Positions 1 to 64,000 of a stretch of DNA of 64,000 nt are shown here, piece by piece (the first letter of the stretch is position 1; each line of letters begins with the position of its first letter). The translations under genes and the position numbers were made by a program. The DNA comes from Lysobacter niastensis (GTDB lineage: Bacteria > Pseudomonadota > Gammaproteobacteria > Xanthomonadales > Xanthomonadaceae): positions 124,001 through 188,000 of the forward strand of contig NZ_JADLZT010000003.1 of NCBI RefSeq assembly GCF_015453285.1. The letters are read 5' to 3'. Under the pieces are notes generated by a model that did not search any database, had not been told where the DNA came from, and worked only from the letters and a program-made list of their open reading frames with translations.

Positions 1-2
1 CC

Positions 3-218
3 GGCGGCACGCTGCTGCTCGACCACGGCCACGGCGTCAGCTCGAACTTCCTGCACCTCTCGCGCATCGACGTGAAGGTGGGCGACCGCGTGAACCAGGG
101 CCAGATCATCGGTGCCGTCGGCGCCACTGGACGCGCGACCGGACCGCACCTGCATTGGGGGATGAACTGGTTCGACGTGCGGATCGATCCGCTGCTGGTG
201 CTCGAACGTGGGAAGTAA
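3..218 (+). CDS. M23 family metallopeptidase, C-terminal part only
   Basis: Only the last 71 codons are in the window; the gene starts before base 1. The frame shows the LytM/M23 core: a LLLDHGHGVSSNFLHLS strand, a VGDRVNQGQIIGAVGATGR stretch, and the zinc-ligand HxH in GPHLHWG, followed by a short tail ending in LERGK. M23 enzymes are zinc endopeptidases that cut peptide cross-links in peptidoglycan, usually in the periplasm or outside the cell. The N-terminal half, which would show a signal peptide or LysM domain, is missing, so the exact role (hydrolase or EnvC/NlpD-like activator) cannot be judged. The HxH suggests a catalytically competent domain. Confidence 0.85.
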   Translation, partial: GGTLLLDHGHGVSSNFLHLSRIDVKVGDRVNQGQIIGAVGATGRATGPHLHWGMNWFDVRIDPLLVLERGK

Positions 219-309
219 CCACCTTTAGTTCACCGTCAGCACGCGCTGCGGCGCGTTCGTCACTGCCGCAGCTGTGTTTCCACACGGCGCGGAGCGACGT
301 GCAGATCGG

Positions 310-1974
310 TCACGCCGTCGCGACAGCGTGACCGCTGCTGACGCGATTGCGCCCCGCGGCCTTGCTCGCGTACAGCGCGCCGTCGGCGCGCTCGATCAGT
401 GCGGACATGCCCTCGCCCTGCCGCAACTCCGCGACGCCAATACTGAGGCTCGCTTCGAACAGGCCGCCATCGATCGACAGCGGCCGGCTGTCGATGGCCG
501 AGCGCAGGTTCTCGGCGACGCCCATGGCTTCGCCCAGCCCGGTATCGGGCAGTATCACCAGGATCTCATCGCCGCCGTAGCGGCCGCACATGTCGTAGAC
601 GCGCAGGCGATTGCGCGCACGCAGCACGATGATGCGCAGGAACTCGTCGCCCACGCGATGACCGTGCTGGTCGTTGATCTGCTTGAAGCGATCGATGTCG
701 AAGAACACGATCGACAGCCGCCGGCGTTGCGCGTGGGCATCGTCGATGGCATCACGCAGGCGCTCCTCGATCGCCACGCGAGACAGCGCGCCGGTGAGCT
801 TGTCGTAGGTCGCCATCTGGCTGGCGCGGTCGCGATCGCGGCGCAACTGCTGCATCTTGTCGGTCAGGCCGACCATCAGCACCAGTCCGGCACCGGCGAA
901 ACTGGCCGGAAAGGCGTACTGCATCCACGGCGAAACCGGCCACCACTCCTGCAGCTCGCCTACGCGCCACACCGCCAGCGCGAACATCGGCAGCCACGAC
1001 AGCAGCACGAAGAAGGCCGAGCGCTGGCGTTCGATGCAGCCGACCACGCTGGCCAGGAACAGTGTGCCGGTGACCACCAGCAGGACCAGATTGGCGATGC
1101 CGCCGACCATCTCCGATGGCGTCGCCAGCGAAACCAGCAGCAGGAGGCCCATCGCCGCGCTGCAGACTTCCACGAGACGCATCAGCCGTGGCTGCCGCTC
1201 GCTGAGATTCAGGTAGAACGCGAGGAAGTGCGTGCTCGCCAGCAGCGCGATCAGCCCGAGCAGGCGTCCGATGCGCGGGTCGCTTCCGATCAGGTCCGCC
1301 AGCACGGGCGACATGCGCAGCTCGCCGCCGGTCAACGACAGGTAGCCGATCTGCGCGATCAGCGTGAGCAGCAGGTAGGTATAGCTGGTCTCGCCCACGC
1401 CGACCCGGAACCCGACGGCCAGGAACGCCAGTACCGCCATTGTCGCGAGCACCGCCGTGCGCAAGGCGACATGGGTGAGGTCCTTTCGATGCACGTCCGC
1501 CATCGATTCGACGCTGACGGGCATCGGCAGCGTGGTCGGTGCGCGAACCCGCAGGTAGATCGGTTCGCCGGCGACCACGCCACGGGGCAGCGCGACCACC
1601 AGCGCCCGCGTGGATACCGCATCGTCGGCGGCGGGCCCGTACAACGCGCGGCGCACTGGCAGCGGCTCGCCGGGCGTCCAGACCTCGGCCTCGTTCAAGT
1701 AGGGCGCCATCAGCAGCAGTTGCGGGTCGTCCGCAGCCGGTATGTCCCGCGTGGCCACCAGCCGCCACCAGCGCGGCTGGCGGCTGGTCTCGAAGATGGT
1801 CTGGCCTTCGACGTCGCTGAACTGGTTGTCGAGAGCGCCGGTCAGGACTTCTGCAGGAACGGGATCGGCGTCGAGCCTGGCCACGCGGAAATCCTGCGCC
1901 GGCGCCGAGGCCGCCAACAGAATTCCGACCAGAAAACAGATGGCCCGCCCCGTCCGTCCCAAGGGTTCCCCCAA
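310..1974 (-). CDS. Membrane-bound diguanylate cyclase (7TMR-DISM sensor, GGDEF)
   Basis: The 554-residue protein begins with a signal peptide ending near SAPAQ, then a periplasmic 7TMR-DISMED2-like beta domain (about residues 30-170, with QPRWWRLVATRDIP), seven hydrophobic helices (about 185-375) and a C-terminal GGDEF domain (about 390-545). The active-site loop reads GGDEI, a tolerated variant of GGDEF/GGEEF, preceded at the right distance by RVYD, an RxxD inhibitory site. Expected function is synthesis of cyclic-di-GMP from GTP in response to a periplasmic ligand, perhaps a carbohydrate. The start is uncertain: TTG at 1974 gives a full signal peptide, and TTG at 1962 has a better purine-rich upstream stretch. 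No ATG fits. Confidence 0.88.
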   Translation of the reverse strand: MGEPLGRTGRAICFLVGILLAASAPAQDFRVARLDADPVPAEVLTGALDNQFSDVEGQTIFETSRQPRWWRLVATRDIPAADDPQLLLMAPYLNEAEVWTPGEPLPVRRALYGPAADDAVSTRALVVALPRGVVAGEPIYLRVRAPTTLPMPVSVESMADVHRKDLTHVALRTAVLATMAVLAFLAVGFRVGVGETSYTYLLLTLIAQIGYLSLTGGELRMSPVLADLIGSDPRIGRLLGLIALLASTHFLAFYLNLSERQPRLMRLVEVCSAAMGLLLLVSLATPSEMVGGIANLVLLVVTGTLFLASVVGCIERQRSAFFVLLSWLPMFALAVWRVGELQEWWPVSPWMQYAFPASFAGAGLVLMVGLTDKMQQLRRDRDRASQMATYDKLTGALSRVAIEERLRDAIDDAHAQRRRLSIVFFDIDRFKQINDQHGHRVGDEFLRIIVLRARNRLRVYDMCGRYGGDEILVILPDTGLGEAMGVAENLRSAIDSRPLSIDGGLFEASLSIGVAELRQGEGMSALIERADGALYASKAAGRNRVSSGHAVATA

Positions 1975-2049
1975 CCCGTCGCGGCACTGCGCAGCGCCCC
2001 GAGCATAGCCCAGGTCATGTCGACCAAGTAAATAGGCCGTTCCGGAGGG

Positions 2050-2982
2050 TTACTCCCGGGCGCCGGTACCGCTCACCCGGGCGACCGCGTCGTGGGCGTG
2101 CAGGCTCTCGAAGTGCGACACCTGCGCATCGAAGCGCTCGATGCGCGGATCGGCCGAGAGCGCGGATGCGACGCGGCGGGCGGCGTCCTCGCAGAACATC
2201 AGGTTCTCGGCGTTGAGGCGGGCAAAAGCCTGTTCGTCCTCGCGCTTGACCGCCGTCTGCACCGGCGTGCCCAACGTCCGCTCCACGGCATCGATCAGCG
2301 CCGACAGGGGCAGTTCGTCGAAGGCCGGGCGCAGCTCGACGCGGATGTCGGCGCGGCTGCGCTGGGCGTGCGGCGTCGCCGCGAGGCCGCGCTCGGACGC
2401 CAGCCAGTCACTGACCACCGCCGCCGACAGCGGCCGGGCCGCGGCGAAATCCTCGGCGAAGCGTTCGGCGTTGAGCTGGCGCGACAGTGCAGCGGACGCC
2501 GGACAGGTACTGGAATATTCGACCGCGAAACGCAGCGCCAGGTGCAGGTGCCCTTCGCGCAGCGTGGCTTCGATCTCGACCGGATAGCGCTTCCAGCCGG
2601 CGTTGTCGCTGGCGAGTGCCTGGCGCAGCAGCAACTGCTCGTAACGCACCACCAGCCGCGACGCGGTGGAGATGCCGCCCTGGTTGTCGATGAGGGTCTG
2701 CAGCACCCGGCGCAGGCCAGCCGGCGTGACGGTCTCGCTGGCGAAAGCGCCCTGCAGCTGCAGGTACATGCGCGACATATGGATGCCGCGGGTGTCGGCA
2801 TCCTTCAGGTCGACCGACACGTCGACGGAAGCCGCGACCGTGATCGCCTCGCCCTCGCCCGTCGCCACGCGCAGCGGCAGGGCCACGTTCGACATGCCGA
2901 CCCAGTCGAGCGGCCGCGCGGCGGCGGCGGCGTCGAAGGCCACATCGGGAAGATGGCGCGGAGTGCTGGAAGGAGTGCTCAC
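2050..2982 (-). CDS. folE2: GTP cyclohydrolase FolE2 (type IB)
   Basis: This 310-residue protein matches the FolE2/COG1469 family, which converts GTP to 7,8-dihydroneopterin triphosphate, the first step of folate synthesis, with flexible metal use rather than strict zinc dependence. Visible family features are the N-terminal LDWVGMSNVALPL stretch, RGIHMSRMY, VEYSSTCPASAAL with the putative metal/catalytic Cys, and ENLMFCEDAARR. I chose GTG at 2982 (VSTPSSTPRHLPDV) because the open frame upstream of it is low-complexity and not family-like. FolE2 often backs up FolE under zinc limitation; no Zur box was recognised. The gene lies just upstream of the diguanylate cyclase but is probably a separate unit. 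Confidence 0.92.
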   Translation of the reverse strand: MSTPSSTPRHLPDVAFDAAAAARPLDWVGMSNVALPLRVATGEGEAITVAASVDVSVDLKDADTRGIHMSRMYLQLQGAFASETVTPAGLRRVLQTLIDNQGGISTASRLVVRYEQLLLRQALASDNAGWKRYPVEIEATLREGHLHLALRFAVEYSSTCPASAALSRQLNAERFAEDFAAARPLSAAVVSDWLASERGLAATPHAQRSRADIRVELRPAFDELPLSALIDAVERTLGTPVQTAVKREDEQAFARLNAENLMFCEDAARRVASALSADPRIERFDAQVSHFESLHAHDAVARVSGTGARE

Positions 2983-3093
2983 GTCGGTATCGGTTCGGCG
3001 CGTGGGGGACGCAACGGACGGCCATTGTAGCGGCCCGCCCGGACCGGGCCCCCTGCGGCCCTGCAACAGTCAGTTTCGGGGGTTCGCCTTGGA

Positions 3094-3819
3094 TCAGCGT
3101 GCGCTGCGCCAGGCGGTCAGCAGCGTCGCCCAGGGCGGCAGCGGCAGGCCTGCATCGCCGCGGCTGAGGCGCTGGCGGGCCAAGGCCGACCAGATCCGCC
3201 GTGGCCGGGCGCCGGCGAGGGCTGGCCAATGCGCCAGGAGCTCGCCGTTCCAGGCCCGTCTAGGGCCGTGGTCGCCGGCAACCGCCAGCAGGCCCAGCGG
3301 TACCGCCGACTCGCCCATCTGCGCCAGGCGTGCATGCAGCAGGCCGGCGGTGACGGCCGGAATCGCGGGTTCGAACGGTGCTTCGAACAGGACGGCCTCG
3401 GTCGCGGCCACCGCGCGCGCGAACGGCTGCAGCGCGGCCACCGCGTCCGCGCGGTCGCGCGGACGTTCCCGGCTCTCGCGCAGTGCAGGCAACGCCGAAG
3501 CCAGTTGTGCCCACGGTGCCGGCTGGCGCTGCAACGCGGCGCCGAGGGGATGGCGGCGACGACCCAGGGCCCAGCCCTGCAGTTCCTCTCCCCACCAGGC
3601 CAGCTTGGCTTCGCCCGGGCGCGCGTCGCTTCCGCCCCAGGCGGCGTCGGTCAGTTCCTGCAGCAGCGAGGCCCAGGCCAGTGCGATGGGACGCTGCGCC
3701 GCAGGCACGAACACCTGCGCCACGGCCCACTCCGGCCAGCGCGCGCGCCATTTGTCGACGAAGCTTTCCAGCGCCTCGTCGTGGTCGTGCGCTGCGAACT
3801 GCGTTTCGGCCATGGTCAT
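3094..3819 (-). CDS. Squalene/phytoene synthase-like family protein
   Basis: A 241-residue, alanine-rich soluble protein. The segment AKLAWWGEELQGWALGRRRHPL resembles the substrate-binding helix of squalene/phytoene synthases and NDUFAF6-like relatives (LxWWR/E...HP), but the usual DxxxD magnesium motifs are not obvious, so prenyl-synthase activity is doubtful. It starts with ATG at 3819, overlapping the stop of the upstream HAD phosphatase gene by four bases (ATGA), which implies translational coupling and membership of the mtaD-ubiG-phosphatase transcription unit. The role is unknown; the assignment rests on one motif region and could be wrong in detail. Confidence 0.6.
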   Translation of the reverse strand: MTMAETQFAAHDHDEALESFVDKWRARWPEWAVAQVFVPAAQRPIALAWASLLQELTDAAWGGSDARPGEAKLAWWGEELQGWALGRRRHPLGAALQRQPAPWAQLASALPALRESRERPRDRADAVAALQPFARAVAATEAVLFEAPFEPAIPAVTAGLLHARLAQMGESAVPLGLLAVAGDHGPRRAWNGELLAHWPALAGARPRRIWSALARQRLSRGDAGLPLPPWATLLTAWRSAR

Positions 3820-4484
3820 GCCGTCGCCGGCCAGGCTTCGGGCGCGGCCAGCGCTTCGGGGGTCTCGATCATGACGTCGCCCTGCCAGGCGAACGGATCG
3901 TCTTCGGTCAGTCGATAGCCCCACAGGGCGACCACCGACGGCATGCCCGCGGCGCGCGCGGCGAGGATGTCGCGCTCGTCGTCGCCGACATAGATGCACT
4001 GCTGTGGCGCCACGCCGATGCGCTCGGCCGCCACCGTCAGCGGCAGCGGATGCGGCTTGCGCTCCGGCAACGTGTCGCCGCCGATCAGCACCGCGCAGCG
4101 CTGCTCCCAGCCCAGCAGCGGAATCAGCTGCTGCGCGAGGTACTCGGGCTTGTTGGTGACGATGCCCCATGTGCATCCCGCGGCTTCCAGCGCGGACAGC
4201 ATCGTCTCGATGCCTTCGAACGGCGTGCCGTGGCGTCCCAGCTCGCGCTGGTAATGGTCGAGGAACTCGGGGATCCACGCCTCGCGCTCGGCCGCCTCTA
4301 CCTGCGGGAACGCCGCGGCCACCATCGCCCGCGCGCCCTTGGAGACATGGGGACGCAACGCCTCCAGCGGCATGCCGGACTGTCCACGGGCGGAACGCAT
4401 CGCATTGACCGCAGCGAGCATGTCGGGCGCGCTGTCGAGCAGCGTGCCATCGAGGTCGAACAGGACCGCCTTCGGAAACGCCAT
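3816..4484 (-). CDS. gph: HAD-IA phosphatase: phosphoglycolate phosphatase or MupP-like MurNAc-6-phosphate phosphatase
   Basis: The protein (222 residues from ATG at 4484) is a Gph-type HAD hydrolase. Motif I is LFDLDGTLLDSAPDM, motif II is in GIVTNKPEYL, motif III has the Lys of ERKPHP, and motif IV is YVGDDERD. Such enzymes hydrolyse small phosphate esters. The context matters: in Pseudomonas the homologous slot next to ubiG and an mtaD-type deaminase is mupP, the N-acetylmuramate-6-phosphate phosphatase of cell-wall recycling. Sequence alone does not separate Gph from MupP here. An alternative GTG start at 4496 would overlap the ubiG stop (GTGA), so this gene is translationally coupled or nearly so. 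Confidence 0.88.
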   Translation of the reverse strand: MAFPKAVLFDLDGTLLDSAPDMLAAVNAMRSARGQSGMPLEALRPHVSKGARAMVAAAFPQVEAAEREAWIPEFLDHYQRELGRHGTPFEGIETMLSALEAAGCTWGIVTNKPEYLAQQLIPLLGWEQRCAVLIGGDTLPERKPHPLPLTVAAERIGVAPQQCIYVGDDERDILAARAAGMPSVVALWGYRLTEDDPFAWQGDVMIETPEALAAPEAWPATA

Positions 4485-4492
4485 CGTCCTGC

Positions 4493-5221
4493 TCACGCCT
4501 GCGCCTTGATCGCGCATGCCAGGTAGTTCACGTCGGTGCGGCCGATCACGCGTGCGCTGTTGCGCCACGGTTCGTACATCAGGCCACTGACGTCCTCCAG
4601 ATGCAGACCAGCCGCACGCAACCAGGCCGCCAGTTCCGACGGCTTGATGAAGTCGCGGTACTGGTGCGTGCCCTTGGGCAGGATGCGGGCGACGTACTCG
4701 GCGCCGACGATCGCCAGTGCGAACGCCGCCGGGGTGCGGTTGAGCGTGGACAGGAACAGTCGGCCGCCCGGCTTCAGCAGCGATGCGCAGGCGCGGATCA
4801 CCGAGCCCGGATCGGGCACATGCTCCAGCATCTCCATGCAGGTGATCGCGTCGAACTCGCCGGGCATCTCAGCCGCCAGCGACTCCACCGACTGCAGCCG
4901 GTAATCGACCTTCACGCCGCTCTCCAGGCCGTGCAGGCGGGCCACCTTCACCAGTTCCGGCGCGAGGTCGAGCGCGGTCACCTGCGCGCCTTCGGCGGCC
5001 ATCGCTTCGCTCAGCAGACCGGCGCCACACCCCACGTCCAGCACGCGCGTGCCTTTCAGCGGCGTGCGGCCGGCGACGTAACCCAGGCGTGCCGGGTTGA
5101 GCGCGTGCAGCGCCTTCTGCGGGCCTTCCGGGTCCCACCAGCGCTGCGCCAGCGCACCGAACTTGTCGAGCTCGGCCTGGCTGTAGTTGTCGTTGTTGTT
5201 CGAAACGGGGGCGCCGGTCAT
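4493..5221 (-). CDS. ubiG: Ubiquinone biosynthesis O-methyltransferase UbiG
   Basis: This 242-residue class I SAM methyltransferase carries the SAM-binding motif [16 protein letters not shown], the post-I acidic strand ALDLAPE and [11 protein letters not shown], all typical of UbiG. The N-terminal stretch [18 protein letters not shown] is the UbiG hallmark. It performs both O-methylations in ubiquinone synthesis at the inner membrane. ATG at 5221 is preferred; the in-frame TTG one codon upstream is unlikely. It lies downstream of the deaminase gene with a 52-base gap and just upstream of the HAD phosphatase gene, an order conserved in Pseudomonas and xanthomonads. Confidence 0.95.
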
Positions 5222-5273
5222 CAATCGCTCTCTCTCAGGTCATCGCCCCGTAACGCCGGGACGTGCAACACCA

Positions 5274-6617
5274 TCACGAAATCCGGATCGCGGCGATGCG
5301 GTCGCGCCACTGCCGTGCATTGGCGACCAGCGCGGCGGTATCCATGTCCACCAGAACGCGATTGCTCAGCTTCGCCTGGCCGGCGATCCACACATCGCTG
5401 ACCTGGTGCCTGCCGGTCGCATAGATCAGCTGCGAGATGACGTGGTGCAGCGGCTGTGTCTCCAGCTGGCCGAGATCGACGCAGACCAGGTCGGCCTGCT
5501 TGCCGGCTTCGATCGAGCCGATCTTCGTTTCGAAGCCGAGCGCACGCGCGCCGCCCATCGTCGCCGCCTGCAGCGCGCTGGCAGCATCGAACGCGGAGGC
5601 GTCCTGGGCCACGGCCTTGGCGAGCAGCGCGGCGGTACGTGTCTCGCCGAACATGTCCAGGTCGTTGTTGCTGGCGCAGCCGTCCGTGCCGATGGCGATA
5701 TTGACGCCCGCCTTCTGCAGCTTGCCGACCGGGCAGAAGCCCGAGGCCAGCTTGAGATTGGACTCCGGGCAGTGCACGACGCTGACGCCGCGCTGCGCGC
5801 ACAGCTCGATTTCGGCGTGGGTCAGCTGGGTCATGTGCACCGCGATCAGGCGGTCGTTGACCAGCCCGAGCCGGTCCAGGCGCGCGAGCGGACGCTGGCC
5901 CAGCTTGTCGTGCGACTCGGTGACCTCGTGTGCGGTCTCGTGGGTGTGCAGGTGCACCGGCACATCGAGCTGGTCGGCGAGCATGCGGATGCGCTCGAAG
6001 TTCGCGTCCGACACCGTGTACGGCGCGTGCGGCGCGAAAGTCGTCGCGATCAGCGGATCGTCGCGCCACTGGTCGTGCACTTCACCGGCACGATCGAAGT
6101 ATTCGTCCGACGAACTCGCCCAGGCGGTCGGGAAGTCGATCACCGGCAGGCCGACACGCGCGCGGAATCCATGCTTCTTGTAGACAGCGGCCTGGACGTC
6201 GGGGAAGAAGTAGTTCTCGCTGGCGCAGGTGGTGCCACCGCGCAGCATTTCGGCGATCGCCAGCGTGATGCCGTCGGCGACGAACTCCGGCCCGATCACC
6301 GCACCCTCGACTGGCCAGATGTGGCCCTGCAGCCACTCCATCAGCGGCAGGTCGTCGGCGATGCCGCGCAGCAGCGTCATCGGGTTGTGGGTGTGGGCGT
6401 TGACCAAGCCCGGGATCAGCGCCGCGTCGGGACGCGAGACCGTCTCGGTGGCGACGAAGCGTGCGCGTGCCTCGCGGGTCGGCAGCAGCGCGACGATCGC
6501 GCCGTCCTTCACGGCGACGGCGTGATCCTCCAGGACCACGCCGTGCGGTTCGACCGGAACCACCCAGCCGGCTTCGATCAAGAGGTCGCAGGACTGGGGG
6601 TGGGAGTCGGTCGTCAT
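5274..6617 (-). CDS. mtaD: 5-methylthioadenosine/S-adenosylhomocysteine deaminase (TRZ/ATZ amidohydrolase)
   Basis: A 447-residue metal-dependent amidohydrolase of the TRZ/ATZ subgroup. Metal ligands are visible as NAHTHNPM (HxH, near residue 75), VPVHLHTHETAHEV and the late Asp in GTDGCASNNDLDM; PGLVNAHTHNP is the usual family entry. Members with this architecture and this ubiG neighbourhood deaminate methylthioadenosine to methylthioinosine (PA3170 type in Pseudomonas). The matching phosphorylase and hpt lie at 57-59 kb. The ATG at 6617 follows an AGGAA ribosome-binding site. The 5' region contains a REP doublet beginning 14 bases upstream of the start codon, so any promoter lies within or beyond it. 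Confidence 0.88.
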   Translation of the reverse strand: MTTDSHPQSCDLLIEAGWVVPVEPHGVVLEDHAVAVKDGAIVALLPTREARARFVATETVSRPDAALIPGLVNAHTHNPMTLLRGIADDLPLMEWLQGHIWPVEGAVIGPEFVADGITLAIAEMLRGGTTCASENYFFPDVQAAVYKKHGFRARVGLPVIDFPTAWASSSDEYFDRAGEVHDQWRDDPLIATTFAPHAPYTVSDANFERIRMLADQLDVPVHLHTHETAHEVTESHDKLGQRPLARLDRLGLVNDRLIAVHMTQLTHAEIELCAQRGVSVVHCPESNLKLASGFCPVGKLQKAGVNIAIGTDGCASNNDLDMFGETRTAALLAKAVAQDASAFDAASALQAATMGGARALGFETKIGSIEAGKQADLVCVDLGQLETQPLHHVISQLIYATGRHQVSDVWIAGQAKLSNRVLVDMDTAALVANARQWRDRIAAIRIS

Positions 6618-6630
6618 GGGCTTCCTGGTC

Positions 6631-6802
6631 CGTCATCCCGGCGAACGCCGGGATCCACTTTGACTTTACGGCTTTCGCGACAGGCATCGCGGCAAGTACT
6701 GGGATCCCATCTTGCCTTAGCCGTTTGGACCGGAATAAGACAACGCAACGGCCGAAGCTAGAAGCAACAGCAACATGGATCCCGGGGTTCGCCGGGATGA
6801 CG
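6631..6802. repeat. REP doublet (REPIN-like), two inverted palindromic units
   Basis: Two 27-base units face each other: 6631-6657 and 6776-6802. Read toward each other they are identical at 26 of 27 positions. Each is itself a palindrome around CCCGGCGAACGCCGGG, and both carry a GTCATCCCGG edge. The 118 bases between them include another short GGGATCCC palindrome. This is the typical doublet form of mobilised REP sequences, which need a RAYT transposase supplied from elsewhere. It fills most of the gap between mtaD (divergent from the element) and the efp stop. Confidence 0.85.
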
Positions 6803-6845
6803 CGTTGGCAAGGCCACCTGCGCTTTGCGCAGGCGGGCCAATGCG

Positions 6846-7412
6846 TCACTTCACGCGGCTGACGTACTCGCCCGAACGCGTGTCGACCTTGATGATTTCT
6901 TCCTGGCCGACGAACAGCGGCACGCGCACCACGGCACCAGTTTCCAGGGTGGCCGGCTTGCCGCCGCCGCCCGAGGTATCGCCGCGCACGCCCGGATCGG
7001 TCTCGACGATCTTCAGCTCGACGAAGTTCGGCGGCTGCACGGCGATCGGGGTGCCGTTCCACAGGGTGACCACGCACTCTTCCTCGCCCTTCAGCCACTT
7101 CTCGGCGCCGCCCATGCCGGCCTTGTCGGCCTGGACCTGCTCGAAGGACTCCTGGTTCATGAAGTGCCAGTACTCGCCGTCGCTGTACAGGTACTGCATG
7201 TCGGTGTCGACCACGTCCGCCTGCTCGACGCTGTCGGTGGCCTTCATGGTCATTTCGACGACGCGGCCCGACTTGATGCTGCGGTACTTCACGCGGGTGA
7301 AGGCCTGGCCCTTGCCCGGCTTGACGTATTCGGTCTCGGTGATGATGCACGGGTCGTTGTTGACCAGGATCTTCTGTCCGTTCTTGACGTCGTTCATGCC
7401 CAGGCTGGCCAT
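6846..7412 (-). CDS. efp: Translation elongation factor P
   Basis: EF-P, 188 residues, the standard length. It binds between the P and E sites of the ribosome and relieves stalling at polyproline. The modification loop reads KPGKGQAF with Lys34 at the tip, the residue that EpmB/EpmA beta-lysylate in gammaproteobacteria. OB-fold domains follow, with [17 protein letters not shown] and the C-terminal [13 protein letters not shown] signature. A good AGCAGGAG ribosome-binding site precedes the ATG at 7412. It is divergent from epmB, its modification gene, with a 121-base shared promoter region. Confidence 0.98.
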
Positions 7413-7533
7413 GGTGAAACTCCTGCTAAGTGAATAGGTATCGGGGCGCCGCCCGCCGATGTGCGGCGGAGGCTAGAATGGCGGGTTGTTGTGCCGGGCC
7501 AGCGGGCCGCGGCGCAAGGAAAACCGATCCGCC

Positions 7534-8550
7534 ATGATACCCGCAGCCCCCCTCCCTATGCAGCCCGCCCCGACCGGCCAGCGCTGGCAACAGCTTTGGC
7601 GCGAAGCCGTGCGCGATCCGCGCGAACTGCTCCGGCTGCTGCAGCTGGATGCCGCGGCGCTGGGGGTGTCCGATGAGGCCGCCGCGCAGTTCCCGCTGCG
7701 CGTGCCGCGCGGGTTCATCGCCCGCATGCGCCCCGGCGACGCCAACGACCCCCTGCTGCGCCAGGTACTGCCGATCGGCGAGGAAATGCGGCCCATGCCG
7801 GGCTTCAGCCTGGATGCCGTCGGCGATGCCGCGGCCAAGGCCGGCGATGGCGTCATCCGCAAGTACCGCGGCCGCGCCCTGCTGGTGGCCACGGGCAGCT
7901 GCGCGGTGAACTGCCGCTACTGCTTCCGCCGGCACTTCCCGTACGGAGACGAGACCGCGGCCGCAGGCGGCTGGCGCGAGGCGGTCGAGCTGATCCGCGC
8001 CGATGCCGGCATCGACGAGGTGATCCTGTCCGGCGGCGATCCCTGGTCACTGGCGACCGCCAAGCTGGCCGAACTCACGGCCGCGCTGGCCACCGTCCCG
8101 CATCTGAAGCGCCTGCGCATCCACACCCGCCTGCCGGTGGTCCTGCCCGAACGCGTCGACGACGCACTGCTGGAGTGGCTCGCGGGCCTGCCCTGGCCGG
8201 TCACCGTGGTGCTGCACGCCAACCATGCCAACGAGTTCGATGCGGCCGTCGATGCCGCGCTGGCGCGACTGCGCCGGGCTGGCGTTACTTTGCTAAATCA
8301 GGCGGTACTGCTGCGCGGCGTCAATGACGACGTCGACACGCTCGCCGCCCTGAGCGAGCGCGGCTATCGTGCCGGCGTCCTGCCGTACTACCTGCACCAG
8401 CTCGATCGCGTACAGGGCGCCGCGCATTTCGAAGTGTCGGACGAGCGCGCCCGCGAACTGCATCGCGCCCTCGCCGCCCGCCTGTCGGGCTACCTGGTGC
8501 CGAGGCTGGTGCGCGAAGTGGCAGGCGATCCGGGAAAGCGGCCGCTGTAG
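7534..8550 (+). CDS. epmB: EF-P beta-lysylation protein EpmB (lysine 2,3-aminomutase-like radical SAM)
   Basis: A 338-residue radical-SAM protein with the CAVNCRYCFRRHFPY cluster motif (CxxxCxxC) near residue 125, GGDPW, and the LNQAVLLRGVNDD region typical of the lysine 2,3-aminomutase family. EpmB isomerises lysine to beta-lysine, which EpmA attaches to Lys34 of EF-P. Adjacency to efp supports this over a free lysine aminomutase; it also lacks the long extensions of KamA. ATG at 7534 is preferred, with AAGGA upstream; an in-frame TTG at 7486 and ATG at 7558 are alternatives. epmA is not in this window. Confidence 0.93.
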   Translation: MIPAAPLPMQPAPTGQRWQQLWREAVRDPRELLRLLQLDAAALGVSDEAAAQFPLRVPRGFIARMRPGDANDPLLRQVLPIGEEMRPMPGFSLDAVGDAAAKAGDGVIRKYRGRALLVATGSCAVNCRYCFRRHFPYGDETAAAGGWREAVELIRADAGIDEVILSGGDPWSLATAKLAELTAALATVPHLKRLRIHTRLPVVLPERVDDALLEWLAGLPWPVTVVLHANHANEFDAAVDAALARLRRAGVTLLNQAVLLRGVNDDVDTLAALSERGYRAGVLPYYLHQLDRVQGAAHFEVSDERARELHRALAARLSGYLVPRLVREVAGDPGKRPL

Positions 8551-8624
8551 CTCTCACTTCACGCCGCCCTGCGTGGACGGGAACATCTGCTTCGTGTCAT
8601 AAACGCGCTGGGGAGGAGCCACGG

Positions 8625-10706
8625 ATGCAATTCGGCAAAGACACGGCGCTGCGCCTGCTGATCGTCGACGACAGCGTCGAGGCAGCTGAGGCCATCGTCA
8701 GCGGACTGCGCAACAGCGGTATTGCGGTACGGCCGTCCCGGCCGGAAAGCGAAGACGATCTGAAGGCGCTGATCTCCCAGCAGCCTCCCGACCTCGTGCT
8801 CGCCGCTCGCTCTGCGCACACCGTGCCATTGGACAAGGTCATGCAGGTGGTGACGGCGACTGGCAAGGACTTGCCGGTGCTGGTGCTGATCAACCAGCTC
8901 GACGACAGCCGCCTGCTCCAGGCGATGGCGCTGGGCGCACGCGGCGTTGTGCTCCGTGAGCACATGGACCATGTGCAGAACACGATCCGTGCCGAGTGGG
9001 CCGACCTGGAAGCACGTCGCTCGCTGCGTCGGCTCGAGGCGCAGGTCCGCGAGACCGAGCGCCGCTGCGACGCGCTGATCGATTCCTCGCGCGATCCGAT
9101 CGCCTACATCCACGAAGGCATGCACATCCGGGCCAATCCGGCCTACCTGGAGATTTTCGGCTTCGACGCGTTCGAGGACATCGAGGGGATGTCCCTGCTC
9201 GACCTGATCGCGCCGCAGCACGTCAGCAACTTCAAGCAGCTGCTCAAGCAGCTGTCCAAGGGCGAGCCGCCGCCGCCGCGCTACGACACCCAGGCGCGGG
9301 CGCTGGACGGCGGCCTGTTCCCGGCCGTCATGGAGTTCACCCAGGCCAGCTACGAGGGCGAGACCTGCCTGCAGGTCGTGCTGCGCCGCCAGGAACTCGA
9401 CCCCGAGCTCGCCCGCGAAGTCGAGGAACTGCGCCAGCGCGACCAGGTCACCGGCCTGCTCAATCGCGCCACGTTCCTGCGCGCGCTCGAGGACTGCGTC
9501 GCCGATGCCGCCCAGAACGCCTCGCACCACGCTTTGCTTCTGGTGGAGCCGGACCACTACACCCGCCTGATGCAGGACATCGGCCTGGACGCCGCCGACG
9601 ACCTGATCGCCGCCTTCGCGGCGCGCCTGCGCTCGGCCCTGGGTCCGGACGACATCGCCGCGCGCTTCTCAGAACACCAGTTCGCCGTGCTCGGCCGCAA
9701 CAGCGACCACCTTGGCACCACGGCGCTCGCCGAAAAGGTGCGCTCGGCTTTCGCAAACGACGTGCTGGAAATCGGCAGCCGCTCGCTCACGGCCACGGTC
9801 AGCATCGGCGGCGTACAGATCGGCGAGAAGATCGCCAGCGTCACCGCGGTGCTGGGCAAGGCCAACCAGGGCGTCCAGTCGACGATCGGCGTGGGCGGCA
9901 ACCGCGTCGACCTGTTCGACCCGGGTGCGGTCGATCGCGCCGAGGAAGAACGGATCGAGGCCTGGGTGGCACGCATCCGCGATGCCCTGGACGGCGATCG
10001 CTTCCTGATGAATTACCAGCCGCTGATCAGCCTGCACGGCGAGCCCGGCGAGATGTACGAAGGCTACCTGCGCATGCAGGGCGACGAACCGGGCGAACTG
10101 GTGCAGCCGCTGACCTTCCTGCAGATCGCCGAGGAACACGGCCTGTTGTGGGAGATCGACCGCTGGGTCGTCGGCAAGGCGATCCAGGTCATCGGCGACC
10201 GCCAGCGCAGCGGTAAGCGCACCACCATGCTGGTGAAGATCACCCAGGCCTCGCTGCAGGACGACAGCCTGCTGCGGCATATCGAGGAGAAGCTGGCCAA
10301 GCACGGCACCGACGGCAGCCTGCTGGTGCTGCAGCTTCCGGAAGCCAAGGTGTTCACCAACCTGCGCGCCGCACAGGAATTCCAGAGCAAGGTCGCGCGT
10401 TTCGGCGTGCGCGTGGGCCTGGAGCAGTTCGGCGCGGGCCTGAACTCCTTCCAGTTGCTCAGCCATTTCGACGCGGCATTCCTCAAGATCGACCGCGGCT
10501 TCATGCAGGACCTGCCGAGCAACACCGACCACCAGCAGCGCATCCGCGAGATCGCCGACAAGGCGCACGAACTGGGCAAGCAGACCATCGCCGAGTTCGT
10601 GCAGGACGCGGGCAGCATGACGGTCCTGTTCGGCGCCGGCATCGACTACGCGCAGGGCCATTTCCTCGCAGCCGCGGGGCCGGAGATGGACTGGGAGTTC
10701 GAGTAA
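8625..10706 (+). CDS. fimX: FimX-like cyclic-di-GMP effector (REC-PAS-degenerate GGDEF-degenerate EAL)
   Basis: A 693-residue protein with a receiver-like domain (about 10-125), PAS domain (about 150-265), GGDEF domain (about 275-430) and EAL domain (about 445-690). Both catalytic motifs are decayed: the GGDEF position reads SEHQF (349-353) and the EAL position reads EGY (479-481), so neither synthesis nor hydrolysis of cyclic-di-GMP is expected. This is the FimX pattern: the EAL domain binds cyclic-di-GMP and the protein acts with PilZ and PilB at the pole to control type IV pilus extension and twitching. A strong GGGGAGGAG ribosome-binding site precedes the ATG. A bidirectional terminator follows. 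Confidence 0.85.
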   Translation: MQFGKDTALRLLIVDDSVEAAEAIVSGLRNSGIAVRPSRPESEDDLKALISQQPPDLVLAARSAHTVPLDKVMQVVTATGKDLPVLVLINQLDDSRLLQAMALGARGVVLREHMDHVQNTIRAEWADLEARRSLRRLEAQVRETERRCDALIDSSRDPIAYIHEGMHIRANPAYLEIFGFDAFEDIEGMSLLDLIAPQHVSNFKQLLKQLSKGEPPPPRYDTQARALDGGLFPAVMEFTQASYEGETCLQVVLRRQELDPELAREVEELRQRDQVTGLLNRATFLRALEDCVADAAQNASHHALLLVEPDHYTRLMQDIGLDAADDLIAAFAARLRSALGPDDIAARFSEHQFAVLGRNSDHLGTTALAEKVRSAFANDVLEIGSRSLTATVSIGGVQIGEKIASVTAVLGKANQGVQSTIGVGGNRVDLFDPGAVDRAEEERIEAWVARIRDALDGDRFLMNYQPLISLHGEPGEMYEGYLRMQGDEPGELVQPLTFLQIAEEHGLLWEIDRWVVGKAIQVIGDRQRSGKRTTMLVKITQASLQDDSLLRHIEEKLAKHGTDGSLLVLQLPEAKVFTNLRAAQEFQSKVARFGVRVGLEQFGAGLNSFQLLSHFDAAFLKIDRGFMQDLPSNTDHQQRIREIADKAHELGKQTIAEFVQDAGSMTVLFGAGIDYAQGHFLAAAGPEMDWEFE

Positions 10707-10747
10707 CGACTTACCGACGCTTTGAGCCGCCCGCCCATCCGATGGGC

Positions 10748-10784
10748 CACGAAAAAGCCCGCCATCCGGCGGGCTTTTTTCGTG
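10748..10784. terminator. Bidirectional rho-independent terminator
   Basis: A perfect stem of AGCCCGCC and GGCGGGCT with a short ATCC loop is flanked by an A-run on the left and a T-run on the right. It therefore terminates both the fimX transcript and the converging htpX transcript. Confidence 0.93.
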
Positions 10785-10803
10785 TTGCGAAACGTCGGGG
10801 ACC

Positions 10804-11709
10804 TCAGGTCACCACGCGTCCGCGCACCTGCTCGACCGGGGCGTTGCGCAGGGTCTGGATGCGCTCCTCGAGCGGCGGGTGGCTCATCAGCAGGCGGCGC
10901 AGGCCATGGCCGACCGCGCCGCTGATGCCGAAGGCCTGTACGGTCTTGGGCAGCGTGCTCTCGCCGTAGGTCTGCGACAGGCGCTCCAGCGCCGAGATCA
11001 TCTTGTCGCGGCCGGCCAGGCGCGCACCGCCGGCGTCGGCACGGAACTCGCGGTGACGCGAGAACCACATCGCGATCATGCTGGCGAACAAGCCGAACAC
11101 CATGTCCAGCACGAACACGATCACGTAGTAACCAATGCCTGGGCTGCCCTCGCGGTTGCCGCTGAGGTAGCCGTCGATCACGCGGCCGACCACGCGCGCC
11201 AGCACGATCACGAACGTGTTCAGCACGCCCTGGATCAGCGCCATCGTCACCATGTCGCCGTTGGCGACGTGGCTGACTTCATGGCCCAGCACCGCCTCGG
11301 CCTCGTCGCGGTTCATCGCCCGCAGCAGGCCGGTGGACACGGCGACCAGCGAATTGTTGCGGCTCGGGCCGGTAGCGAAGGCGTTGATCTCGGGGCCGTC
11401 GTAGATCGCGACCTCCGGCATCTTGATGCCGGCGGCCTCGGCCTGGCGGCGCACGGTATTGACCAGCCACTGCTCGGACTCGTTGCGCGGCTGCTCGATC
11501 ACGTGGGCGCCGGTGCTGCGCTTGGCGATCCACTTGGAGGTCATCAGCGAGATCAGCGAGCCACCGAAGCCGAACACGGTCGCCATCACCAGCAGGCTGC
11601 CGTTGTTGCCAAGGTTGATGCCAGCGCGCTGGAGCAGCGCCATGACGATGCTGAGCAGCGCCAGCACCGCGAGATTGGTGGCCAGGAACAGAGCGATACG
11701 TTTGAACAT
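10804..11709 (-). CDS. htpX: Membrane zinc protease HtpX
   Basis: A 301-residue M48B metalloprotease of the inner membrane that degrades misfolded membrane proteins along with FtsH. Two N-terminal transmembrane helices (about 5-60) are followed by the zinc motif [12 protein letters not shown], two further membrane segments (about 155-215), and the third zinc ligand in EFRADAGGA. The start MFKRIALFL at 11709 fits HtpX; the upstream in-frame extension does not. It is usually under heat-shock or Cpx control, but no operator was recognised. It faces away from gluQ across a 66-base gap. Confidence 0.96.
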
Positions 11710-11775
11710 GACGGAACCTTTCGCGCACCACGCGCGTTCAGAACAGAAAATGTGGCAGGCTGGCGTTGAATTCAA

Positions 11776-12726
11776 GTGAACCCGTCACCACGCGCTTTGC
11801 CACGCCTGCCCGCAGTGCCCAGCCCTACGACGACATCCTACCGCGGCCGGTTCGCCCCCTCTCCGACCGGCGAGCTGCATTTCGGTTCCCTGCTGGCGGC
11901 CTTCGGCAGCTGGCTGCTGGCGCGGCATGCCGGCGGCGCCTGGCTGGTACGGGTGGAGGACCTGGATCCGCCTCGCGAAGTCGCCGGCGCGTCGGAACGG
12001 CAGCTCGCCACGCTGGCGGCCTTCGGCCTGCACAGCGACGAGCCGGTGGTTCGCCAGAGCGATCGCGGCGCGCTGTACCAGGTGGCCATCGATCGCCTGC
12101 TCGCCGCCGGCCTCGCCTTCGAATGCCATTGCAGCCGCACGGTGCTCGCCGCCAGCGGAGGCATCCATCGGGCCTGCGTGCGCACGAAACGTGCCGACCC
12201 CGCCATCCGCCTGCGCGTACCCGACGGAACGGTGGTGACGTTCGAGGATGCCGTGCACGGCATGCAATCCCAGGATGTGGCGGGCGAGGTCGGCGATTTC
12301 GTCCTCAGGCGGGCCGATGGCTACTGGGCCTACCAGTTGGCGGTGGTCGTCGACGATGCCGCGCAGGGCATCACCGATGTCGTGCGCGGTGCCGACCTGC
12401 TCGACTCCACCGCACGACAGATCCTGCTGCAGCGTGCCCTGGGATTGCCCATGCCCCGTTATGCGCACCTGCCGCTGGTGCTGGGCCAGGATGGCCGCAA
12501 GCTCTCCAAGTCCGATGCCGCAATGCCGGTCGACGCGGACGATCCGCTGCCGGCGCTGCGCGAAGCCTGGCGCTGGCTCGGCCAGGCGCCCGAGGCGTTG
12601 ACCAGCGCACAGGACCTGCCGACCCTGCTCGCACTTGCCCGGGCTGCATTCGATCCATCCGTCATTCCGGCGCGCGGCGGCCGTACACCGGAAGCGGCGC
12701 CCTCGAACGTCACATTTGCGTCCTAG
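11776..12726 (+). CDS. gluQ: Glutamyl-Q tRNA(Asp) synthetase
   Basis: This 316-residue protein is a truncated glutamyl-tRNA synthetase catalytic domain without the anticodon-binding half. It ligates glutamate to the queuosine base at position 34 of tRNA(Asp). Visible are the HIGH-like segment [14 protein letters not shown], the [13 protein letters not shown] loop, the CHC...C zinc-site cysteines around residues 118-135, and KLSKS in place of KMSKS. The start is GTG at 11776, since no ATG lies before the HIGH region. The N-terminal 20 residues are extra relative to E. coli. dksA, the common neighbour elsewhere, is absent. Confidence 0.93.
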
Positions 12727-12807
12727 ACTCGACCGCGCGCGATCGAATGCCTAGGATCGATCCTGCAACCGATTCGAAAGCACATCCGCAACCGGGGAGA
12801 GACGACA

Positions 12808-13548
12808 ATGCAGTCACGCGTGGCACTGGTCACCGGCGGCACCGGTGGTATCGGCACTTCGATCATCCGCCGCCTGGCCCAGTCGGGTCATCGCGTCGCC
12901 ACCAACTACCGCGACGAGGCCAGGGCCCTCGCCTGGCAGGCGCTGATGCGCGACCAGGGCGTCGAGGTTGCCCTCGCCCGCGGCGACGTGTCCTCGGCCG
13001 AAGAATCGGCGGGCATGGTGCGCGAGGTCGAGCGCCAGCTCGGCCCCGTCGACATCCTCATCAACAACGCGGGCATCACCCGCGACTCGACCTTCCACAG
13101 GATGGACGTGCTGCAGTGGAACGAGGTGATCAGCACCAACCTCAATTCCTGCTTCAACGTCACCCGCCCGGTGATCGAAGGCATGCGCGAGCGCCGCTGG
13201 GGCCGCGTCGTGCAGATCAGCTCGATCAACGGATTGAAGGGCCAGTACGGCCAGGCCAACTACGCCGCCGCCAAGGCCGGCATGCACGGCTTCACGATTT
13301 CGCTGGCTCGCGAGAACGCCCGCTTCGGCATCACCGTCAACACCGTCTCGCCGGGCTACGTCGCCACCGACATGGTGATGGCGGTGCCGGAGGAAGTGCG
13401 CGCCAAGATCGTCGCCGAGATCCCCACCGGCCGGCTCGGCGCACCGGAGGAGATCGCCTACGCGGTGTCCTTCCTGACCGCCGATGAAGCCGCCTGGATC
13501 ACCGGCTCCAACCTCGACATCAATGGCGGCCACCACATGGGCTGGTGA
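12808..13548 (+). CDS. phaB: Acetoacetyl-CoA reductase, PhaB-type SDR (copy 1)
   Basis: A 246-residue short-chain dehydrogenase with GGTGGIG for NADP binding, NNAGITRD, catalytic Ser in VVQISSINGLKGQ, and YAAAKAG holding the Tyr/Lys pair. SSINGLKGQYGQANYAAAKAG is diagnostic of PhaB, which reduces acetoacetyl-CoA to (R)-3-hydroxybutyryl-CoA for polyhydroxyalkanoate synthesis. A GGGGAGAG ribosome-binding site lies just upstream of the ATG. phaR and a second paralogue follow on the same strand. No phaC is in the window, so the synthase must be elsewhere if the pathway is complete. Confidence 0.9.
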   Translation: MQSRVALVTGGTGGIGTSIIRRLAQSGHRVATNYRDEARALAWQALMRDQGVEVALARGDVSSAEESAGMVREVERQLGPVDILINNAGITRDSTFHRMDVLQWNEVISTNLNSCFNVTRPVIEGMRERRWGRVVQISSINGLKGQYGQANYAAAKAGMHGFTISLARENARFGITVNTVSPGYVATDMVMAVPEEVRAKIVAEIPTGRLGAPEEIAYAVSFLTADEAAWITGSNLDINGGHHMGW

Positions 13549-13555
13549 TGCGGAC

Positions 13556-13574
13556 GGCATCCCCCGGGGATGCC
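13556..13574 (+). terminator. Stem-loop after phaB, possible weak terminator
   Basis: GGCATCCC pairs with GGGATGCC around a three-base loop directly after the phaB stop. No T-run follows, so it may only stabilise the 3' end or separate phaB from phaR. Confidence 0.4.
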
Positions 13575-13672
13575 AGCCGTACCGCGATCTTGAACGGCGC
13601 GCCCGTGCAGGCTTGCAAGGCCCCGCGGGCTGCGCCATGCTGCGAAGCATCATGATTTAGAGCCAAAGCTCG

Positions 13673-14158
13673 ATGGCCTCGATCCGCGTCATCAAGAAGT
13701 ATCCGAACCGGCGTCTCTACGACACCGAAATCTCGAGCTACATCACGATCGAGGACGTGCGCCAGTTGATCGTCGATGGCGAGGAGTTCGAGGTGCGCGA
13801 TGCCCGCAGCGGCGAGGACCTCACCCGCCAGGTGCTGCTGCAGATCATCGCCGAGCACGAGCAGGACGGCGAACCGGTGCTGTCGACGCAACTGCTGAGC
13901 CAGATCATCCGTTTCTACGGCGACTCGCTGCAGGGCTTCATGGGTAATTACCTGGAGCGCTCGATGCAGGCCTTCCTCGACCAGCAGCAGCAGTTCCGCA
14001 ACCAGATGGGCGGCATGCTGGGCCAGACGCCCTGGGCGATGATGAACCAGCTCACCGAGCGCAACCTCGCGCTGTGGAACGAGTTCCAGCGCAACCTGTC
14101 CGGCAACATGGGCCAGAGCGCCAGTGCCGAACAGAAGAAGACCGGCAACAAGCGCTGA
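13673..14158 (+). CDS. phaR: Polyhydroxyalkanoate synthesis repressor PhaR
   Basis: A 161-residue PhaR. The N-terminal DNA-binding domain begins IRVIKKYPNRRLYDTE, the family signature, with SYITIEDVRQLI following. The PHB-accumulation regulatory domain spans about 65-115 (LLSQIIRFYGDSLQGFMG), and a Gln/Met-rich tail ends KKTGNKR. PhaR binds PHA granules and represses phasin and PHA genes until polymer is present. The 55 bases upstream contain TGC-rich sequence (CTGCGCCATGCTGCGAAGCA), the kind of site PhaR can bind, so autoregulation is plausible but unproven. Confidence 0.96.
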   Translation: MASIRVIKKYPNRRLYDTEISSYITIEDVRQLIVDGEEFEVRDARSGEDLTRQVLLQIIAEHEQDGEPVLSTQLLSQIIRFYGDSLQGFMGNYLERSMQAFLDQQQQFRNQMGGMLGQTPWAMMNQLTERNLALWNEFQRNLSGNMGQSASAEQKKTGNKR

Positions 14159-14197
14159 CGCCGCCGTCCGCGCTCCGCACAGAAGCCTCCCCAGTTC

Positions 14198-14938
14198 ATG
14201 AATCCCCGCATCGCTGTCGTCAGCGGCGGCATCGGCGGTCTTGGCACCGCGATCTGCCTGTCCCTCGCCCGCCACGGCCGCCGCGTGATCGCGGCAGACC
14301 TCGATCGTGATCCCCAGCGCGTCGCCGGGTTCGCCGAAGCCACGCAGGACCACGACATCCGTTTCGCGCCACTCGACGTCACCGACCCCGAGGCCTGTGC
14401 CGGCTTCGTGCAGGGCATCGAGGAGGAGCACGGCGCGATCGACGTGCTGGTCAACGCCGCCGGCATCACCCGCGACACGCGCCTGCGCAACATGGCGCGC
14501 ACGCAATGGGACGAGGTCATGTCGGTCAACCTCGACGGCGTGTTCAACCTGTGCCGGCCGGCGGTCGACGGCATGATCCGCCGCAGCTTCGGCCGCATCG
14601 TCAATATCAGCTCGGTCAACGGCCAGACCGGACAATCCGGGCAGACCAACTACGCGGCAGCGAAGGCCGGCATGCACGGCTTCACGATGGCGCTTGCGCG
14701 CGAAGTCGCGCGTCACGGCGTCACCGTCAATTCGGTGTCGCCCGGCTACTGCGAAACCGCGATGGTCATGGCGCTCAATGAGGACGCCCGCCGGAAGATC
14801 GTCGATGGCGTCCCGGCCGGGCGCCTCGGCAAGCCCGAGGAAATCGCACGCGCGGTCGAGTTCCTCGCCGCCGACGACGCCGGCTTCATCACCGGCGCCA
14901 ACCTGCCGGTCAACGGCGGCTTGTTCATGAGCTTCTGA
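14198..14938 (+). CDS. Acetoacetyl-CoA reductase-like SDR, PhaB paralogue (copy 2)
   Basis: A 246-residue SDR colinear with copy 1: SGGIGGLG cofactor loop, NAAGITRD, IVNISSVNGQTGQ with the catalytic Ser, and NYAAAKAGMHGFTMALARE with Tyr/Lys. The cofactor-specificity loop differs: it has AADLDRD, with an Asp after the second strand, where copy 1 has TNYRDE with an Arg. Copy 2 may therefore favour NADH and copy 1 NADPH (inference from general SDR rules). It lies 39 bases after phaR, so it is probably cotranscribed. It could alternatively be a 3-hydroxybutyrate dehydrogenase working in the opposite direction. Confidence 0.85.
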   Translation: MNPRIAVVSGGIGGLGTAICLSLARHGRRVIAADLDRDPQRVAGFAEATQDHDIRFAPLDVTDPEACAGFVQGIEEEHGAIDVLVNAAGITRDTRLRNMARTQWDEVMSVNLDGVFNLCRPAVDGMIRRSFGRIVNISSVNGQTGQSGQTNYAAAKAGMHGFTMALAREVARHGVTVNSVSPGYCETAMVMALNEDARRKIVDGVPAGRLGKPEEIARAVEFLAADDAGFITGANLPVNGGLFMSF

Positions 14939-15015
14939 CCTGCTGGCGGACTCGTCCGCCGCCGGTCTACGATGCCCCCGGGGACAAGCCCGCCGCGCGG
15001 GCAACGGGGAATGCC

Positions 15016-15807
15016 ATGGATCGCAAGTACGCCTTCGCGGCGCTGCCGCTGCTGGCCGCCGTTCTCGCCGCACCGTGCATATCGAACGCCGCAGACGCGC
15101 CGGACAAGCCGGTGCTCGTGCATATGCAGGCCGCGCTCGACATCGACCGCGACGGCCGGGTCGCGGCAGTCGAGCTCATCGACGGCGAGAAGCTGCCGGA
15201 TGTGATCCGGCAACAGGCGCAGCAACGCGCCCTGGCACTGAAGTTCCAGCCGCCGGTAAAGGCAGGACAGCCCGTCGGCGGCCGCACCTACGCCCACGTA
15301 CAGGCCTGCATCGCCCCAAAGGCGGACGGACTCGATGTCTCCTTCGCTTTTACCGGCAATGGCCCAGCCAGCACATACCACCCACCGCGCAAGCCTCAGT
15401 CACCTGCTCTGCCGATCGCCAAGCTCATGGGACAGGGTATCGATGGAATGAAAGGCAAGGTGGTCTATGTAGTGTCGGTGGATGGCAAGGCCACACTGGA
15501 GCGCGCGACGCTCGACGACCCCGAGCTGCAGGCGCAGTACGGCGAGTTGTGGCTCAAGGACCAGCGCGCGTTCTTCAAGCGCTTCCGTTATCGCCCTGAG
15601 CTGATCGATGGCGTGCCGACTCCTACGCGCGTGGAGGACGAGATCGAGAATCGATGGGTCCGTTACCACACCAGCAAAGAGGCCGAGGCCAACAGGCAGG
15701 CCGAAAGGCAGGCGCGCGCTGAAAGCTCCGACGCCTGCCGCGCCCTGCGCAGCGACGACGGCCGCCAACTCGCCAGCGACAGTCCGTTCAAGCGCATCGA
15801 CGGCTGA
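15016..15807 (+). CDS. Exported protein with a TonB-C-like beta region, function unknown
   Basis: A 263-residue protein with a signal peptide (cleavage near SNAADA). Residues 35-95 (MQAALDIDRDGRVAAVELIDG, then ALALKFQPPVKAGQPVGGRTY) resemble the antiparallel strands of TonB C-terminal-like periplasmic proteins, where G-x-V and KF/W-PP-G-PV are typical. A second region at 155-215 (GKVVYVVSVDGKATLERATL) looks similar, suggesting two such units. The C-terminus is charged (EAEANRQAERQAR) and holds one Cys. It lacks a TonB N-terminal membrane anchor, so it is not a functional TonB. Role unknown. A terminator follows. Confidence 0.6.
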   Translation: MDRKYAFAALPLLAAVLAAPCISNAADAPDKPVLVHMQAALDIDRDGRVAAVELIDGEKLPDVIRQQAQQRALALKFQPPVKAGQPVGGRTYAHVQACIAPKADGLDVSFAFTGNGPASTYHPPRKPQSPALPIAKLMGQGIDGMKGKVVYVVSVDGKATLERATLDDPELQAQYGELWLKDQRAFFKRFRYRPELIDGVPTPTRVEDEIENRWVRYHTSKEAEANRQAERQARAESSDACRALRSDDGRQLASDSPFKRIDG

Positions 15808-15831
15808 TCGGCTTCAGCGCGATGGCATTTT

Positions 15832-15860
15832 GAAAAGCCGGCCTCCGCGCCGGCTTTTTC
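15832..15860 (+). terminator. Rho-independent terminator
   Basis: An AAAAGCCGGC arm pairs with GCCGGCTTTTT across a six-base loop, with a T-run, 25 bases after the exported-protein stop. Confidence 0.9.
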
Positions 15861-15939
15861 GTGGCGCCATTTGCCGCATCCACCGCGTCGCCCGAAGGAC
15901 GCCGCAAGCGCAACGCGCGCGCATACAATGCCGCCCGCG

Positions 15940-16335
15940 ATGCGTTCCCCCGCCTTCCACCTGCGAATGAGCCTGCTGGCACTGGCCGCCATGCTGCTTC
16001 TGCTGGCCGTCCCGACGGCGGGACGCGTGCTCGCGTCGTCGTCCGACGACGGCGGGACGTGGGCGCAGATCTGCACGATGGCCGGGCTCAAGCTGGTCAA
16101 GATCGCGCCTGGCGACAGCAATCCCCTTCAACCGGAGCAGCCTGGCAACGGCATGCCGGACGGCGATTGCGCCTATTGCCCGATCCTCGGCGCGATGGCC
16201 GCGCTGCTGGTGTGGGTGGCGTTCGTCCTGCTACCGTCCACCGGATCGCCGCTGCGTCCACGCCGCGAGCCGCTGCCTCGGACAACGCGGCATCCCTGCG
16301 GGCTCGGATCGCGCGGTCCGCCGATCGCACTCTGA
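15940..16335 (+). CDS. DUF2946 family membrane protein
   Basis: A 131-residue protein with a signal-anchor (about 8-30), the DUF2946 core ICTMAGLKLV with its conserved Cys, the conserved DCAYCPILG pair of cysteines, and a second hydrophobic helix (about 85-100). Family members commonly sit next to TonB-dependent receptors and copper-handling genes, and here a receptor gene starts 69 bases downstream. The cysteines suggest metal binding, but no activity is established. ATG at 15928 is an alternative start four codons upstream. Confidence 0.75.
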   Translation: MRSPAFHLRMSLLALAAMLLLLAVPTAGRVLASSSDDGGTWAQICTMAGLKLVKIAPGDSNPLQPEQPGNGMPDGDCAYCPILGAMAALLVWVAFVLLPSTGSPLRPRREPLPRTTRHPCGLGSRGPPIAL

Positions 16336-16404
16336 AACACAGCGCCATTCCCTGATCGCGCCCGCTCTGCCGGGTGCGCGCCTTGTGCTTTCCGGAGTTT
16401 TTCC

Positions 16405-18483
16405 ATGCCTTCGTTATTCGACGCGATGCCCCACGCATCGCGCCTGGCCGTGGCTGCGTCCACGGCCCTGGCCGCGTTCGGCCCCACGACCGCCTTCGCC
16501 GATGCTTCCTTCGATTCCGCGACCACGCTTGACGCTGTGGAGGTACGCAGTCAACGCCCGCCCCTGGCCACGGTCGAAAGCCTGCGCCAGGCACAACAGC
16601 GCCTCGATGAACGCGCCGGTGCGACCGGCCTCGTCGACGGCGAGTCCTATCGCGACGGCCGTGCCAGCACGCTGACCGATGCGCTTGGCCATGCCACCGG
16701 CGTGTTCGTGCAATCGCGATTCGGTGCCGAGGAGGCGCGCCTGTCGATCCGCGGCTCGGGATTGCAACGCACCTTCCACGGCCGCGGCATCGTGCTGCTG
16801 CAGGACGGCAGTCCGCTCAACCTCGCCGATGGCGCCTTCGATTTCCAGGCCGTAGAGCCGTTGGCGGCGCGCCAGATCGAGGTCTACCGCGGCGCCAATG
16901 CACTCGAGTACGGCGCATCGACTCTCGGCGGTGCGCTCAACTTCATTTCGCCCACCGGCTACGATGCCGCGCCGCTGGGTTTACGCGTGGAGTCGGGCAG
17001 TTTCGGTTACCTGCGCAGCCAGGCGACGCTCGCCGGGTTTTCCGATCGTGCCGACGGCTACCTGAGCCTCACCGGCCTCCGCCAGGACGGCTACCGCGAC
17101 CACTCGCAGCAGGAGAACTACCGGTTGTTCGGCAACGCCGGCTGGCGCTTCAGCGATGCGCTCGATGCGCGCGTCTACCTGACGCATGTCGATACCCGTT
17201 CTGAATTGCCGGGCAACCTCACCCTCGCCCAGTCACGCGACAACCCGCGCGCAGCGGCGCCGGCAAGCGTCGCACTCGACCAGCGCCGAGATTTCCGGCT
17301 CGACCGCATCGCCGGCAAACTCGGCTGGTCGCCGGGAGACGGCCGCACGCTGACGCTCTCGGCCTTCTACTCCGGCAAGTCGCTGCACCACCCGATCTAC
17401 CAGGTGCTCGAACAGGAGTCGCACGACGCCGGCCTCGACCTGCGCTGGCGCAACGAAGGCGAACTGGGCGGACGCAGGAATGTCCTCGTTGCCGGTATGG
17501 CCTATACGCAGGGGGACATCGACGATGACCGCTTCATCAACGCCGCCGGCCATGCCGGTGCACGCACCAATCGCTTCGACCAGCACGCCACCAATGCCAG
17601 TGCCTACGTCGAGAACCAGACGTGGCTCGATGCGCGCTGGGTACTGTCGCTGGGCGCGCAGGGCCTGTCCTCCACGCGTCGCTCGCGCGACGGCTTCATC
17701 ACCGCGGGCAGGGATGAAAGCTACGACGTGGACTACGCCGGGTTCAGCCCGAAGGTGGGGGTGCGTTACCTGATCGACGCGCATGGCGAATGGTTCGCCA
17801 ACCTCAGCCGCAGCCTGGAACCGCCGAGCTTCGGCGAGCTCTCCGGCGGTCCCAATGTCACGCAGGTGGACAAGCAGCACGCGGATTCGGGCGAGGTCGG
17901 CTTCCGTGTGCGACGCGACGCGCTGACCATAGACGCCGCACTCTATCGAGCCCGGCTGCGCGGTGAACTGTTGTCGCTGAGCGACGCGCAGGGCAACCCG
18001 CTCGGCACCGTCAACGCAGGCCGAACGCTGCACCAGGGCCTCGAACTCGGCGCGGATTGGCATCTGGGACAGGCATGGACGCTGTCGGGCAACTACCTGT
18101 GGAACGACTTCCGTTTCGATCGCGATCCCGTGTACGGCGACAACGCACTGGCGGGCGTGCCGCCGCAGCAGATGCGGATGACGGTGCGCTGGTCACCCGG
18201 CGACGGGCTGTACATCGCGCCGAACGTCGAATGGGTACCGCAGGACTACTACGTCGATCACGCCAACAGTTTCCGTGCACCGGGTTACGCGGTCACCGGC
18301 CTGCGCATAGGCGGACACGTGGGCGCGCAGTGGTCGTGGTTCGTCGATGCGCGCAATCTCGGCGACCGCCGCTGGATCGCAAGCACCAATGTCGTTGCCG
18401 ACGCGCATGGAATGGACCAGGCCAACTTCCTGCCCGGCGACGGACGTGCGTTCTATGCGGGCATCGAATGGCGCATGCCCTGA
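16405..18483 (+). CDS. TonB-dependent outer-membrane receptor
   Basis: A 692-residue TonB-dependent receptor with a signal peptide (cleavage near AFADA), a TonB box at 41-51 (TLDAVEVRSQR), a plug domain (about 70-200, with LSIRGSGLQRTFHGRGI and GGALNFISPTG) and a 22-strand barrel ending in Pro after aromatic strands. It has no STN domain, so it should not signal to a sigma factor. The ligand is unknown: the FecA/copper-receptor style and the upstream DUF2946 gene suggest a metal or metal chelate, but siderophore uptake is equally possible. A terminator lies directly after the stop. Confidence 0.9.
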   Translation: MPSLFDAMPHASRLAVAASTALAAFGPTTAFADASFDSATTLDAVEVRSQRPPLATVESLRQAQQRLDERAGATGLVDGESYRDGRASTLTDALGHATGVFVQSRFGAEEARLSIRGSGLQRTFHGRGIVLLQDGSPLNLADGAFDFQAVEPLAARQIEVYRGANALEYGASTLGGALNFISPTGYDAAPLGLRVESGSFGYLRSQATLAGFSDRADGYLSLTGLRQDGYRDHSQQENYRLFGNAGWRFSDALDARVYLTHVDTRSELPGNLTLAQSRDNPRAAAPASVALDQRRDFRLDRIAGKLGWSPGDGRTLTLSAFYSGKSLHHPIYQVLEQESHDAGLDLRWRNEGELGGRRNVLVAGMAYTQGDIDDDRFINAAGHAGARTNRFDQHATNASAYVENQTWLDARWVLSLGAQGLSSTRRSRDGFITAGRDESYDVDYAGFSPKVGVRYLIDAHGEWFANLSRSLEPPSFGELSGGPNVTQVDKQHADSGEVGFRVRRDALTIDAALYRARLRGELLSLSDAQGNPLGTVNAGRTLHQGLELGADWHLGQAWTLSGNYLWNDFRFDRDPVYGDNALAGVPPQQMRMTVRWSPGDGLYIAPNVEWVPQDYYVDHANSFRAPGYAVTGLRIGGHVGAQWSWFVDARNLGDRRWIASTNVVADAHGMDQANFLPGDGRAFYAGIEWRMP

Positions 18484-18495
18484 TACACGCGTTGC

Positions 18496-18526
18496 AGAAA
18501 AAGCCGGCTCGCGCCGGCTTTTTCGT
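18496..18526. terminator. Bidirectional terminator between converging genes
   Basis: AGCCGGC pairs with GCCGGCT, with an A-run before and a T-run after. It serves the TonB-dependent receptor on the plus strand and the M48 peptidase on the minus strand. Confidence 0.92.
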
Positions 18527-18531
18527 TCACC

Positions 18532-19464
18532 TCACTTCAACGGCGGCTGTCCCTGGCAGTACTTGGCGTAGTACTGCTCGGCCTGAGGCATCAGCGACTG
18601 CAGGTGTGCGATGCGATTCGCAGGATCGGGGTGCGTGGAGGCGAACTCCGGCGGCCGCTCGCCGCCTTCGAGCTGCGACATGCGCTCCCACAGCGGGATC
18701 GCTTCGTGCGGGTTGTAGCAGGCGGCTGCCGCCAGCATCAGCCCGACCTGGTCGGCCTGGCTCTCGTGATTGCGCCCATAAGGCAGGATCAGTCCGTACT
18801 GCGCGCCGGCGCCGAGCGCGGCCATCACCGCCTGCTGCTGCCCCGGATCCATGCCGCCCAGCGCGACGCCGGCCGCCATCTGCCCCATCTGCACCAGCTT
18901 CTGCTGCGCCATGCGCTGCGAGCCGTGGCGCAGGAGCGCGTGCGCGATTTCGTGGCCCATCACCACCGCCATCGCGTCCTGGTTTTTCGCGATCGGCAAG
19001 AGCCCGGTATAGACCGCCATCTTGCCGCCCGGCAGGCAGAACGCGTTGGCCTGGTCAGACTGGATCACCGCCACGTCCCACTGGAAGTTCTGATGGTCGG
19101 TCGGCGCCTGCTGGTTATATTGCGCAGCGAGGTCAGCGGTCACCTGCGGCACACGCGCGACCAGGCGCTGCGCGATCTCGCGGATCTGCTTGCTCACCTG
19201 CGCATCGGGCGGCATCAGCGCGCCCTGCGCGTTGGCGTCGCCGATCACTTGCTGGAAGGCCTGCGCACCGAGCTGCACTTCTTCTTCCGCGGTCGCTCCG
19301 TAATGCGCCTTCTCGCCGGTGTACGGATCGACCTTGGCACTGCCGAACCACTGCCAGGCCGCGTAGCCGGCAAACAGGATCAGGATCCACCAGCGGATGC
19401 CGCCGAAGCCGCGTCGTGGGCGGCCTTGCCCGCCGTAGCTGCTGCCCATCGGATCGACTCTCAT
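18532..19464 (-). CDS. M48 family metallopeptidase, LoiP/Oma1-like
   Basis: A 310-residue peptidase with one N-terminal membrane anchor (about 22-42, IRWWILILFAGYAAWQWF) and a periplasmic M48C domain. The zinc motif is MGHEIAHALLRHG, with the third ligand in NHESQADQVGL and the late family motif STHPDPANRI. Relatives (LoiP, YcaL, BepA-like) take part in outer-membrane protein quality control or stress. It lacks the TPR domain of BepA. ATG at 19464 follows AAGGAG at good spacing, which decides the start over the longer open frame. The SUMF1-like gene upstream on the same strand may be cotranscribed (45-base gap). Confidence 0.9.
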   Translation of the reverse strand: MRVDPMGSSYGGQGRPRRGFGGIRWWILILFAGYAAWQWFGSAKVDPYTGEKAHYGATAEEEVQLGAQAFQQVIGDANAQGALMPPDAQVSKQIREIAQRLVARVPQVTADLAAQYNQQAPTDHQNFQWDVAVIQSDQANAFCLPGGKMAVYTGLLPIAKNQDAMAVVMGHEIAHALLRHGSQRMAQQKLVQMGQMAAGVALGGMDPGQQQAVMAALGAGAQYGLILPYGRNHESQADQVGLMLAAAACYNPHEAIPLWERMSQLEGGERPPEFASTHPDPANRIAHLQSLMPQAEQYYAKYCQGQPPLK

Positions 19465-19509
19465 CTGCACACTCCTTCGGTCAGATTCCAACCCGTCGCA
19501 ACCGGGTTG

Positions 19510-21351
19510 TCAGATCTCGCGCGCCACCCGGAATCCGGTGCGCGCACTGGTGGCGTTTGCCTCGCCGCTCGTGCGCCAGGACGAGCGCATCTCGTTGGGC
19601 GAACTGGCCCAGGAACCGCCACGCACCACGCGCGAGCGGCAGCCGGGATTCAACCAGGCCTCGCCGTCTCTCGGTGCACGGCGGTAGGTATCGTGCCAGC
19701 AGTCGGCCACCCACTCGCTGACATTGCCCGCCATGTCGTGAAGACCGAATGCATTGGCATCGTAGCGCCCGACCGTCGCGGGACCCCATGCGCCGTCGCC
19801 GTAGCGGGCGAAGGCATTACGCCAATGACGCCCGCTTGGCGAAGCATCGAGTGACCCGGTGAAATTGCCGCTGTTGGGGGGCGGTGCTCCTGCGCCCCAC
19901 GGATACAGGCCGCCTCCTCCGGCACGCAGCGCGTATTCGAATTCAGCTTCGCTGAGCAGGCGGTAGCGCTGGCCGGTCTGCTCCGACAGCCATTGCGCGT
20001 AGGCCGTCGCGTCTTTCGCGCTGACATGGACGACCGGCATCGAATCCGCCGCGGGATGGCCGGCATAGTCGTCCTGCCAATCGACGTTGCCACTGCGCAC
20101 GAAGTTGCCGCTGCGTTCGTCGTACGCGGTCGAATAGCCGCGCCGGGTCGCTCGCGGACGATGCTTGCTGGCCTGCACGAAGCGGCGGAACTCGCCGACG
20201 GTGATCTCGTACCGGGATACCGCGAGGCCACGCTCGAACCGGATGTTGCGCGCCGGGCGCTCGGTCTCTCCGCCGGGCTCGCCTTCGGCCGCCCCCATGC
20301 GGAACGCACCGTGCGGGATCACCACCATCTGCGGCCCGCGCCCGCCGTTGCGGATGCCGTCGGTCAACACCTGTCCCGGACGGAACAAACCGTAATGCGT
20401 GGCGAGGTCGATGCGCTGTCGCAATTCCGCGGAGGCAGGATCGGCGGCAGGTGCGATGCGCAACATCGTCGCCAGGTAGCCGCGCGCATCATCGATGCCA
20501 CCCTCGCGCGTCAATGCCGCGATACCGAGGTCGCGCAGGCGCCCGACGCGCACCACGCGCTGCATCGCGATGCGTGCGCGCGCATCGTCCACCGAGGGGA
20601 AACCCGGCCGCACCTTGGCGGCCTGGTCGAGCCAGCGCGCCGCGGTCTCGTAGTCGTCGGCCGAGGCCGACAGCTCGGCGCGACGGATCAGCGTGCTCTC
20701 CGACGCGGCGAGTCCCTGCATCGCGCGCACGTCGCCGGGACGCAGGCGCAGCGCTTCGCGGAAATGACCGATCGCGCCCGGGCCGTCCTCGCCCAGGCGA
20801 TCGGCATTGAGCGCGTTCTCGCCGAGGCGGTTGGCTTCCTGCGCTTCGTCGGCGCGGTCCAGCCGTTCGAGGTAAGCCGTCACGCGGTCGTCGTCGGCCG
20901 CCACGACACGCGCGACCGCCGCCACTTCGTGCGCACGGCGCAGAGACAGAGGATCGTCGTCGATCCGCTGGAGCGCCTCGTCGCCCTGCTTCACCAGCGC
21001 CGTCACGGCACGCTGCAGTCCCTGGCCTGTCGCGGCGTCGTCCGACTTGTGCGCTCGCAGGGCCAGGTACAGCGGGATCGCGCCGCTGGCGTCGTCGAAC
21101 AGGTTTCCCGCCTGCAATGCGGCCGACGCCTGGCGCCGCAGCTTGGCGGCGTTGGCGTCGGTGACCTCGACGGCCGGTGCGCGCCACGGCGGGACCGGCG
21201 ATACCGCCTGGTCGGCGCTGATCGTGACGATCGGCGCGCGCGCCGGACCGGCATCGCTGCGAGCGTCCTGTCCGCCCTGATCGCGCGAGCAACCGGCAAG
21301 CACCCCCGCCAGCAACACTCCCGCCCATCCGGCTACGACATGTGCGCGCAA
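19510..21351 (-). CDS. SUMF1/FGE-like lipoprotein with N-terminal helical repeats
   Basis: A 613-residue lipoprotein (lipobox LAGC, Cys21). Residues 60-330 form alpha-helical TPR-like repeats (AIGHFREALRLRPGDVRAMQGL, AARWLDQAAKVRPGF). Residues 335-613 are a formylglycine-generating-enzyme-like fold: MVVIPHGAFRMGA, VSRYEITVGEFRRF, RLLSEAEFEYALRAG, GLHDMAGNVSEWV and RVVRGGSWAS. The two catalytic cysteines of true FGE, expected after RGGS, are missing (the stretch is ASSPNEMRSSWR), so formylglycine formation is unlikely; a ligand-binding or regulatory role fits better. The start is TTG at 21351, fixed by AGGAGG four bases upstream; no ATG is usable. Confidence 0.87.
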   Translation of the reverse strand: MRAHVVAGWAGVLLAGVLAGCSRDQGGQDARSDAGPARAPIVTISADQAVSPVPPWRAPAVEVTDANAAKLRRQASAALQAGNLFDDASGAIPLYLALRAHKSDDAATGQGLQRAVTALVKQGDEALQRIDDDPLSLRRAHEVAAVARVVAADDDRVTAYLERLDRADEAQEANRLGENALNADRLGEDGPGAIGHFREALRLRPGDVRAMQGLAASESTLIRRAELSASADDYETAARWLDQAAKVRPGFPSVDDARARIAMQRVVRVGRLRDLGIAALTREGGIDDARGYLATMLRIAPAADPASAELRQRIDLATHYGLFRPGQVLTDGIRNGGRGPQMVVIPHGAFRMGAAEGEPGGETERPARNIRFERGLAVSRYEITVGEFRRFVQASKHRPRATRRGYSTAYDERSGNFVRSGNVDWQDDYAGHPAADSMPVVHVSAKDATAYAQWLSEQTGQRYRLLSEAEFEYALRAGGGGLYPWGAGAPPPNSGNFTGSLDASPSGRHWRNAFARYGDGAWGPATVGRYDANAFGLHDMAGNVSEWVADCWHDTYRRAPRDGEAWLNPGCRSRVVRGGSWASSPNEMRSSWRTSGEANATSARTGFRVAREI

Positions 21352-21486
21352 TCGCCCTCCTGACCTCGATCGGGGCCTCGCCGGGATCCGTCAGACCCGG
21401 TTCGGCAAAAAAGAGTCGAACCGCCCGAACCGGGCCCGCCGAAAGTAGGCTATTGTCGCCCGCCCCGGCAACCTCGCCCGCCCAAC

Positions 21487-22602
21487 GTGTCCCTCTGGAT
21501 CAATACCCCCGCCGCGCTGCAGGCGCACCTCGAACGCCGTCCCGCCCGCATCGGGCTGGATACCGAGTTCGTGCGCGAGCGCACCTTCTGGCCGCAACTG
21601 GCCCTGGTGCAGATCGCCATCGAGAACGGCCATGACGGCGGCGACGGCCCTAGCGAGACGATCCTGCTGATCGACCCGCTGGTGCCCGGCATGGCGCAGG
21701 CGCTGGTGCCGGTGCTGACCGACCCGGCGGTGCTGAAGATCATGCACAGCCCGAGCGAGGACCTGGTCGCGTTCCGGCACACCTGCGGCGTGGTGCCCAA
21801 GCCGTTGTTCGACACGCAGCAGGCGGCGGCGCTGGCCGGCGTCGGCGCCGGACTGGGCTACCAGAAACTGCTCGAGCAGCTGACCGGCGTCGCCCTGGCC
21901 AAGGGCGAGACGCGATCCGACTGGCTGCGTCGCCCGCTCTCACCGTCGCAGCTGGAGTACGCCGCCGACGACGTGCGCCATCTGTTCGAACTGAACGACA
22001 TCCTCGATGGCATGCTCGACAAGCTCGGCCGGCGCGAATGGCTGGCCGAGGATGCCGCCCGCACGATCGTCAACGCCGAGAACGAGGCACCCGAGCGCTG
22101 GCCTCACCTGTCGATGCGCAGTGCATCGTTCCTCGATCGCGATTCGCAGCGTCGACTGTTGCGCCTGCTGCGCTGGCGCGACGTCTATGCCCGCGAGACC
22201 GACCGTCCGCGCAACTGGGTGCTCGACAACGAACTCGCCGTCGCCATCGCGCGGCGTGCTCCCACCGACCGGCAGGAACTGCAGGACCAGCTCGACGCCC
22301 ATCCCAAGGCACCGCGCAAGCTCGGCGACACGATCTGGCGCGTGCTCGACACTCCCTTGCAGGACGAGGACGAGGCCCCTGACGCCACCCTCGGCGAAAC
22401 CCGCGACAAGCAGCAGCTGCGCCGCCTGCAGGATGCTGTCGCCGCGCGCAGCGCCGCACTCGGCCTGCCCGACGGCGTGCTCGCCTCGCGCCGCTGGCTG
22501 GAAGCCTTGATGGACCAGGGCACCTGGCCCGACGCCCTCGCCGGCTGGCGCCGCGCCGCACTCGAAGCTGACCTGGCGCCGCTGCTGGGCACGCAGGAGT
22601 AA
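21487..22602 (+). CDS. rnd: Ribonuclease D
   Basis: A 371-residue 3'-to-5' exoribonuclease of the DEDD family that trims tRNA precursors. Exo I is IGLDTEFVRERTF, Exo II is HSPSEDLVAFRH, and Exo III is YAADDVRHL. An HRDC domain follows (about 205-290, with RDVYARETDRPRNWVLDNE) and a second helical domain lies at the end. The start is GTG at 21487. The 135-base gap to the divergent SUMF1-like gene should hold both promoters. Length and domain order are standard. Confidence 0.95.
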   Translation: MSLWINTPAALQAHLERRPARIGLDTEFVRERTFWPQLALVQIAIENGHDGGDGPSETILLIDPLVPGMAQALVPVLTDPAVLKIMHSPSEDLVAFRHTCGVVPKPLFDTQQAAALAGVGAGLGYQKLLEQLTGVALAKGETRSDWLRRPLSPSQLEYAADDVRHLFELNDILDGMLDKLGRREWLAEDAARTIVNAENEAPERWPHLSMRSASFLDRDSQRRLLRLLRWRDVYARETDRPRNWVLDNELAVAIARRAPTDRQELQDQLDAHPKAPRKLGDTIWRVLDTPLQDEDEAPDATLGETRDKQQLRRLQDAVAARSAALGLPDGVLASRRWLEALMDQGTWPDALAGWRRAALEADLAPLLGTQE

Positions 22603-22686
22603 TCACTCGCGTAGGCCCTGCACGCGATTCCGTCGCAGGGCCTCCGATGACATCATGCGATCAAGACGATCGCGAAGAACAATGCC

Positions 22687-23058
<372 letters not shown>

Positions 23059-23186
23059 GGCATTCCTCCCATGAGCAATGCGCATGTCGCACGCTCGCCT
23101 CCAGTTCCCGGTACCGGGGGATGGGGCATCCGCTGGTAACCTCCGGGACAAGGGGCCGCAACGAGCGGCGGCAAGGGGGCAAGAAG

Positions 23187-24464
23187 ATGGCATCACAGGG
23201 ATTGCGTAGCGTAGCTCTGCACATGGGGGTTTCGCTTTCGTTGCTTGTCGCGTCCGTTAATGCACAGGCAGCCACTACCGAAACCGCCACGACGCCTGAA
23301 TCGGACGCGGCCAGGGTCCTCCGGTACACACGCGCACTGGAGGCGTCGCCTGATCGCGCGGACGCGCCTGAACTTCGCAAATGGCTGATGGAATGGGCAG
23401 TCGAAACGCCCGATTACGTCGTCAACGTCTGTGACGTGCTCGACCTCGCCCATCCGGGCGACGACACCACGCCCCATGCCGGCGAGCTGTTGATGCAGGT
23501 GGTTTACGGAAACGCCGCGTTCCAGGTCGAGCACGGCGCGCAAACCGACGAACTGTCGAAGCAGGTCGCGGCGGTCGAAAGCGCACTGCGCGCTTATGCC
23601 GCGTTCGTCGCCAAGGATGCAAAGGCGAAGGTTCCCCATCTGGATGCGCTGGTCGCGAAGCGGAACGCGGGCACGCTGCGCGAATATCTGACGCCGGTCG
23701 TGGCGAAGGAGTGCGGCAGCCGCCCTGCGACCACCGCGAAGTCAGGTGATCCCATCGACGCGCCGAAAGCCTCCGAGACGGTGTTCCTCGGCGGCTTCCT
23801 CCAGGAATCGCACGTGGTGTATCCCGTCAAGCTCGATGGTTGGGAGATGCAGGGCGAACATCGTTACGACACGCAGGAAGCCGGCGCCTCCGTCCGGTTC
23901 CAGCGCGCTGGCGGCAAGAGTGGCTGGATCGACGTTTTCTTCTACCCGGTCGGCGTGCTGTCCGATGAGGACGTGGCGAAGATGGCCGGCACCGAACGCC
24001 AGACGCTGCTCGATACCTGGAGCAAGTCGATGGCAAGTCCGCAGGACATGACCGCGTTGGCGACTTTTGCTGTGCCGATCGGAGACGCCAGCGGCATCAC
24101 CGCTTACGGCGTCGATTTCGCCTATGCACGCGACGGGAAGGTGCTCAGTTCGGCGATGGTGTTCACGGTCGACCGGATGTACGCCATCAAGTTTCGCTAC
24201 AGCGCCGAGGCGTCGACGTCCACGCGTACCCGCGTGCGTCAGGACCTGGAGCAGTTCGCGAGGCACATGCTGCTGCGGCTCGACATCAGCAACACGGGTG
24301 GCTGCGGGTCGGCACAGGCGCCTCGTTACGAAGGGTGCACGGGTGCGGAGCCGTTTCAGCCGGACGTGAAGGACGGCATGCGCGAACTGCGCTTCGAGTA
24401 CCGCGCCAGCGAGCCGGCACCGATGGATCGTCCGCTGAGGGCCAAGCGTTCGGGGACCGGTTGA
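23187..24464 (+). CDS. Exported protein of unknown function
   Basis: A 425-residue protein with a Sec signal peptide (hydrophobic core at 13-24, cleavage near NAQAA). The N-terminal half (30-190) is helical and Ala/Asp-rich. The C-terminal half (190-375) looks like a compact alpha/beta domain: GFLQESHVVYPVKLDGWEM, RFQRAGGKSGWIDVFFYPVG, GITAYGVDFAYARDGKVLSS, then MYAIKFRYSA. I do not recognise a family. Cysteines occur as CDV (near 76), ECG and a late CGS...CTG pair. It has its own ribosome-binding region (AAGGGGGCAAGAAG) and ends facing the S8 protease across a hairpin. Confidence 0.7.
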   Translation: MASQGLRSVALHMGVSLSLLVASVNAQAATTETATTPESDAARVLRYTRALEASPDRADAPELRKWLMEWAVETPDYVVNVCDVLDLAHPGDDTTPHAGELLMQVVYGNAAFQVEHGAQTDELSKQVAAVESALRAYAAFVAKDAKAKVPHLDALVAKRNAGTLREYLTPVVAKECGSRPATTAKSGDPIDAPKASETVFLGGFLQESHVVYPVKLDGWEMQGEHRYDTQEAGASVRFQRAGGKSGWIDVFFYPVGVLSDEDVAKMAGTERQTLLDTWSKSMASPQDMTALATFAVPIGDASGITAYGVDFAYARDGKVLSSAMVFTVDRMYAIKFRYSAEASTSTRTRVRQDLEQFARHMLLRLDISNTGGCGSAQAPRYEGCTGAEPFQPDVKDGMRELRFEYRASEPAPMDRPLRAKRSGTG

Positions 24465-24536
24465 CCGCGGACACAGGCGGCCAATGCGGCGCTTCACGTT
24501 TGCGCCTGCACCCGCTCGTAATCTGCAGGATTAAAG

Positions 24537-24570
24537 CGGGACCAGGCTCCGCAACCGGTGCCTGGTCCCG
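24537..24570 (-). terminator. Stem-loop terminator after the S8 protease
   Basis: CGGGACCAGGC (24537-24547) pairs perfectly with GCCTGGTCCCG (24560-24570). On the minus strand the stem is followed by CTTTAAT, so it best serves the S8 protease transcript, and it may also block the converging plus-strand gene. Confidence 0.7.
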
Positions 24571-24587
24571 TTCGCAGCATCGGCGGA

Positions 24588-26480
24588 TCAGTACGCCGCC
24601 AGCACCGTCACATTAGCCGCCGCAGCCACACCGACCATGCGCAGGTAGTACGTGCCCGGCGCCGGATTGGTCAGCGTCATGGCCTCTGCATTGCCCAGGC
24701 GTGCCGACGACATCAGGTAGCTTGACGTGGTGGGCACAACGTTGCGCGCGACGTACAGCGACACGTCGCCGGTGCCGCCGTAGCTGCGCAGGCTCAGACT
24801 GCGCACGCCGGCCGGCACCGTGAAGCTGTACAGGCTGCTCCCACCTGCAGTGACCGACTGGCCGGGCACCGGCAGGCGGTTGACCAGCGGAACCGTCAGG
24901 TCCTCCTCGCGCACGCCGGCGATGGCGACGGCCACCGCGGCCGGCGCATCGACGATGCCCGAGCCCACCGGCGTCGCCACCGGCGGCACGATCGCGAACG
25001 GCTTCACCTTCGCACGCAGCACCGCCTTGACCAGGTCCGGCGTCAGCGGCGCATGCCCGGCGCCGACCGAGGCGCTCTGCATCAGTGCGACCACGCCGGC
25101 CACGTGCGGCGCCGCCATCGACGTACCGATCTGTCCGCGCAACACGTCACCGCCCGGACTCGCTACCGGCGTGGTGGCACCGCTGTTGCCAAGCGACCAG
25201 ATCCACGCCGTGTCGCCATCGGCGCTGGAGGTGGCATTGCCGCCCGGCGCGGACAACGCAACCCCCGCGCCGTAGTTGGAGAAGTACGAACGGCCGCCGT
25301 CGATGCCGGTGGCACCGACCGTGATCACGCCCGAGCAACCGGCCGGCGAGTAGCCCTTGACATCGACGTTGGCGTTGCCGGCCGCGACCACCACCGATAC
25401 GCCGCGCGACAGCGCGCCATTGATGGCGTCCTGCGTGGCCGGATCCTCGGAGCAGGCGTAACCACCGCCCAGGCTCATGTTCACGACTTCCGCCGGCGTG
25501 GGGTTGGCGGGTACGCCGGCGACGGTGCCACCCGAGGCCCAGGTCAGACCGTCGGCGATGTCGGAAGTCAGGCCGCCGCAATGACCAAGCACGCGCACCG
25601 GCTGCACCTTCGCACCGTACGCGACGCCCGCCACACCGACGGCGTTGTTGGTGACGGCGGCAATCGTGCCGGCCACGTGCGTGCCGTGCCAGGAGCTGCT
25701 GGAGATGTTGCCGCCGCAGAAGTTCTCGTTGCCGGTGAGGTAATCGCCGGGGTCGTGCGCGTCCGCGTCGCGGCCGTCGCCGTCACCGGCGACGTCCGGA
25801 TACACGACACCGTCCTCGGTCTGCCCGTACCAGCTGATGAAGTCGTAACCAGGCACGATGTTGGCGTTGAGGTCGCGATGATCCACGTAACCGGTGTCGA
25901 TGACCGCCACGACGACGCCGTCGCCGGTGGAGCCATCCCACGCCGCCGGCGCGCCGATACCGGCGACCGGATCGGTGAAGTCCCACTGCAGGTCCGCGAA
26001 GCGCGGGTCGTTCGGGATCACGTCCTGCTTGTACTTGAAGTAATCGGGCTGTGCGTACGCCACCGACGGATCGCTGCGAAGTGCGGCGAGCAGTGCCGCG
26101 GTTTCCTTCGCATCGAGCGCGCGCGAACTGCGCATTGCTTCGGCCCCGGTGGCGAGACGGCGTACGCGGCTCATCGCCAGCGGTTTCGCCGCGCTACGCG
26201 TCGTGGCCGCGGCATGCACCAGACCCGCGCGCTTCGCCGCGGCGTTCGCCGACTGCTCGACCGTGGCTGCGCTGGAACGCGCCGCGGCACCGGCCTTGTA
26301 CTTGACGATGAAACGGTTGAAGTGGGTCTGCGCCGGCTTGCGGTCCGGCGTGTAGGTGACGAGGGGACCGGTGGCGCTGCGTGGAGTGCGCTTGACGGCC
26401 TGGCTGACGTCGGCGGCGCCGGCGACGAGAACGGTGCTGCCAAGCGCGCCCATCAGGGCGAACTGTTTGATGAGTTTCAT
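24588..26480 (-). CDS. Secreted S8 family subtilisin-like protease with PPC domain
   Basis: A 630-residue extracellular serine protease. A signal peptide (to about AGA, residue 23) and propeptide (to about 150, with FNRFIVKYKAG of inhibitor I9 type) precede the catalytic domain. The triad is Asp195 in VAVIDTG, His265 in SWHGTHVAG and Ser454 in GTSMAAPHVAG. A pre-peptidase C-terminal (PPC) beta domain covers about 540-630 (YSFTVPAGVRSLSLRSYGG, GTYYLRMVG) and is normally removed or used in secretion. ATG at 26480 begins MKLIKQF. The adhesin gene ends 56 bases upstream on the same strand, so the two are probably cotranscribed. Confidence 0.93.
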   Translation of the reverse strand: MKLIKQFALMGALGSTVLVAGAADVSQAVKRTPRSATGPLVTYTPDRKPAQTHFNRFIVKYKAGAAARSSAATVEQSANAAAKRAGLVHAAATTRSAAKPLAMSRVRRLATGAEAMRSSRALDAKETAALLAALRSDPSVAYAQPDYFKYKQDVIPNDPRFADLQWDFTDPVAGIGAPAAWDGSTGDGVVVAVIDTGYVDHRDLNANIVPGYDFISWYGQTEDGVVYPDVAGDGDGRDADAHDPGDYLTGNENFCGGNISSSSWHGTHVAGTIAAVTNNAVGVAGVAYGAKVQPVRVLGHCGGLTSDIADGLTWASGGTVAGVPANPTPAEVVNMSLGGGYACSEDPATQDAINGALSRGVSVVVAAGNANVDVKGYSPAGCSGVITVGATGIDGGRSYFSNYGAGVALSAPGGNATSSADGDTAWIWSLGNSGATTPVASPGGDVLRGQIGTSMAAPHVAGVVALMQSASVGAGHAPLTPDLVKAVLRAKVKPFAIVPPVATPVGSGIVDAPAAVAVAIAGVREEDLTVPLVNRLPVPGQSVTAGGSSLYSFTVPAGVRSLSLRSYGGTGDVSLYVARNVVPTTSSYLMSSARLGNAEAMTLTNPAPGTYYLRMVGVAAAANVTVLAAY

Positions 26481-26536
26481 GGAGTGTCCTGTTTGAGAGG
26501 GCGCACCGCGCATCGCACGGTGCGCACAACCTGGGG

Positions 26537-28807
26537 TCAGAGGTCGAGACCGAAGCCGATGCCGGCCGAACTGTCGTCGTCGGTGAAGGCACCGCCGATG
26601 CTGAAAGAAGCACGGGTGCCGATCGGCTTGGCGTAGCCGACCGAAAGCGCGCTCTCGCCGTTCTGCCAGCCGGCGCCGACCGCCACGCGACCACGAGGGC
26701 TATGCGTGTTGGCCGCGTTGATCGCCATGCTCATCATCGCGGAGTTCATCGCGCCCATCTTGTCCAGGTGCTTGTCCTGCTGCGAGAAGCGGTTCTCGAT
26801 GTCCTGGGTGAAGTCGCTGAACTGGTCGCTGAGCGTCTGGAAGCGCTGGTCGGTATAGGTGTTGGCCGATGACAGAGTGCGCGTGGCCGTGGCGTCGGTG
26901 TACTGGTTGGCGGTGGCCAGCGTGGCCGCATCGGCCACATCCATCTGCCCCTTGGTGGCGGCATCGGTCGTGGCCACGCCATTGGCCAGGTTGCGGATCT
27001 GCGTGCCATTGGCACCGGCCAGCGTCAGGCTTGCCTTCGTGCCGCCGTCGTAGGCGACGCCGTCGCCGCTCGCGGGCGGTTGCGGATTGGCCGGCGGCTC
27101 GGGCAGCTGCGGCTCGGGCAGATCGTCGATGGTGTCCTGCAGGCCGCTCAACCGGCTGTCCACCGCGGCGAGCGCCGATCCCACGTCGTTGTAGGCGGTT
27201 CCCTGGATCGAATAGGTCGGCGCGTTCAGCACACCGAACTGCATGCTGGCACCGCCACCCAGCGCCCCGGCGTACTGACCGAGCTGCCCGACGTTCACCG
27301 CATCGGTGGCTTCCGTACCCGCGGACACGTTGACGATCTGGCGCGTGAAGGCGGCAATCGTGGAACCGTCGCGGCGCATCCACGACTGCGATGCACCGAC
27401 CGATACCGTGTTGTCGCGGTCGGTCATCGAGTTGGCGCCCAACGCGACGCTGCTCTCGCCCATGGTCAGGCTCTGGTAACCCAATGCCAGGCTGCCGCTG
27501 CCGAATGCATGCGCCTTCTCGCCAATCGCCACCGCGTGAGGCGGCTGCTCGGGGCCTTCGTAATCGAACGGACCGATGATGACGCCGCCGCAGTCCTGCG
27601 TCGCAGGGTCGCACGGCGGTGGCGGCTCCTTCCATGGCCGATCACCGCCGGTCAGGGCCTGATAGCCCAACGCGACACTGCCCTCGCCCCAGGTAAAGGT
27701 CTGGAAGCCGATCGCGACGGTTCCGGTGGATTGGGAGATGGCTGCGTTGCCCATCGCAATGGATTGGAAGCCCCAGCCCATCGCAAAAGCGCCCGCCGCG
27801 GTCGACTCGTCGCCGTGCGCCAACGTGCCGGTGCCGAGCGCGGTTGAGTTCCGGCCGCGTGCAGTCGATGCGCCGCCGATCGCCGTGGCGGCGTGAGCCG
27901 TGGCTTCTGCCTCGCTGCCGAATGCGGAGCTCAGGTAATCGCTTGCCAATGCGAAATTGCCGACCGCGGTGGCTTTGTCGCTGGCCTGCGCACGGTGGCC
28001 GATCGCCACGCTGAGAAAGCCGCGCGATTCCGCGCCGGGGCCGATCGCGACCGACACGGCGCCGTCGGATGCGGCACCGGGACCGAGTGCAGTTGACAGC
28101 ACGCCGTCGGCGCGCGTCACGAAGGTCGCGGTGCCGTCCCACGGAGCCGGGCTCACTGCCAGCGTCGCCTCGGTGCCGATCGCAATCGCGCCGGCGCCGT
28201 TGCTGCTGGCGTTGTAGCCCATCGCCAGCGAAGCGAAACCACCTGCGTTGGAGCCGTAGCCCAATGCCGAGCTGTAATCGCCGGTGGCGGTGGTGCTGAA
28301 GCCAAACGCCGAAGCCCCCTGCCCAACGGACAGGCTCAATGCGCCGACCGCCGTGCTGTCGGCACCCAACGCCATCGCGCCATAGCCGAACGCCGCTGCG
28401 TTATCGGCGCCAGCAAAACTGGAGGCGCCCGCAGCAATGGCGTACGTGCCGGCGGTGGCGGCCGAATCGCTGCCGTCGCCGGCACCATCGGCCTGGAAGT
28501 AGTTTTCCGCCGACGCGGCATCGGCCACTTCGACGGTGTCGCCGCTCTCATCTGCGGCGGCCGTTTCAGTGGCGGCGGCCTTCCCGTTCGACACCGGCTC
28601 GTTCGCCATCACCGGCGTGGCAATGAGCAATCCCAGCGCCATTGCGAGTGCCGTGCGCACAGGCATGCCGTTACGTCCGGCATTCGTGTTCAGTGCAGAC
28701 GCTAGCGTGGCGTCCGCTTTGTTCGATTTCCTCGTCCCGATCGTGCAAAGCATAGTCATCCAACCCTTTCGGCTGATTCCAACCATTCGCTTGAAATCGA
28801 AGGGCAT
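26537..28807 (-). CDS. Trimeric autotransporter adhesin (YadA-like)
   Basis: A 756-residue type Vc autotransporter. The N-terminus is an extended signal peptide of about 68 residues ending near PVMANE. The head (about 115-540) is a run of 14-residue YadA/Hep-type repeats (forms such as SVALGYQALTGG and GAIAIGTEAT). It is interrupted near 392-420 by a Pro-rich loop with two cysteines (Cys399 and Cys406). A neck (DAVNVGQL), a proline-rich hinge (LPEPQLPEPPANPQPP) and a short coiled stalk (about 620-690) lead to the four-stranded anchor (last 70 residues). It should mediate attachment or autoaggregation. DNA of the head region is internally repetitive as a result. Confidence 0.93.
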   Translation of the reverse strand: MPFDFKRMVGISRKGWMTMLCTIGTRKSNKADATLASALNTNAGRNGMPVRTALAMALGLLIATPVMANEPVSNGKAAATETAAADESGDTVEVADAASAENYFQADGAGDGSDSAATAGTYAIAAGASSFAGADNAAAFGYGAMALGADSTAVGALSLSVGQGASAFGFSTTATGDYSSALGYGSNAGGFASLAMGYNASSNGAGAIAIGTEATLAVSPAPWDGTATFVTRADGVLSTALGPGAASDGAVSVAIGPGAESRGFLSVAIGHRAQASDKATAVGNFALASDYLSSAFGSEAEATAHAATAIGGASTARGRNSTALGTGTLAHGDESTAAGAFAMGWGFQSIAMGNAAISQSTGTVAIGFQTFTWGEGSVALGYQALTGGDRPWKEPPPPCDPATQDCGGVIIGPFDYEGPEQPPHAVAIGEKAHAFGSGSLALGYQSLTMGESSVALGANSMTDRDNTVSVGASQSWMRRDGSTIAAFTRQIVNVSAGTEATDAVNVGQLGQYAGALGGGASMQFGVLNAPTYSIQGTAYNDVGSALAAVDSRLSGLQDTIDDLPEPQLPEPPANPQPPASGDGVAYDGGTKASLTLAGANGTQIRNLANGVATTDAATKGQMDVADAATLATANQYTDATATRTLSSANTYTDQRFQTLSDQFSDFTQDIENRFSQQDKHLDKMGAMNSAMMSMAINAANTHSPRGRVAVGAGWQNGESALSVGYAKPIGTRASFSIGGAFTDDDSSAGIGFGLDL

Positions 28808-29013
28808 GCAACGCCGCTGCGGCGTGCGTTCGTGATCGCCCCTCTCCCATGCCGCTTCCCCGGCGGTGCAATCGTTCCGTCGCGCGGCATACTCGGCGCC
28901 CGCAGTCCATGGAACGAACGGGACACTACGTTTCAGTTCAATGACTTGTCACGCACGCTGGCTGCGCTATTTCTTCCCTATTTCTCACGCTTTTTCCGGA
29001 ACCTCGACCGCAG

Positions 29014-30450
29014 ATGCCCTCCAACGACGACGCCATCGCCGCATTGCTTCGCCGGATCCGTGCTGCCATCGCACCTGCGATGAGATGGCTTTCGAACGTG
29101 CCCATCGAGGACCCCATCGATCGGCGCAATGCGCCCACGATGCAGCTGCTCTTCTTCGTGTTCGGCACGACGCTTCCGCTCAGCTGGGCGCGTCATCTGG
29201 CGTCGATCACGGAGATTCCGAAAGGCTGGCTGCTCATCGGCGCGATGGACATGGTCACTGCGGCACTGGCGTTCTGTGGCATCACAATGATCCGCCGCGG
29301 CCGCTTCCGGCATGCGGTGACGATGTTCGTATCGGCGCTGCTGGTGGCGCTGTTCATCGGCCATCTCGCGGTGGGTTTCCAGAAGCATGCGATCGACCAG
29401 ACCTCGCAGATGCTGACGCTGTCCATCGGCGGCCTGGTACTGGGCCGGCGCGCGTTGTGGGGCGTGTTCCTGGCACTGATAGCGGCATTCACTGCCGGGT
29501 TCGGCATCGATGCACTGGAGGCGCACCGTCGCGGCGAATCCATCGAAATGGCGTTCCATTTCCTGCCTTCGGCGGCGTTCAGCTACTTCGTCGTCACGCT
29601 GGTGCTGGACCGCTGCATCACCGCGCTGCGTTCGAGTCTGTCGGAGTCGCAGGAGCGCGGTCGCGAGCTGAGCCGCGAGATCGCCGAACGCGAGCGCGCC
29701 CAGTCGCAACTCGTGCATGCCCAGAAGATGGAAGCGGTCGGCCGCCTCGCAAGCGGCGTCGCGCACGACTTCAACAACATCCTGGGCGTCGTCGTCGGGT
29801 ACACCGAGGCTCGTCACCAGCTGGACGACACCGACGTCGGTATCAAGGCGGCCGCCTACGAGATGGCCGACGCGCTCGAAGGCATCGAGCACACCGCGAA
29901 CAAGGGCATGAACCTGACACGGCAGTTGCTGTGCTTCAGCCGGCAGGACCCGTCGCGCCCGGTGATCGTCTGCGCGGGCGAAGCCATACGCGACATCGAG
30001 CCGATGCTGCGTCGATTGCTGCCGCGCTCGATCGGCCTGTCATTGGACGTCCCCGGCGAAGCCATGCCGGTACACATCGATCGTGGACAGTTCGAGCTTG
30101 CGGTGCTCAACATCGCCTCCAACTCACGCGATGCGATGCCCGCGGGCGGGAAGTTCCATGTCCAGGTGCGGCAGGCTGGGGCCTCCATCGAGATCCGGAT
30201 GTCGGACGACGGTCCCGGCATACCGAAACAGATCATCGACCGCGTGTTCGAGCCGTTCTTCAGCACCAAGCCGGCCGGCACCGGAACGGGACTTGGTCTC
30301 GCCACGGCCCACGCCCTGGTGACCGCCGTCAAGGGACGCATCCACCTGGAAAGCGAGCCTGGACGCGGTACGACGGCCTGCATCAGTCTGCCGCTGGCCG
30401 CTTCCGAACCGGTGCCACTTGCCGCGACCGCCTATGCCTTGAGCACGTAG
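29014..30450 (+). CDS. Membrane sensor histidine kinase
   Basis: A 478-residue kinase. Five or six hydrophobic helices (about 45-205) form the sensor region without a recognisable periplasmic domain. A coiled linker follows (SLSESQERGRELSREIAERERAQSQL), then the HisKA-type H-box GVAHDFNNIL with phospho-acceptor His251. The ATP-binding domain has the N-box NIASNSRDAMP, G1 box DDGPGIP, F box EPFFSTK and G2 box GTGTGLGLA. The HDFNN H-box is the type found in hybrid-like kinases, but there is no attached receiver. The partner is most likely the response regulator gene whose 3' end overlaps this one. Confidence 0.93.
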   Translation: MPSNDDAIAALLRRIRAAIAPAMRWLSNVPIEDPIDRRNAPTMQLLFFVFGTTLPLSWARHLASITEIPKGWLLIGAMDMVTAALAFCGITMIRRGRFRHAVTMFVSALLVALFIGHLAVGFQKHAIDQTSQMLTLSIGGLVLGRRALWGVFLALIAAFTAGFGIDALEAHRRGESIEMAFHFLPSAAFSYFVVTLVLDRCITALRSSLSESQERGRELSREIAERERAQSQLVHAQKMEAVGRLASGVAHDFNNILGVVVGYTEARHQLDDTDVGIKAAAYEMADALEGIEHTANKGMNLTRQLLCFSRQDPSRPVIVCAGEAIRDIEPMLRRLLPRSIGLSLDVPGEAMPVHIDRGQFELAVLNIASNSRDAMPAGGKFHVQVRQAGASIEIRMSDDGPGIPKQIIDRVFEPFFSTKPAGTGTGLGLATAHALVTAVKGRIHLESEPGRGTTACISLPLAASEPVPLAATAYALST

Positions 30451-31157
30451 CCTTCGCCGTGCACCGCCGTCAGCGGCAGCGCTTCGCCGCTGGCGCCGCT
30501 GACTTTGCGGCGCAGGCGATGGATCAGCGAGTCGAGCCGGTGGGGGTCGAACTCGTGCGCATCGGAGGTGAGTGCGTCGATGATCTGCGCACGCGTCACC
30601 AGCCTGCCTGCCGCGGACATCAGGGGCTTCACGAGTCGCCGTTCGGTCTTGCTCAGCGCGATGCTCGTACCGGCGGGCGTCACCAGGCACCAGCCTTCGG
30701 CATCCAGGTGCCACTTGCCGCTGGAGCGGCGGAAACCGGCATTCGAGTGGCGGCCGATGCGGCGCGCCAGGCTGTGCAGCGTCGCCGCAAGCAGGCCGAG
30801 GTCGACGGGCTTGGAAAGATAGGCGTCGGCGCCCTCGACCAGTCCACGGATGCGCGCATCGTTCTCGGCGCGTCCGGTCAGCATGACGATGCCCAGGCGC
30901 GGGTCGCTGTCGCGCAACGACGCCGCCAGCTGGAAACCATCGGCGTCGGGCAGGCCGATGTCGAGGATCACGATGTCGGGTGGATCGGTCTGCAGGAGCT
31001 CGTGCAGCTCCCGCGCACTGCGCATCCCCACCAGGTCGAAGCCGTAGCCGAGCATGCGCGGCACCAGCACCGAATCGCGCAGCACGTCGTCATCTTCGAC
31101 CAGCGCGATACGCAGGTTGTCGTAGGCGGAGCGGGATTCCATGGGCGGCCCGGACAT
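30432..31157 (-). CDS. OmpR-family response regulator
   Basis: A 241-residue regulator. The receiver (about 15-130) has the acidic pocket EDDD, phospho-acceptor Asp66 in VILDIGLPDADG, the Thr of MLTGRA and the Lys of LSKPVD. A winged-helix domain (about 145-240) contains SKTERRLVKPLM, LVTRAQIIDAL, DPHRLDSLIHRLRRKV and a GEGYVL wing. It should regulate transcription when phosphorylated, probably by the converging histidine kinase; the last 19 bases of the two genes overlap tail-to-tail. ATG at 31142 is an alternative start five codons in. Targets are unknown, but the adhesin and protease genes are the nearest candidates. Confidence 0.92.
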   Translation of the reverse strand: MSGPPMESRSAYDNLRIALVEDDDVLRDSVLVPRMLGYGFDLVGMRSARELHELLQTDPPDIVILDIGLPDADGFQLAASLRDSDPRLGIVMLTGRAENDARIRGLVEGADAYLSKPVDLGLLAATLHSLARRIGRHSNAGFRRSSGKWHLDAEGWCLVTPAGTSIALSKTERRLVKPLMSAAGRLVTRAQIIDALTSDAHEFDPHRLDSLIHRLRRKVSGASGEALPLTAVHGEGYVLKA

Positions 31158-31288
31158 GGGAAGGCCCGCATCTTACGATGCTCACGATGACAGCCTGGGC
31201 CTCATCGCTGGAACAGGCTGTGTGCGCGGCGGCGGCAAACCGGGCGGCCTGCGGCTTCCCGCAGCGAGGATGCGGCCAGTGGCGGCCG

Positions 31289-31648
31289 TCAGCTCGCGAG
31301 CAGTTCGATGACCTTGACGACCGCTTCCCGCCGGCGGCTGTTCACGCGACGCAGCCCGATCAGCGCGCGGCTTTCGAGTTCGTCGCGCGCATAGTCCTGG
31401 GCGGTCAGAGCTGTTTCGAGCGCCCCCGGCGACGGCTGCGACTCGCCGCGCCCCGTGGCCAGCCATTCGAAGTGCACGCCGGTTTCGCACGCGATCTGGG
31501 CCAGGTGTGCAACGCTGGGATGCGTACCGCTGTCGCGCTCCCACTGCGTCACCGCACTGCGCTGCACGCCGAGCCGGCGCGCCAGCTCGGCCTGGGTCAG
31601 GCCGGCGCTCACTCTGGCACGACGGATCCGCGACGACATGGAGAACAT
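31289..31648 (-). CDS. XRE family transcriptional regulator
   Basis: A 119-residue protein with an N-terminal lambda-repressor-like helix-turn-helix (about 5-65): RIRRARVSAGLTQAELARRL, then VQRSAVTQWERDSGTHPSVAHLAQIA. The C-terminal half has a helical segment (DYARDELESRALIGLRRVNSRRREAVVKVIELLAS) likely used for dimerisation. It resembles repressors in the phage and toxin-antitoxin style, but no phage or toxin gene is adjacent. ATG at 31648 sits after a GGGGGG stretch that can serve as a ribosome-binding site. The target is unknown; autoregulation is likely. Confidence 0.85.
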   Translation of the reverse strand: MFSMSSRIRRARVSAGLTQAELARRLGVQRSAVTQWERDSGTHPSVAHLAQIACETGVHFEWLATGRGESQPSPGALETALTAQDYARDELESRALIGLRRVNSRRREAVVKVIELLAS

Positions 31649-32097
31649 GATCCCCCCTGTGGAACGAGAAACATGGACGATGCACATTCGAGGACGGACG
31701 GCCTCGAAGGCCTTCTGCTTGCGTTCGCTACACTCGCGAGTCACACGCATCAACGTCGACCGATCCGGGCACGGGTCATGGCCTGTCGCATCGGGATGGC
31801 GACTTCCGGTCGCAGGGAATTCGGGAGAAAGCGCGCCAACGTCCGCGGAAACGCTTATGGCAGCGACGACGCCGCCATATGTGACCAGAAGACAGCACGT
31901 TGCCGACAGAAACGGTCGCCGTGCCACTCCCGAGCACCTTCCTATCATCAGGCAACCGTTGCGGCAGTTGATTCGCCACTCACCCGGCTGGAATCTGCGA
32001 CAACATCGGCCGGCCTTCCGGGTCGCTGCCGGCGCCATCAAAGCCCGCCCGGGGCTGGCATCCCCGCCGCCGCGCCGCTAAACTGCCTTCCTTTCAT
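31649..32097. other. 449-base region without a convincing gene
   Basis: This stretch separates the XRE regulator from tRNA-Ala. Open frames here lack codon-usage bias and family signatures. The right end should carry the tRNA promoter; the left end should carry the XRE promoter and its operator. I see no repeat or attachment site. Confidence 0.5.
32055..32084 (+). promoter_or_regulatory. Candidate promoter for tRNA-Ala
   Basis: A TAAACT -10-like hexamer at 32079-32084 lies 13 bases before the tRNA, with CTGGCA 18 bases further upstream as a weak -35. The short GC-containing spacer to the tRNA would suit stringent control. This is inferred from spacing only. Confidence 0.35.
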
Positions 32098-32173
<76 letters not shown>

Positions 32174-32192
32174 TGAAATCAAAGACTTACGA

Positions 32193-32218
32193 GAAGCCGG
32201 CCTAGTGCCGGCTTTTTC
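32193..32218 (+). terminator. Terminator of tRNA-Ala
   Basis: AGCCGGC (32195-32201) pairs with GCCGGCT (32207-32213), followed by a T-run, about 20 bases after the tRNA CCA end. Confidence 0.9.
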
Positions 32219-32321
32219 GTGCCCGCACGGTACCGGCCATCGTGTTGAGGCACTGGTCGCGGCGGACTTATCGGGTGACGTCACTTCGGACGCGCAAAAC
32301 CCGACCCTGCGGCACTGCCCT

Positions 32322-34016
32322 TTACGGCTTCCAATCCACCGCATAGTCGGCGAGGTACGCATCGACGGCGGCGCCGATGGTCGGGTACTGCGGGCCCAGG
32401 CTGTCGAGGATCTCGAACCGTCGCAGCTTGTCCTTGACCGGGTCCTTGAACTCGGCGAAGCGCAGCTCGACGCCCGCCTCGCTCAACGTGCGCTGCAGGT
32501 CGGCCAGCATGTCCGCCGAGGTTACATCGATGCCGGTGACCGGCTCGGCCGCGACGATGATCCGCCGCACCGGCGTCGGCGATTGCGCTATCGCCTCCAG
32601 CACGCGCTGGTGGAACAGCTCGGCATTGGCGAAGAACAGCGGCGCATCCCAGCGGAACAACACCAGGCCAGGCACCAGGCGTGCTTCCGGATAGCGGCGG
32701 ATGTCGTGATAGCCGCGGATTCCATCGACGCGCCCCATCACGGCGTGGTGCGGCCGCCAGCCGTCCCAAAGGAATTCGATCACCGCGATGGCGACAGCGA
32801 TGCCGATGCCGGGAATCACGCCCCAGACGGCCACGCCGACGAAACACGCAATCGACAGCCAGAACTCCCACGGCTGCATGCGCAGGATGCGACGCAGGTC
32901 GTTGAACTCGAACAGGCCGATCGCCGCGGCGATCACCACTGCGGCGAGCGCGGTGCTGGGCAGGTACTTCAGCAGGTTCGGTGCGACCAGCAACAGCGTG
33001 GCCACCGCCAGCGCTCCGATCACGCCGGTGAGCTGGGTCTTCGCACCTGCCGCTTCCGCCACCGGCGTGCGCGAGGAACTGCTGCTGATCGGAAACCCCT
33101 GAAACAGCCCGGCCGCCAGGTTTGCCGCGCCGAGCCCGATCATCTCCTGGTTCGGGTCGACCACCGTGCGGGTTTTGGCCGCGTAAGTGCGAGACAGCAC
33201 GCTGGTGTCGGCAAACGCCACCATCGCCACGGCACAACCGCCAATCACCACCTGTGCGAGGTGGGCCGGTTCGATCCACGGCAACACGAACGAAGGCAGG
33301 CCCTGCGGCAGTGGGCCCAGCACCTTCACCCCGGCGCTCTCGTCCAGCCCGAGCACACCGACCACGACCGTGGCCGCCACCACCGCGATGAGCAGGCCGG
33401 GAAGGCGCTTGAAGCGCTTGAGCAGCAGGATCGCCATCAACGTGCCGGCGCCGACGGCCAACGCCACCCAGTTGGTCTGGCCGTCGAGAATGGCCCGGAC
33501 GATCCGCACGATGTCGCGCAGCGGCCCCGTGCTTTCGATCTTGAAGCCGAGCAGCTTCGGCAGCTGGCTGATAAGCACCGTGAGCGCGATGCCGTTCATG
33601 TAGCCGTAGCGGATCGGTTTGGACAGCAACTCGGTGATGAACCCCAGCCGCAGCACGCCGATCATGATGCAGAACAGTCCCGACACCACCGCCATCAGGC
33701 TCGCCACCAGCACCGCGCGCGCCGGGTCGCCCGCGGACAACGGCAACACCACCGCCAGTATCACCGCGGCCAACGACGAATCCGGCCCCAGTACGAGGAT
33801 GCGACTCGGGCCGAACAGCGCGTACGCGAGCAGCGGCACGATGGTGGCGTACAAGCCGTAGATGCCCGGCACGCCCGAGGCCGTGGCATAGGCGATGCCG
33901 ACCGGCACCAGCATCGCGGTCAGCACCAGGCCGGCCATGAGATCGTTGGGCAGCCAGGCGGCCCGGTAGTCACGAATGGTCTGCAGTCCGGGTAGCCAAC
34001 GCTTCCAGTCGTTCAT
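32322..34016 (-). CDS. SulP family inorganic anion transporter with STAS domain
   Basis: A 564-residue SLC26/SulP transporter of the inner membrane. The transport domain has about 12-14 membrane segments (residues 20-420), with family motifs PVGIAYATASGVPGIYGLYA, FGPSRILVLGPDSSLAA and NLAAGLFQGFPISSSSSRT. A cytoplasmic STAS domain occupies about 440-560 (LVLFRWDAPLFFANAELF, GIDVTSADMLADL). Substrates in the family include sulfate, bicarbonate and C4-dicarboxylates; none can be assigned here. ATG at 34016 is preferred over an in-frame GTG at 34031. The PPK2 gene lies 90 bases upstream on the same strand. Confidence 0.93.
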   Translation of the reverse strand: MNDWKRWLPGLQTIRDYRAAWLPNDLMAGLVLTAMLVPVGIAYATASGVPGIYGLYATIVPLLAYALFGPSRILVLGPDSSLAAVILAVVLPLSAGDPARAVLVASLMAVVSGLFCIMIGVLRLGFITELLSKPIRYGYMNGIALTVLISQLPKLLGFKIESTGPLRDIVRIVRAILDGQTNWVALAVGAGTLMAILLLKRFKRLPGLLIAVVAATVVVGVLGLDESAGVKVLGPLPQGLPSFVLPWIEPAHLAQVVIGGCAVAMVAFADTSVLSRTYAAKTRTVVDPNQEMIGLGAANLAAGLFQGFPISSSSSRTPVAEAAGAKTQLTGVIGALAVATLLLVAPNLLKYLPSTALAAVVIAAAIGLFEFNDLRRILRMQPWEFWLSIACFVGVAVWGVIPGIGIAVAIAVIEFLWDGWRPHHAVMGRVDGIRGYHDIRRYPEARLVPGLVLFRWDAPLFFANAELFHQRVLEAIAQSPTPVRRIIVAAEPVTGIDVTSADMLADLQRTLSEAGVELRFAEFKDPVKDKLRRFEILDSLGPQYPTIGAAVDAYLADYAVDWKP

Positions 34017-34105
34017 GCGCGAGCTCCGCACGTAGCCAGGTGATGCCGTTCGCGGCGATGGGTCGGCAACGCAGCCCGGGCGGCGCGTGCGCGGGCCCAG
34101 CGGGA

Positions 34106-34945
34106 TCAGTATCGCTCTTTGATGTAGTTGAACGGATAGTCAGGCTCGACGTAATCGCCGCGCTTCTGCCGCTTTGGCAGGCGCACCTTCTCGCGTGCGA
34201 GTTCCTCGTAGGGGATGTGGTCGAGCAGGTGCCGGATGATGTTGAGCCGCCCGCGGCGCTTGTCGTCGGTGCGCGCAACGTACCAGGGTGCCTGCAGCGT
34301 GTCGGTTGCCTCGAACATGTCGTCTCGCGCGCGCGAGTAGTCGTACCAGCGTCCATACGACTTCAAATCCATGGGCGAAAGCTTCCACAGCTTGCGTCCG
34401 TCGGTGATACGGTCCTTCAGGCGCTGCGTCTGCTCATCCGCGCTGACTTCCAGCCAGTACTTGAGCAGGATGGTCCCGGAGTCGATGATTGCTGCTTCCA
34501 CTGACGGCACCATGCGCAGGAACCGGCGCACGTCCTCCTCGCTGGTGAACCCCATCACGCGCTCGACCCCAGCGCGGTTGTACCAGCTGCGGTCGAAGAT
34601 CACGATCTCGCCGGCCGCCGGCAGGTAACGCATGTAACGCTGGAAGTACATCTGGCTTTTTTCGCGCTCGGTTGGCGCCGGCAACGCCACCACGCGGAAC
34701 ACGCGTGGGCTCACGCGCTCGGTGATCGCCTTGATGACCCCGCCTTTCCCGGCCGTGTCGCGCCCCTCGAACACGACGCAGACCTTCTCCTTGCTGGCGG
34801 CGATCCACATCTGCAGCTTGACCAGCTCGACGTGCAGCTTGTCGAGTTCGGCTTCGTACTCCTTCCGCTTCATCATCTCCGGCGGAGCGGCGGGGTCGTC
34901 GTTGTGTTTGCGTGCTTTCATGTCGCGGCTCCGCTTTTTCGCCAT
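34106..34945 (-). CDS. ppk2: Polyphosphate kinase 2 (PPK2 family)
   Basis: A 279-residue PPK2-family kinase, which transfers phosphate between polyphosphate and nucleoside di- or triphosphates in the cytoplasm. The Walker A motif is FEGRDTAGKGG, the Walker B motif is VIFDRSWYNRAGVERVMG, and KLSPMDLKSYGRWYDYSRARD and APWYVARTDDKRRGRLNII form the lid and late motifs. The single-domain length suits class I enzymes that make ATP or GTP. I chose ATG at 34945 (MAKKRSRD); the open frame continues upstream for 118 codons, but that part is compositionally poor and unlike the family. Confidence 0.92.
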   Translation of the reverse strand: MAKKRSRDMKARKHNDDPAAPPEMMKRKEYEAELDKLHVELVKLQMWIAASKEKVCVVFEGRDTAGKGGVIKAITERVSPRVFRVVALPAPTEREKSQMYFQRYMRYLPAAGEIVIFDRSWYNRAGVERVMGFTSEEDVRRFLRMVPSVEAAIIDSGTILLKYWLEVSADEQTQRLKDRITDGRKLWKLSPMDLKSYGRWYDYSRARDDMFEATDTLQAPWYVARTDDKRRGRLNIIRHLLDHIPYEELAREKVRLPKRQKRGDYVEPDYPFNYIKERY

Positions 34946-35385
34946 GACGGCCCGCCTCGCCTGCGGTTGCCGATCGCTCGGCACCACCGCCAACCGGCGG
35001 CCTCGGGATACCCACTCATGGGGAAGCGCCCCGACAAGCCTGTTCCCCTGCAAGCCATTCTGCGCCGCGCCTGCCGGGCCCGGCGTGATGGTGGTTTCAC
35101 GCGGCGCGGCCTCTTCTCCGCCTGCTCGAAGGCCTGCAGCATCGTGATGTCGGTTGGCCCGTTCCTCCGCAATCGGTTCTCCTTGCGGGAGCTGCGCGCG
35201 ATGAGTCGGCGTTCCAGTGCGGCTCATCGGGCTGCGCCACGACGACGGCTTGGCTCCGGGACCGGGCGACCTTCGTTCAGCAGTTGATACAATCGTCACG
35301 ACAGCTGCAGTCGGATGCGCCCGGCCGCACGGGTGAAGCCACGCAAGGCCTCCCCGGCGACTGTAAGCTATTGATCCAAAAGCAT
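34946..35385. other. 440-base region without a convincing gene
   Basis: This stretch lies between ppk2 and tRNA-Arg. It contains only frames that look like random GC-rich translation. TACAAT at 35288-35293 and TAAGCT at 35364-35369 are possible -10 elements for the tRNA-Arg and downstream aldehyde dehydrogenase, without a good -35. No repeat or integrase remnant was seen. Confidence 0.45.
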
Positions 35386-35462
35386 GGCCCCGTAGCTCAG
35401 CTGGATAGAGCGTCCCCCTCCTAAGGGGAAGGTCGCACGTTCGAATCGTGTCGGGGCCGCCA
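35386..35462 (+). tRNA. tRNA-Arg (anticodon CCT)
   Basis: A 77-base cloverleaf with encoded CCA. The acceptor stem is GGCCCCG/CGGGGCC with discriminator G. The anticodon stem is TCCCC/GGGGA around loop CTCCTAA, giving CCT (reads AGG), and the T-loop is TTCGAAT. The aldehyde dehydrogenase gene begins only 20 bases downstream with no terminator between, so the tRNA may be processed from a joint transcript. Confidence 0.96.
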
Positions 35463-35482
35463 TTTCCCCTAGGAGCTAGCTA

Positions 35483-37015
35483 ATGACCCACCCCGTGCTC
35501 GCCGCACTCGGCCTGAACGACAGCGAATCCGGCACCTATCTCGGCAGCGGCCAGTGGTCGCAGACCCGCGACGCCGGCGTGCTGGAGCCGATCAATCCGA
35601 CCACGGGCGACGTGCTGGGCAAGGTCTACGCCTCCTCGCAGGCCGACTACGACACCATCGTCGAGCGCGCCCAGGCCGCCTACAAGGTGTGGCGCACCAC
35701 CCCGGCCCCGCGCCGCGGCGAGGCGATCCGCCTGTGTGCCGACGCCCTGCGCAAGCACAAGGACGCGCTGGGCTCGCTCGTCGCGCTGGAAATGGGCAAG
35801 TCCAAGCCTGAGGGCGACGGCGAAGTGCAGGAAATGATCGACATCGGCGACTTCGCCGTCGGTCTGTCGCGCCAGCTCTACGGTCTGACCATGCATTCCG
35901 AGCGCCCAGGCCACCGCATGTACGAGCAGTGGCACCCGATCGGCATCGTCGGCGTGATCTCGGCGTTCAACTTCCCGGTCGCGGTGTGGGCCTGGAACTC
36001 GTTCATCGCGGCGATCTGCGGCGACATCACCATCTGGAAGCCGTCGCCGAAGACCCCGCTCTCGGCGATCGCCTCGATGAAGATCTGCAACGAAGCCCTG
36101 CGCGCCGGTGGCTTCCCGGACATCTTCTACCTGTTCAACGACGCCGGCACCGAACTGGCATCCGGCTTCGTCGACGACAAGCGCGTCCCGCTGATCAGCT
36201 TCACCGGCTCGACCAAGGTCGGCCGTATCGTCGGCGAGCGCGTCGCCCGCCGCATGGGCCGTTCGCTGCTGGAACTGGGCGGCAACAACGCGATCATCGT
36301 CGACCCCAGCGCCGACCTGAAGCTGGCGATCCCGGCGATCGTGTTCGGCGCGGTCGGCACCGCCGGCCAGCGCTGCACCACGACGCGCCGCCTGTTCGTG
36401 CACGAGTCGATCTACGCCGACGTGCTGGGCAAGCTGGTCACGGCGTACAAGCAGGTCGAGAAGAAGATCGGCGACCCGACCGACCCGACCAACCTGATGG
36501 GCCCGCTCAACAGCAGCGATGGCGTGCAGGCCTACCTCGACGCCGTCGAGAAGGCCAAGGCATCGGGCGGCAAGATCGAGACCGGCGGTGCAGCGATCGA
36601 GGGCAAGGGCAACTTCGTCCTGCCGACGATCGTCACTGGCCTGGCCAACGACGCCGAGATCGTCCAACACGAGACCTTCGCGCCGATCCTGTACGTGATG
36701 AAGTACCGCGACCTGGACGAAGCCATCCACCTGCAGAACGACGTGCCGCAGGGCCTGTCGTCGGCGATCTTCACGCAGAACCTGAAGGCGGCCGAGGCTT
36801 TCCTGTCGGCGGCTGGTTCCGACTGCGGCATCGCCAACGTCAACATCGGCACCTCCGGCGCCGAGATCGGTGGTGCGTTCGGCGGCGAGAAGGAAACCGG
36901 TGGTGGCCGCGAGTCGGGCTCCGACGCGTGGAAGGCGTACATGCGCCGCCAGACCAACACCATCAACTACTCTGACTCGCTGCCGCTGGCACAGGGCATC
37001 AAGTTCGACCTGTAA
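35483..37015 (+). CDS. Antiquitin-like aldehyde dehydrogenase (ALDH7; aminoadipate-semialdehyde type)
   Basis: A 510-residue NAD-dependent aldehyde dehydrogenase. The catalytic Cys is in [12 protein letters not shown], the general-base Glu is in [11 protein letters not shown], and [11 protein letters not shown] and FTGSTKVGR are the cofactor segments. The C-terminal [20 protein letters not shown] stretch is characteristic of ALDH7/antiquitin, which oxidises alpha-aminoadipate semialdehyde (piperideine-6-carboxylate) in lysine catabolism. No lysine-pathway neighbour is present, so the substrate is inferred from subfamily only. TAGGAG upstream of the ATG is a good ribosome-binding site; the gene starts 20 bases after tRNA-Arg. 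Confidence 0.9.
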
Positions 37016-37026
37016 GCTCGAACCTC

Positions 37027-37070
37027 CATTCCCGCACGCGACCGGCGTCTTCCGGTCGCGTGCGGGAATG
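37027..37070. repeat. Long perfect hairpin, REP-like or terminator
   Basis: A 19-base arm (37027-37045) starting CATTCCCGCACGCGACC pairs perfectly with 37052-37070 around a six-base CGTCTT loop. It lies 12 bases after the aldehyde dehydrogenase stop and 47 bases before pyrD. The ATTCCCGC...GCGGGAAT edges resemble REP units. Without a T-run it is more likely an RNA-stabilising or REP element than a classical terminator. Confidence 0.8.
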
Positions 37071-37116
37071 ACGATGGAACCACAATCCGGACCAACGACG
37101 AGTCGCTGACCCGCCC

Positions 37117-38175
37117 ATGTACGGACTTGCCCGCCCATTCCTCTTCACTCTCGATGCCGAGACCGCGCACGGCCTCGGCCTGCAGGCGATGGAGGTGGCG
37201 TATCGCGCCGGCCTCAATCCGCTGCTGTCGCGGCGCCCGACGCCGCTGCCGACCAAGGCCTTCGGCCTGACGTTCCCCAATCCGGTCGGCCTCGCCGCCG
37301 GCCTGGACAAGAACGGTGCGCACATCGACGCCCTGCTCTCGCTGGGCTTCGGCTTCGTCGAGGTCGGCACGATCACGCCGCGCCCCCAGGAAGGCAATCC
37401 GAAGCCGCGCATGTTCCGACTGCCGGAACACGAGGCGGTGATCAACCGCCTTGGCTTCAACAACGAAGGCGTCGACGTGCTCGTGCGCAACGTCGAACGC
37501 GCCCAGCGCAAGGGCGGGCTGCTCGGCATCAACATCGGCAAGAACAAGGACACGCCCAACGACTCTGCAGAACGGGATTACCTGATCTGCATGGAGCGCG
37601 TGTATCCGCTCGCCGATTACATCACCGTCAACATCTCCTCGCCCAATACCGCCGGCCTGCGCGAACTGCAGGAAGAGCAGGCGCTGCGCCGCCTGGTCGG
37701 CACGCTGCGCGAGGCGCAGGAGAAGCTCGGCGCACGCCACGGCCGGCGCGTGCCGATGCTGGTGAAGATCGCCCCCGACCTCTCCGACAACGACGTCGAG
37801 GCCGCCGCGCGCGTGCTCAGCGACCTGCAGGTGGACGGCGTGATCGCCACCAACACCACCATCGCCCGCACCGGCGTGGAGAACTCGCCACTCGCGGGCG
37901 AACAGGGTGGCCTGTCAGGCCGTCCGCTGATGACGCAGGCCACCGCGGTGCTGCGGATGATGCGCACGCGACTACCCGAATCGATCCCGATGATCGGCGT
38001 CGGCGGCATCCTGTCCGGCGCCGACGCCGTCACCAAGATGGCCGCAGGCGCGACAATGGTGCAGTGCTACAGCGGCCTGGTCTATCGCGGCCCGGCGCTC
38101 ATCGACGAATGCGTCGAGGCGATGCGCCGCCGCAAGGAAGCCCCCAGCCGGGGCCACGTGCCGCCGGTCATATGA
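37117..38175 (+). CDS. pyrD: Dihydroorotate dehydrogenase (quinone)
   Basis: A 352-residue class 2 DHODH, which oxidises dihydroorotate to orotate in pyrimidine synthesis and passes electrons to ubiquinone at the inner membrane. Features include an N-terminal amphipathic helix region, [26 protein letters not shown], the catalytic-Ser segment [24 protein letters not shown] and [11 protein letters not shown] for FMN phosphate binding. Length and motifs are standard. Its stop overlaps the murB start by four bases (ATGA), so pyrD, murB and the EamA gene form one translationally coupled unit. Confidence 0.97.
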
Positions 38176-39212
38176 GCGAGACCATCCGCATCCTCCGCGA
38201 TGCCCCGCTGCTCACGCGCAACACCTTCGGTGTCGAGGCGACCGCGCCGCTGCTGGCCGAAGTATCCGACGCCGCCGCGTTGCCGGAACTGCTGGCGCGA
38301 CCCGAGTTCGCCGGACGTCCCACGCTCGTCATCGGCGGCGGCAGCAACCTGCTGTTCGCCGGCAACCCCGACGTCCCGCTGCTCGCGCTGACCGCGCGCG
38401 GCGTGCGCATCGTTCGCGATGACGGTGAACGCGCGATCGTTCGCGCCGATGCCGGCGTCGCCTGGCACTGGTTCGTCATGCACACGCTGGCCGAAGGATT
38501 CGCCGGACTCGAGAACCTGGCACTGATCCCGGGCACGGTCGGCGCCGCGCCGATCCAGAACATCGGCGCCTACGGCGTGGAAGTGCGCGAGTTCATCCAT
38601 GCCGTGGAGGCGTTCGAACCCGCCACCGGCCAGGTGCGTCGCCTGGATGCGCAGGCCTGCGCGTTCGCCTACCGCGACAGCGTGTTCAAGCATGCGCCCG
38701 ACCGCTACGTCGTCACGGCGGTCGAGTTCGACTTGCCGCGCGCGCCCTCGCTGAAACTCGACTACGCCGGCATCGGCGACGCGCTGGCGGCGAAAGGCAT
38801 CGCCAACCCGACGCCGCACGATGTCGCCGAGGCGGTCATCGCGATCCGCCGTCAGAAGCTGCCCGACCCGGTCGTGCTGGGCAACGCCGGCAGCTTCTTC
38901 AAGAACCCGATCGTGCCGATGGCGCAAGCGGAGGCGCTGCTGTCGGAGTATCCGCAGATGCCGGTGTTCCGCGGCAGCGATGCCGGCACGAAGAAGCTCT
39001 CGGCTGCCTGGTTCATCGATGCCTGCGGCTGGAAGGGACACCGCGACGGCGACGCCGGCGTGGCCCCGACGCATGCGCTGGTGCTGGTCAACCACGGCAA
39101 CGCAACAGGCCGGCAACTGCTCGACCTGGCCCGCCGCATCGCCGATTCCGTGCAAACGCGTTTCGGCGTTGCCATCGAGCCCGAACCGCGGGTCATCGGC
39201 GCGGCCTGGTGA
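38172..39212 (+). CDS. murB: UDP-N-acetylenolpyruvoylglucosamine reductase
   Basis: A 346-residue type I MurB, which reduces UDP-GlcNAc-enolpyruvate to UDP-MurNAc using FAD and NADPH. The FAD-binding PCMH part has [10 protein letters not shown] and [20 protein letters not shown]. Active-site segments are AYRDSVFK, and [11 protein letters not shown] with the catalytic Ser. A C-terminal domain ends [10 protein letters not shown]. It starts inside the pyrD stop and its own stop overlaps the next gene's GTG. This pyrimidine-peptidoglycan pairing is unusual as biology but simple as coupling. Confidence 0.97.
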
Positions 39213-40120
39213 GCACGCCCGCCCACCACCCGATGCGCGCCGCGGGCTTCATGCTCGCCAGCACGATCTCGTTCGGGGTGATGGCGATCACCATCCGGCT
39301 GGCGTCGCAGACGCTGCATACGTTCGAGATCGCGTTCTTCCGCAACCTCTTCGGGCTGCTGGCGGTGCTACCGCTGGTGATCGGCATGGATCCCGCGTCG
39401 CTGCGCACGCAGCAGCTGCCACGTTACTTCATCCGCTGCGCGATCGGCATCGGCTCGATGCTCGCCGGCTTCTGGGCGATCGGGCACCTGCCGCTGGCGC
39501 AGGCGATCTCGCTGTCCTACTCGACGCCGGTATTCGTGACCATTGCCGCTGCCTTGTTCCTCGGCGAGCACGTGCGCGGCCGGCGCTGGGCCGCAGTGAT
39601 CATCGGTTTCGTCGGAGTGCTGGTGATCGTGCGTCCGGGATCGGCCGAGTTCACCACCGGCACGCTGATCGCGTTGCTGGCGGCGGTGCTGAGTGGCATC
39701 GTCGCGATCCAGATCAAGCAGCTCTCGCGCGTCGATCCTGCCAACACGATCGTGCTGTACACGTATCTGTTCTGGGTGCCGATGTCGTTGGCACCGGCGC
39801 TGTGGGTCTGGGAGTGGCCGCACGGCATCGCCTGGCTGTGGGTGATCGGATCCGGCATATTCGGCACCGCCGGACAGGTGCTGTGGACGCACGCGCTCAA
39901 GCTCGGCGAGGTCTCGGCGCTGACGCCGATCAGCTTCATGCAGTTGCCGCTGGTCGCCACCGCGGGCTGGCTGTGGTTCGGCGAGAGCGTCGGCGTGTGG
40001 ACCTGGGTGGGCGCGGCGATCATCCTTTCGGCCAACGCCTACATCGCGCACCGCGAAGCGCTGCTGTCGCGTCGCGCCGCGTCCGAAGCGCCGAGCGAGG
40101 GCGCCAAGCCGGGCGAGTGA
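39209..40120 (+). CDS. EamA/DMT family transporter
   Basis: A 303-residue inner-membrane protein with ten predicted helices in two EamA repeats (about 10-140 and 150-285). Repeat signatures are visible in SFGVMAITIRLAS, FFRNLFGLLAVLPLVIG, HLPLAQAISLSYSTPVFV and GEVSALTPISFMQLPLVA. DMT carriers export metabolites, amino acids or nucleotides; no substrate can be named. The GTG start overlaps the murB stop (GTGA), which fixes the start and makes it the third gene of the pyrD-murB unit. Confidence 0.9.
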   Translation: MSTPAHHPMRAAGFMLASTISFGVMAITIRLASQTLHTFEIAFFRNLFGLLAVLPLVIGMDPASLRTQQLPRYFIRCAIGIGSMLAGFWAIGHLPLAQAISLSYSTPVFVTIAAALFLGEHVRGRRWAAVIIGFVGVLVIVRPGSAEFTTGTLIALLAAVLSGIVAIQIKQLSRVDPANTIVLYTYLFWVPMSLAPALWVWEWPHGIAWLWVIGSGIFGTAGQVLWTHALKLGEVSALTPISFMQLPLVATAGWLWFGESVGVWTWVGAAIILSANAYIAHREALLSRRAASEAPSEGAKPGE

Positions 40121-40165
40121 TGCCCGGCGCTCCCGGGCCGTCGTCCAAGTGTCCGGCGCTGGAAT

Positions 40166-40867
40166 TCAGATATTGGTCGACGGCCATGGCCGCCGATGCA
40201 CTCCGTAAACCGTCAGGAACACCGCCACCGCCCACGCCATCGCCGCGGCCCAGCCGGCGAGGATGTCGGATGGGTAATGCACGCCCAGGTACACGCGCGA
40301 CAGGCCGACGAGTACCACGAAAGGCAGCAGCGCCAGCAGCAGCGGCCAGCGCCAGCGTGTGCGCCAGGCGAGCAGCACCAGCACGCAGGCCAGCGTCATC
40401 GACCCCATCGCGTGGCCGCTGGGAAAACTGAAATTGGCTTCCGGCGCGATCGACTCCCACAACGCAGGACGCGCCCGTGCGAATGCAGGCTTGGCCGCCA
40501 GGTTGAGCAATGCCGACCCGCCAAGCGCGACTGCCGCGAAGGTCGCTTCGCGGTATCGGCGCAACGCGGTCAGCAGCAGCACCAGCGCGATGTCGAAGGG
40601 CACCACGCCCCACTGGTAGCCGGCCCGCGATATCAGCACGAAGAAACGGTCGAAACCCTCGCGCGCCATCTCGTGCGCGAAACGCAGGATCGGTTCGTCG
40701 AAGGCGATGGCCTCCTGCTCGTGGATCTCGTCGGCCAGTTCGGCGAAACCCCACATCGGAAGCAGCAGGCCGATGAACACGAGCAGCAGGCGCCAGCCGT
40801 GCCGGCGCAGGAAGCCTGCGCCGAAGCGCAGTTCTTCCGTGACGGGACTTTCGTGGTCAGCCGCCAC
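40166..40867 (-). CDS. PAP2 superfamily membrane phosphatase
   Basis: A 233-residue protein with about six transmembrane helices. The PAP2 motifs are KPAFARARP (a motif 1 variant), [12 protein letters not shown] (motif 2 with catalytic His) and [17 protein letters not shown] (motif 3). Such enzymes dephosphorylate lipid phosphates, for example undecaprenyl pyrophosphate or phosphatidic acid, on the periplasmic face. I chose GTG at 40867 ([13 protein letters not shown]), which overlaps the ispG 3' end by 11 bases; a TTG at 40909 would extend the overlap. A role in recycling undecaprenyl pyrophosphate would match the isoprenoid neighbour ispG. Confidence 0.9.
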
Positions 40868-42122
40868 GCGCGCCGTAGGTGCGCTCGACGTAGCGGTCGA
40901 TGAGCTCAACGAACTCGTGGGCGATGTTCTCGCCGCGCAGCGTGACGGTCTTCTCGCCGTCCTCGAACACCGGCGCCGAGGGCGCCTCGCCCGTGCCCGG
41001 CAGCGAGATGCCGATGTTGGCGTGGCGCGACTCGCCCGGACCGTTGACCACGCAGCCCATCACCGCGAGCGTCAGGTTCTCCGCGCCCGGATGGCTGATC
41101 TTCCACTCCGGCATCTTCGCGCGGACGTGCTCCTGCACCCGCTTCGCCAGCTCCTGGAAGAAGGTGCTGGTGGTGCGGCCGCACCCCGGACACGCGGTGA
41201 CCATCGGCGTGAACGCGCGCATGCCCATCGTCTGCAGCAGTTCCTGCGCGACGATGACTTCCGTAGTGCGCGACTGGCCGGGCTCGGGCGTCAGCGAGAT
41301 GCGGATGGTGTCGCCGATGCCTTCCTGCAGCAGCACGCCGAGCGCGGCGCTGGAGGCGACGATGCCCTTGCTGCCGATACCGGCCTCGGTCAGGCCCAGG
41401 TGCAGCGCGTAATCGCCGCGGCGCGCGAGTTCGCGATAGACCGCGATCAGTTCCTGCACGCCGCTGACCTTGGCGCTGAGCACGATGCGGTCGGCCGGCA
41501 GACCCAGCTCGACCGCGCGCGCGGCCGAGTCCAGCGCCGAGCGGATCAGCGCCTCGCGCAGCACTTCGGCGGCGTCCATGGGCTCGGCCAGCTTGTGGTT
41601 CTCGTCCATCAGCTGCGCGGCCAGGGCCTGGTCCAGCGAGCCCCAGTTGGCGCCGATGCGCACCGGCTTGCCATGCCTGATCGCCATCTCGATCAGCGTG
41701 GCGAACTGGGTGTCCTTCTTCTTGCCGAAGCCGACGTTGCCAGGGTTGATGCGGTACTTGGCCAGCGCTTCGGCACAGGCCGGCTCGGCGGTCAGCAACT
41801 GGTGGCCGTTGTAGTGGAAGTCGCCAATGATCGGCACCTCCACGCCCATCATCGCCAGCTTCTCGACGATGCGCGGCACCGCGGCGGCGGCCTCGACCGT
41901 ATTGACGGTGACGCGCACCATCTCCGAACCCGCGCGCCACAGCTCGGCCACCTGCTTGGTGGTGGATGCAACGTCGGCGGTGTCGGTGTTGGTCATCGAC
42001 TGCACGACCACCGGATGGCCGCCGCCCACGTCGACGCCGCCAATGCGGACGGCACGGGTCAGGCGGCGCGGGAGGGGACCAAAACCGGGGTTGGCGCAGG
42101 GCAAAGGAGCGTCTTGATTCAT
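40857..42122 (-). CDS. ispG: 4-hydroxy-3-methylbut-2-en-1-yl diphosphate synthase (flavodoxin)
   Basis: A 421-residue enzyme of the MEP isoprenoid pathway that reduces the cyclic diphosphate to HMBPP with a 4Fe-4S cluster. The N-terminal TIM barrel includes [27 protein letters not shown] and [11 protein letters not shown]. The cluster cysteines lie in ACPGCGRTT and [20 protein letters not shown]. The ATG at 42122 (MNQDAPLP) is supported by family alignment; frames upstream of it run into a repeat element. The PAP2 gene overlaps its stop. The region upstream is occupied by a MITE-like sequence, so its promoter is in or beyond that element. Confidence 0.97.
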
Positions 42123-42158
42123 GCGGCCATTGTACCGCCGGCGTGACCACGGACCCCG

Positions 42159-42315
42159 AGGGCCTGTTAACGAATATGGCCCAGGCCGCAAACCCGAAGG
42201 GCCGGGCCTGCGGCGTCATCGCTCGGGCGCGTATCGACATACGCTTCCTCGCTCTTCCTGGCCTCGCACGTGCTCGGGCCCGGCGCGGTCTGGCCCATAT
42301 GCGTTAACAGGCCCT
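42159..42315. mobile_element. MITE-like non-coding repeat, copy A
   Basis: A 157-base element with terminal inverted repeats of 31 bases (42159-42189 and 42285-42315) that match at 28 positions and start AGGGCCTGTTAACG. Inside, 42213-42259 is a 47-base core that matches the core of copy B (60747-60793, opposite orientation) at 43 of 47 positions. The core contains a small hairpin, CGTAT-GTCG-ATACG when read on the minus strand. No coding capacity is apparent. It lies between the divergent ispG and xseA genes, 36 bases from each start. Confidence 0.8.
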
Positions 42316-42350
42316 AGTGCTACCGTGACCCGCCAAGCCCGCCCTCCTGC

Positions 42351-43694
42351 ATGCGCAACGACGACGCCAGCGAAGTCCTGACCCCGAGCCAGCTGAACAC
42401 GCTGGCGCGCGACCTGCTGGAAGGCGCCTTTCCGCTGATCTGGGTCGAGGGCGAGCTCGCCAACGTTTCGCGCCCCTCCTCCGGCCACCTGTATTTCACC
42501 CTCAAGGACGCGCGTGCGCAGGTGCGCTGCGCGATGTTCCGGCCCAAGAGCACCTGGCTGCGGTTCCAGCCGCGCGACGGCATGCAGGTGCTGGCGCGTG
42601 GCCGCCTCACGCTGTACGAAGCTCGCGGCGATTACCAGTTGGTCCTCGACCACATGGAAGAGGCCGGCGAAGGCGCCCTGCGCCGGGCCTATGAGGAGCT
42701 GCGCGCGCGCCTGACCGCCGAGGGCCTGTTCGACACCGAGCGCAAGCGGCCGTTGCCGCGCTTCGCCCGGCGCATCGGCGTGATCACCTCGCCCAGCGGC
42801 GCAGCAGTGCGCGACGTGCTCAGCGTGCTGGCCCGGCGCTTTCCGCTGGTCGAGGCCGAAGTGTTGCCGGTGCCGGTACAGGGCGAAGGCGCCGCCGCGC
42901 GGATCGTGGCCATGCTGCAGCGGGCGATCGCCTCGCAACGCTACGACGTGCTGGTGGTGGCGCGCGGCGGTGGTTCGCTGGAGGACCTGTGGGCCTTCAA
43001 CGACGAGCATCTCGCGCGTGCGATCGCCGCATCGCCGGTGCCGGTGGTGTCCGCGGTCGGCCACGAGACCGACTTCAGCCTCAGCGATTTCGCCGCCGAC
43101 GTGCGCGCACCGACGCCCTCGGTCGCGGCCGAACTCCTGGTGCCGCAGCGCGACGATCTGTTGCATCGACTCCGCATCCTGGAAGCACGCCTGCGCAACC
43201 TGCAGGTGCAGCGCCTGCGCCAGGCCATGCAGCGCGCCGATCGGGCGCAACTGCGCCTGAACGCCTGGAAGCCACGGGCGCGATTGGAACTGCTGCGCCA
43301 TCGCCAGAACGAAGCGCTGCGTCGCCTGGTCGCCGGATGGCGGCGCCAGTTCGAGCGTGAAGAAGCGCGTCTGCGCCATGCCGATGCAGTGTTGCGTACC
43401 GCGCACCCGCAGCGTCGCATCGCGCGCCTGCGCGAACGCATGGCTGCCCTCGCCCACCGCCCGCAGGCAGCGATCGCACGGCGCCTGGGCAACGACGCGC
43501 TGCGCCTGCGCGGACTGGCGCGCTCGCTCGAAGCGGTCAGCCCGCTGGCGACCGTCGCGCGCGGCTACAGCATCCTCAGCCACGACGATGGTCGCATCGT
43601 GCGCAGCGTCCTCGATGCCTCCCCCGGCGACCATCTCGACGCTCGGCTCGTGGATGGCAGCCTGCGCATGAAGGTCGTCGGGCACGACGAGTAG
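42351..43694 (+). CDS. xseA: Exodeoxyribonuclease VII large subunit
   Basis: A 447-residue XseA. The N-terminal OB domain (about 1-110) begins [27 protein letters not shown], then [10 protein letters not shown]. The catalytic exonuc_VII_L domain (about 120-330) has [37 protein letters not shown] and [17 protein letters not shown] with the conserved Asp. A long coiled coil follows, and the C-terminus has the ARGYSIL segment. With XseB it degrades single-stranded DNA in the cytoplasm. xseB is not adjacent. The upstream region carries repeat copy A ending 35 bases before the ATG. Confidence 0.97.
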
Positions 43695-43793
43695 AGCGAA
43701 CACGCGTCGGGCGTCCTCGGGCACCACCGTCGCGGCCACGGATGACCCCGCCTTCACCGCGTTTGTCCGATCTTGCAGTTACGAGGGACCGCC

Positions 43794-45230
43794 ATGCTCG
43801 CGAAACGCTACCCGTACTACCTGGCCAACCAGCCGGTCTCGGCCAACACCGACCTCGACGTGCTCGACAAGTACAGCGGCAAGCGCGCCACGCGAGTGGC
43901 CAAGGCCGATGCCACCGCGGTGCGCAAGGCGATCGTCGCGGCGCACCGCGCGCGCGAGGCGGTGGCGGCGTTCACGCCCGATGCGCGCCGCGACGTGCTT
44001 GAGCATTGCGTGAAGCGTTTCAGCGAACGCTTCGAAGAACTCGCGCTCGCGCTGTGCATCGAGGCCGGAAAACCGATCCGCGACGCACGTGGCGAAGTCA
44101 CCCGCCTGATCGACACTTTCCGCATCGCCGCCGGCGAAGCCACGCGCATCGACGGCGAGGTCGTCGAGTTGCAGATCTCGCCGCGCACGCGCGGCTACCG
44201 CGGCATGGTCAAGCGTGTGCCGATAGGTGTGTGCAGCTTCATCACGCCGTTCAACTTCCCGCTCAACCTGGTCGCGCACAAGGTGGCTCCTGCGATCGCG
44301 GCGGGCTGCCCTTTCGTGCTGAAACCCTCGGAGAAGACGCCGATCGGCGCACTGATCATCGGCCAGGTGCTGGCCGAAACCGACCTTCCCAAGGGTGCGT
44401 TCTCGGTGCTGACATGTTCGAACGAGGATGCCGCGCAGCTGGTCGAGGACGAGCGCATCGCGCTGCTGAGCTTCACGGGCGGACTCGTCGGCTGGGACCT
44501 CAAGGCGCGCGCCGGCAGGAAGAAGGTCACGCTCGAACTCGGTGGAAACGCCGCGTGTATCGTCGATGCCGATCCCGGCATGCCGCTCGACCACGTCGTC
44601 GAGCGCCTCGTCTTCGGCGCGTATTACCAGAGCGGCCAGAGCTGCATCAGCGTGCAGCGCATCTACGCGCACAAGGACATCCACGACAAACTGCGCAAGA
44701 AGCTCAAGGCCGCGGTGGCCAAGTTGCGCATGGGCGACCCGCGCGACGAGAAGACCTTCATCGGGCCGATGATCGACGAGGCGGCGGCCAAACGCGTCGA
44801 AAGCTGGATCGCCGCAGCGCGCAAGGGCGGCGCCAAGGTATTGGCGGGTGGCAGCCGCAACGGCAACCTCGTGCCGGCCACGCTGATGGAAGGCGTGTCG
44901 CACGACAGCGACCTGTACCGCAAGGAAGCGTTTGCGCCGGTTGCGTTGCTGGAGCCGTTCGAGGATTTCGACGACGCCATCGCCAGCGTCAACGACAGCG
45001 ATTTCGGCCTGCAGGCCGGCGTGTTCACCGGCCGGCTCGACCATGCGATGCGTGCTTGGGACCGGCTGGAAGTCGGCGGCGTGATCGTCGGCGACGTGCC
45101 CAGCTTCCGTGTCGACAACATGCCCTACGGTGGCGTGAAGCACTCCGGCCTCGGACGCGAAGGCGTGCGCTACGCCATCGAGGACATGACCGAGCAGCGG
45201 CTGCTGGTGATCCGCGACAGCATCCGGTAG
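43794..45230 (+). CDS. NAD(P)-dependent aldehyde dehydrogenase
   Basis: A 478-residue aldehyde dehydrogenase. Cofactor-binding segments are SFITPFNFPLNL and KPSEKTP; the general base is in VTLELGGNAA and the nucleophile Cys in YYQSGQSCISVQR. The C-terminal MPYGGVKHSGLGREGVRYAIE is typical. The style, with FTGG rather than FTGS at the nucleotide loop, matches lactaldehyde or glyceraldehyde-3-phosphate (non-phosphorylating) type ALDHs, but the substrate cannot be assigned. A GAGGGA ribosome-binding site precedes the ATG. It is not closely related to the ALDH7 protein at 35.5 kb. Confidence 0.9.
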   Translation: MLAKRYPYYLANQPVSANTDLDVLDKYSGKRATRVAKADATAVRKAIVAAHRAREAVAAFTPDARRDVLEHCVKRFSERFEELALALCIEAGKPIRDARGEVTRLIDTFRIAAGEATRIDGEVVELQISPRTRGYRGMVKRVPIGVCSFITPFNFPLNLVAHKVAPAIAAGCPFVLKPSEKTPIGALIIGQVLAETDLPKGAFSVLTCSNEDAAQLVEDERIALLSFTGGLVGWDLKARAGRKKVTLELGGNAACIVDADPGMPLDHVVERLVFGAYYQSGQSCISVQRIYAHKDIHDKLRKKLKAAVAKLRMGDPRDEKTFIGPMIDEAAAKRVESWIAAARKGGAKVLAGGSRNGNLVPATLMEGVSHDSDLYRKEAFAPVALLEPFEDFDDAIASVNDSDFGLQAGVFTGRLDHAMRAWDRLEVGGVIVGDVPSFRVDNMPYGGVKHSGLGREGVRYAIEDMTEQRLLVIRDSIR

Positions 45231-45239
45231 CACCAACCC

Positions 45240-45283
45240 GCTCGTCCTGAGCGCAGGCCTCAGGCGGAGCCGAAGGATGAGCG
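45240..45283. repeat. REP-like palindromic repeat, copy 1
   Basis: CGCTCGTCCT at the left pairs with AGGATGAGCG at the right (nine of ten), and the interior keeps CTGAGCG and GGAG-CCGAAGGATGAGCG. The 61.5 kb repeat has the same plan (CCTGAGCG...GCGGAG-CGAAGG-TGAGCG). It lies just after the aldehyde dehydrogenase gene and is of the kind scattered between genes in Xanthomonadaceae. Confidence 0.7.
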
Positions 45284-45373
45284 AGGCGATGGGGCGCAGC
45301 CCGCCCCTGATCGCCTCAACCCCATTCCCCATCCCCGCGCGTTCTCTCTCGCAACCCAACCGGAGAACGCCCG

Positions 45374-47197
45374 ATGAAACGCGAAGTCCGCACCGCCCCC
45401 GCACGCGCCGCGCTGTTCGTGGTCGTCCTGTCCGCGCTGTCGGCCTGCCAGACGGCGCGCCAAAGCGAAGCCGCCGCCGAAGCGGTAGAGCTGCGCAATG
45501 CGGCCGTCGCGGCGGCGGATGCTTCCGAATCCGAGGCATGGAGCCAGAACCGGGCGAGAGAGGCCGCTGCCACGCAGGCCGCCACCCGGCGACAAATGAA
45601 GCAGGCGCCAATGAAGGCGCTTGCCGCTCCTGCCGCGCCGTCGCCGCCACCACCGCCTGCCAGCTCCCTCGACATGATCACCGTCACCGGCGCGCGCATC
45701 GCCAGTGGCTACATGGCCATGCCGCAGCAGCCCGCCAACACGGAGAAGTACGCCGCACGCGAGGACAATCCGGTGCAGCGCGCGTCGGAACAGCCTGTGT
45801 CGACGTTCTCCATCGACGTCGATACCGGCAGCTACGCCAACGTGCGGCGCATGCTGGTGCAGGGCGAGCGCCCTCCGGCGGATGCAGTGCGAGCCGAGGA
45901 GTTCATCAACTACTTCGACTATGGCCACCCCGCCCCGGCCTCGCGCGAGACACCGTTCCGCGTGACGACCGAGCTGGCACCGGCGCCGTGGAATGCGAAG
46001 CGGCAGGTGCTGATGGTGGGCATCAAGGGCTACGACGTCCCCAAGGCCAAGCTGCCGCCGACGAACCTGGTGTTCCTGATCGACACATCCGGCTCGATGG
46101 ACGAGCCCGACAAGCTGCCGCTGGTGAAGGAATCCCTGCGCCAGCTGGTGCCGCAACTGCGCCGCGAGGATCGTGTCTCGATGGTGGTGTATGCCGGCAG
46201 CGCCGGACTGGTGCTGCCGCCGACGCCGGGCGACCGCCACGACGAGATCCTCTCCGCGCTCGACCGCCTCGAAGCCGGCGGCAGCACCAACGGCGGCGAC
46301 GGCATCCGCTTGGCCTACGCGATGGCGAAGCAGGCGTTCGTCCAGGGCGGCGTCAACCGGGTGATCCTGGCGACCGATGGCGACTTCAATGTCGGCACCG
46401 TGGACCAGGGGGCGTTGGAGACGCTGGTCGCTGACCAGCGCAAGAGTGGCGTGGCGCTGACCACGCTCGGCTTCGGCACCGGCAACTACAACGACGCAAT
46501 GGCCGAACGGCTGGCCGACGTCGGCGATGGCAACCACGCCTACATCGACAGCGTGCGCGAGGGACGCAAGGTACTGGTCGAGCAGATGGGCTCGACGCTG
46601 ATGACCATCGCCCGTGACGTGAAGGTGCAGATCGAGTTCAACCCTGCCCAGGTCGCGGAGTACCGGCTGATCGGCTACGAGAACCGCGTGCTGCGCAATG
46701 AGGACTTCGCCAACGATCGCGTCGACGCCGGCGATATTGGCGCCGGCCACGAAGTCACGGCGCTGTACGAGATCACACCGGCCGGATCGGATGCCACGCG
46801 CCTGCCTGCATTGCGCTATGGCGATTCGACGAGGCGGTCTGCCGCCTGCCAGGACAAGGGTTGCGAAGTCGCGACACTGCGCCTGCGCTACAAGCTGCCC
46901 ATGCAATCTCAGAGCACGCAATCCAACAGCCGCCTGATCGAAACGCCGATCCTGGCCTCGCAATTGGGAACGCGTCCGGGCAGCGCGCTTCGCTTCGCCA
47001 CCGCGGTGGCGGGCTTCGCCGACGCGCTGCGCGGCGGTACGGCGTTCGATGGCTGGAGCTGGCAGGCGATCGAGCGCGAGGCCCGCGCCGCGACCGCGAC
47101 CGATCCGCGCGGCGAGCGCGCCGAGTTCATCGAACTGGTCGAACAGGGACGCCGCCTGGTGAGCGGCAACACGGACGCGGCGATTTCGTCACGCTGA
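45374..47197 (+). CDS. VWA-domain lipoprotein (YfbK-like) with a TonB-box-like segment
   Basis: A 607-residue outer-envelope lipoprotein (lipobox LSAC, Cys25). An Ala-rich spacer and PPPPP stretch lead to SLDMITVTGARI (98-109), which resembles the TonB box and plug start of outer-membrane receptors. Then come the YfbK N-terminal domain (about 125-215, with PVSTFSIDVDTGSYANVRRML), the von Willebrand A domain (about 220-400, MIDAS in FLIDTSGSMDEP and TDGDFNVG) and a DUF3520-type C-terminus. VWA domains bind proteins through a metal ion. Function is unknown; the TonB-like segment is discussed under findings. ATG follows CGGAGAA. Confidence 0.9.
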   Translation: MKREVRTAPARAALFVVVLSALSACQTARQSEAAAEAVELRNAAVAAADASESEAWSQNRAREAAATQAATRRQMKQAPMKALAAPAAPSPPPPPASSLDMITVTGARIASGYMAMPQQPANTEKYAAREDNPVQRASEQPVSTFSIDVDTGSYANVRRMLVQGERPPADAVRAEEFINYFDYGHPAPASRETPFRVTTELAPAPWNAKRQVLMVGIKGYDVPKAKLPPTNLVFLIDTSGSMDEPDKLPLVKESLRQLVPQLRREDRVSMVVYAGSAGLVLPPTPGDRHDEILSALDRLEAGGSTNGGDGIRLAYAMAKQAFVQGGVNRVILATDGDFNVGTVDQGALETLVADQRKSGVALTTLGFGTGNYNDAMAERLADVGDGNHAYIDSVREGRKVLVEQMGSTLMTIARDVKVQIEFNPAQVAEYRLIGYENRVLRNEDFANDRVDAGDIGAGHEVTALYEITPAGSDATRLPALRYGDSTRRSAACQDKGCEVATLRLRYKLPMQSQSTQSNSRLIETPILASQLGTRPGSALRFATAVAGFADALRGGTAFDGWSWQAIEREARAATATDPRGERAEFIELVEQGRRLVSGNTDAAISSR

Positions 47198-47212
47198 CAG
47201 GTTCATCGTCTC

Positions 47213-47242
47213 GGTCCTTCTCCCGTGCCCGGGGGAAGGACC
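47213..47242. terminator. Stem-loop between converging genes
   Basis: GGTCCTTCTCCC pairs with GGGGGAAGGACC (one mismatch) around a six-base loop, between the stops of the VWA lipoprotein and the GGDEF-EAL gene. It has no strong T-run but is placed to end both transcripts. Confidence 0.6.
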
Positions 47243-47252
47243 GGACCTGTGA

Positions 47253-50144
47253 TCAGGGCACCAGCGCCCGCACCAGCGCCGGATGGAAGTCTTCGGACGG
47301 CTGGCCGAACAGGAAGCCCTGTCCGTACGTGCACCCCAGCTCACGCAGGGCGTTGCGCTGGGCTTCGCTCTCGACGCCTTCGCCGATGGTGTGGATGCCC
47401 AGCGTACCGGCCAGCGCCTGGATCGCGCGGACCACGGCCACGCTCTCCGGCTGGGTTTCGCCGATCAAGCCGGCGACGAAGCTCTGGTCGATCTTCAGGC
47501 ACTCGATCGGGAACCGGTGCAGGTAGGACAGCGCCGAGAAACCGGTGCCGAAGTCGTCCAGCTGCGCCAGCACGCCGTGGCTGCGGAGCGTGCGCAGCAT
47601 GCGCAGCGCGCGCGGAACGTCGTCCAGCAACGCCACCTCGGTGATCTCGATGCGCAGGCGGTGCGGATCGGCGCCGGCGCGATCGATCATGCGCAGCAGG
47701 CGATCGGCGAAATCCGACGCCAGGAAATGGCGGGGCGAAACATTGACCGAGATGTAGCCGCTGTCGGTGCGGGCCAGCTGGTCGATCGCCTGCCGGTACA
47801 GCAGCCAGTCCACTTCCTCGATCAGGCCGCTGTCCTCACCCAGGCCGATGAAGTCGGCCGGCAACAGCAGGCCGCGACGCTCGTGGCGCCAGCGCAGCAG
47901 CGCCTCGTGGCCGATGATCTTGCGATCGTCGAGCCGCACGATCGGCTGGTAGAACGCGACGAAGCCGTCGACATTGATCGCGCGGCGCAGGTCGGCTTCG
48001 AGGTCGAGGATGCGCATCGCCTCCTCGCGCATCGCCTCGTCGAACACGGCGCAGCGGTCGCGTCCCGTCGACTTGGCCCGGTACATCGCGGCGTCGGCGT
48101 CGCGCAGCATCTCGGCACCGGAACGGTAGCGCGGATGCCATGCGGCGATGCCGATGCTGGCGGACGGAAACACCTCGCGGCCGGCGATCCAGCAAGGCTC
48201 GCCCAGCACCACGAGGATGCGTTGTGCCAGTTCTTCGACCGCGTGCAGGCCGTCGACCGCTTCGACCAGGATCGCGAACTCGTCGCCACCCAGTCGCGCC
48301 ACGGTATCGTCCGAACGCACGGCCGAGACGATGCGGCGCCCCGCTTCGATCAGCAGTTCGTCGCCGGCGGCATGGCCGACGCTGTCGTTGACCAGCTTGA
48401 AGCGATCCAGGTCGAGGAACAGCACCGCGAACAGTCCGCCCCTGTCCGCCCTGACGCGTTCGATCGCGGTGTTGAGGCGATCGAGCAGCTGCGCGCGGTT
48501 CGGCAGACCAGTCAGGGAATCGTGCAGCGCCTGATGGGTGAGCTGCTGCTCGGCACGCAGGCGCTCGCCGATCTGCGAGAGCAGCTCGGCATTGGCTTCG
48601 GCCAGCTCGCGCGTGCGCGCGGTCACGCGCTGCTCCAGTTCGGCATGCGCCGCCACCAGCCGGTCCTGCGATTGCTTGCGCGCCAAGCCGATGCTGATGT
48701 GGTGGGCGACGAAGGTCAGCAGTTCCTGGTCGCGCAGCGAGAACGAGATCGCCGCCGAGTAACTCTGTACCGCGATCACGCCCACCACCGCCTCGTTGCG
48801 GAACAGCGGCACGCCGAGCCAGCAGTGCGCGAGTGAGCCGCGGCTGCGCAGCAGCCCCTGGGCCTCGAGCATCGCGATGCGGTGGCGGTCGGCCAGCAGC
48901 GGGCGGCCCTGGCCGATCACGTACTCGGTCAGGCCCGAACCCAGCTTGCGGCTGTGGCGCACCGGGTCGCGCTCGTCGACCGAATACGGGAACTCGAGCC
49001 GCTCGCCGTCGTCGGTCAGCAACGCGATGTAGAAGTTGCGCGCGTAGAGCAGCTCGCCGACGACGTCATGGACCTGGGTATAGAAGCGTTCCAGCGTCTC
49101 GGACGTGATCGACAGCTCCGCAATGCGGAACAACGCGCGCTGCAGGCGTTCGGCGCGCTGGCGCTCGATGATCTCGGCCTGCAGGTCGCGGTTGCTCAGC
49201 TGCAGCGCCTGGGTGCGCTCCTCGACGCGGCGCTCGAGCTCTTCGCGTGCGCGGAAGCGGTCCAGCGCGGTAAGGATGTGTTGCGCGACGAAGGCGAGCA
49301 GCGCGCGTTCCTCGTCGCCGTAGATGCCAGCGCGATCGTAGCTCTGCACCACGAGTGCGCCGCAGACGCGGTCATCACGGCGCATCGGTACGCCCAGCCA
49401 GTCCTGGGCCTCCGGTCCGTGCGCGATGTCGTCGCCAATCTCCAGCCGCTCACGGATGGCCTCGGAGGAACCGATCAGCGGCTCGCCGTGGCGCAGCAGC
49501 GCGAGCGTCAGGCTGTTGGGCATCTCGTCGACGGGAATCTCGCGATCGGGCTCGGCCACGTAAGTGTCGATGCGGTCGGCGAAATACAGGAAGCGCAGGC
49601 TGTCGCGAACATCGTCGTACAGCACGATGTAGAAATTTTCGGCGAACATCAGTCCGCCGACGACGCGGTGGATGCGGCCGAGCATGTCCCGCATTTCCAG
49701 GTCCGAGCCCGCCAGGTCGGCGATCTCGTACAGCGCCTGCTGCAGGCGTTCGGACTTTTCCAGCGATTCGACGCGGCACTGGGCCCGGACCGCGGCGAGT
49801 TCGGCCGCGACCAGGCGCTGCGCCATGGTCATCCAGGCCTCGCGCGAGGATGCCGTCAGCGGCTCAGCCGACCACGCCGCAATCGCCGCGCGCGCACCGT
49901 CATCGAATGTCCATGCGGTGGCGAGACGCTGCGGATGTTCGACGGCATCGGCGCCGTGCAGCAGTTGTTCCGCCAGTTGCGGCATGCCGTCGCCGGCCGC
50001 TCCCGAGACCGAGCCGGCCGACCCATGGCCGCCTTCGCGCCAGCCAACCGCCACCTGCGAGCCGTCGGGCAGGGTCTGCTGCAGGGTGCGGGCCAGGGCG
50101 TCGACGCAGACCGCCTCCCGTTCCCTGCCGCTTGCCATCTGCAT
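47253..50144 (-). CDS. GAF-GAF-GGDEF-EAL cyclic-di-GMP protein
   Basis: A protein of 963 residues from ATG at 50144. Two GAF sensor domains (about 140-290 and 325-480) share the pattern LMFAENFYIVLYDD / LLYARNFYIALLTDD and WLGVP. Each is preceded by a helical linker. The GGDEF domain (about 535-695) has an intact RLGGDEFAIL motif and the RSDD inhibitory site. The EAL domain (about 705-955) keeps EALLRW, and later DDFGTGFSALSYL and KIDQSF. Both activities may be functional, and the ligand-bound GAF domains would set the balance. No membrane segment is seen. ATG at 50138 is an alternative start. Confidence 0.92.
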   Translation of the reverse strand: MQMASGREREAVCVDALARTLQQTLPDGSQVAVGWREGGHGSAGSVSGAAGDGMPQLAEQLLHGADAVEHPQRLATAWTFDDGARAAIAAWSAEPLTASSREAWMTMAQRLVAAELAAVRAQCRVESLEKSERLQQALYEIADLAGSDLEMRDMLGRIHRVVGGLMFAENFYIVLYDDVRDSLRFLYFADRIDTYVAEPDREIPVDEMPNSLTLALLRHGEPLIGSSEAIRERLEIGDDIAHGPEAQDWLGVPMRRDDRVCGALVVQSYDRAGIYGDEERALLAFVAQHILTALDRFRAREELERRVEERTQALQLSNRDLQAEIIERQRAERLQRALFRIAELSITSETLERFYTQVHDVVGELLYARNFYIALLTDDGERLEFPYSVDERDPVRHSRKLGSGLTEYVIGQGRPLLADRHRIAMLEAQGLLRSRGSLAHCWLGVPLFRNEAVVGVIAVQSYSAAISFSLRDQELLTFVAHHISIGLARKQSQDRLVAAHAELEQRVTARTRELAEANAELLSQIGERLRAEQQLTHQALHDSLTGLPNRAQLLDRLNTAIERVRADRGGLFAVLFLDLDRFKLVNDSVGHAAGDELLIEAGRRIVSAVRSDDTVARLGGDEFAILVEAVDGLHAVEELAQRILVVLGEPCWIAGREVFPSASIGIAAWHPRYRSGAEMLRDADAAMYRAKSTGRDRCAVFDEAMREEAMRILDLEADLRRAINVDGFVAFYQPIVRLDDRKIIGHEALLRWRHERRGLLLPADFIGLGEDSGLIEEVDWLLYRQAIDQLARTDSGYISVNVSPRHFLASDFADRLLRMIDRAGADPHRLRIEITEVALLDDVPRALRMLRTLRSHGVLAQLDDFGTGFSALSYLHRFPIECLKIDQSFVAGLIGETQPESVAVVRAIQALAGTLGIHTIGEGVESEAQRNALRELGCTYGQGFLFGQPSEDFHPALVRALVP

Positions 50145-50339
50145 ACCAGCCCTGTGCACTGCTCGCCCCCGTTGCGAATCCGCAGCATACCGTGATGATC
50201 GCCCCGGTATGTTCAACCCCGTCACACCCCGGCGGCCGTTGATCAGAACATGGAAATGATCATCAAGGGAGGGGCGCCATTCCATACGGGCGCCCCCGGC
50301 GGCTTCACCTGGCCCTCGCCAACCCGTAACCTGCCCCGG

Positions 50340-50894
50340 ATGAATTCGGCAGCGGACGCAAGCGACGACGTATTGATGCTGGCCTGGTCGGCCGGCGACG
50401 CGTCCGCCTTCGAACTGCTGTACGCCCGCCACCGCGGCCCCCTGTACAGGTTCCTGCTCCGCCAGGTGCGCGACAACGCGTTGGCCGACGAGTTCTTCCA
50501 GGACGTCTGGCAGCGGGTGATCGCTGCCCGCCACGGCTGGAAGCCGGACGCCGCATTCAGTACCTGGCTTTACCGGATCGCCCACAATCGCCTGAACGAC
50601 CACTGGCGGGCGCTCAAGCACCGGCCGCCAGCCCCCGAGGATGGCGACGAGCGCGCCGCCCGGGTCCCCGACCCCGCCACGCCCGAGCGCGAGCTGTCGG
50701 AGTTCGAACAGCGCCGCCGCCTGCAACGGGCGATCGAGGAATTGCCCGAGGACCAGCGCGAGGCGGTGTTGCTGCGCCTGGAACAGGAATTGAGCCTGGA
50801 GGAGATCGGCGCCATCACCGGCGTCGGACGCGAGACCGTCAAATCACGGCTTCGCTACGCCCTCGACAAGCTGCGCGCGAGACTGACCGAATGA
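50340..50894 (+). CDS. ECF-type RNA polymerase sigma factor
   Basis: A 184-residue sigma-70 family protein with region 2 (about 15-85: FELLYARHRGPLYRFLLRQ, DEFFQDVWQRVI, FSTWLYRIAHNRLNDHWR) and region 4 (about 120-180: LPEDQREAVLLRLEQELSLEEIGAI then GRETVKSRLRYALDKLRARL). It should direct transcription of a small regulon, typically including its own operon, when released by the anti-sigma factor encoded next. I chose ATG at 50340; an in-frame ATG at 50250 would add 30 atypical residues. The stop overlaps the anti-sigma ATG (ATGA). Confidence 0.93.
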   Translation: MNSAADASDDVLMLAWSAGDASAFELLYARHRGPLYRFLLRQVRDNALADEFFQDVWQRVIAARHGWKPDAAFSTWLYRIAHNRLNDHWRALKHRPPAPEDGDERAARVPDPATPERELSEFEQRRRLQRAIEELPEDQREAVLLRLEQELSLEEIGAITGVGRETVKSRLRYALDKLRARLTE

Positions 50895-51907
50895 ACCATC
50901 CCCGCCACGAACCGCTGACGCCGGAAGAGCGCGCGCTGGCCGAGCGCCTGGCGCGGATCGGCCCGCACGCCGACGGCCCGCCGCCAGCGCTCGACGCCCG
51001 CATCCTCGCCGCCGCGCATGCCGCCGTGGCCGTGGAGCCTCGCCGACGCCGCTGGCTGGCCCTGACCGGGGTGCCGGCCAGCCTGATCACGGGGGCCGGC
51101 ATGGCCGCGGCGCTGGCGCTGGTCGTCGGCGTGGTCTGGCAGATGCAACCGGCCTCGGGGCCGGTGCGCGCGCCCAAGGGCGAGACCGCCGACATGGGCT
51201 ATGTCAGCGCCGAGATGATCCGGCGCGAACGCGCGCCCGCTCCGCCACCGCCGCCTCCGCCGCCGGAAGCTCCCGCCGCGCCAGCGCTCGCAGTCGAGCC
51301 CCCGGCCCCGCGCAAGGCGCTGACGCCGCCCGCCGAGGCCCGGCGCGAGGCCGCCACGCCGCAGGCCGCTGCGGCACCGGCACAGGCCGCCAACGTGGCC
51401 GAGGACGCCTATCTGGACGAAGCCGTCGTCGATGCACCGGCGCCCGCGGCTCCGGCCGGTTACTCCCGTCAGCACCGGACGCCGCCTGCCGGTGCGATGG
51501 CACCGGCGCCGGCGTCCGCGCCGTCGATGGCGAGTCCGGCAGCGGATGAACCTCGCTTCGTGCCGGCTCCGCCCGCGCCACCGGCGCCTGCCGCCGCGAT
51601 GGCGCAGCGCAAGGCCGTCGCGATCGAAGCCGAATCCCGGGCCAAAGCCGCCGCAGCCGAGGAAGACGCTTCCAAACAGTCGCTGGACACCATCACCGTA
51701 ACCGGTTCGCGCATCCGCATGACCGATATCCCGCCGCGCGACGATGCCCGCCTCTCGCCGGATGACTGGCTCGAGCGCATTCGCCAGCGCCGCGATGACG
51801 GCGACCTGGACGGCGCACGTACCAGCCTGATGCTGTTCCGCCGCGAGCACCCGCATCGCCGTGTGCCGGATGGCCTGCGCGCCCTGCCCGCCGGGCCGGA
51901 GCGATGA
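50891..51907 (+). CDS. Putative transmembrane anti-sigma factor with TonB-box-like segment
   Basis: A 338-residue protein coupled to the sigma gene by ATGA. A short cytoplasmic part (about 1-58, helical, with no zinc HxxxCxxC) precedes one membrane helix (about 62-84, SLITGAGMAAALALVVGVVW). A long Ala/Pro-rich periplasmic region follows (90-255, with a run of eight prolines), which could span peptidoglycan. Then comes SLDTITVTGSRI (264-275), which resembles a TonB box, and a helical C-terminus with DDWLERIRQRRDDGDLDGAR. The anti-sigma role is inferred from position and topology. Its stop overlaps the next ATG by four bases. Confidence 0.8.
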   Translation: MNHPRHEPLTPEERALAERLARIGPHADGPPPALDARILAAAHAAVAVEPRRRRWLALTGVPASLITGAGMAAALALVVGVVWQMQPASGPVRAPKGETADMGYVSAEMIRRERAPAPPPPPPPPEAPAAPALAVEPPAPRKALTPPAEARREAATPQAAAAPAQAANVAEDAYLDEAVVDAPAPAAPAGYSRQHRTPPAGAMAPAPASAPSMASPAADEPRFVPAPPAPPAPAAAMAQRKAVAIEAESRAKAAAAEEDASKQSLDTITVTGSRIRMTDIPPRDDARLSPDDWLERIRQRRDDGDLDGARTSLMLFRREHPHRRVPDGLRALPAGPER

Positions 51908-52509
51908 GCGCCACCCTTGCCGCACCGGCCTCGCACCTGCTCGAGGTCAAGCACAGCCGTTTCCTCGTCCATGCCGCACCGGTCACCACGCCGGAAGCCG
52001 CGCTCGCGTTCTTCTCGGACGTCGGTGATCCGGCCGCCACGCACAACTGCTGGGCCTACCGCATCGGCAACGAGTACCGCTTCAACGACGACGGAGAACC
52101 CGCCGGCACCGCGGGACGGCCGATCCTCGCCGCGATCGACGGCCAGGGACTGGACCAGGTGGCGGTGGTGGTGACTCGCTGGTACGGCGGCATCAAGCTC
52201 GGCGCCGGCGGACTGGTCCGCGCCTACGGCGGCAGCGCGGCCGAATGCCTGCGCACGGCACCGCGCCGCACGCTGATCGTGCATGCCGACGTGCTGCTGG
52301 AGTATCCGTTCGACGTGACCGGTGCCGTGCATGCCGCGCTCGCCATGCATGGCGCGGAGAAGCTGGAGGAACGCTTCGATGCAGGCGGCGCACACCTGCA
52401 CCTGCGCCTGCCCGAGTCGGAACTGGCGCCCTTGAAAGACAGGCTTCGCGACGCCACCCGTGATCGGGTGCGCCTGCGCACCGCCGCCCCCCAAAGCGAG
52501 TCCCGATGA
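51904..52509 (+). CDS. YigZ/IMPACT family protein
   Basis: A 201-residue protein of the YigZ (UPF0029/IMPACT) family. The N-terminal domain holds THNCWAYRIG, DDGEPAGTAGRPIL and the hallmark VVTRWYGGIKLGAGGLVRAYG. A DUF1949-like C-terminal domain (about 125-195) begins ADVLLEYPFDVTGAVHAAL. The molecular role in bacteria is not settled; eukaryotic IMPACT regulates a translation-control kinase. It is sandwiched in the sigma/anti-sigma/ABC unit by ATGA overlaps at both ends, so it is made in step with them, though this may be coincidental neighbour coupling. Confidence 0.92.
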   Translation: MSATLAAPASHLLEVKHSRFLVHAAPVTTPEAALAFFSDVGDPAATHNCWAYRIGNEYRFNDDGEPAGTAGRPILAAIDGQGLDQVAVVVTRWYGGIKLGAGGLVRAYGGSAAECLRTAPRRTLIVHADVLLEYPFDVTGAVHAALAMHGAEKLEERFDAGGAHLHLRLPESELAPLKDRLRDATRDRVRLRTAAPQSESR

Positions 52510-54272
52510 CCGGCAAGGTTGATCCCACCCAGGCCAAGGCGCCGATCGGCAGCCTGCAGGCCCTTTGGCCTTTCGTACGCCGCCACAAGACACTGTTCGC
52601 CGCTTGGCTGGTGGCGCTGGGTTGCTCTTCGGCCGCCACGCTGGTGTTGCCGAAAGCGTTCGGCACGATGATCGACCAGGGCTTCTCGCAGGGCGGCACC
52701 GCGATCGACCGTGCCTTCGTGCTGCTGTTCGTCGTGGCCGTCGCGCTCGCGCTGGCCACCGCGGCGCGCTTCTTCTTCGTGTCGCTGCTGGGCGAGCGCG
52801 TCGTCGCCGACCTGCGCGAACGGCTGTACGCACATCTGATCGGGCTCGATGCCGGCTTCCACGACCGCACCCGCAGCGGCGAGCTCGTCTCGCGCCTGAC
52901 CGCCGATGCGGAACTGCTCCGCAGCGTGGTCGGCTCGAGCATGTCGGTGGCGCTGCGCAGCTCGGTCACCGTGGTCGGCAGCCTGGTGATGCTGTTCGTA
53001 ACCAGTCCGCGCCTCGCCTCATACGCGCTGATCGGCATTCCGCTGGCGGTGCTGCCGATCGTGGTCGGCGGACGCCGCCTGAAGAAGATTTCGCGTTCCA
53101 GCCAGGACCGCATCGCCGATGCCAACACGATGGCCGCGGAGACGCTGGGCGCCGTGCGCACGGTACAGGCGCACGCACGCGAACCGTACGAGCGGGGCCG
53201 CTTCGGCGAAGCGCTCAACATCGCAGTAGGCACCGCAAGGCGCCGCATCCAGGCGCAGGCCTGGGTCACGGCCATCGCCATCACGCTGGTGTTCGGCGCG
53301 ATCATCCTGGTGCTGTGGATGGGTGCACACGACGTCGCCGCCAAACGCATGAGCGCCGGCACGCTGGGGCAATTCGTGCTCTATGCGCTGATCGGCGGCG
53401 GCTCGATCGGTGCGCTGGCCGAGGTCTGGAACGAACTTCAGCGCGCTGCCGGTGGCATGGGCCGCATCAGCGAACTGCTCAGCGAAGACATCGCCATCAC
53501 CTCGCCCGCGCATCCGCAGGCGCTGCCACAGCCGTTCCAGGGCAGCATCGACTTCGAAGACGTGACGTTCCACTATCCGATGCGCCCCGACCTGCCGGCG
53601 CTGGAAGACTTCACGTTGCATGTCCGTCCCGGCGAGACCGTCGCCCTGGTCGGCCCGTCCGGCGCCGGCAAGAGCACGGTGTTCTCGATGCTGCTTCGCT
53701 TCCACGATCCCCAGACAGGCCGCGTCCGCATCGACGATGCCGATGTCCGGCAACTCGACCTCGCGGTGTTGCGCGACACGATCGGGCTGGTGCCGCAGCA
53801 GCCGACGATCTTTGCCACCACCGCGCGCGACAACATCCGCTACGGCCGGCTCGAAGCCGACGATGCACAGGTGGAATCGGCCGTGCGCGCGGCCTACGCG
53901 AGCGACTTCATCGCCGACCTGCCGCAAGGCCTGGACACCGAACTCGGCGAGCGCGGCGCACGCCTTTCGGGCGGCCAGCAGCAGCGCATCGCGATCGCCC
54001 GCGCACTGCTGAAGGATGCGCCGATCCTGCTGCTGGACGAGGCCACCAGCGCGCTCGACGCGCAGAGCGAACGTGCCGTGCAGCAGGCGCTGGAAGGCCT
54101 GATGCGCGGCCGCACGACGCTGGTCATCGCGCATCGCCTGGCCACGGTGCTGAAGGCGGACCGCATCGTCGTGATGGATCGCGGCCGCATCATCGCCCAG
54201 GGTAGCCACGAGGAACTGCTTGCCCAGGGCGGGCTCTACGCCGAACTCGCCAAACTGCAGTTCCTGGACTGA
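52506..54272 (+). CDS. ABC exporter, fused permease and ATPase (MsbA/LmrA-like)
   Basis: A 588-residue half-transporter that should act as a homodimer. The transmembrane domain (about 20-315) has six helices, with RSGELVSRLTADAELLRSVVG in the first coupling region. The ATPase domain (about 340-585) has Walker A GPSGAGKS, Q-loop LVPQQPTIF, signature LSGGQQQRIAIARALL, Walker B ILLLDEATSALD and the H-loop His of VIAHRLAT. Exporters of this type move lipids, drugs or peptides outward. It is the last gene of the ATGA-linked sigma operon, which suggests that its expression is part of an envelope response. Confidence 0.93.
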   Translation: MTGKVDPTQAKAPIGSLQALWPFVRRHKTLFAAWLVALGCSSAATLVLPKAFGTMIDQGFSQGGTAIDRAFVLLFVVAVALALATAARFFFVSLLGERVVADLRERLYAHLIGLDAGFHDRTRSGELVSRLTADAELLRSVVGSSMSVALRSSVTVVGSLVMLFVTSPRLASYALIGIPLAVLPIVVGGRRLKKISRSSQDRIADANTMAAETLGAVRTVQAHAREPYERGRFGEALNIAVGTARRRIQAQAWVTAIAITLVFGAIILVLWMGAHDVAAKRMSAGTLGQFVLYALIGGGSIGALAEVWNELQRAAGGMGRISELLSEDIAITSPAHPQALPQPFQGSIDFEDVTFHYPMRPDLPALEDFTLHVRPGETVALVGPSGAGKSTVFSMLLRFHDPQTGRVRIDDADVRQLDLAVLRDTIGLVPQQPTIFATTARDNIRYGRLEADDAQVESAVRAAYASDFIADLPQGLDTELGERGARLSGGQQQRIAIARALLKDAPILLLDEATSALDAQSERAVQQALEGLMRGRTTLVIAHRLATVLKADRIVVMDRGRIIAQGSHEELLAQGGLYAELAKLQFLD

Positions 54273-54326
54273 GCTCCACGCCTACGCTTCGTTCCCGGCG
54301 CGGGCCTTTCACAAGGAAGTGTTCTG

Positions 54327-54932
54327 ATGAACCTCGCTCTGTTCGACTTCGACGGCACCATCACGACCCGGGAGATGTTCCCGGATTTCATGAAGTTCGC
54401 CGTGTCGCCGGTGCGGTTGGCCATCGGCAGCGTGTTGTTCGCGCCACTGGTTGCGGGCTATCGCGCCGGGCTGGTGTCGGGTTCTCTGATCCGCGCCGCC
54501 GTCGTCGCCTTCGGCTTCCGTGGCGTTTCCGAGACGCGGCTGCGGCAGGCCGGGCTGAAGTTCTCGCGTGAAGTGCTGCCCCGCGTGATGCGCCCCGAGG
54601 CGCTCGATCGGATCCTGTGGCACCAGGCGCAGGGCGACACGGTCGTGGTGGTGTCGGGCGCGCTGGACGTCTACCTGACGCACTGGTGCGCGGCGCACGG
54701 CGTGGACCTGATCTGCTCGCAACTGGAAAGCCGCAACGGCCTGCTCACCGGCCGCTACGAAGGCCTGCAATGCGTGGCCGGCGAGAAGGCGCGGCGCGTG
54801 CGCGAACACTACGACATGAGCGCCTACGCCACGGTCTACGCCTACGGCGACACCATCGAAGACCGCGAACTGCTCGACATCGCGCAGAAAAAGTACTTCC
54901 GCTGGCGCGAGGTCGCCTGCGTTCCCGGCTGA
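54327..54932 (+). CDS. HAD-IB family phosphatase
   Basis: A 201-residue HAD-IB hydrolase (SerB/PgpC type). Motif I is LALFDFDGTIT, motif II is VVVVSGALDVYL, motif III has the Lys of VAGEKARRV, and motif IV is YAYGDTIEDREL. A hydrophobic stretch (about 28-50, RLAIGSVLFAPLVAGY) in the cap resembles PgpC, the phosphatidylglycerophosphate phosphatase, and may anchor it to the membrane. Phosphoserine phosphatase is less likely at this length. A CAAGGAAG ribosome-binding site precedes the ATG, 54 bases after the ABC exporter. Confidence 0.85.
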   Translation: MNLALFDFDGTITTREMFPDFMKFAVSPVRLAIGSVLFAPLVAGYRAGLVSGSLIRAAVVAFGFRGVSETRLRQAGLKFSREVLPRVMRPEALDRILWHQAQGDTVVVVSGALDVYLTHWCAAHGVDLICSQLESRNGLLTGRYEGLQCVAGEKARRVREHYDMSAYATVYAYGDTIEDRELLDIAQKKYFRWREVACVPG

Positions 54933-54941
54933 AGCCGCGCT

Positions 54942-56579
54942 TCAGGGCAACGCACGCTCGATCAATCCGGCCAGGTCGATGCCACCCGGCAAGGTGCCGT
55001 AGACGTTGCCGTGATCGCCTCCCAGGCGAGTGCGGCAAAACGCCTCGGCCGCCAGACTGTGGTGGCGCAGCAGCAGGCCCGCCTGCAGGCCCAGCGCCAT
55101 CGCCTCGACCCAGCGCCGTGCCTGCCACTCCTCGGCCTCGATGCCGCCGTCAAGCAGCGGCCTCAGACCGGCGAGATGCTCGTCGTATTCGGCATTCAAC
55201 CCGCGCGCCAGTTCCAGTTCTGCGAGCAGCCGCGATCCCGTCCCGGGTTCCCGCGACAGCGCACGCAGCACGTCCAGGCACTGGATGTTGCCGCTGCCTT
55301 CCCAGATCGAATTGAGCGGCGCCTGCCGGTACAGCCGCGGCAGGATCGATTCCTCGACATAGCCCGCACCGCCGAGGCATTCCTGAGCCTCGTTGACGAA
55401 CGCCGGGGCGCGCTTGCAGACCCAGTATTTGCCGACCGCGGTCGTGATGCGCGCGAAGGCGGCTTCGTGCGGATCGTGCGGGGCGCGGTCGACCGCGCGG
55501 GCGACGCGCATGGCGAGCGCGATCGACGCTTCGGCCTCGATCGCCAGGTCGGCCAGCACGTTACGCATCAGCGCGTGCTCGGACAGGTTCCGCCCGAAGG
55601 TCTGGCGGTGGCGCGCATGGTGGATGGCCTGCGCAAGCGCCATGCGCATCTCCGCCGCCGAACCAAGCATGCAGTCCAGGCGGGTCAGCATCACCATCTC
55701 GATGATGGTCGCCACGCCGCGGCCTTCCTCGCCGACGCGGTACGCCCATGCGTCGGCGAACTCGACCTCGGACGATGCATTCGCCCAATCGCCAAGCTTG
55801 TCCTTGAGCCGCATCAGGCGCAGCGCGTTGCGGCTGCCGTCGGGCCGCCAGCGCGGCAGCAGGAAGCATGTCAGTCCGCCTGGCGCCTGTGCCAGCACGA
55901 GGAAACCGTCCGACATCGGCGCCGAGAAGAACCACTTGTGCCCGACCAGCAGGTACTCGCCCTCGCCCGCGAGCGGCTTGGCGACCGTCGCGTTGGCGCG
56001 CACGTCGCTGCCGCCCTGCTTCTCGGTCATGCCCATGCCGATGGTGACGCCGCGCTTGTGCGGGATGCCGATGTCGCGCGGGTCGTAATGCGACACGGCG
56101 GCCTTCGTACCCCACTCGGCCAGCGTTGGCGCATGGCGCAGCACGGGGACGGCGGCGTGAGTCATGGTTAGCGGGCAACTCGTGCCCGGTTCGACCTGGT
56201 GGTGGAGATAGCTCAGCGCGGCGCGCGCGACGTGCGAGCCCGGCCGCGCATGCGACCACGACAGCCCGGCGACACCGTGCCCGATCGCGGCCTCCATGAT
56301 GCGGTGGTAGTTCGGGTGGAACTCGACCAGGTCGATGCGCTCGCCGAAGCGGTCGTGCGTGCGCAGGCGCGGCCGGTCGCGGTGGGCGTCGAAGCTGAGG
56401 CGGTAAAGCTCGTCGCCAGCCAGCGCACCGTAGCCCGCGAGCACATCGGTGAAATCGCCTCCCCCTTCGTGCGCGACGGCTTCACGCAGGGCGTGGTCGT
56501 CGCGCCAGAGGTTGCGCGGTGCGAACTCGGGCGGCTGGTTGCCGACAACGTGCGTGGCGAACGGCGGCAGCGGTTCCAT
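54942..56579 (-). CDS. AidB-like acyl-CoA dehydrogenase
   Basis: A 545-residue flavoprotein of the acyl-CoA dehydrogenase family, AidB branch. AidB-specific N-terminal segments are NQPPEFAPRNLWRDD and YHRIMEAAIGHGVAGLSWS. FAD-domain segments are IGMGMTEKQGGSDVRANAT, RLDCMLGSAAEMRMALAQA and QECLGGAGYVEESILPRLYRQ, with NSIWEGSGNIQCLDVLRAL near the end. E. coli AidB protects DNA from alkylation, and its dehydrogenase substrate is weak or unknown. ATG at 56579 is used; the codon two upstream is TTG. It converges with the HAD-IB gene with only a 9-base gap. Confidence 0.9.
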   Translation of the reverse strand: MEPLPPFATHVVGNQPPEFAPRNLWRDDHALREAVAHEGGGDFTDVLAGYGALAGDELYRLSFDAHRDRPRLRTHDRFGERIDLVEFHPNYHRIMEAAIGHGVAGLSWSHARPGSHVARAALSYLHHQVEPGTSCPLTMTHAAVPVLRHAPTLAEWGTKAAVSHYDPRDIGIPHKRGVTIGMGMTEKQGGSDVRANATVAKPLAGEGEYLLVGHKWFFSAPMSDGFLVLAQAPGGLTCFLLPRWRPDGSRNALRLMRLKDKLGDWANASSEVEFADAWAYRVGEEGRGVATIIEMVMLTRLDCMLGSAAEMRMALAQAIHHARHRQTFGRNLSEHALMRNVLADLAIEAEASIALAMRVARAVDRAPHDPHEAAFARITTAVGKYWVCKRAPAFVNEAQECLGGAGYVEESILPRLYRQAPLNSIWEGSGNIQCLDVLRALSREPGTGSRLLAELELARGLNAEYDEHLAGLRPLLDGGIEAEEWQARRWVEAMALGLQAGLLLRHHSLAAEAFCRTRLGGDHGNVYGTLPGGIDLAGLIERALP

Positions 56580-56691
56580 GTGCAATTCCGTCCTGGCGTT
56601 GCCGGGATTCTAGTAGTCGGCAGCTTCGGCCGATGAACGTGACGGCAGCGGAAAAGCGAGGATAGCGGTGCCGGCCTGCGCACGGGCACGC

Positions 56692-56724
56692 AAGAAAAAA
56701 GGCCTCGCCGAAGCGAGGCCTTTC
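56692..56724 (-). terminator. Terminator of the cold-shock gene
   Basis: AAAGGCCTCGC (56698-56708) pairs with GCGAGGCCTTT (56713-56723) around a CGAA loop. On the minus strand the stem is followed by a T-run, so it ends the cold-shock transcript. Confidence 0.92.
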
Positions 56725-56761
56725 AAACAAGTTACCGGTTGTAGTGCCTTGGCGGCCGGGA

Positions 56762-56968
56762 TTACGGCGCCGGCGCCACACCCGATGCCTGTGCGCCCTT
56801 CGGCCCTTGGGTGAGCTCGTAGGTCACGCGCTGGCCTTCCTGCAGGCTGCGGAAACCCTTGGCGTTGATCGCAGAGAAGTGCACGAATACATCCGCGCTG
56901 CCGTCTTCGGGCGAAATGAAACCGAAGCCCTTGGCGTCGTTGAACCATTTCACGGTGCCGTACTGCAT
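56762..56968 (-). CDS. cspA: Cold-shock domain protein
   Basis: A 68-residue single OB-fold cold-shock protein. The RNA-binding motifs RNP1 ([11 protein letters not shown]) and RNP2 (VFVHFSAI) are intact, and [14 protein letters not shown] is the family start. It binds single-stranded nucleic acids and melts RNA structure. A well-formed promoter lies about 65-95 bases upstream and a strong terminator downstream, so it is monocistronic. The 5' leader of about 60 bases is shorter than in E. coli cspA, and I cannot say whether it is cold-induced. Confidence 0.96.
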
Positions 56969-57033
56969 ATCCTTGATGACCTCATGCTGGATGCGTTGTC
57001 GCGCGCGCTCGCCGGGCGGCCAGGCGCGCAACG

Positions 57034-57062
57034 AGTATGCAAACTGAATCACGCCTTGACAA
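57034..57062 (-). promoter_or_regulatory. Sigma-70 promoter of the cold-shock gene
   Basis: On the minus strand, TTGTCA (57057-57062) and CATACT (57034-57039) are separated by exactly 17 bases. It begins directly beside the mtnP stop and would start RNA near 57027, giving a leader of about 60 bases before the cspA ATG. Confidence 0.75.
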
Positions 57063-57063
57063 C

Positions 57064-57828
57064 TCACCCCCGCCCGGCCGAGTCCAACAGGGCTCGAAGC
57101 AGAGCCGGCAGGCCGGACGAGGCCGCGGCGACATGGTCGAGGACGTCCTGCAGGGTGATCACTTCGTCGGGATCCGGCCCGGCGCCGGCCGCCCAGTTGG
57201 CGACGATGCCCAGGCACGCGTAGTCCAACCCCATCTCGCGCGCGAGCCCGGCCTCGGGCATGCCGGTCATGCCGACCAGGTCGCATCCGTCCCGGCGCAG
57301 GCGGGCGATCTCGGCGCGGGTCTCCAGGCGCGGCCCCTGGGTGGCGCCATAGCAGCCGCCATCGACCAGCGCGACGCCGCTTCGCTGCGCGGCCGCCAGC
57401 ACTTCGCCACGAAGGGCGCAGGTATAGGGCTCGCCGAAGTCGATATGCAGGACCTCGGTGCCTTCTTCTTCGCAGACGGTGGAGATGCGGCCCCAGGTGT
57501 AGTCAATCAATTGGTCCGGGCACGCCAGCACGCGCGGGCCGAACCGCTCGGTGATTCCGCCGACGGTGTTGAGCGCGAGCACGCGCGTGGCGCCCAGCGC
57601 CTTCAGCGCGGCGAGGTTGGCGCGGTAGTTGATCTTGTGCGGCGGCAGCGAATGCCCCTCGCCATGGCGGGCGAGGAAGGCGACCCGGTGCCCGTCGAGC
57701 GTGCCGACGCGGATCGGCCCTGACGGTGCGCCGTATTGCGTCGCCGGCTGGTGGGTTTCGACGTCCTGCAGGTCGGCCAGCTTGTACAGGCCGGTGCCGC
57801 CGATGACGGCCAGTTCGATGGTGCTCAC
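57064..57828 (-). CDS. mtnP: S-methyl-5'-thioinosine phosphorylase (6-oxopurine-type MTAP family)
   Basis: A 254-residue trimeric-type purine nucleoside phosphorylase. Family segments are [40 protein letters not shown] and [18 protein letters not shown]. At the purine site it has VANWAAG, where methylthioadenosine phosphorylases have ATDYDCW; Asn in place of Asp favours a 6-oxopurine, so methylthioinosine is the expected substrate, as in Pseudomonas PA3004. Products are hypoxanthine and methylthioribose-1-phosphate. GTG at 57828 is used; GTG at 57843 overlaps the upstream stop (GTGA) and is equally possible. Confidence 0.88.
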
Positions 57829-57839
57829 GGTGATGTTGC

Positions 57840-58298
57840 TCACGGCAATGTAGTGGTTTCGGCGGCGGATGCCGCCACGAAGCGACGGTGGGCCGGGGCC
57901 GTCAGTGCCCTGCCGGCGGCGACCGCGGCAAACCAGAGCGCGGCGCCGGCCAGGGTTGCCCAGATGTCCTGCAGGTCGAACGTCCGATTGGGCCGGTACA
58001 CCTGCACGAACTCCCATGCGAGCAGGCATCCGCTGGTGACCGCCACCGCCAGGACGTGCCTGACGGTATCGCGCCACAACTGCGACCAGCCATGGGGCAA
58101 ATCCGCATCGAAGCCGCGCTTCAGGCGCAAGGAGACCCACAGTCCCGGCAGCGTTGCAGCAGCGACCAGGTTCGGCGCGTACCCCAGGAACGGTTCGGTG
58201 GCGCCGTGCTCACGCAGGTCCTTGATCCAGATGATCGCCAGCTGGCCCATCACCATGGCGACAGTCATCCAGCCGGCGATGCTCCTGCGCGTCGCCAC
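57840..58298 (-). CDS. VanZ-like membrane protein
   Basis: A 152-residue protein with about four hydrophobic helices. The segment WEFVQVYRPNRTFDLQDIWATLAGAALWF matches the VanZ-family pattern (E-x-x-Q...R..D..D). VanZ-like proteins are of unknown mechanism; the name derives from a minor teicoplanin-resistance gene, and no resistance is implied. The likely start is GTG at 58298, four bases after the hpt stop. It sits between hpt and the phosphorylase gene, in the same transcription unit. Confidence 0.75.
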   Translation of the reverse strand: MATRRSIAGWMTVAMVMGQLAIIWIKDLREHGATEPFLGYAPNLVAAATLPGLWVSLRLKRGFDADLPHGWSQLWRDTVRHVLAVAVTSGCLLAWEFVQVYRPNRTFDLQDIWATLAGAALWFAAVAAGRALTAPAHRRFVAASAAETTTLP

Positions 58299-58302
58299 GC
58301 GG

Positions 58303-58872
58303 TCAGTCCTTCAGCGCGTAGATCGCGGGCAGGTTGCGGCCCTGTTCGTGGTAATCCATGCCGTAGCCGAACACATAGCGGTCCGGTACTTCGACGCCGA
58401 CGTAGTCCGCCACCAGGCCCGGCACGCAGCGGTCGTGCAGCTTCACTGCCAGCGCGGCGATGCCCACGTCGCGCGCACCCTGCTCCAGGCACCACCCGCG
58501 GATGCCGGCCAGCGTGTGGCCCTCATCGAGGATGTCGTCGGCCAGCAGCACGCGGCGGCCCTGCAGCGGCGTTGCCGGACGGTGCTTCCACACCAGCTCG
58601 CCGCCGGACGTGGCACCGCGGTAACGCGTGGCGTGCAGGTAGTCGAACTCCAGGTCGACGCCGAGCGCACCGACCTCCATCGCGAGCCGGCCCGCGAACG
58701 GCAGGCCGCCGTGCATCACGGTCAGGAACAGCGGCACTTCGTCCCGGTAGTCGTGGCGGATCAACTGCGCCATCCGCGCGATCGCCTGCTCCAGCGTGTC
58801 GCGGTCGAAGATCAGGTCGGAATTGGCCAATGCCTCGGCCAGGTTGTGTGCATTCGAGGTGGGCGCGGTCAT
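58303..58872 (-). CDS. hpt: Hypoxanthine-guanine phosphoribosyltransferase
   Basis: A 189-residue type I phosphoribosyltransferase. The PRPP loop is VLLADDILDEGHTL, the pyrophosphate loop lies in TVMHGGLPFAG, and the base-binding part includes VADYVGVEVPDRYVFGYGMDY. It converts hypoxanthine or guanine plus PRPP to IMP or GMP. Its neighbour mtnP releases hypoxanthine, so the two form a salvage pair. Its ATG shares one base with the nagZ stop (TGATG), a tight coupling. Confidence 0.95.
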   Translation of the reverse strand: MTAPTSNAHNLAEALANSDLIFDRDTLEQAIARMAQLIRHDYRDEVPLFLTVMHGGLPFAGRLAMEVGALGVDLEFDYLHATRYRGATSGGELVWKHRPATPLQGRRVLLADDILDEGHTLAGIRGWCLEQGARDVGIAALAVKLHDRCVPGLVADYVGVEVPDRYVFGYGMDYHEQGRNLPAIYALKD

Positions 58873-59867
58873 CAGGCCAGGCCCTCCAGGCGGCCACGGG
58901 TGGCTCCGTAACGGGCATCGGCCAGCAGACCGTCCCAGCCCATCGCACCGCGGCCGAGAAGGCCAGCCAGCGCCATCGTGTTGAGCCGACGGCCTTCGAC
59001 GGCCTTCAGCGATTCCTCGACCAGTTCCGGATGGCAGACCAGCACGACGTCGCAGCCGGCATCCAGGTGCGCGTCGATGCGCTGCTTGACGCCGCCCGCG
59101 GAGAACGCGGCCTTCATGCCGATGTCGTCGCTGAAGACGACGCCACGGAAGCCCATCTCGGTGCGCAGGACGTCCTCGATCCAGAAGCGCGAATAGCCCG
59201 CAGGCTCCGGTGCGACCGCCGGATACTTCACGTGCGCCATCATCACCGCGTCGGCCTTGGCCTCGATGCCGGCGACGAACGGAACCAGGTCGGTGGCTCG
59301 CATTTCATCCAGCGGACGCGGGTCGACGGCGTCGTCGAAGTGCGTATCGGCCAGCACCGAACCGTGTCCCGGGAAGTGCTTGAGCGTGGCCGCCATGCCG
59401 GCAGCGTGCATGCCGCGCACGTAGGCGCGGGTGAACTCGGCGACGATGGCCGGGTCGGCGGAGAAGGCGCGGTTGCCGATGGCGAGGTTGCCACGGCCCA
59501 GGTCGACCACCGGCGCGAAGCTCAGGTCGACGCCACTGGCGCGCACTTCATTGGCCATCAGCCAGGCGTGCTCTTCGGCCAGCTTCAGGGCGGCGTCGCG
59601 GTCGCTGGCATAGAGCCGGCCGAAGCCTTCGAGCGGCGGCAGCGCGCTGTAGCCTTCTCGGAAGCGCTGCACGCGGCCGCCTTCCTGGTCCACGCAGATC
59701 AGCTGGGGACGCGGCGCGGCCTCGCGGATCGCGGCCGACAGTTCGGCGACCTGAGCCTTCGACGCGAAGTTGCGGGTGAACAGGATCACGCCGGCGCAGG
59801 CATCGTGCTGCAGCCAGTCGCGCTCCTGCGCGGTGAGTTCGGTACCGGCGACGCCGATCACGAGCAT
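58872..59867 (-). CDS. nagZ: Beta-N-acetylhexosaminidase NagZ
   Basis: A 331-residue family-3 glycoside hydrolase of the cytoplasm that removes GlcNAc from GlcNAc-anhydroMurNAc peptides in peptidoglycan recycling. Key segments are LICVDQEGGRVQRF, the sugar-binding and acid/base loop LKHFPGHGSV, MMAHVKYPAV and the nucleophile Asp in VVFSDDIGM. The length matches Gram-negative single-domain NagZ. ATG at 59867 follows a GGAG site. NagZ products feed AmpR-controlled beta-lactamase induction in some relatives; no ampR or ampC is in view. Gene order nagZ-hpt-VanZ-phosphorylase is compact and probably one operon. Confidence 0.95.
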   Translation of the reverse strand: MLVIGVAGTELTAQERDWLQHDACAGVILFTRNFASKAQVAELSAAIREAAPRPQLICVDQEGGRVQRFREGYSALPPLEGFGRLYASDRDAALKLAEEHAWLMANEVRASGVDLSFAPVVDLGRGNLAIGNRAFSADPAIVAEFTRAYVRGMHAAGMAATLKHFPGHGSVLADTHFDDAVDPRPLDEMRATDLVPFVAGIEAKADAVMMAHVKYPAVAPEPAGYSRFWIEDVLRTEMGFRGVVFSDDIGMKAAFSAGGVKQRIDAHLDAGCDVVLVCHPELVEESLKAVEGRRLNTMALAGLLGRGAMGWDGLLADARYGATRGRLEGLA

Positions 59868-59978
59868 GCGGAAACTCCAGGCGGGGGTGGCGGCGCCGAG
59901 GGCGCGGCCCCGCATTGTCGCGCAGTTGGCGACGCCGGCATAACCCGCGCGGGGCGGCTGTTCAGATCGTTGCCGCGC

Positions 59979-60686
59979 TCAGACCGCGCAACCATCCGGC
60001 CCGCAGGCGCCCGCCGCCTCCGGCGAGGCCGATGGCGTCGGGGCCACGCCGAGCCGGGCGAAGGCGTCACGGAACACCTCGGGCGTCTGCGCGCCCTGCA
60101 CGGCCAGGCGGCCGTCGAGCACGAAGGTCGGCACCGCGCGGATGCCCATCGCCTGCGCCTGCCCGAGCTGGGCGCGCACCTCGCTGATGCCTTCATCGGA
60201 GTCGAGCATCCGGCGCACGCGCGCCTCGGACAGCCCACCCGCGGCGCCAGCATCGACCAGCGTCTGCGCATCGGCGAGATTGCGGCCCTGCTCGAAGTGC
60301 GCGCGGAACAACGCCTCGCCGACTGCCAGGGCATCGCCTTCCTGCGCGGCCAGCCACATCAACCGGTGCGCCTTGAACGTATTGACGCGGACCTGGCCGC
60401 GATCGAAGTCGAACGGCAGGCCTTCCGCGCGACCGGTGGCCTGGGTCTGCGCGAGGATCTGCTCGGTGCGCTCGCGGCCACCGAACTTGCGCTCGTAGGC
60501 CTCGCGCAGCGGCACCGGCATCTCGTCGGAATCGGCATCGAGCTGGAACGCGTGCCAGTGGATGTCGACGTTCTTCCCGGCTTCGCCGAGCGAATCCAGT
60601 GCCCGCTGCAGGCGGTGCTTGCCGATCCAGCACCAGGGGCAGACCACGTCGGACCAGATGTCGATGCGCAGGGGTTTCGCGTTCAT
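59979..60686 (-). CDS. DsbA-like oxidoreductase, FrnE family
   Basis: A 235-residue cytoplasmic thioredoxin-fold protein of the FrnE branch. The redox motif is CPWC within DVVCPWCWIGKHRL, an all-helical insert follows (about 60-165), and the cis-Pro segment is RAVPTFVLDGRLAVQGAQ. A late Cys pair in GACGPDGCAV may form a second disulfide, as known for FrnE. There is no signal peptide. ATG at 60686 starts MNAKPLRIDIWSD. Repeat copy B ends only four bases before this start codon, so the leader and promoter of the gene are inside the element. Confidence 0.9.
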   Translation of the reverse strand: MNAKPLRIDIWSDVVCPWCWIGKHRLQRALDSLGEAGKNVDIHWHAFQLDADSDEMPVPLREAYERKFGGRERTEQILAQTQATGRAEGLPFDFDRGQVRVNTFKAHRLMWLAAQEGDALAVGEALFRAHFEQGRNLADAQTLVDAGAAGGLSEARVRRMLDSDEGISEVRAQLGQAQAMGIRAVPTFVLDGRLAVQGAQTPEVFRDAFARLGVAPTPSASPEAAGACGPDGCAV

Positions 60687-60690
60687 GCCT

Positions 60691-60876
60691 GAAGTCTGTC
60701 TGCGTTCCCCGCGTGGCCCGCGCCGGGTTGGTGGGCACGCAGAGCAAGGAAGAGTGAGGGAGTGTATGTCGATACGCGACCGAGCGATGACGCGGCACTG
60801 CGTGTCCACCGGCCCGGCCTCAGGTTGCTTCGCGCTTGAAGCAACGCGGGCCGCGTGGGGATCGCAGCCAGACTTC
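60691..60876. mobile_element. MITE-like non-coding repeat, copy B
   Basis: A 186-base element with terminal inverted repeats of 32 bases (60691-60722 and 60845-60876) matching at 28 positions and starting GAAGTCTG. Its core at 60747-60793 is the inverted counterpart of the copy A core (43 of 47 identical). The ends differ from copy A, so ends and core evolve separately or belong to related subfamilies. It fills almost the whole 198-base gap between the CYTH and FrnE-like genes. Confidence 0.8.
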
Positions 60877-60884
60877 TTGGGGCG

Positions 60885-61409
60885 TCAGTGCGCGGACGCA
60901 ACCGAACCCGCACGCTCGGCCTCGGTCCACTGCGAGTACGGGCGCGTGGCCAAGGCGAGGTTGTAGTAACGAGTCGAGTCGGTCACCTCGGCGCCGATCC
61001 ACTCCGGCTTCGCGAAAGCGGCATCGGCGGAGGCCAGCTCTATCTCGGCGACGACCAGCCCGGCGTTCTCGCCGAGGAACTCGTCGACCTCCCACAAATG
61101 ACCCTCGTACTCGACGTAGTGACGGCGCTTGTCGACCAGCCCGCCGACGCTCAGCGCGAGCAGGCCGCGCGCGTCCTCGACCGGGATCGGGTAATCGAAC
61201 TCCTGTCGCGTATGCCCCAGTTCGCGCGACTTGAGGTTGAGGAACGCCTCGTCGCCGGCGATGCGCACGCGCACCGAGGCCTTCATCGCGCCGGTGTCCA
61301 TCGCCGCCAGGTCGTTGAGGTAACCCTGCGCCATCGGCACGACCTCGCGCGCAGCGGCACGCCAGCCGTCGCCGGTGACTAGGAACTTGCGTTCGATTTC
61401 GATGCCCAT
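60885..61409 (-). CDS. CYTH domain protein (triphosphatase-like)
   Basis: A 174-residue single-domain CYTH protein, beginning MGIEIERKFLV, the EXEXK signature at the tunnel entrance. Basic and acidic tunnel residues are visible in VRVRIAGDEAFLNLKS, YVEYEGHLWEVDEFLG and VVAEIELAS. Bacterial members of this size hydrolyse inorganic triphosphate or similar compounds; others are class IV adenylate cyclases. The length and simple architecture favour triphosphatase, but this cannot be decided here. ATG at 61409 is fixed by the family start. Confidence 0.92.
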   Translation of the reverse strand: MGIEIERKFLVTGDGWRAAAREVVPMAQGYLNDLAAMDTGAMKASVRVRIAGDEAFLNLKSRELGHTRQEFDYPIPVEDARGLLALSVGGLVDKRRHYVEYEGHLWEVDEFLGENAGLVVAEIELASADAAFAKPEWIGAEVTDSTRYYNLALATRPYSQWTEAERAGSVASAH

Positions 61410-61456
61410 GGCGGACCCTATGTCTTCTTGATCGGTTGGAAGCCTTCCACACACCG

Positions 61457-61500
61457 TTCGCCCTGAGCGTAGCGAAGCGGAGTCGAAGGGTGAGCGGACG
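61457..61500. repeat. REP-like palindromic repeat, copy 2
   Basis: The sequence runs GTTCGCCCTGAGCGTAGCG, then AAGCGGAGTCGAAGGGTGAG. It shares the CCTGAGCG...GCGGAG.CGAAGG.TGAGCG plan with the 45.2 kb copy. It lies between rlmD and the CYTH gene and has no T-run, so it is not read as a terminator. Confidence 0.7.
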
Positions 61501-61586
61501 GTCGATCCGTCCGTCGACTCCGGCGCTGTCGCGCCTACGCTCAGAGCCTGCCCCGGACTAGATCCCGGGTTGAATATTCGAAGCCC

Positions 61587-62918
61587 TTACTGCTCGAACA
61601 TCGCGATCGATTCCACGTGCGCGGTGTGCGGGAACATGTCCATCACGCCCGCGGCACGCAGCTTCCACCCGCGCTCGTTAACGAGGAATCCAGCATCGCG
61701 CGCCAGCGAGGCCGGATGGCAGCTCACGTAGACGATGCGCTTGAACTGTTTCAGCGGAAGCTGTGCGAGCACCACGTCGGCGCCGGAGCGCGGCGGGTCG
61801 AGCAGCAGCTTGTCGAAGGGATGACCCTTCATCCAGTACTCGCCGCTGAGGTCCTTGGCGAGGTCGGCCGCATGGAAGTCGGCGTTGGCGATGCCGTTGT
61901 GGGCGGCATTGTCGCGCGCGCGCCGCACCAGTCCGGCCTCGCCCTCCACACCGACGACCTCGCGCACGCGGCGCGCCAGAGGCAGGGTGAAGTTGCCGAG
62001 GCCGGCGAACAGGTCGAGCACGCGTTCCTCCGGCTGCGGATCCAGCAGCGTCAGCGCATGCTCGATCATCTTGCCGTTGAGGCCGGCATTGACCTGGATG
62101 AAGTCGAGCGGACGGAACAGGAACTCCAGGTTCCACTGCGGCAGCGTGAAGGCCAGCTTCGGGTCTTCCGGCCACAGCGCGTGCACGCTGTCGACGCCGC
62201 CGGGCTGCAGGAAGATCGCGAAGCCATGCTGCTTGCCGAAGGCGACGATGGCGTCCTTGTCCGCGTCCGTCAGCGGGACGAGGTGGCGGAACGTCAGCGC
62301 GATGCCCGAATAATCCTGCTGGGCATCGCCGGCGATGAACTCGATCTGCGGAATCTCGCGACGCGCCTGCAGGCTGTCGACCAGCGTCGCCAGCGCCGCG
62401 ATCTTCTCGCCGATCTGCGGGATCACCGTGTGGCATTCGCCGAGCTCGGCGACGAAGCGCGGGTCCGTCTCGCGGAAGCCGACCAGCGTCTTGTCCTTCT
62501 TCTCCACGCGCCGCACCGAGAAGCGGCCCTTGCGGCGATAGCCCCACGACGCGTCGGTCAGCGGCGCCAGGATGCGCTCCGGCGTGACGTGGCCGATGCG
62601 CTCGAAGTTCTCCATCAGCACGCGCTGCTTGGCGAGGATCTGCTTGTCCTCGGCGTAGTGCTGCAGGGCGCAGCCGCTGCAGGTGCCGAAGTGCGGGCAG
62701 CGCGGAGTGACGCGTTCGGGAGCCGCCAGCAGCACCTCGACGGTCTTCGCTTCGTCGAAGCTGCGATGGCGGCCGGTCTGCGAGGCCATCACGCGCTCGC
62801 CCGGCAGCGCGCCGGCTACGAACACCGCCTTGCCATCGGGCCGGCGCGCGACGCCGCGGCCATCGTGGGTCAGGTCGGTGATCTCTACTTCAAAGGGGGT
62901 CTGGTCGATGCGGGCCAC
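61587..62918 (-). CDS. rlmD: 23S rRNA (uracil-1939-C5)-methyltransferase RlmD
   Basis: A 443-residue TrmA-family RNA methyltransferase. An N-terminal TRAM domain (about 8-65, ITDLTHDGRGVAR) precedes the 4Fe-4S cysteines in RCPHFGTCSGCALQHY. The SAM site is LDLFAGLGNFTLPLA, and the catalytic region reads LLDPPRSGAD and YVSCHPASLARD with the nucleophilic Cys. It makes m5U1939 in 23S rRNA. The fourth cluster Cys lies later in the chain as expected. The start is GTG at 62918 (VARIDQTPFEV). Confidence 0.95.
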   Translation of the reverse strand: MARIDQTPFEVEITDLTHDGRGVARRPDGKAVFVAGALPGERVMASQTGRHRSFDEAKTVEVLLAAPERVTPRCPHFGTCSGCALQHYAEDKQILAKQRVLMENFERIGHVTPERILAPLTDASWGYRRKGRFSVRRVEKKDKTLVGFRETDPRFVAELGECHTVIPQIGEKIAALATLVDSLQARREIPQIEFIAGDAQQDYSGIALTFRHLVPLTDADKDAIVAFGKQHGFAIFLQPGGVDSVHALWPEDPKLAFTLPQWNLEFLFRPLDFIQVNAGLNGKMIEHALTLLDPQPEERVLDLFAGLGNFTLPLARRVREVVGVEGEAGLVRRARDNAAHNGIANADFHAADLAKDLSGEYWMKGHPFDKLLLDPPRSGADVVLAQLPLKQFKRIVYVSCHPASLARDAGFLVNERGWKLRAAGVMDMFPHTAHVESIAMFEQ

Positions 62919-62990
62919 AGCTAACTGCGTGAAGCGGGGGGTCGGCTATTGTCGCAGAAGCGGCTCCCTCCCCGCCCAAAAACCCCGCCC

Positions 62991-63023
62991 AAAAACACAG
63001 ACAGCCCGCCGGAGCGGGCTGTC
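62991..63023 (-). terminator. Terminator of ydbL
   Basis: GACAGCCCGC (63000-63009) pairs with GCGGGCTGTC (63014-63023). On the minus strand the stem is followed by TGTGTTTTT, so it ends the ydbL transcript. Confidence 0.87.
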
Positions 63024-63041
63024 CCTGACCACCTTCCGGCC

Positions 63042-63644
63042 TTATTTCTGGCGCCAGCCGCCACCGGAGTCCTGCACCCACCAGCCCGGACGCGCGCTGT
63101 CGATCCACTGCCGCGCGAACACCGCCCGGATCTGCTGCTCCCATTCCGGGTGGTTGTTGGCGACCGCGATCTCACGGTAGACCGCCTTGGCGTCGCGGCC
63201 CTGGTCGGACACGGCCTGGTTGACCGCCACGCGCTGCGGCAACGGGATCTTGTTGGCGTCGCGCACGCTGATGGTGCCGTCGTTGGCAAAGCCGAGCGCG
63301 CCGGAGTCGAAATGCTCGCGCAACTGGCTGTCGAAGCGCGACGCCATGCGCGACTGGATCGCCTGGATCGCCGGCGTCTTGATGGTGATGTCCGGTTGCT
63401 CCTGCGCATACGCAGTGCCGATGCCGACCAGCGACAGCCAGTCGATGCCGCGGTCCAGCGAGGCGCTCTGCCCGCCCGGCTTGTTCTCCTTCACCGGCTC
63501 CTTTGGCTGCGCTTCGTCGCCGATGACCTTCTCGACGAACTCCTTCGCGGCTTCCTTGGCCTCGGCGGCCGGGAAGTACACGTTGATCGTGACGCACGCG
63601 GTCAGCATCACCGCGGCGACCGGAACCCCCAACAAACGGCGCAT
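63042..63644 (-). CDS. ydbL: YdbL family (DUF1318) envelope protein, lipoprotein form
   Basis: A 200-residue protein with a lipoprotein signal (lipobox LTAC, Cys17), whereas E. coli YdbL is a shorter soluble periplasmic protein. An extra Glu/Lys/Pro-rich spacer covers about 25-75. The DUF1318 part (about 90-200) has VRDANKIPLPQRVAVNQAVSDQG, KAVYREIAVANN and a Trp-rich C-terminus, GWWVQDSGGGW. In E. coli YdbL affects the YdbH-YnbE phospholipid-transport bridge. Here it follows the tail of a likely ydbH by 72 bases, too short for a ynbE gene between them. Confidence 0.85.
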   Translation of the reverse strand: MRRLLGVPVAAVMLTACVTINVYFPAAEAKEAAKEFVEKVIGDEAQPKEPVKENKPGGQSASLDRGIDWLSLVGIGTAYAQEQPDITIKTPAIQAIQSRMASRFDSQLREHFDSGALGFANDGTISVRDANKIPLPQRVAVNQAVSDQGRDAKAVYREIAVANNHPEWEQQIRAVFARQWIDSARPGWWVQDSGGGWRQK

Positions 63645-63716
63645 ATCCTTTCTCCCTGATATCTGAGGGCGCTGGCCCTGAGCGTGGCTAAGTTATCCGA
63701 ACTGTCGCACGAAGGG

Positions 63717-64000
63717 TCACTCGAAGACCGGCGACACGTCACCCTTGCTGGCGGCCTCCAGGCGTTCAAGCAAGATCGGCCAGTCGACCCGGCGGTTGAA
63801 GCCGACCACCGACAGCCTCGGTACGCCGGAACCCTCGACGATAATGAAGCCGGGCCCGGCTGAACCCAGCCCTTCCATTTCGCAGACCTCGTCGTTCAAG
63901 CGGCAACGGATGCCGATGCGGCTGTACCCGAAATCATCGAACACCCCGATCAGCTGCGACTGCAGGCTGCTGATGAAGGACGCGTCGCTGACGCTGGACA
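63717..64000 (-). CDS. C-terminal end of a large protein, possibly YdbH-like (AsmA-type)
   Basis: The last 94 codons of a gene that begins beyond the window. The visible part reads FISSLQSQLIGVFDDFGYSR, then IGIRCRLNDEVCEMEGLGS, a beta strand FIIVEGSGVPRL and the amphipathic helix DWPILLERLEAASKG. Continuity is clear because the frame stays open to base 64000. Identification as YdbH (AsmA-type phospholipid transport) rests mainly on the ydbL gene directly downstream, as in the ydbH-ynbE-ydbL operon of E. coli, so the name is an inference. Confidence 0.55.
   Translation of the reverse strand, partial: SSVSDASFISSLQSQLIGVFDDFGYSRIGIRCRLNDEVCEMEGLGSAGPGFIIVEGSGVPRLSVVGFNRRVDWPILLERLEAASKGDVSPVFE

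Follow-up and report, generated by a model that had tools for sequence, protein, structure and literature searches.

Among the described systems, cell-surface signalling of the FecIRA/FoxIRA type brings together the TonB system, an ECF sigma factor and an anti-sigma factor that crosses the membrane once and has a periplasmic region (PMC11637429, PMC9249621; available sections). According to the first of these sources, in the sections available, the TonB box of the Fec and Fox systems is found on the receptor, and it is a signalling-type receptor that contacts the anti-sigma factor (PMC11637429). The Has system of Serratia (HasI/HasS/HasR) also has an ECF/anti-sigma locus, and its operon includes the TonB paralogue HasB (PMC9249621, in part). 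In PUMA3/VreAIR of Pseudomonas aeruginosa, a barrel-less receptor-like component with a predicted TonB box is part of an ECF system (PMC2729926, in part). In contrast to FecIRA/FoxIRA, the locus of Lysobacter niastensis considered here has the box on the putative anti-sigma factor itself, a protein with no FecR domain. Within the literature that we searched, as far as its text was available and with subscription papers lying outside the search, no anti-sigma factor with a TonB box was described.

The locus is part of a window of 64,000 nucleotides, which is the whole stretch of DNA that was analysed (Table 1). The product of the first gene of the pair matched Sigma70_r2/r4 (Pfam) and PRK12513 (NCBIfam, E=2e-73), and the stop codon of this gene is overlapped by the ATG of the gene that follows. 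In the protein encoded by the second gene, a conserved N-terminal region leads into an Arg-rich stretch on the N-side of the transmembrane helix, followed by the helix itself (pairwise identity of 0.85 within the genus), a stretch rich in Pro and Ala and, at the C-terminus, a small domain. The original prediction had described a protein with one membrane helix and no barrel, and this is what we found, with a single transmembrane helix and no Pfam family in the protein. Because no Pfam or NCBIfam model matched, FecR included, its designation as an anti-sigma factor is based on gene order, the one transmembrane helix and topology, and is putative. A PDB sequence search with the protein found no relative, and a Foldseek search with its AF2 model gave nothing significant, the C-terminal domain having only non-significant TPR-like matches. 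The locus nevertheless has what is expected of an ECF sigma/anti-sigma pair, namely an ECF sigma factor, an overlapping gene for a membrane protein and a promoter signature of its own, and the pair would probably be autoregulated. No receptor was seen by eye beside the pair among the listed ORFs, and the two motif sites of the window are not receptors.

Table 1. Features of the sigma/anti-sigma locus and of the vWA lipoprotein gene, in window positions
Feature	Position	Strand	Basis or remark
ECF-type promoter signature before vWA lipoprotein gene	45317..45343	+	
vWA/YfbK-like lipoprotein gene	45374..47197	+	vWF_A, VWA, YfbK_C (Pfam)
Second TonB-box-like peptide, SLDMITVTGARI	45665..45700	+	Pro/Ala linker of vWA lipoprotein
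ECF-type promoter signature CAACCCC-N16-CGTT before sigma/anti-sigma pair	50214..50240	+	
ECF sigma factor gene, PRK12513 type	50340..50894	+	ORF end 50894; Pfam, NCBIfam
Putative single-pass anti-sigma factor gene, 338 aa	50891..51907	+	ATGA overlap with sigma gene
Transmembrane segment, residues 62-86	51074..51148	+	Sequence; AF2 helix 69-84
TonB-box/plug-start peptide SLDTITVTGSRI, residues 264-275	51680..51715	+	
C-terminal conserved helical domain, residues 282-332	51734..51886	+	AF2 pLDDT about 95

Relatives of the anti-sigma family were recovered by an alignment-based scan of genome contigs; a scan with the single sequence returned none. The Stenotrophomonas system Smlt3514/rpoP was considered as an orthologous system but not retained; the proteins encoded downstream of it have 177 and 293 aa. 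An in-frame ATG is located at 50250, 9 nt past the CGTT of the promoter (window 50240-50342), and the same is seen in several relatives, so that the sigma mRNA may be near-leaderless and its product may have a 30-residue extension. The interval separating the vWA gene from the sigma gene holds a long ORF of opposite orientation (47253-50726, minus strand) that was judged by eye to be GAF-, GGDEF- and EAL-like.

The TonB-box-like peptide that had been predicted at residues 264-275 is present there. Its LDTITVTG follows the TonB-box pattern D-x-hydrophobic-x-V-(T/S), although what comes next is a small predicted helical domain instead of a plug and barrel, and the protein, having neither a Plug domain nor a beta-barrel, is not a TonB-dependent receptor. 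A DNA pattern for D-x-hydrophobic-x-V-T-G-(S/T)-R had seven sites genome-wide and none in the reversed-pattern control. These seven sites belong to five TonB-dependent receptors (four confirmed by Pfam Plug and the fifth, L036, by eye), the anti-sigma factor and an alpha-2-macroglobulin-like protein. The original prediction had made its case depend on conservation in close orthologues, and the motif LD-x-(I/V)-x-V-(T/S)-G is kept in 10 of 11 same-genus orthologues, the exception being that of genome G008; the G003 and G006 orthologues keep it without the Arg of GSR. Conservation extends beyond the classical TonB box into GSR(I/L). In the family as a whole, the strict motif LD.h.V[TS]G was found in 31 of 62 distinct members and a looser pattern in 36, a count that omits duplicates and 18 loci without one end domain (contig ends or diverged). 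Even the loose motif is absent from 26 of the 62, same-genus G008 among them. The motif occurs, among others, in records named as Lysobacter, Pseudoxanthomonas and Luteimonas, and two of three Stenotrophomonas loci (L089 and L093) read (L/M)DR(V/I)EITSM, the third (L088) being without the motif. When the periplasmic stretches of the 62 members were shuffled (2000 rounds), the strict motif never appeared and the loose one averaged 0.2 of 62, with a maximum of 3. The presence of the motif in this family is not due to chance.

Mean pairwise identity among eight same-genus sequences was 0.86 in the motif (residues 265-273), 0.67 in the C-terminal domain and 0.47 in the linker (residues 92-255), and the synonymous:nonsynonymous codon differences in the same sequences were 96:35, 280:471 and 881:1895 respectively. 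The eight come from twelve genus sequences, with L002 and L012 (missing from the alignment), L010 (a near copy) and L008 (no motif) left out. Purifying selection acts on the motif, and the linker is far less conserved. An AF2 model made with 19 aligned orthologues had a mean pLDDT of 62.9 and a pTM of 0.31; residues 264-275 showed no secondary structure (pLDDT about 50-72), and the motif is located less than 10 residues before the predicted helical domain (about 282-330 in the model). Burial in a folded strand would have made the peptide inaccessible to TonB, and the model instead puts it in an unstructured linker before the folded C-terminal domain. The peptide is thus predicted to be flexible and exposed to the periplasm.

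A longer version of the peptide points to where it came from. In the anti-sigma factor of G026, a 36-residue segment matched receptor N-termini with an E value of about 5e-10. Because this segment aligns with the receptor plug start, with 76% identity over 33 aa to receptors in G000 and G001, descent of the anti-sigma segment from the TonB-box/plug start of a receptor is supported by the sequence comparison. The Pfam Plug domain came directly after the motif in all 10 receptor matches tested. Longer plug-like versions were found in G026, L044 and L045 and in the vWA protein of G036. A peptide search of three genomes returned mainly receptor-length frames, the other matches being proteins of the anti-sigma family and vWA, alpha-2-macroglobulin, VIT/DUF2135 and beta-propeller proteins. 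The peptide occurs in six unrelated non-receptor protein families, each in at least one genome.

Some of these other carriers can be described further. The alpha-2-macroglobulin-like protein (bMG10, A2M, MG2; L121:3465-9170, minus strand) has STVLDRIEVTGSRIRAVDLES in a Pro-rich linker, with the motif site at G000:C8:484158-484183, and its matches in G001, G022 and G025 bear the peptide too. Linker peptides were also seen in a beta-propeller protein (PF09826; L158:1111-3213, plus strand), in VIT/DUF2135 proteins (L161/L295, G026:C3) and in a DUF4139 protein (L221:568-2382, minus strand).

Two findings go beyond the original prediction, a second copy of the peptide in the vWA lipoprotein of the same window and an ECF promoter signature common to both genes. 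The vWA gene is about 5 kb upstream of the sigma pair, with similar spacing for example in G000, G001, G005, G009, G016 and G026, and is more distant or on a separate contig in other genomes; PF12450 was present in 35 of 59 relatives. The motif was found in 12 of 30 vWA loci by the strict pattern and in 17 by a looser core pattern. With a core pattern looser than that of the 62-member count, the motif was present in both proteins in 21 of 28 genomes, in neither in six, in the vWA protein only in one and in the anti-sigma factor only in none (Fisher p=1.9e-5, kinship ignored). Two of the six genomes with neither were partly read (the anti-sigma factor in G027 and the vWA protein in L101), and without them the value is p=3.3e-4, again with kinship ignored. 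The comparison used 28 of 31 rows, L047, L078 and L087 having no readable anti-sigma part, and it omits named loci duplicating G genomes, L051, L058, L070 and L080 (vWA ends at the flank), G007 (no vWA) and G011 (a near copy of G005).

The form of the motif was also compared between the two proteins. Identities within genomes were 162 of 231 versus a permuted mean of 140 (p=5e-5, kinship ignored), and the same form is seen in both proteins where the Arg is lost (G003 and G006), where LD is missing (G016) and where the motif reads LDQ...GT (G023). Only three pairs that were independent on a tree of the sigma factors were usable, with 2.7 concordant on average and 0 opposite (p=0.25). Recent gene conversion between the anti-sigma and vWA genes was considered as the sole cause of this agreement and rejected, because in three of four pairs the Ser codon class differs at the same residue between the two genes while the residue is kept (the G031 row was read by eye); gene conversion is therefore not the whole explanation. 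In another family of the order, the vWA/YfbK proteins L130 (G036) and L140 (G047) bear the peptide, that of L130 with a long plug-like extension, GSRIQRVDMESAMPV.

The exact site of the promoter signature is present before the sigma gene in all 12 genus genomes and in 6 of 14 other genomes with an anti-sigma match, and the exact CAACCCC-N16-CGTT sites in the 12 genus genomes numbered 63 versus 10 in the control. Where the sequence behind a site was read, the genes that follow encode the sigma pair, the vWA lipoprotein, SIMPL/DUF541, DUF4349, DUF4139 and VIT/DUF2135 proteins, a VDRDSGQW-type protein and TonB; these assignments come from Pfam for a single member of every named class and from inspection by eye for its other members. 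A number of sites fall within genes or stand ahead of ORFs that have no relation to the regulon (e.g. L163, L167, L168, L203 and L253). For the sites of the other-order genomes with loci retrieved, tblastn with TonB, SIMPL and TPR queries gave no matches. From the pattern, this signature probably belongs to the PRK12513-type sigma factor. The VIT/DUF2135 and DUF4139 carriers of the peptide both sit behind it, with SLDRVEVTGSRL in the former (G026) and SDRVEVTGARR in the latter (G007). A recurrent protein of the regulon, of about 247-276 aa, reads VDRDSGQW...GTPGHRY...VVLSVDGVNA (L234 at G000:C13:46456, L207, L218, L225, L232, L235, L252, L254, L271 and L278), and the one member run, L234, had no Pfam match.

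The anti-sigma protein is present in 26 genomes, and in 18 of them (G001-G010, G013, G021, G023, G027, G030, G031, G032 and G034) the exact site was read directly before tonB or before a TPR gene followed by tonB. The G011 site is assigned to tonB through its identity to the G005 site, the surroundings in G011 lying outside the data read. A site with one mismatch (TAACCCC) precedes tonB in G000, G016 and G026, and in G000, which is the L. niastensis genome itself, the tonB and SIMPL sites each have this mismatch. In G017 a site was found only before the SIMPL gene that immediately precedes tonB, and for G019, G029 and G033 no tonB link was found. Of the promoter-linked TonB proteins, 13 have a TonB_C domain according to Pfam, and the others were matched by tblastn. 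The L. niastensis genome has 12 TonB_C matches and, in the stretches scanned, a promoter-like site before only the SIMPL-linked one; there was no site in the TPR-tonB stretch or in the five receptor loci scanned, and none before a gene in the alpha-2-macroglobulin locus. The SIMPL/DUF541 gene adjoins tonB, often with each having its own signature (L231:266-2013 and orthologous loci; L250 in the L. niastensis genome).

A strict correlation between the presence of the box and the tonB promoter was sought and not found; seven genomes with a box-less anti-sigma factor keep the exact tonB site (G008, G013, G021, G027, G030, G032 and G034; the G027 anti-sigma gene runs off its contig and only the last part was read). 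Because these seven genomes retain the site, control of tonB by the sigma factor would not need the box. The TonB reading of the original prediction is kept in outline and has gained two elements, the receptor origin of the peptide by homology and a link to TonB through a promoter signature in common with tonB; its two specific forms, pulling by TonB and titration of TonB, are considered below.

Computation established the motif, its conservation, its derivation from a receptor and the promoter signature in common. Taken together they suggest a receptor-free ECF circuit, in which the anti-sigma factor would dock TonB and the regulon would include tonB and TonB-box lipoproteins; we give this reading a probability of about 0.5. 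The inner-membrane anti-sigma factor would have a flexible periplasmic tether bearing a real TonB box that came from a TonB-dependent receptor, and the sigma factor, judging from the promoters, would drive its own operon, the vWA/YfbK lipoprotein, the SIMPL protein, a lipoprotein-like protein and tonB. Within this circuit, we infer the binding of TonB, the release by proteolysis and the direction of the feedback. The anti-sigma factor may report the amount of free TonB. TonB on the box would protect the anti-sigma factor, while loaded receptors or a shortage of TonB would leave the box empty, and the adjacent C-terminal domain might then be open to proteolysis with release of the sigma factor, resulting in more TonB and more box-bearing partners. 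The form that we favour is therefore the sensing of TonB supply by negative feedback. The seven box-less genomes with a tonB promoter count against tight coupling or a simple loop.

Perhaps the motif is instead a conserved beta-strand docking peptide whose partner is not TonB but another periplasmic protein that also meets the N-termini of receptors, such as a chaperone, protease or assembly factor, or a scaffold common with the vWA lipoprotein. The co-variation of its presence and form between the anti-sigma factor and the vWA lipoprotein would fit such a partner, as would the conservation past the classical box into GSR(I/L) and the persistence of the tonB promoter in box-less genomes. However, the peptide is the TonB box of receptors itself, the same signature stands before tonB, and TonB is to our knowledge the only well-established ligand of a TonB-box peptide, so we consider a different partner possible but rather unlikely. 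TonB as ligand of the box is discussed for FoxA (PMC11637429, in the sections available). It is also conceivable that the peptide does nothing, being a receptor fragment dropped by recombination into a low-complexity linker. The plug-like extensions described above do show receptor ancestry, the linker varies in sequence and the motif has a patchy distribution, but purifying selection on the motif, the switch of Ser codon class with the residue kept in three of four gene pairs and the co-variation with the vWA protein all speak against this explanation, which we disfavour as quite improbable.

The two mechanisms of the original prediction accept TonB as the partner. One has TonB pull on the box with ExbBD energy so that the C-terminal domain unfolds and the sigma factor is released, and the short predicted distance from the box to the folded domain resembles the way in which a receptor box precedes the plug. 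Yet each partner has its anchor in the inner membrane, and tension would therefore require the C-terminal domain to be fixed to an anchor further out, of which none is known. If active TonB triggered the release and more TonB were made as a result, the feedback would moreover be positive; we regard pulling as unlikely. The other makes the peptide a decoy that titrates TonB. Its spread over six unrelated non-receptor families could be read in this way, but few copies of an anti-sigma factor are to be expected in comparison with receptors and a decoy leaves the promoter common with tonB unexplained, which makes titration the most doubtful of the explanations considered.

The described targets of TonB are outer-membrane receptors and imported bacteriocins with a TonB box. 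Going further than the circuit as such, we tentatively propose, as something that may well prove wrong, that an ECF sigma factor controls tonB together with envelope proteins having receptor-derived boxes, that TonB serves as a general periplasmic docking hub, and that its supply is measured through the box of the anti-sigma factor. If this is true, the anti-sigma factor, the vWA/YfbK lipoprotein and the VIT/DUF2135, DUF4139, alpha-2-macroglobulin and beta-propeller proteins would be non-receptor clients of TonB. The existence of inner-membrane and lipoprotein clients would mean that the functions of the Ton system go beyond uptake, and a cell in which numerous receptors compete for a small number of TonB molecules could sense and correct its TonB supply.

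HasS of Serratia is FecR-like and signals through HasR (PMC9249621, in part), and in the sections of this source that were available there is no mention of a TonB box on HasS. The predicted box of VreA is located in a helix within its own signalling domain and not, like the present one, on the anti-sigma factor (PMC2729926, in part); in the available part of the same source, the VreI-regulated genes include exbB2/exbD2 and no tonB was seen. TonB-dependent receptors of Lysobacter have the same kind of peptide at the plug start, whereas the anti-sigma protein has no plug or barrel to go with it. For one such receptor, TBDR7 of L. enzymogenes, a version with Val replaced by Ala in its TonB box failed to complement the mutant and restore HSAF production (PMC4886534, in part). 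Finally, although the Glt carriers of Myxococcus are predicted outer-membrane barrels and not an anti-sigma factor, the Agl-Glt machinery to which they belong resembles the Lysobacter locus in having possible TonB boxes outside nutrient receptors (PMC5349195, in part).
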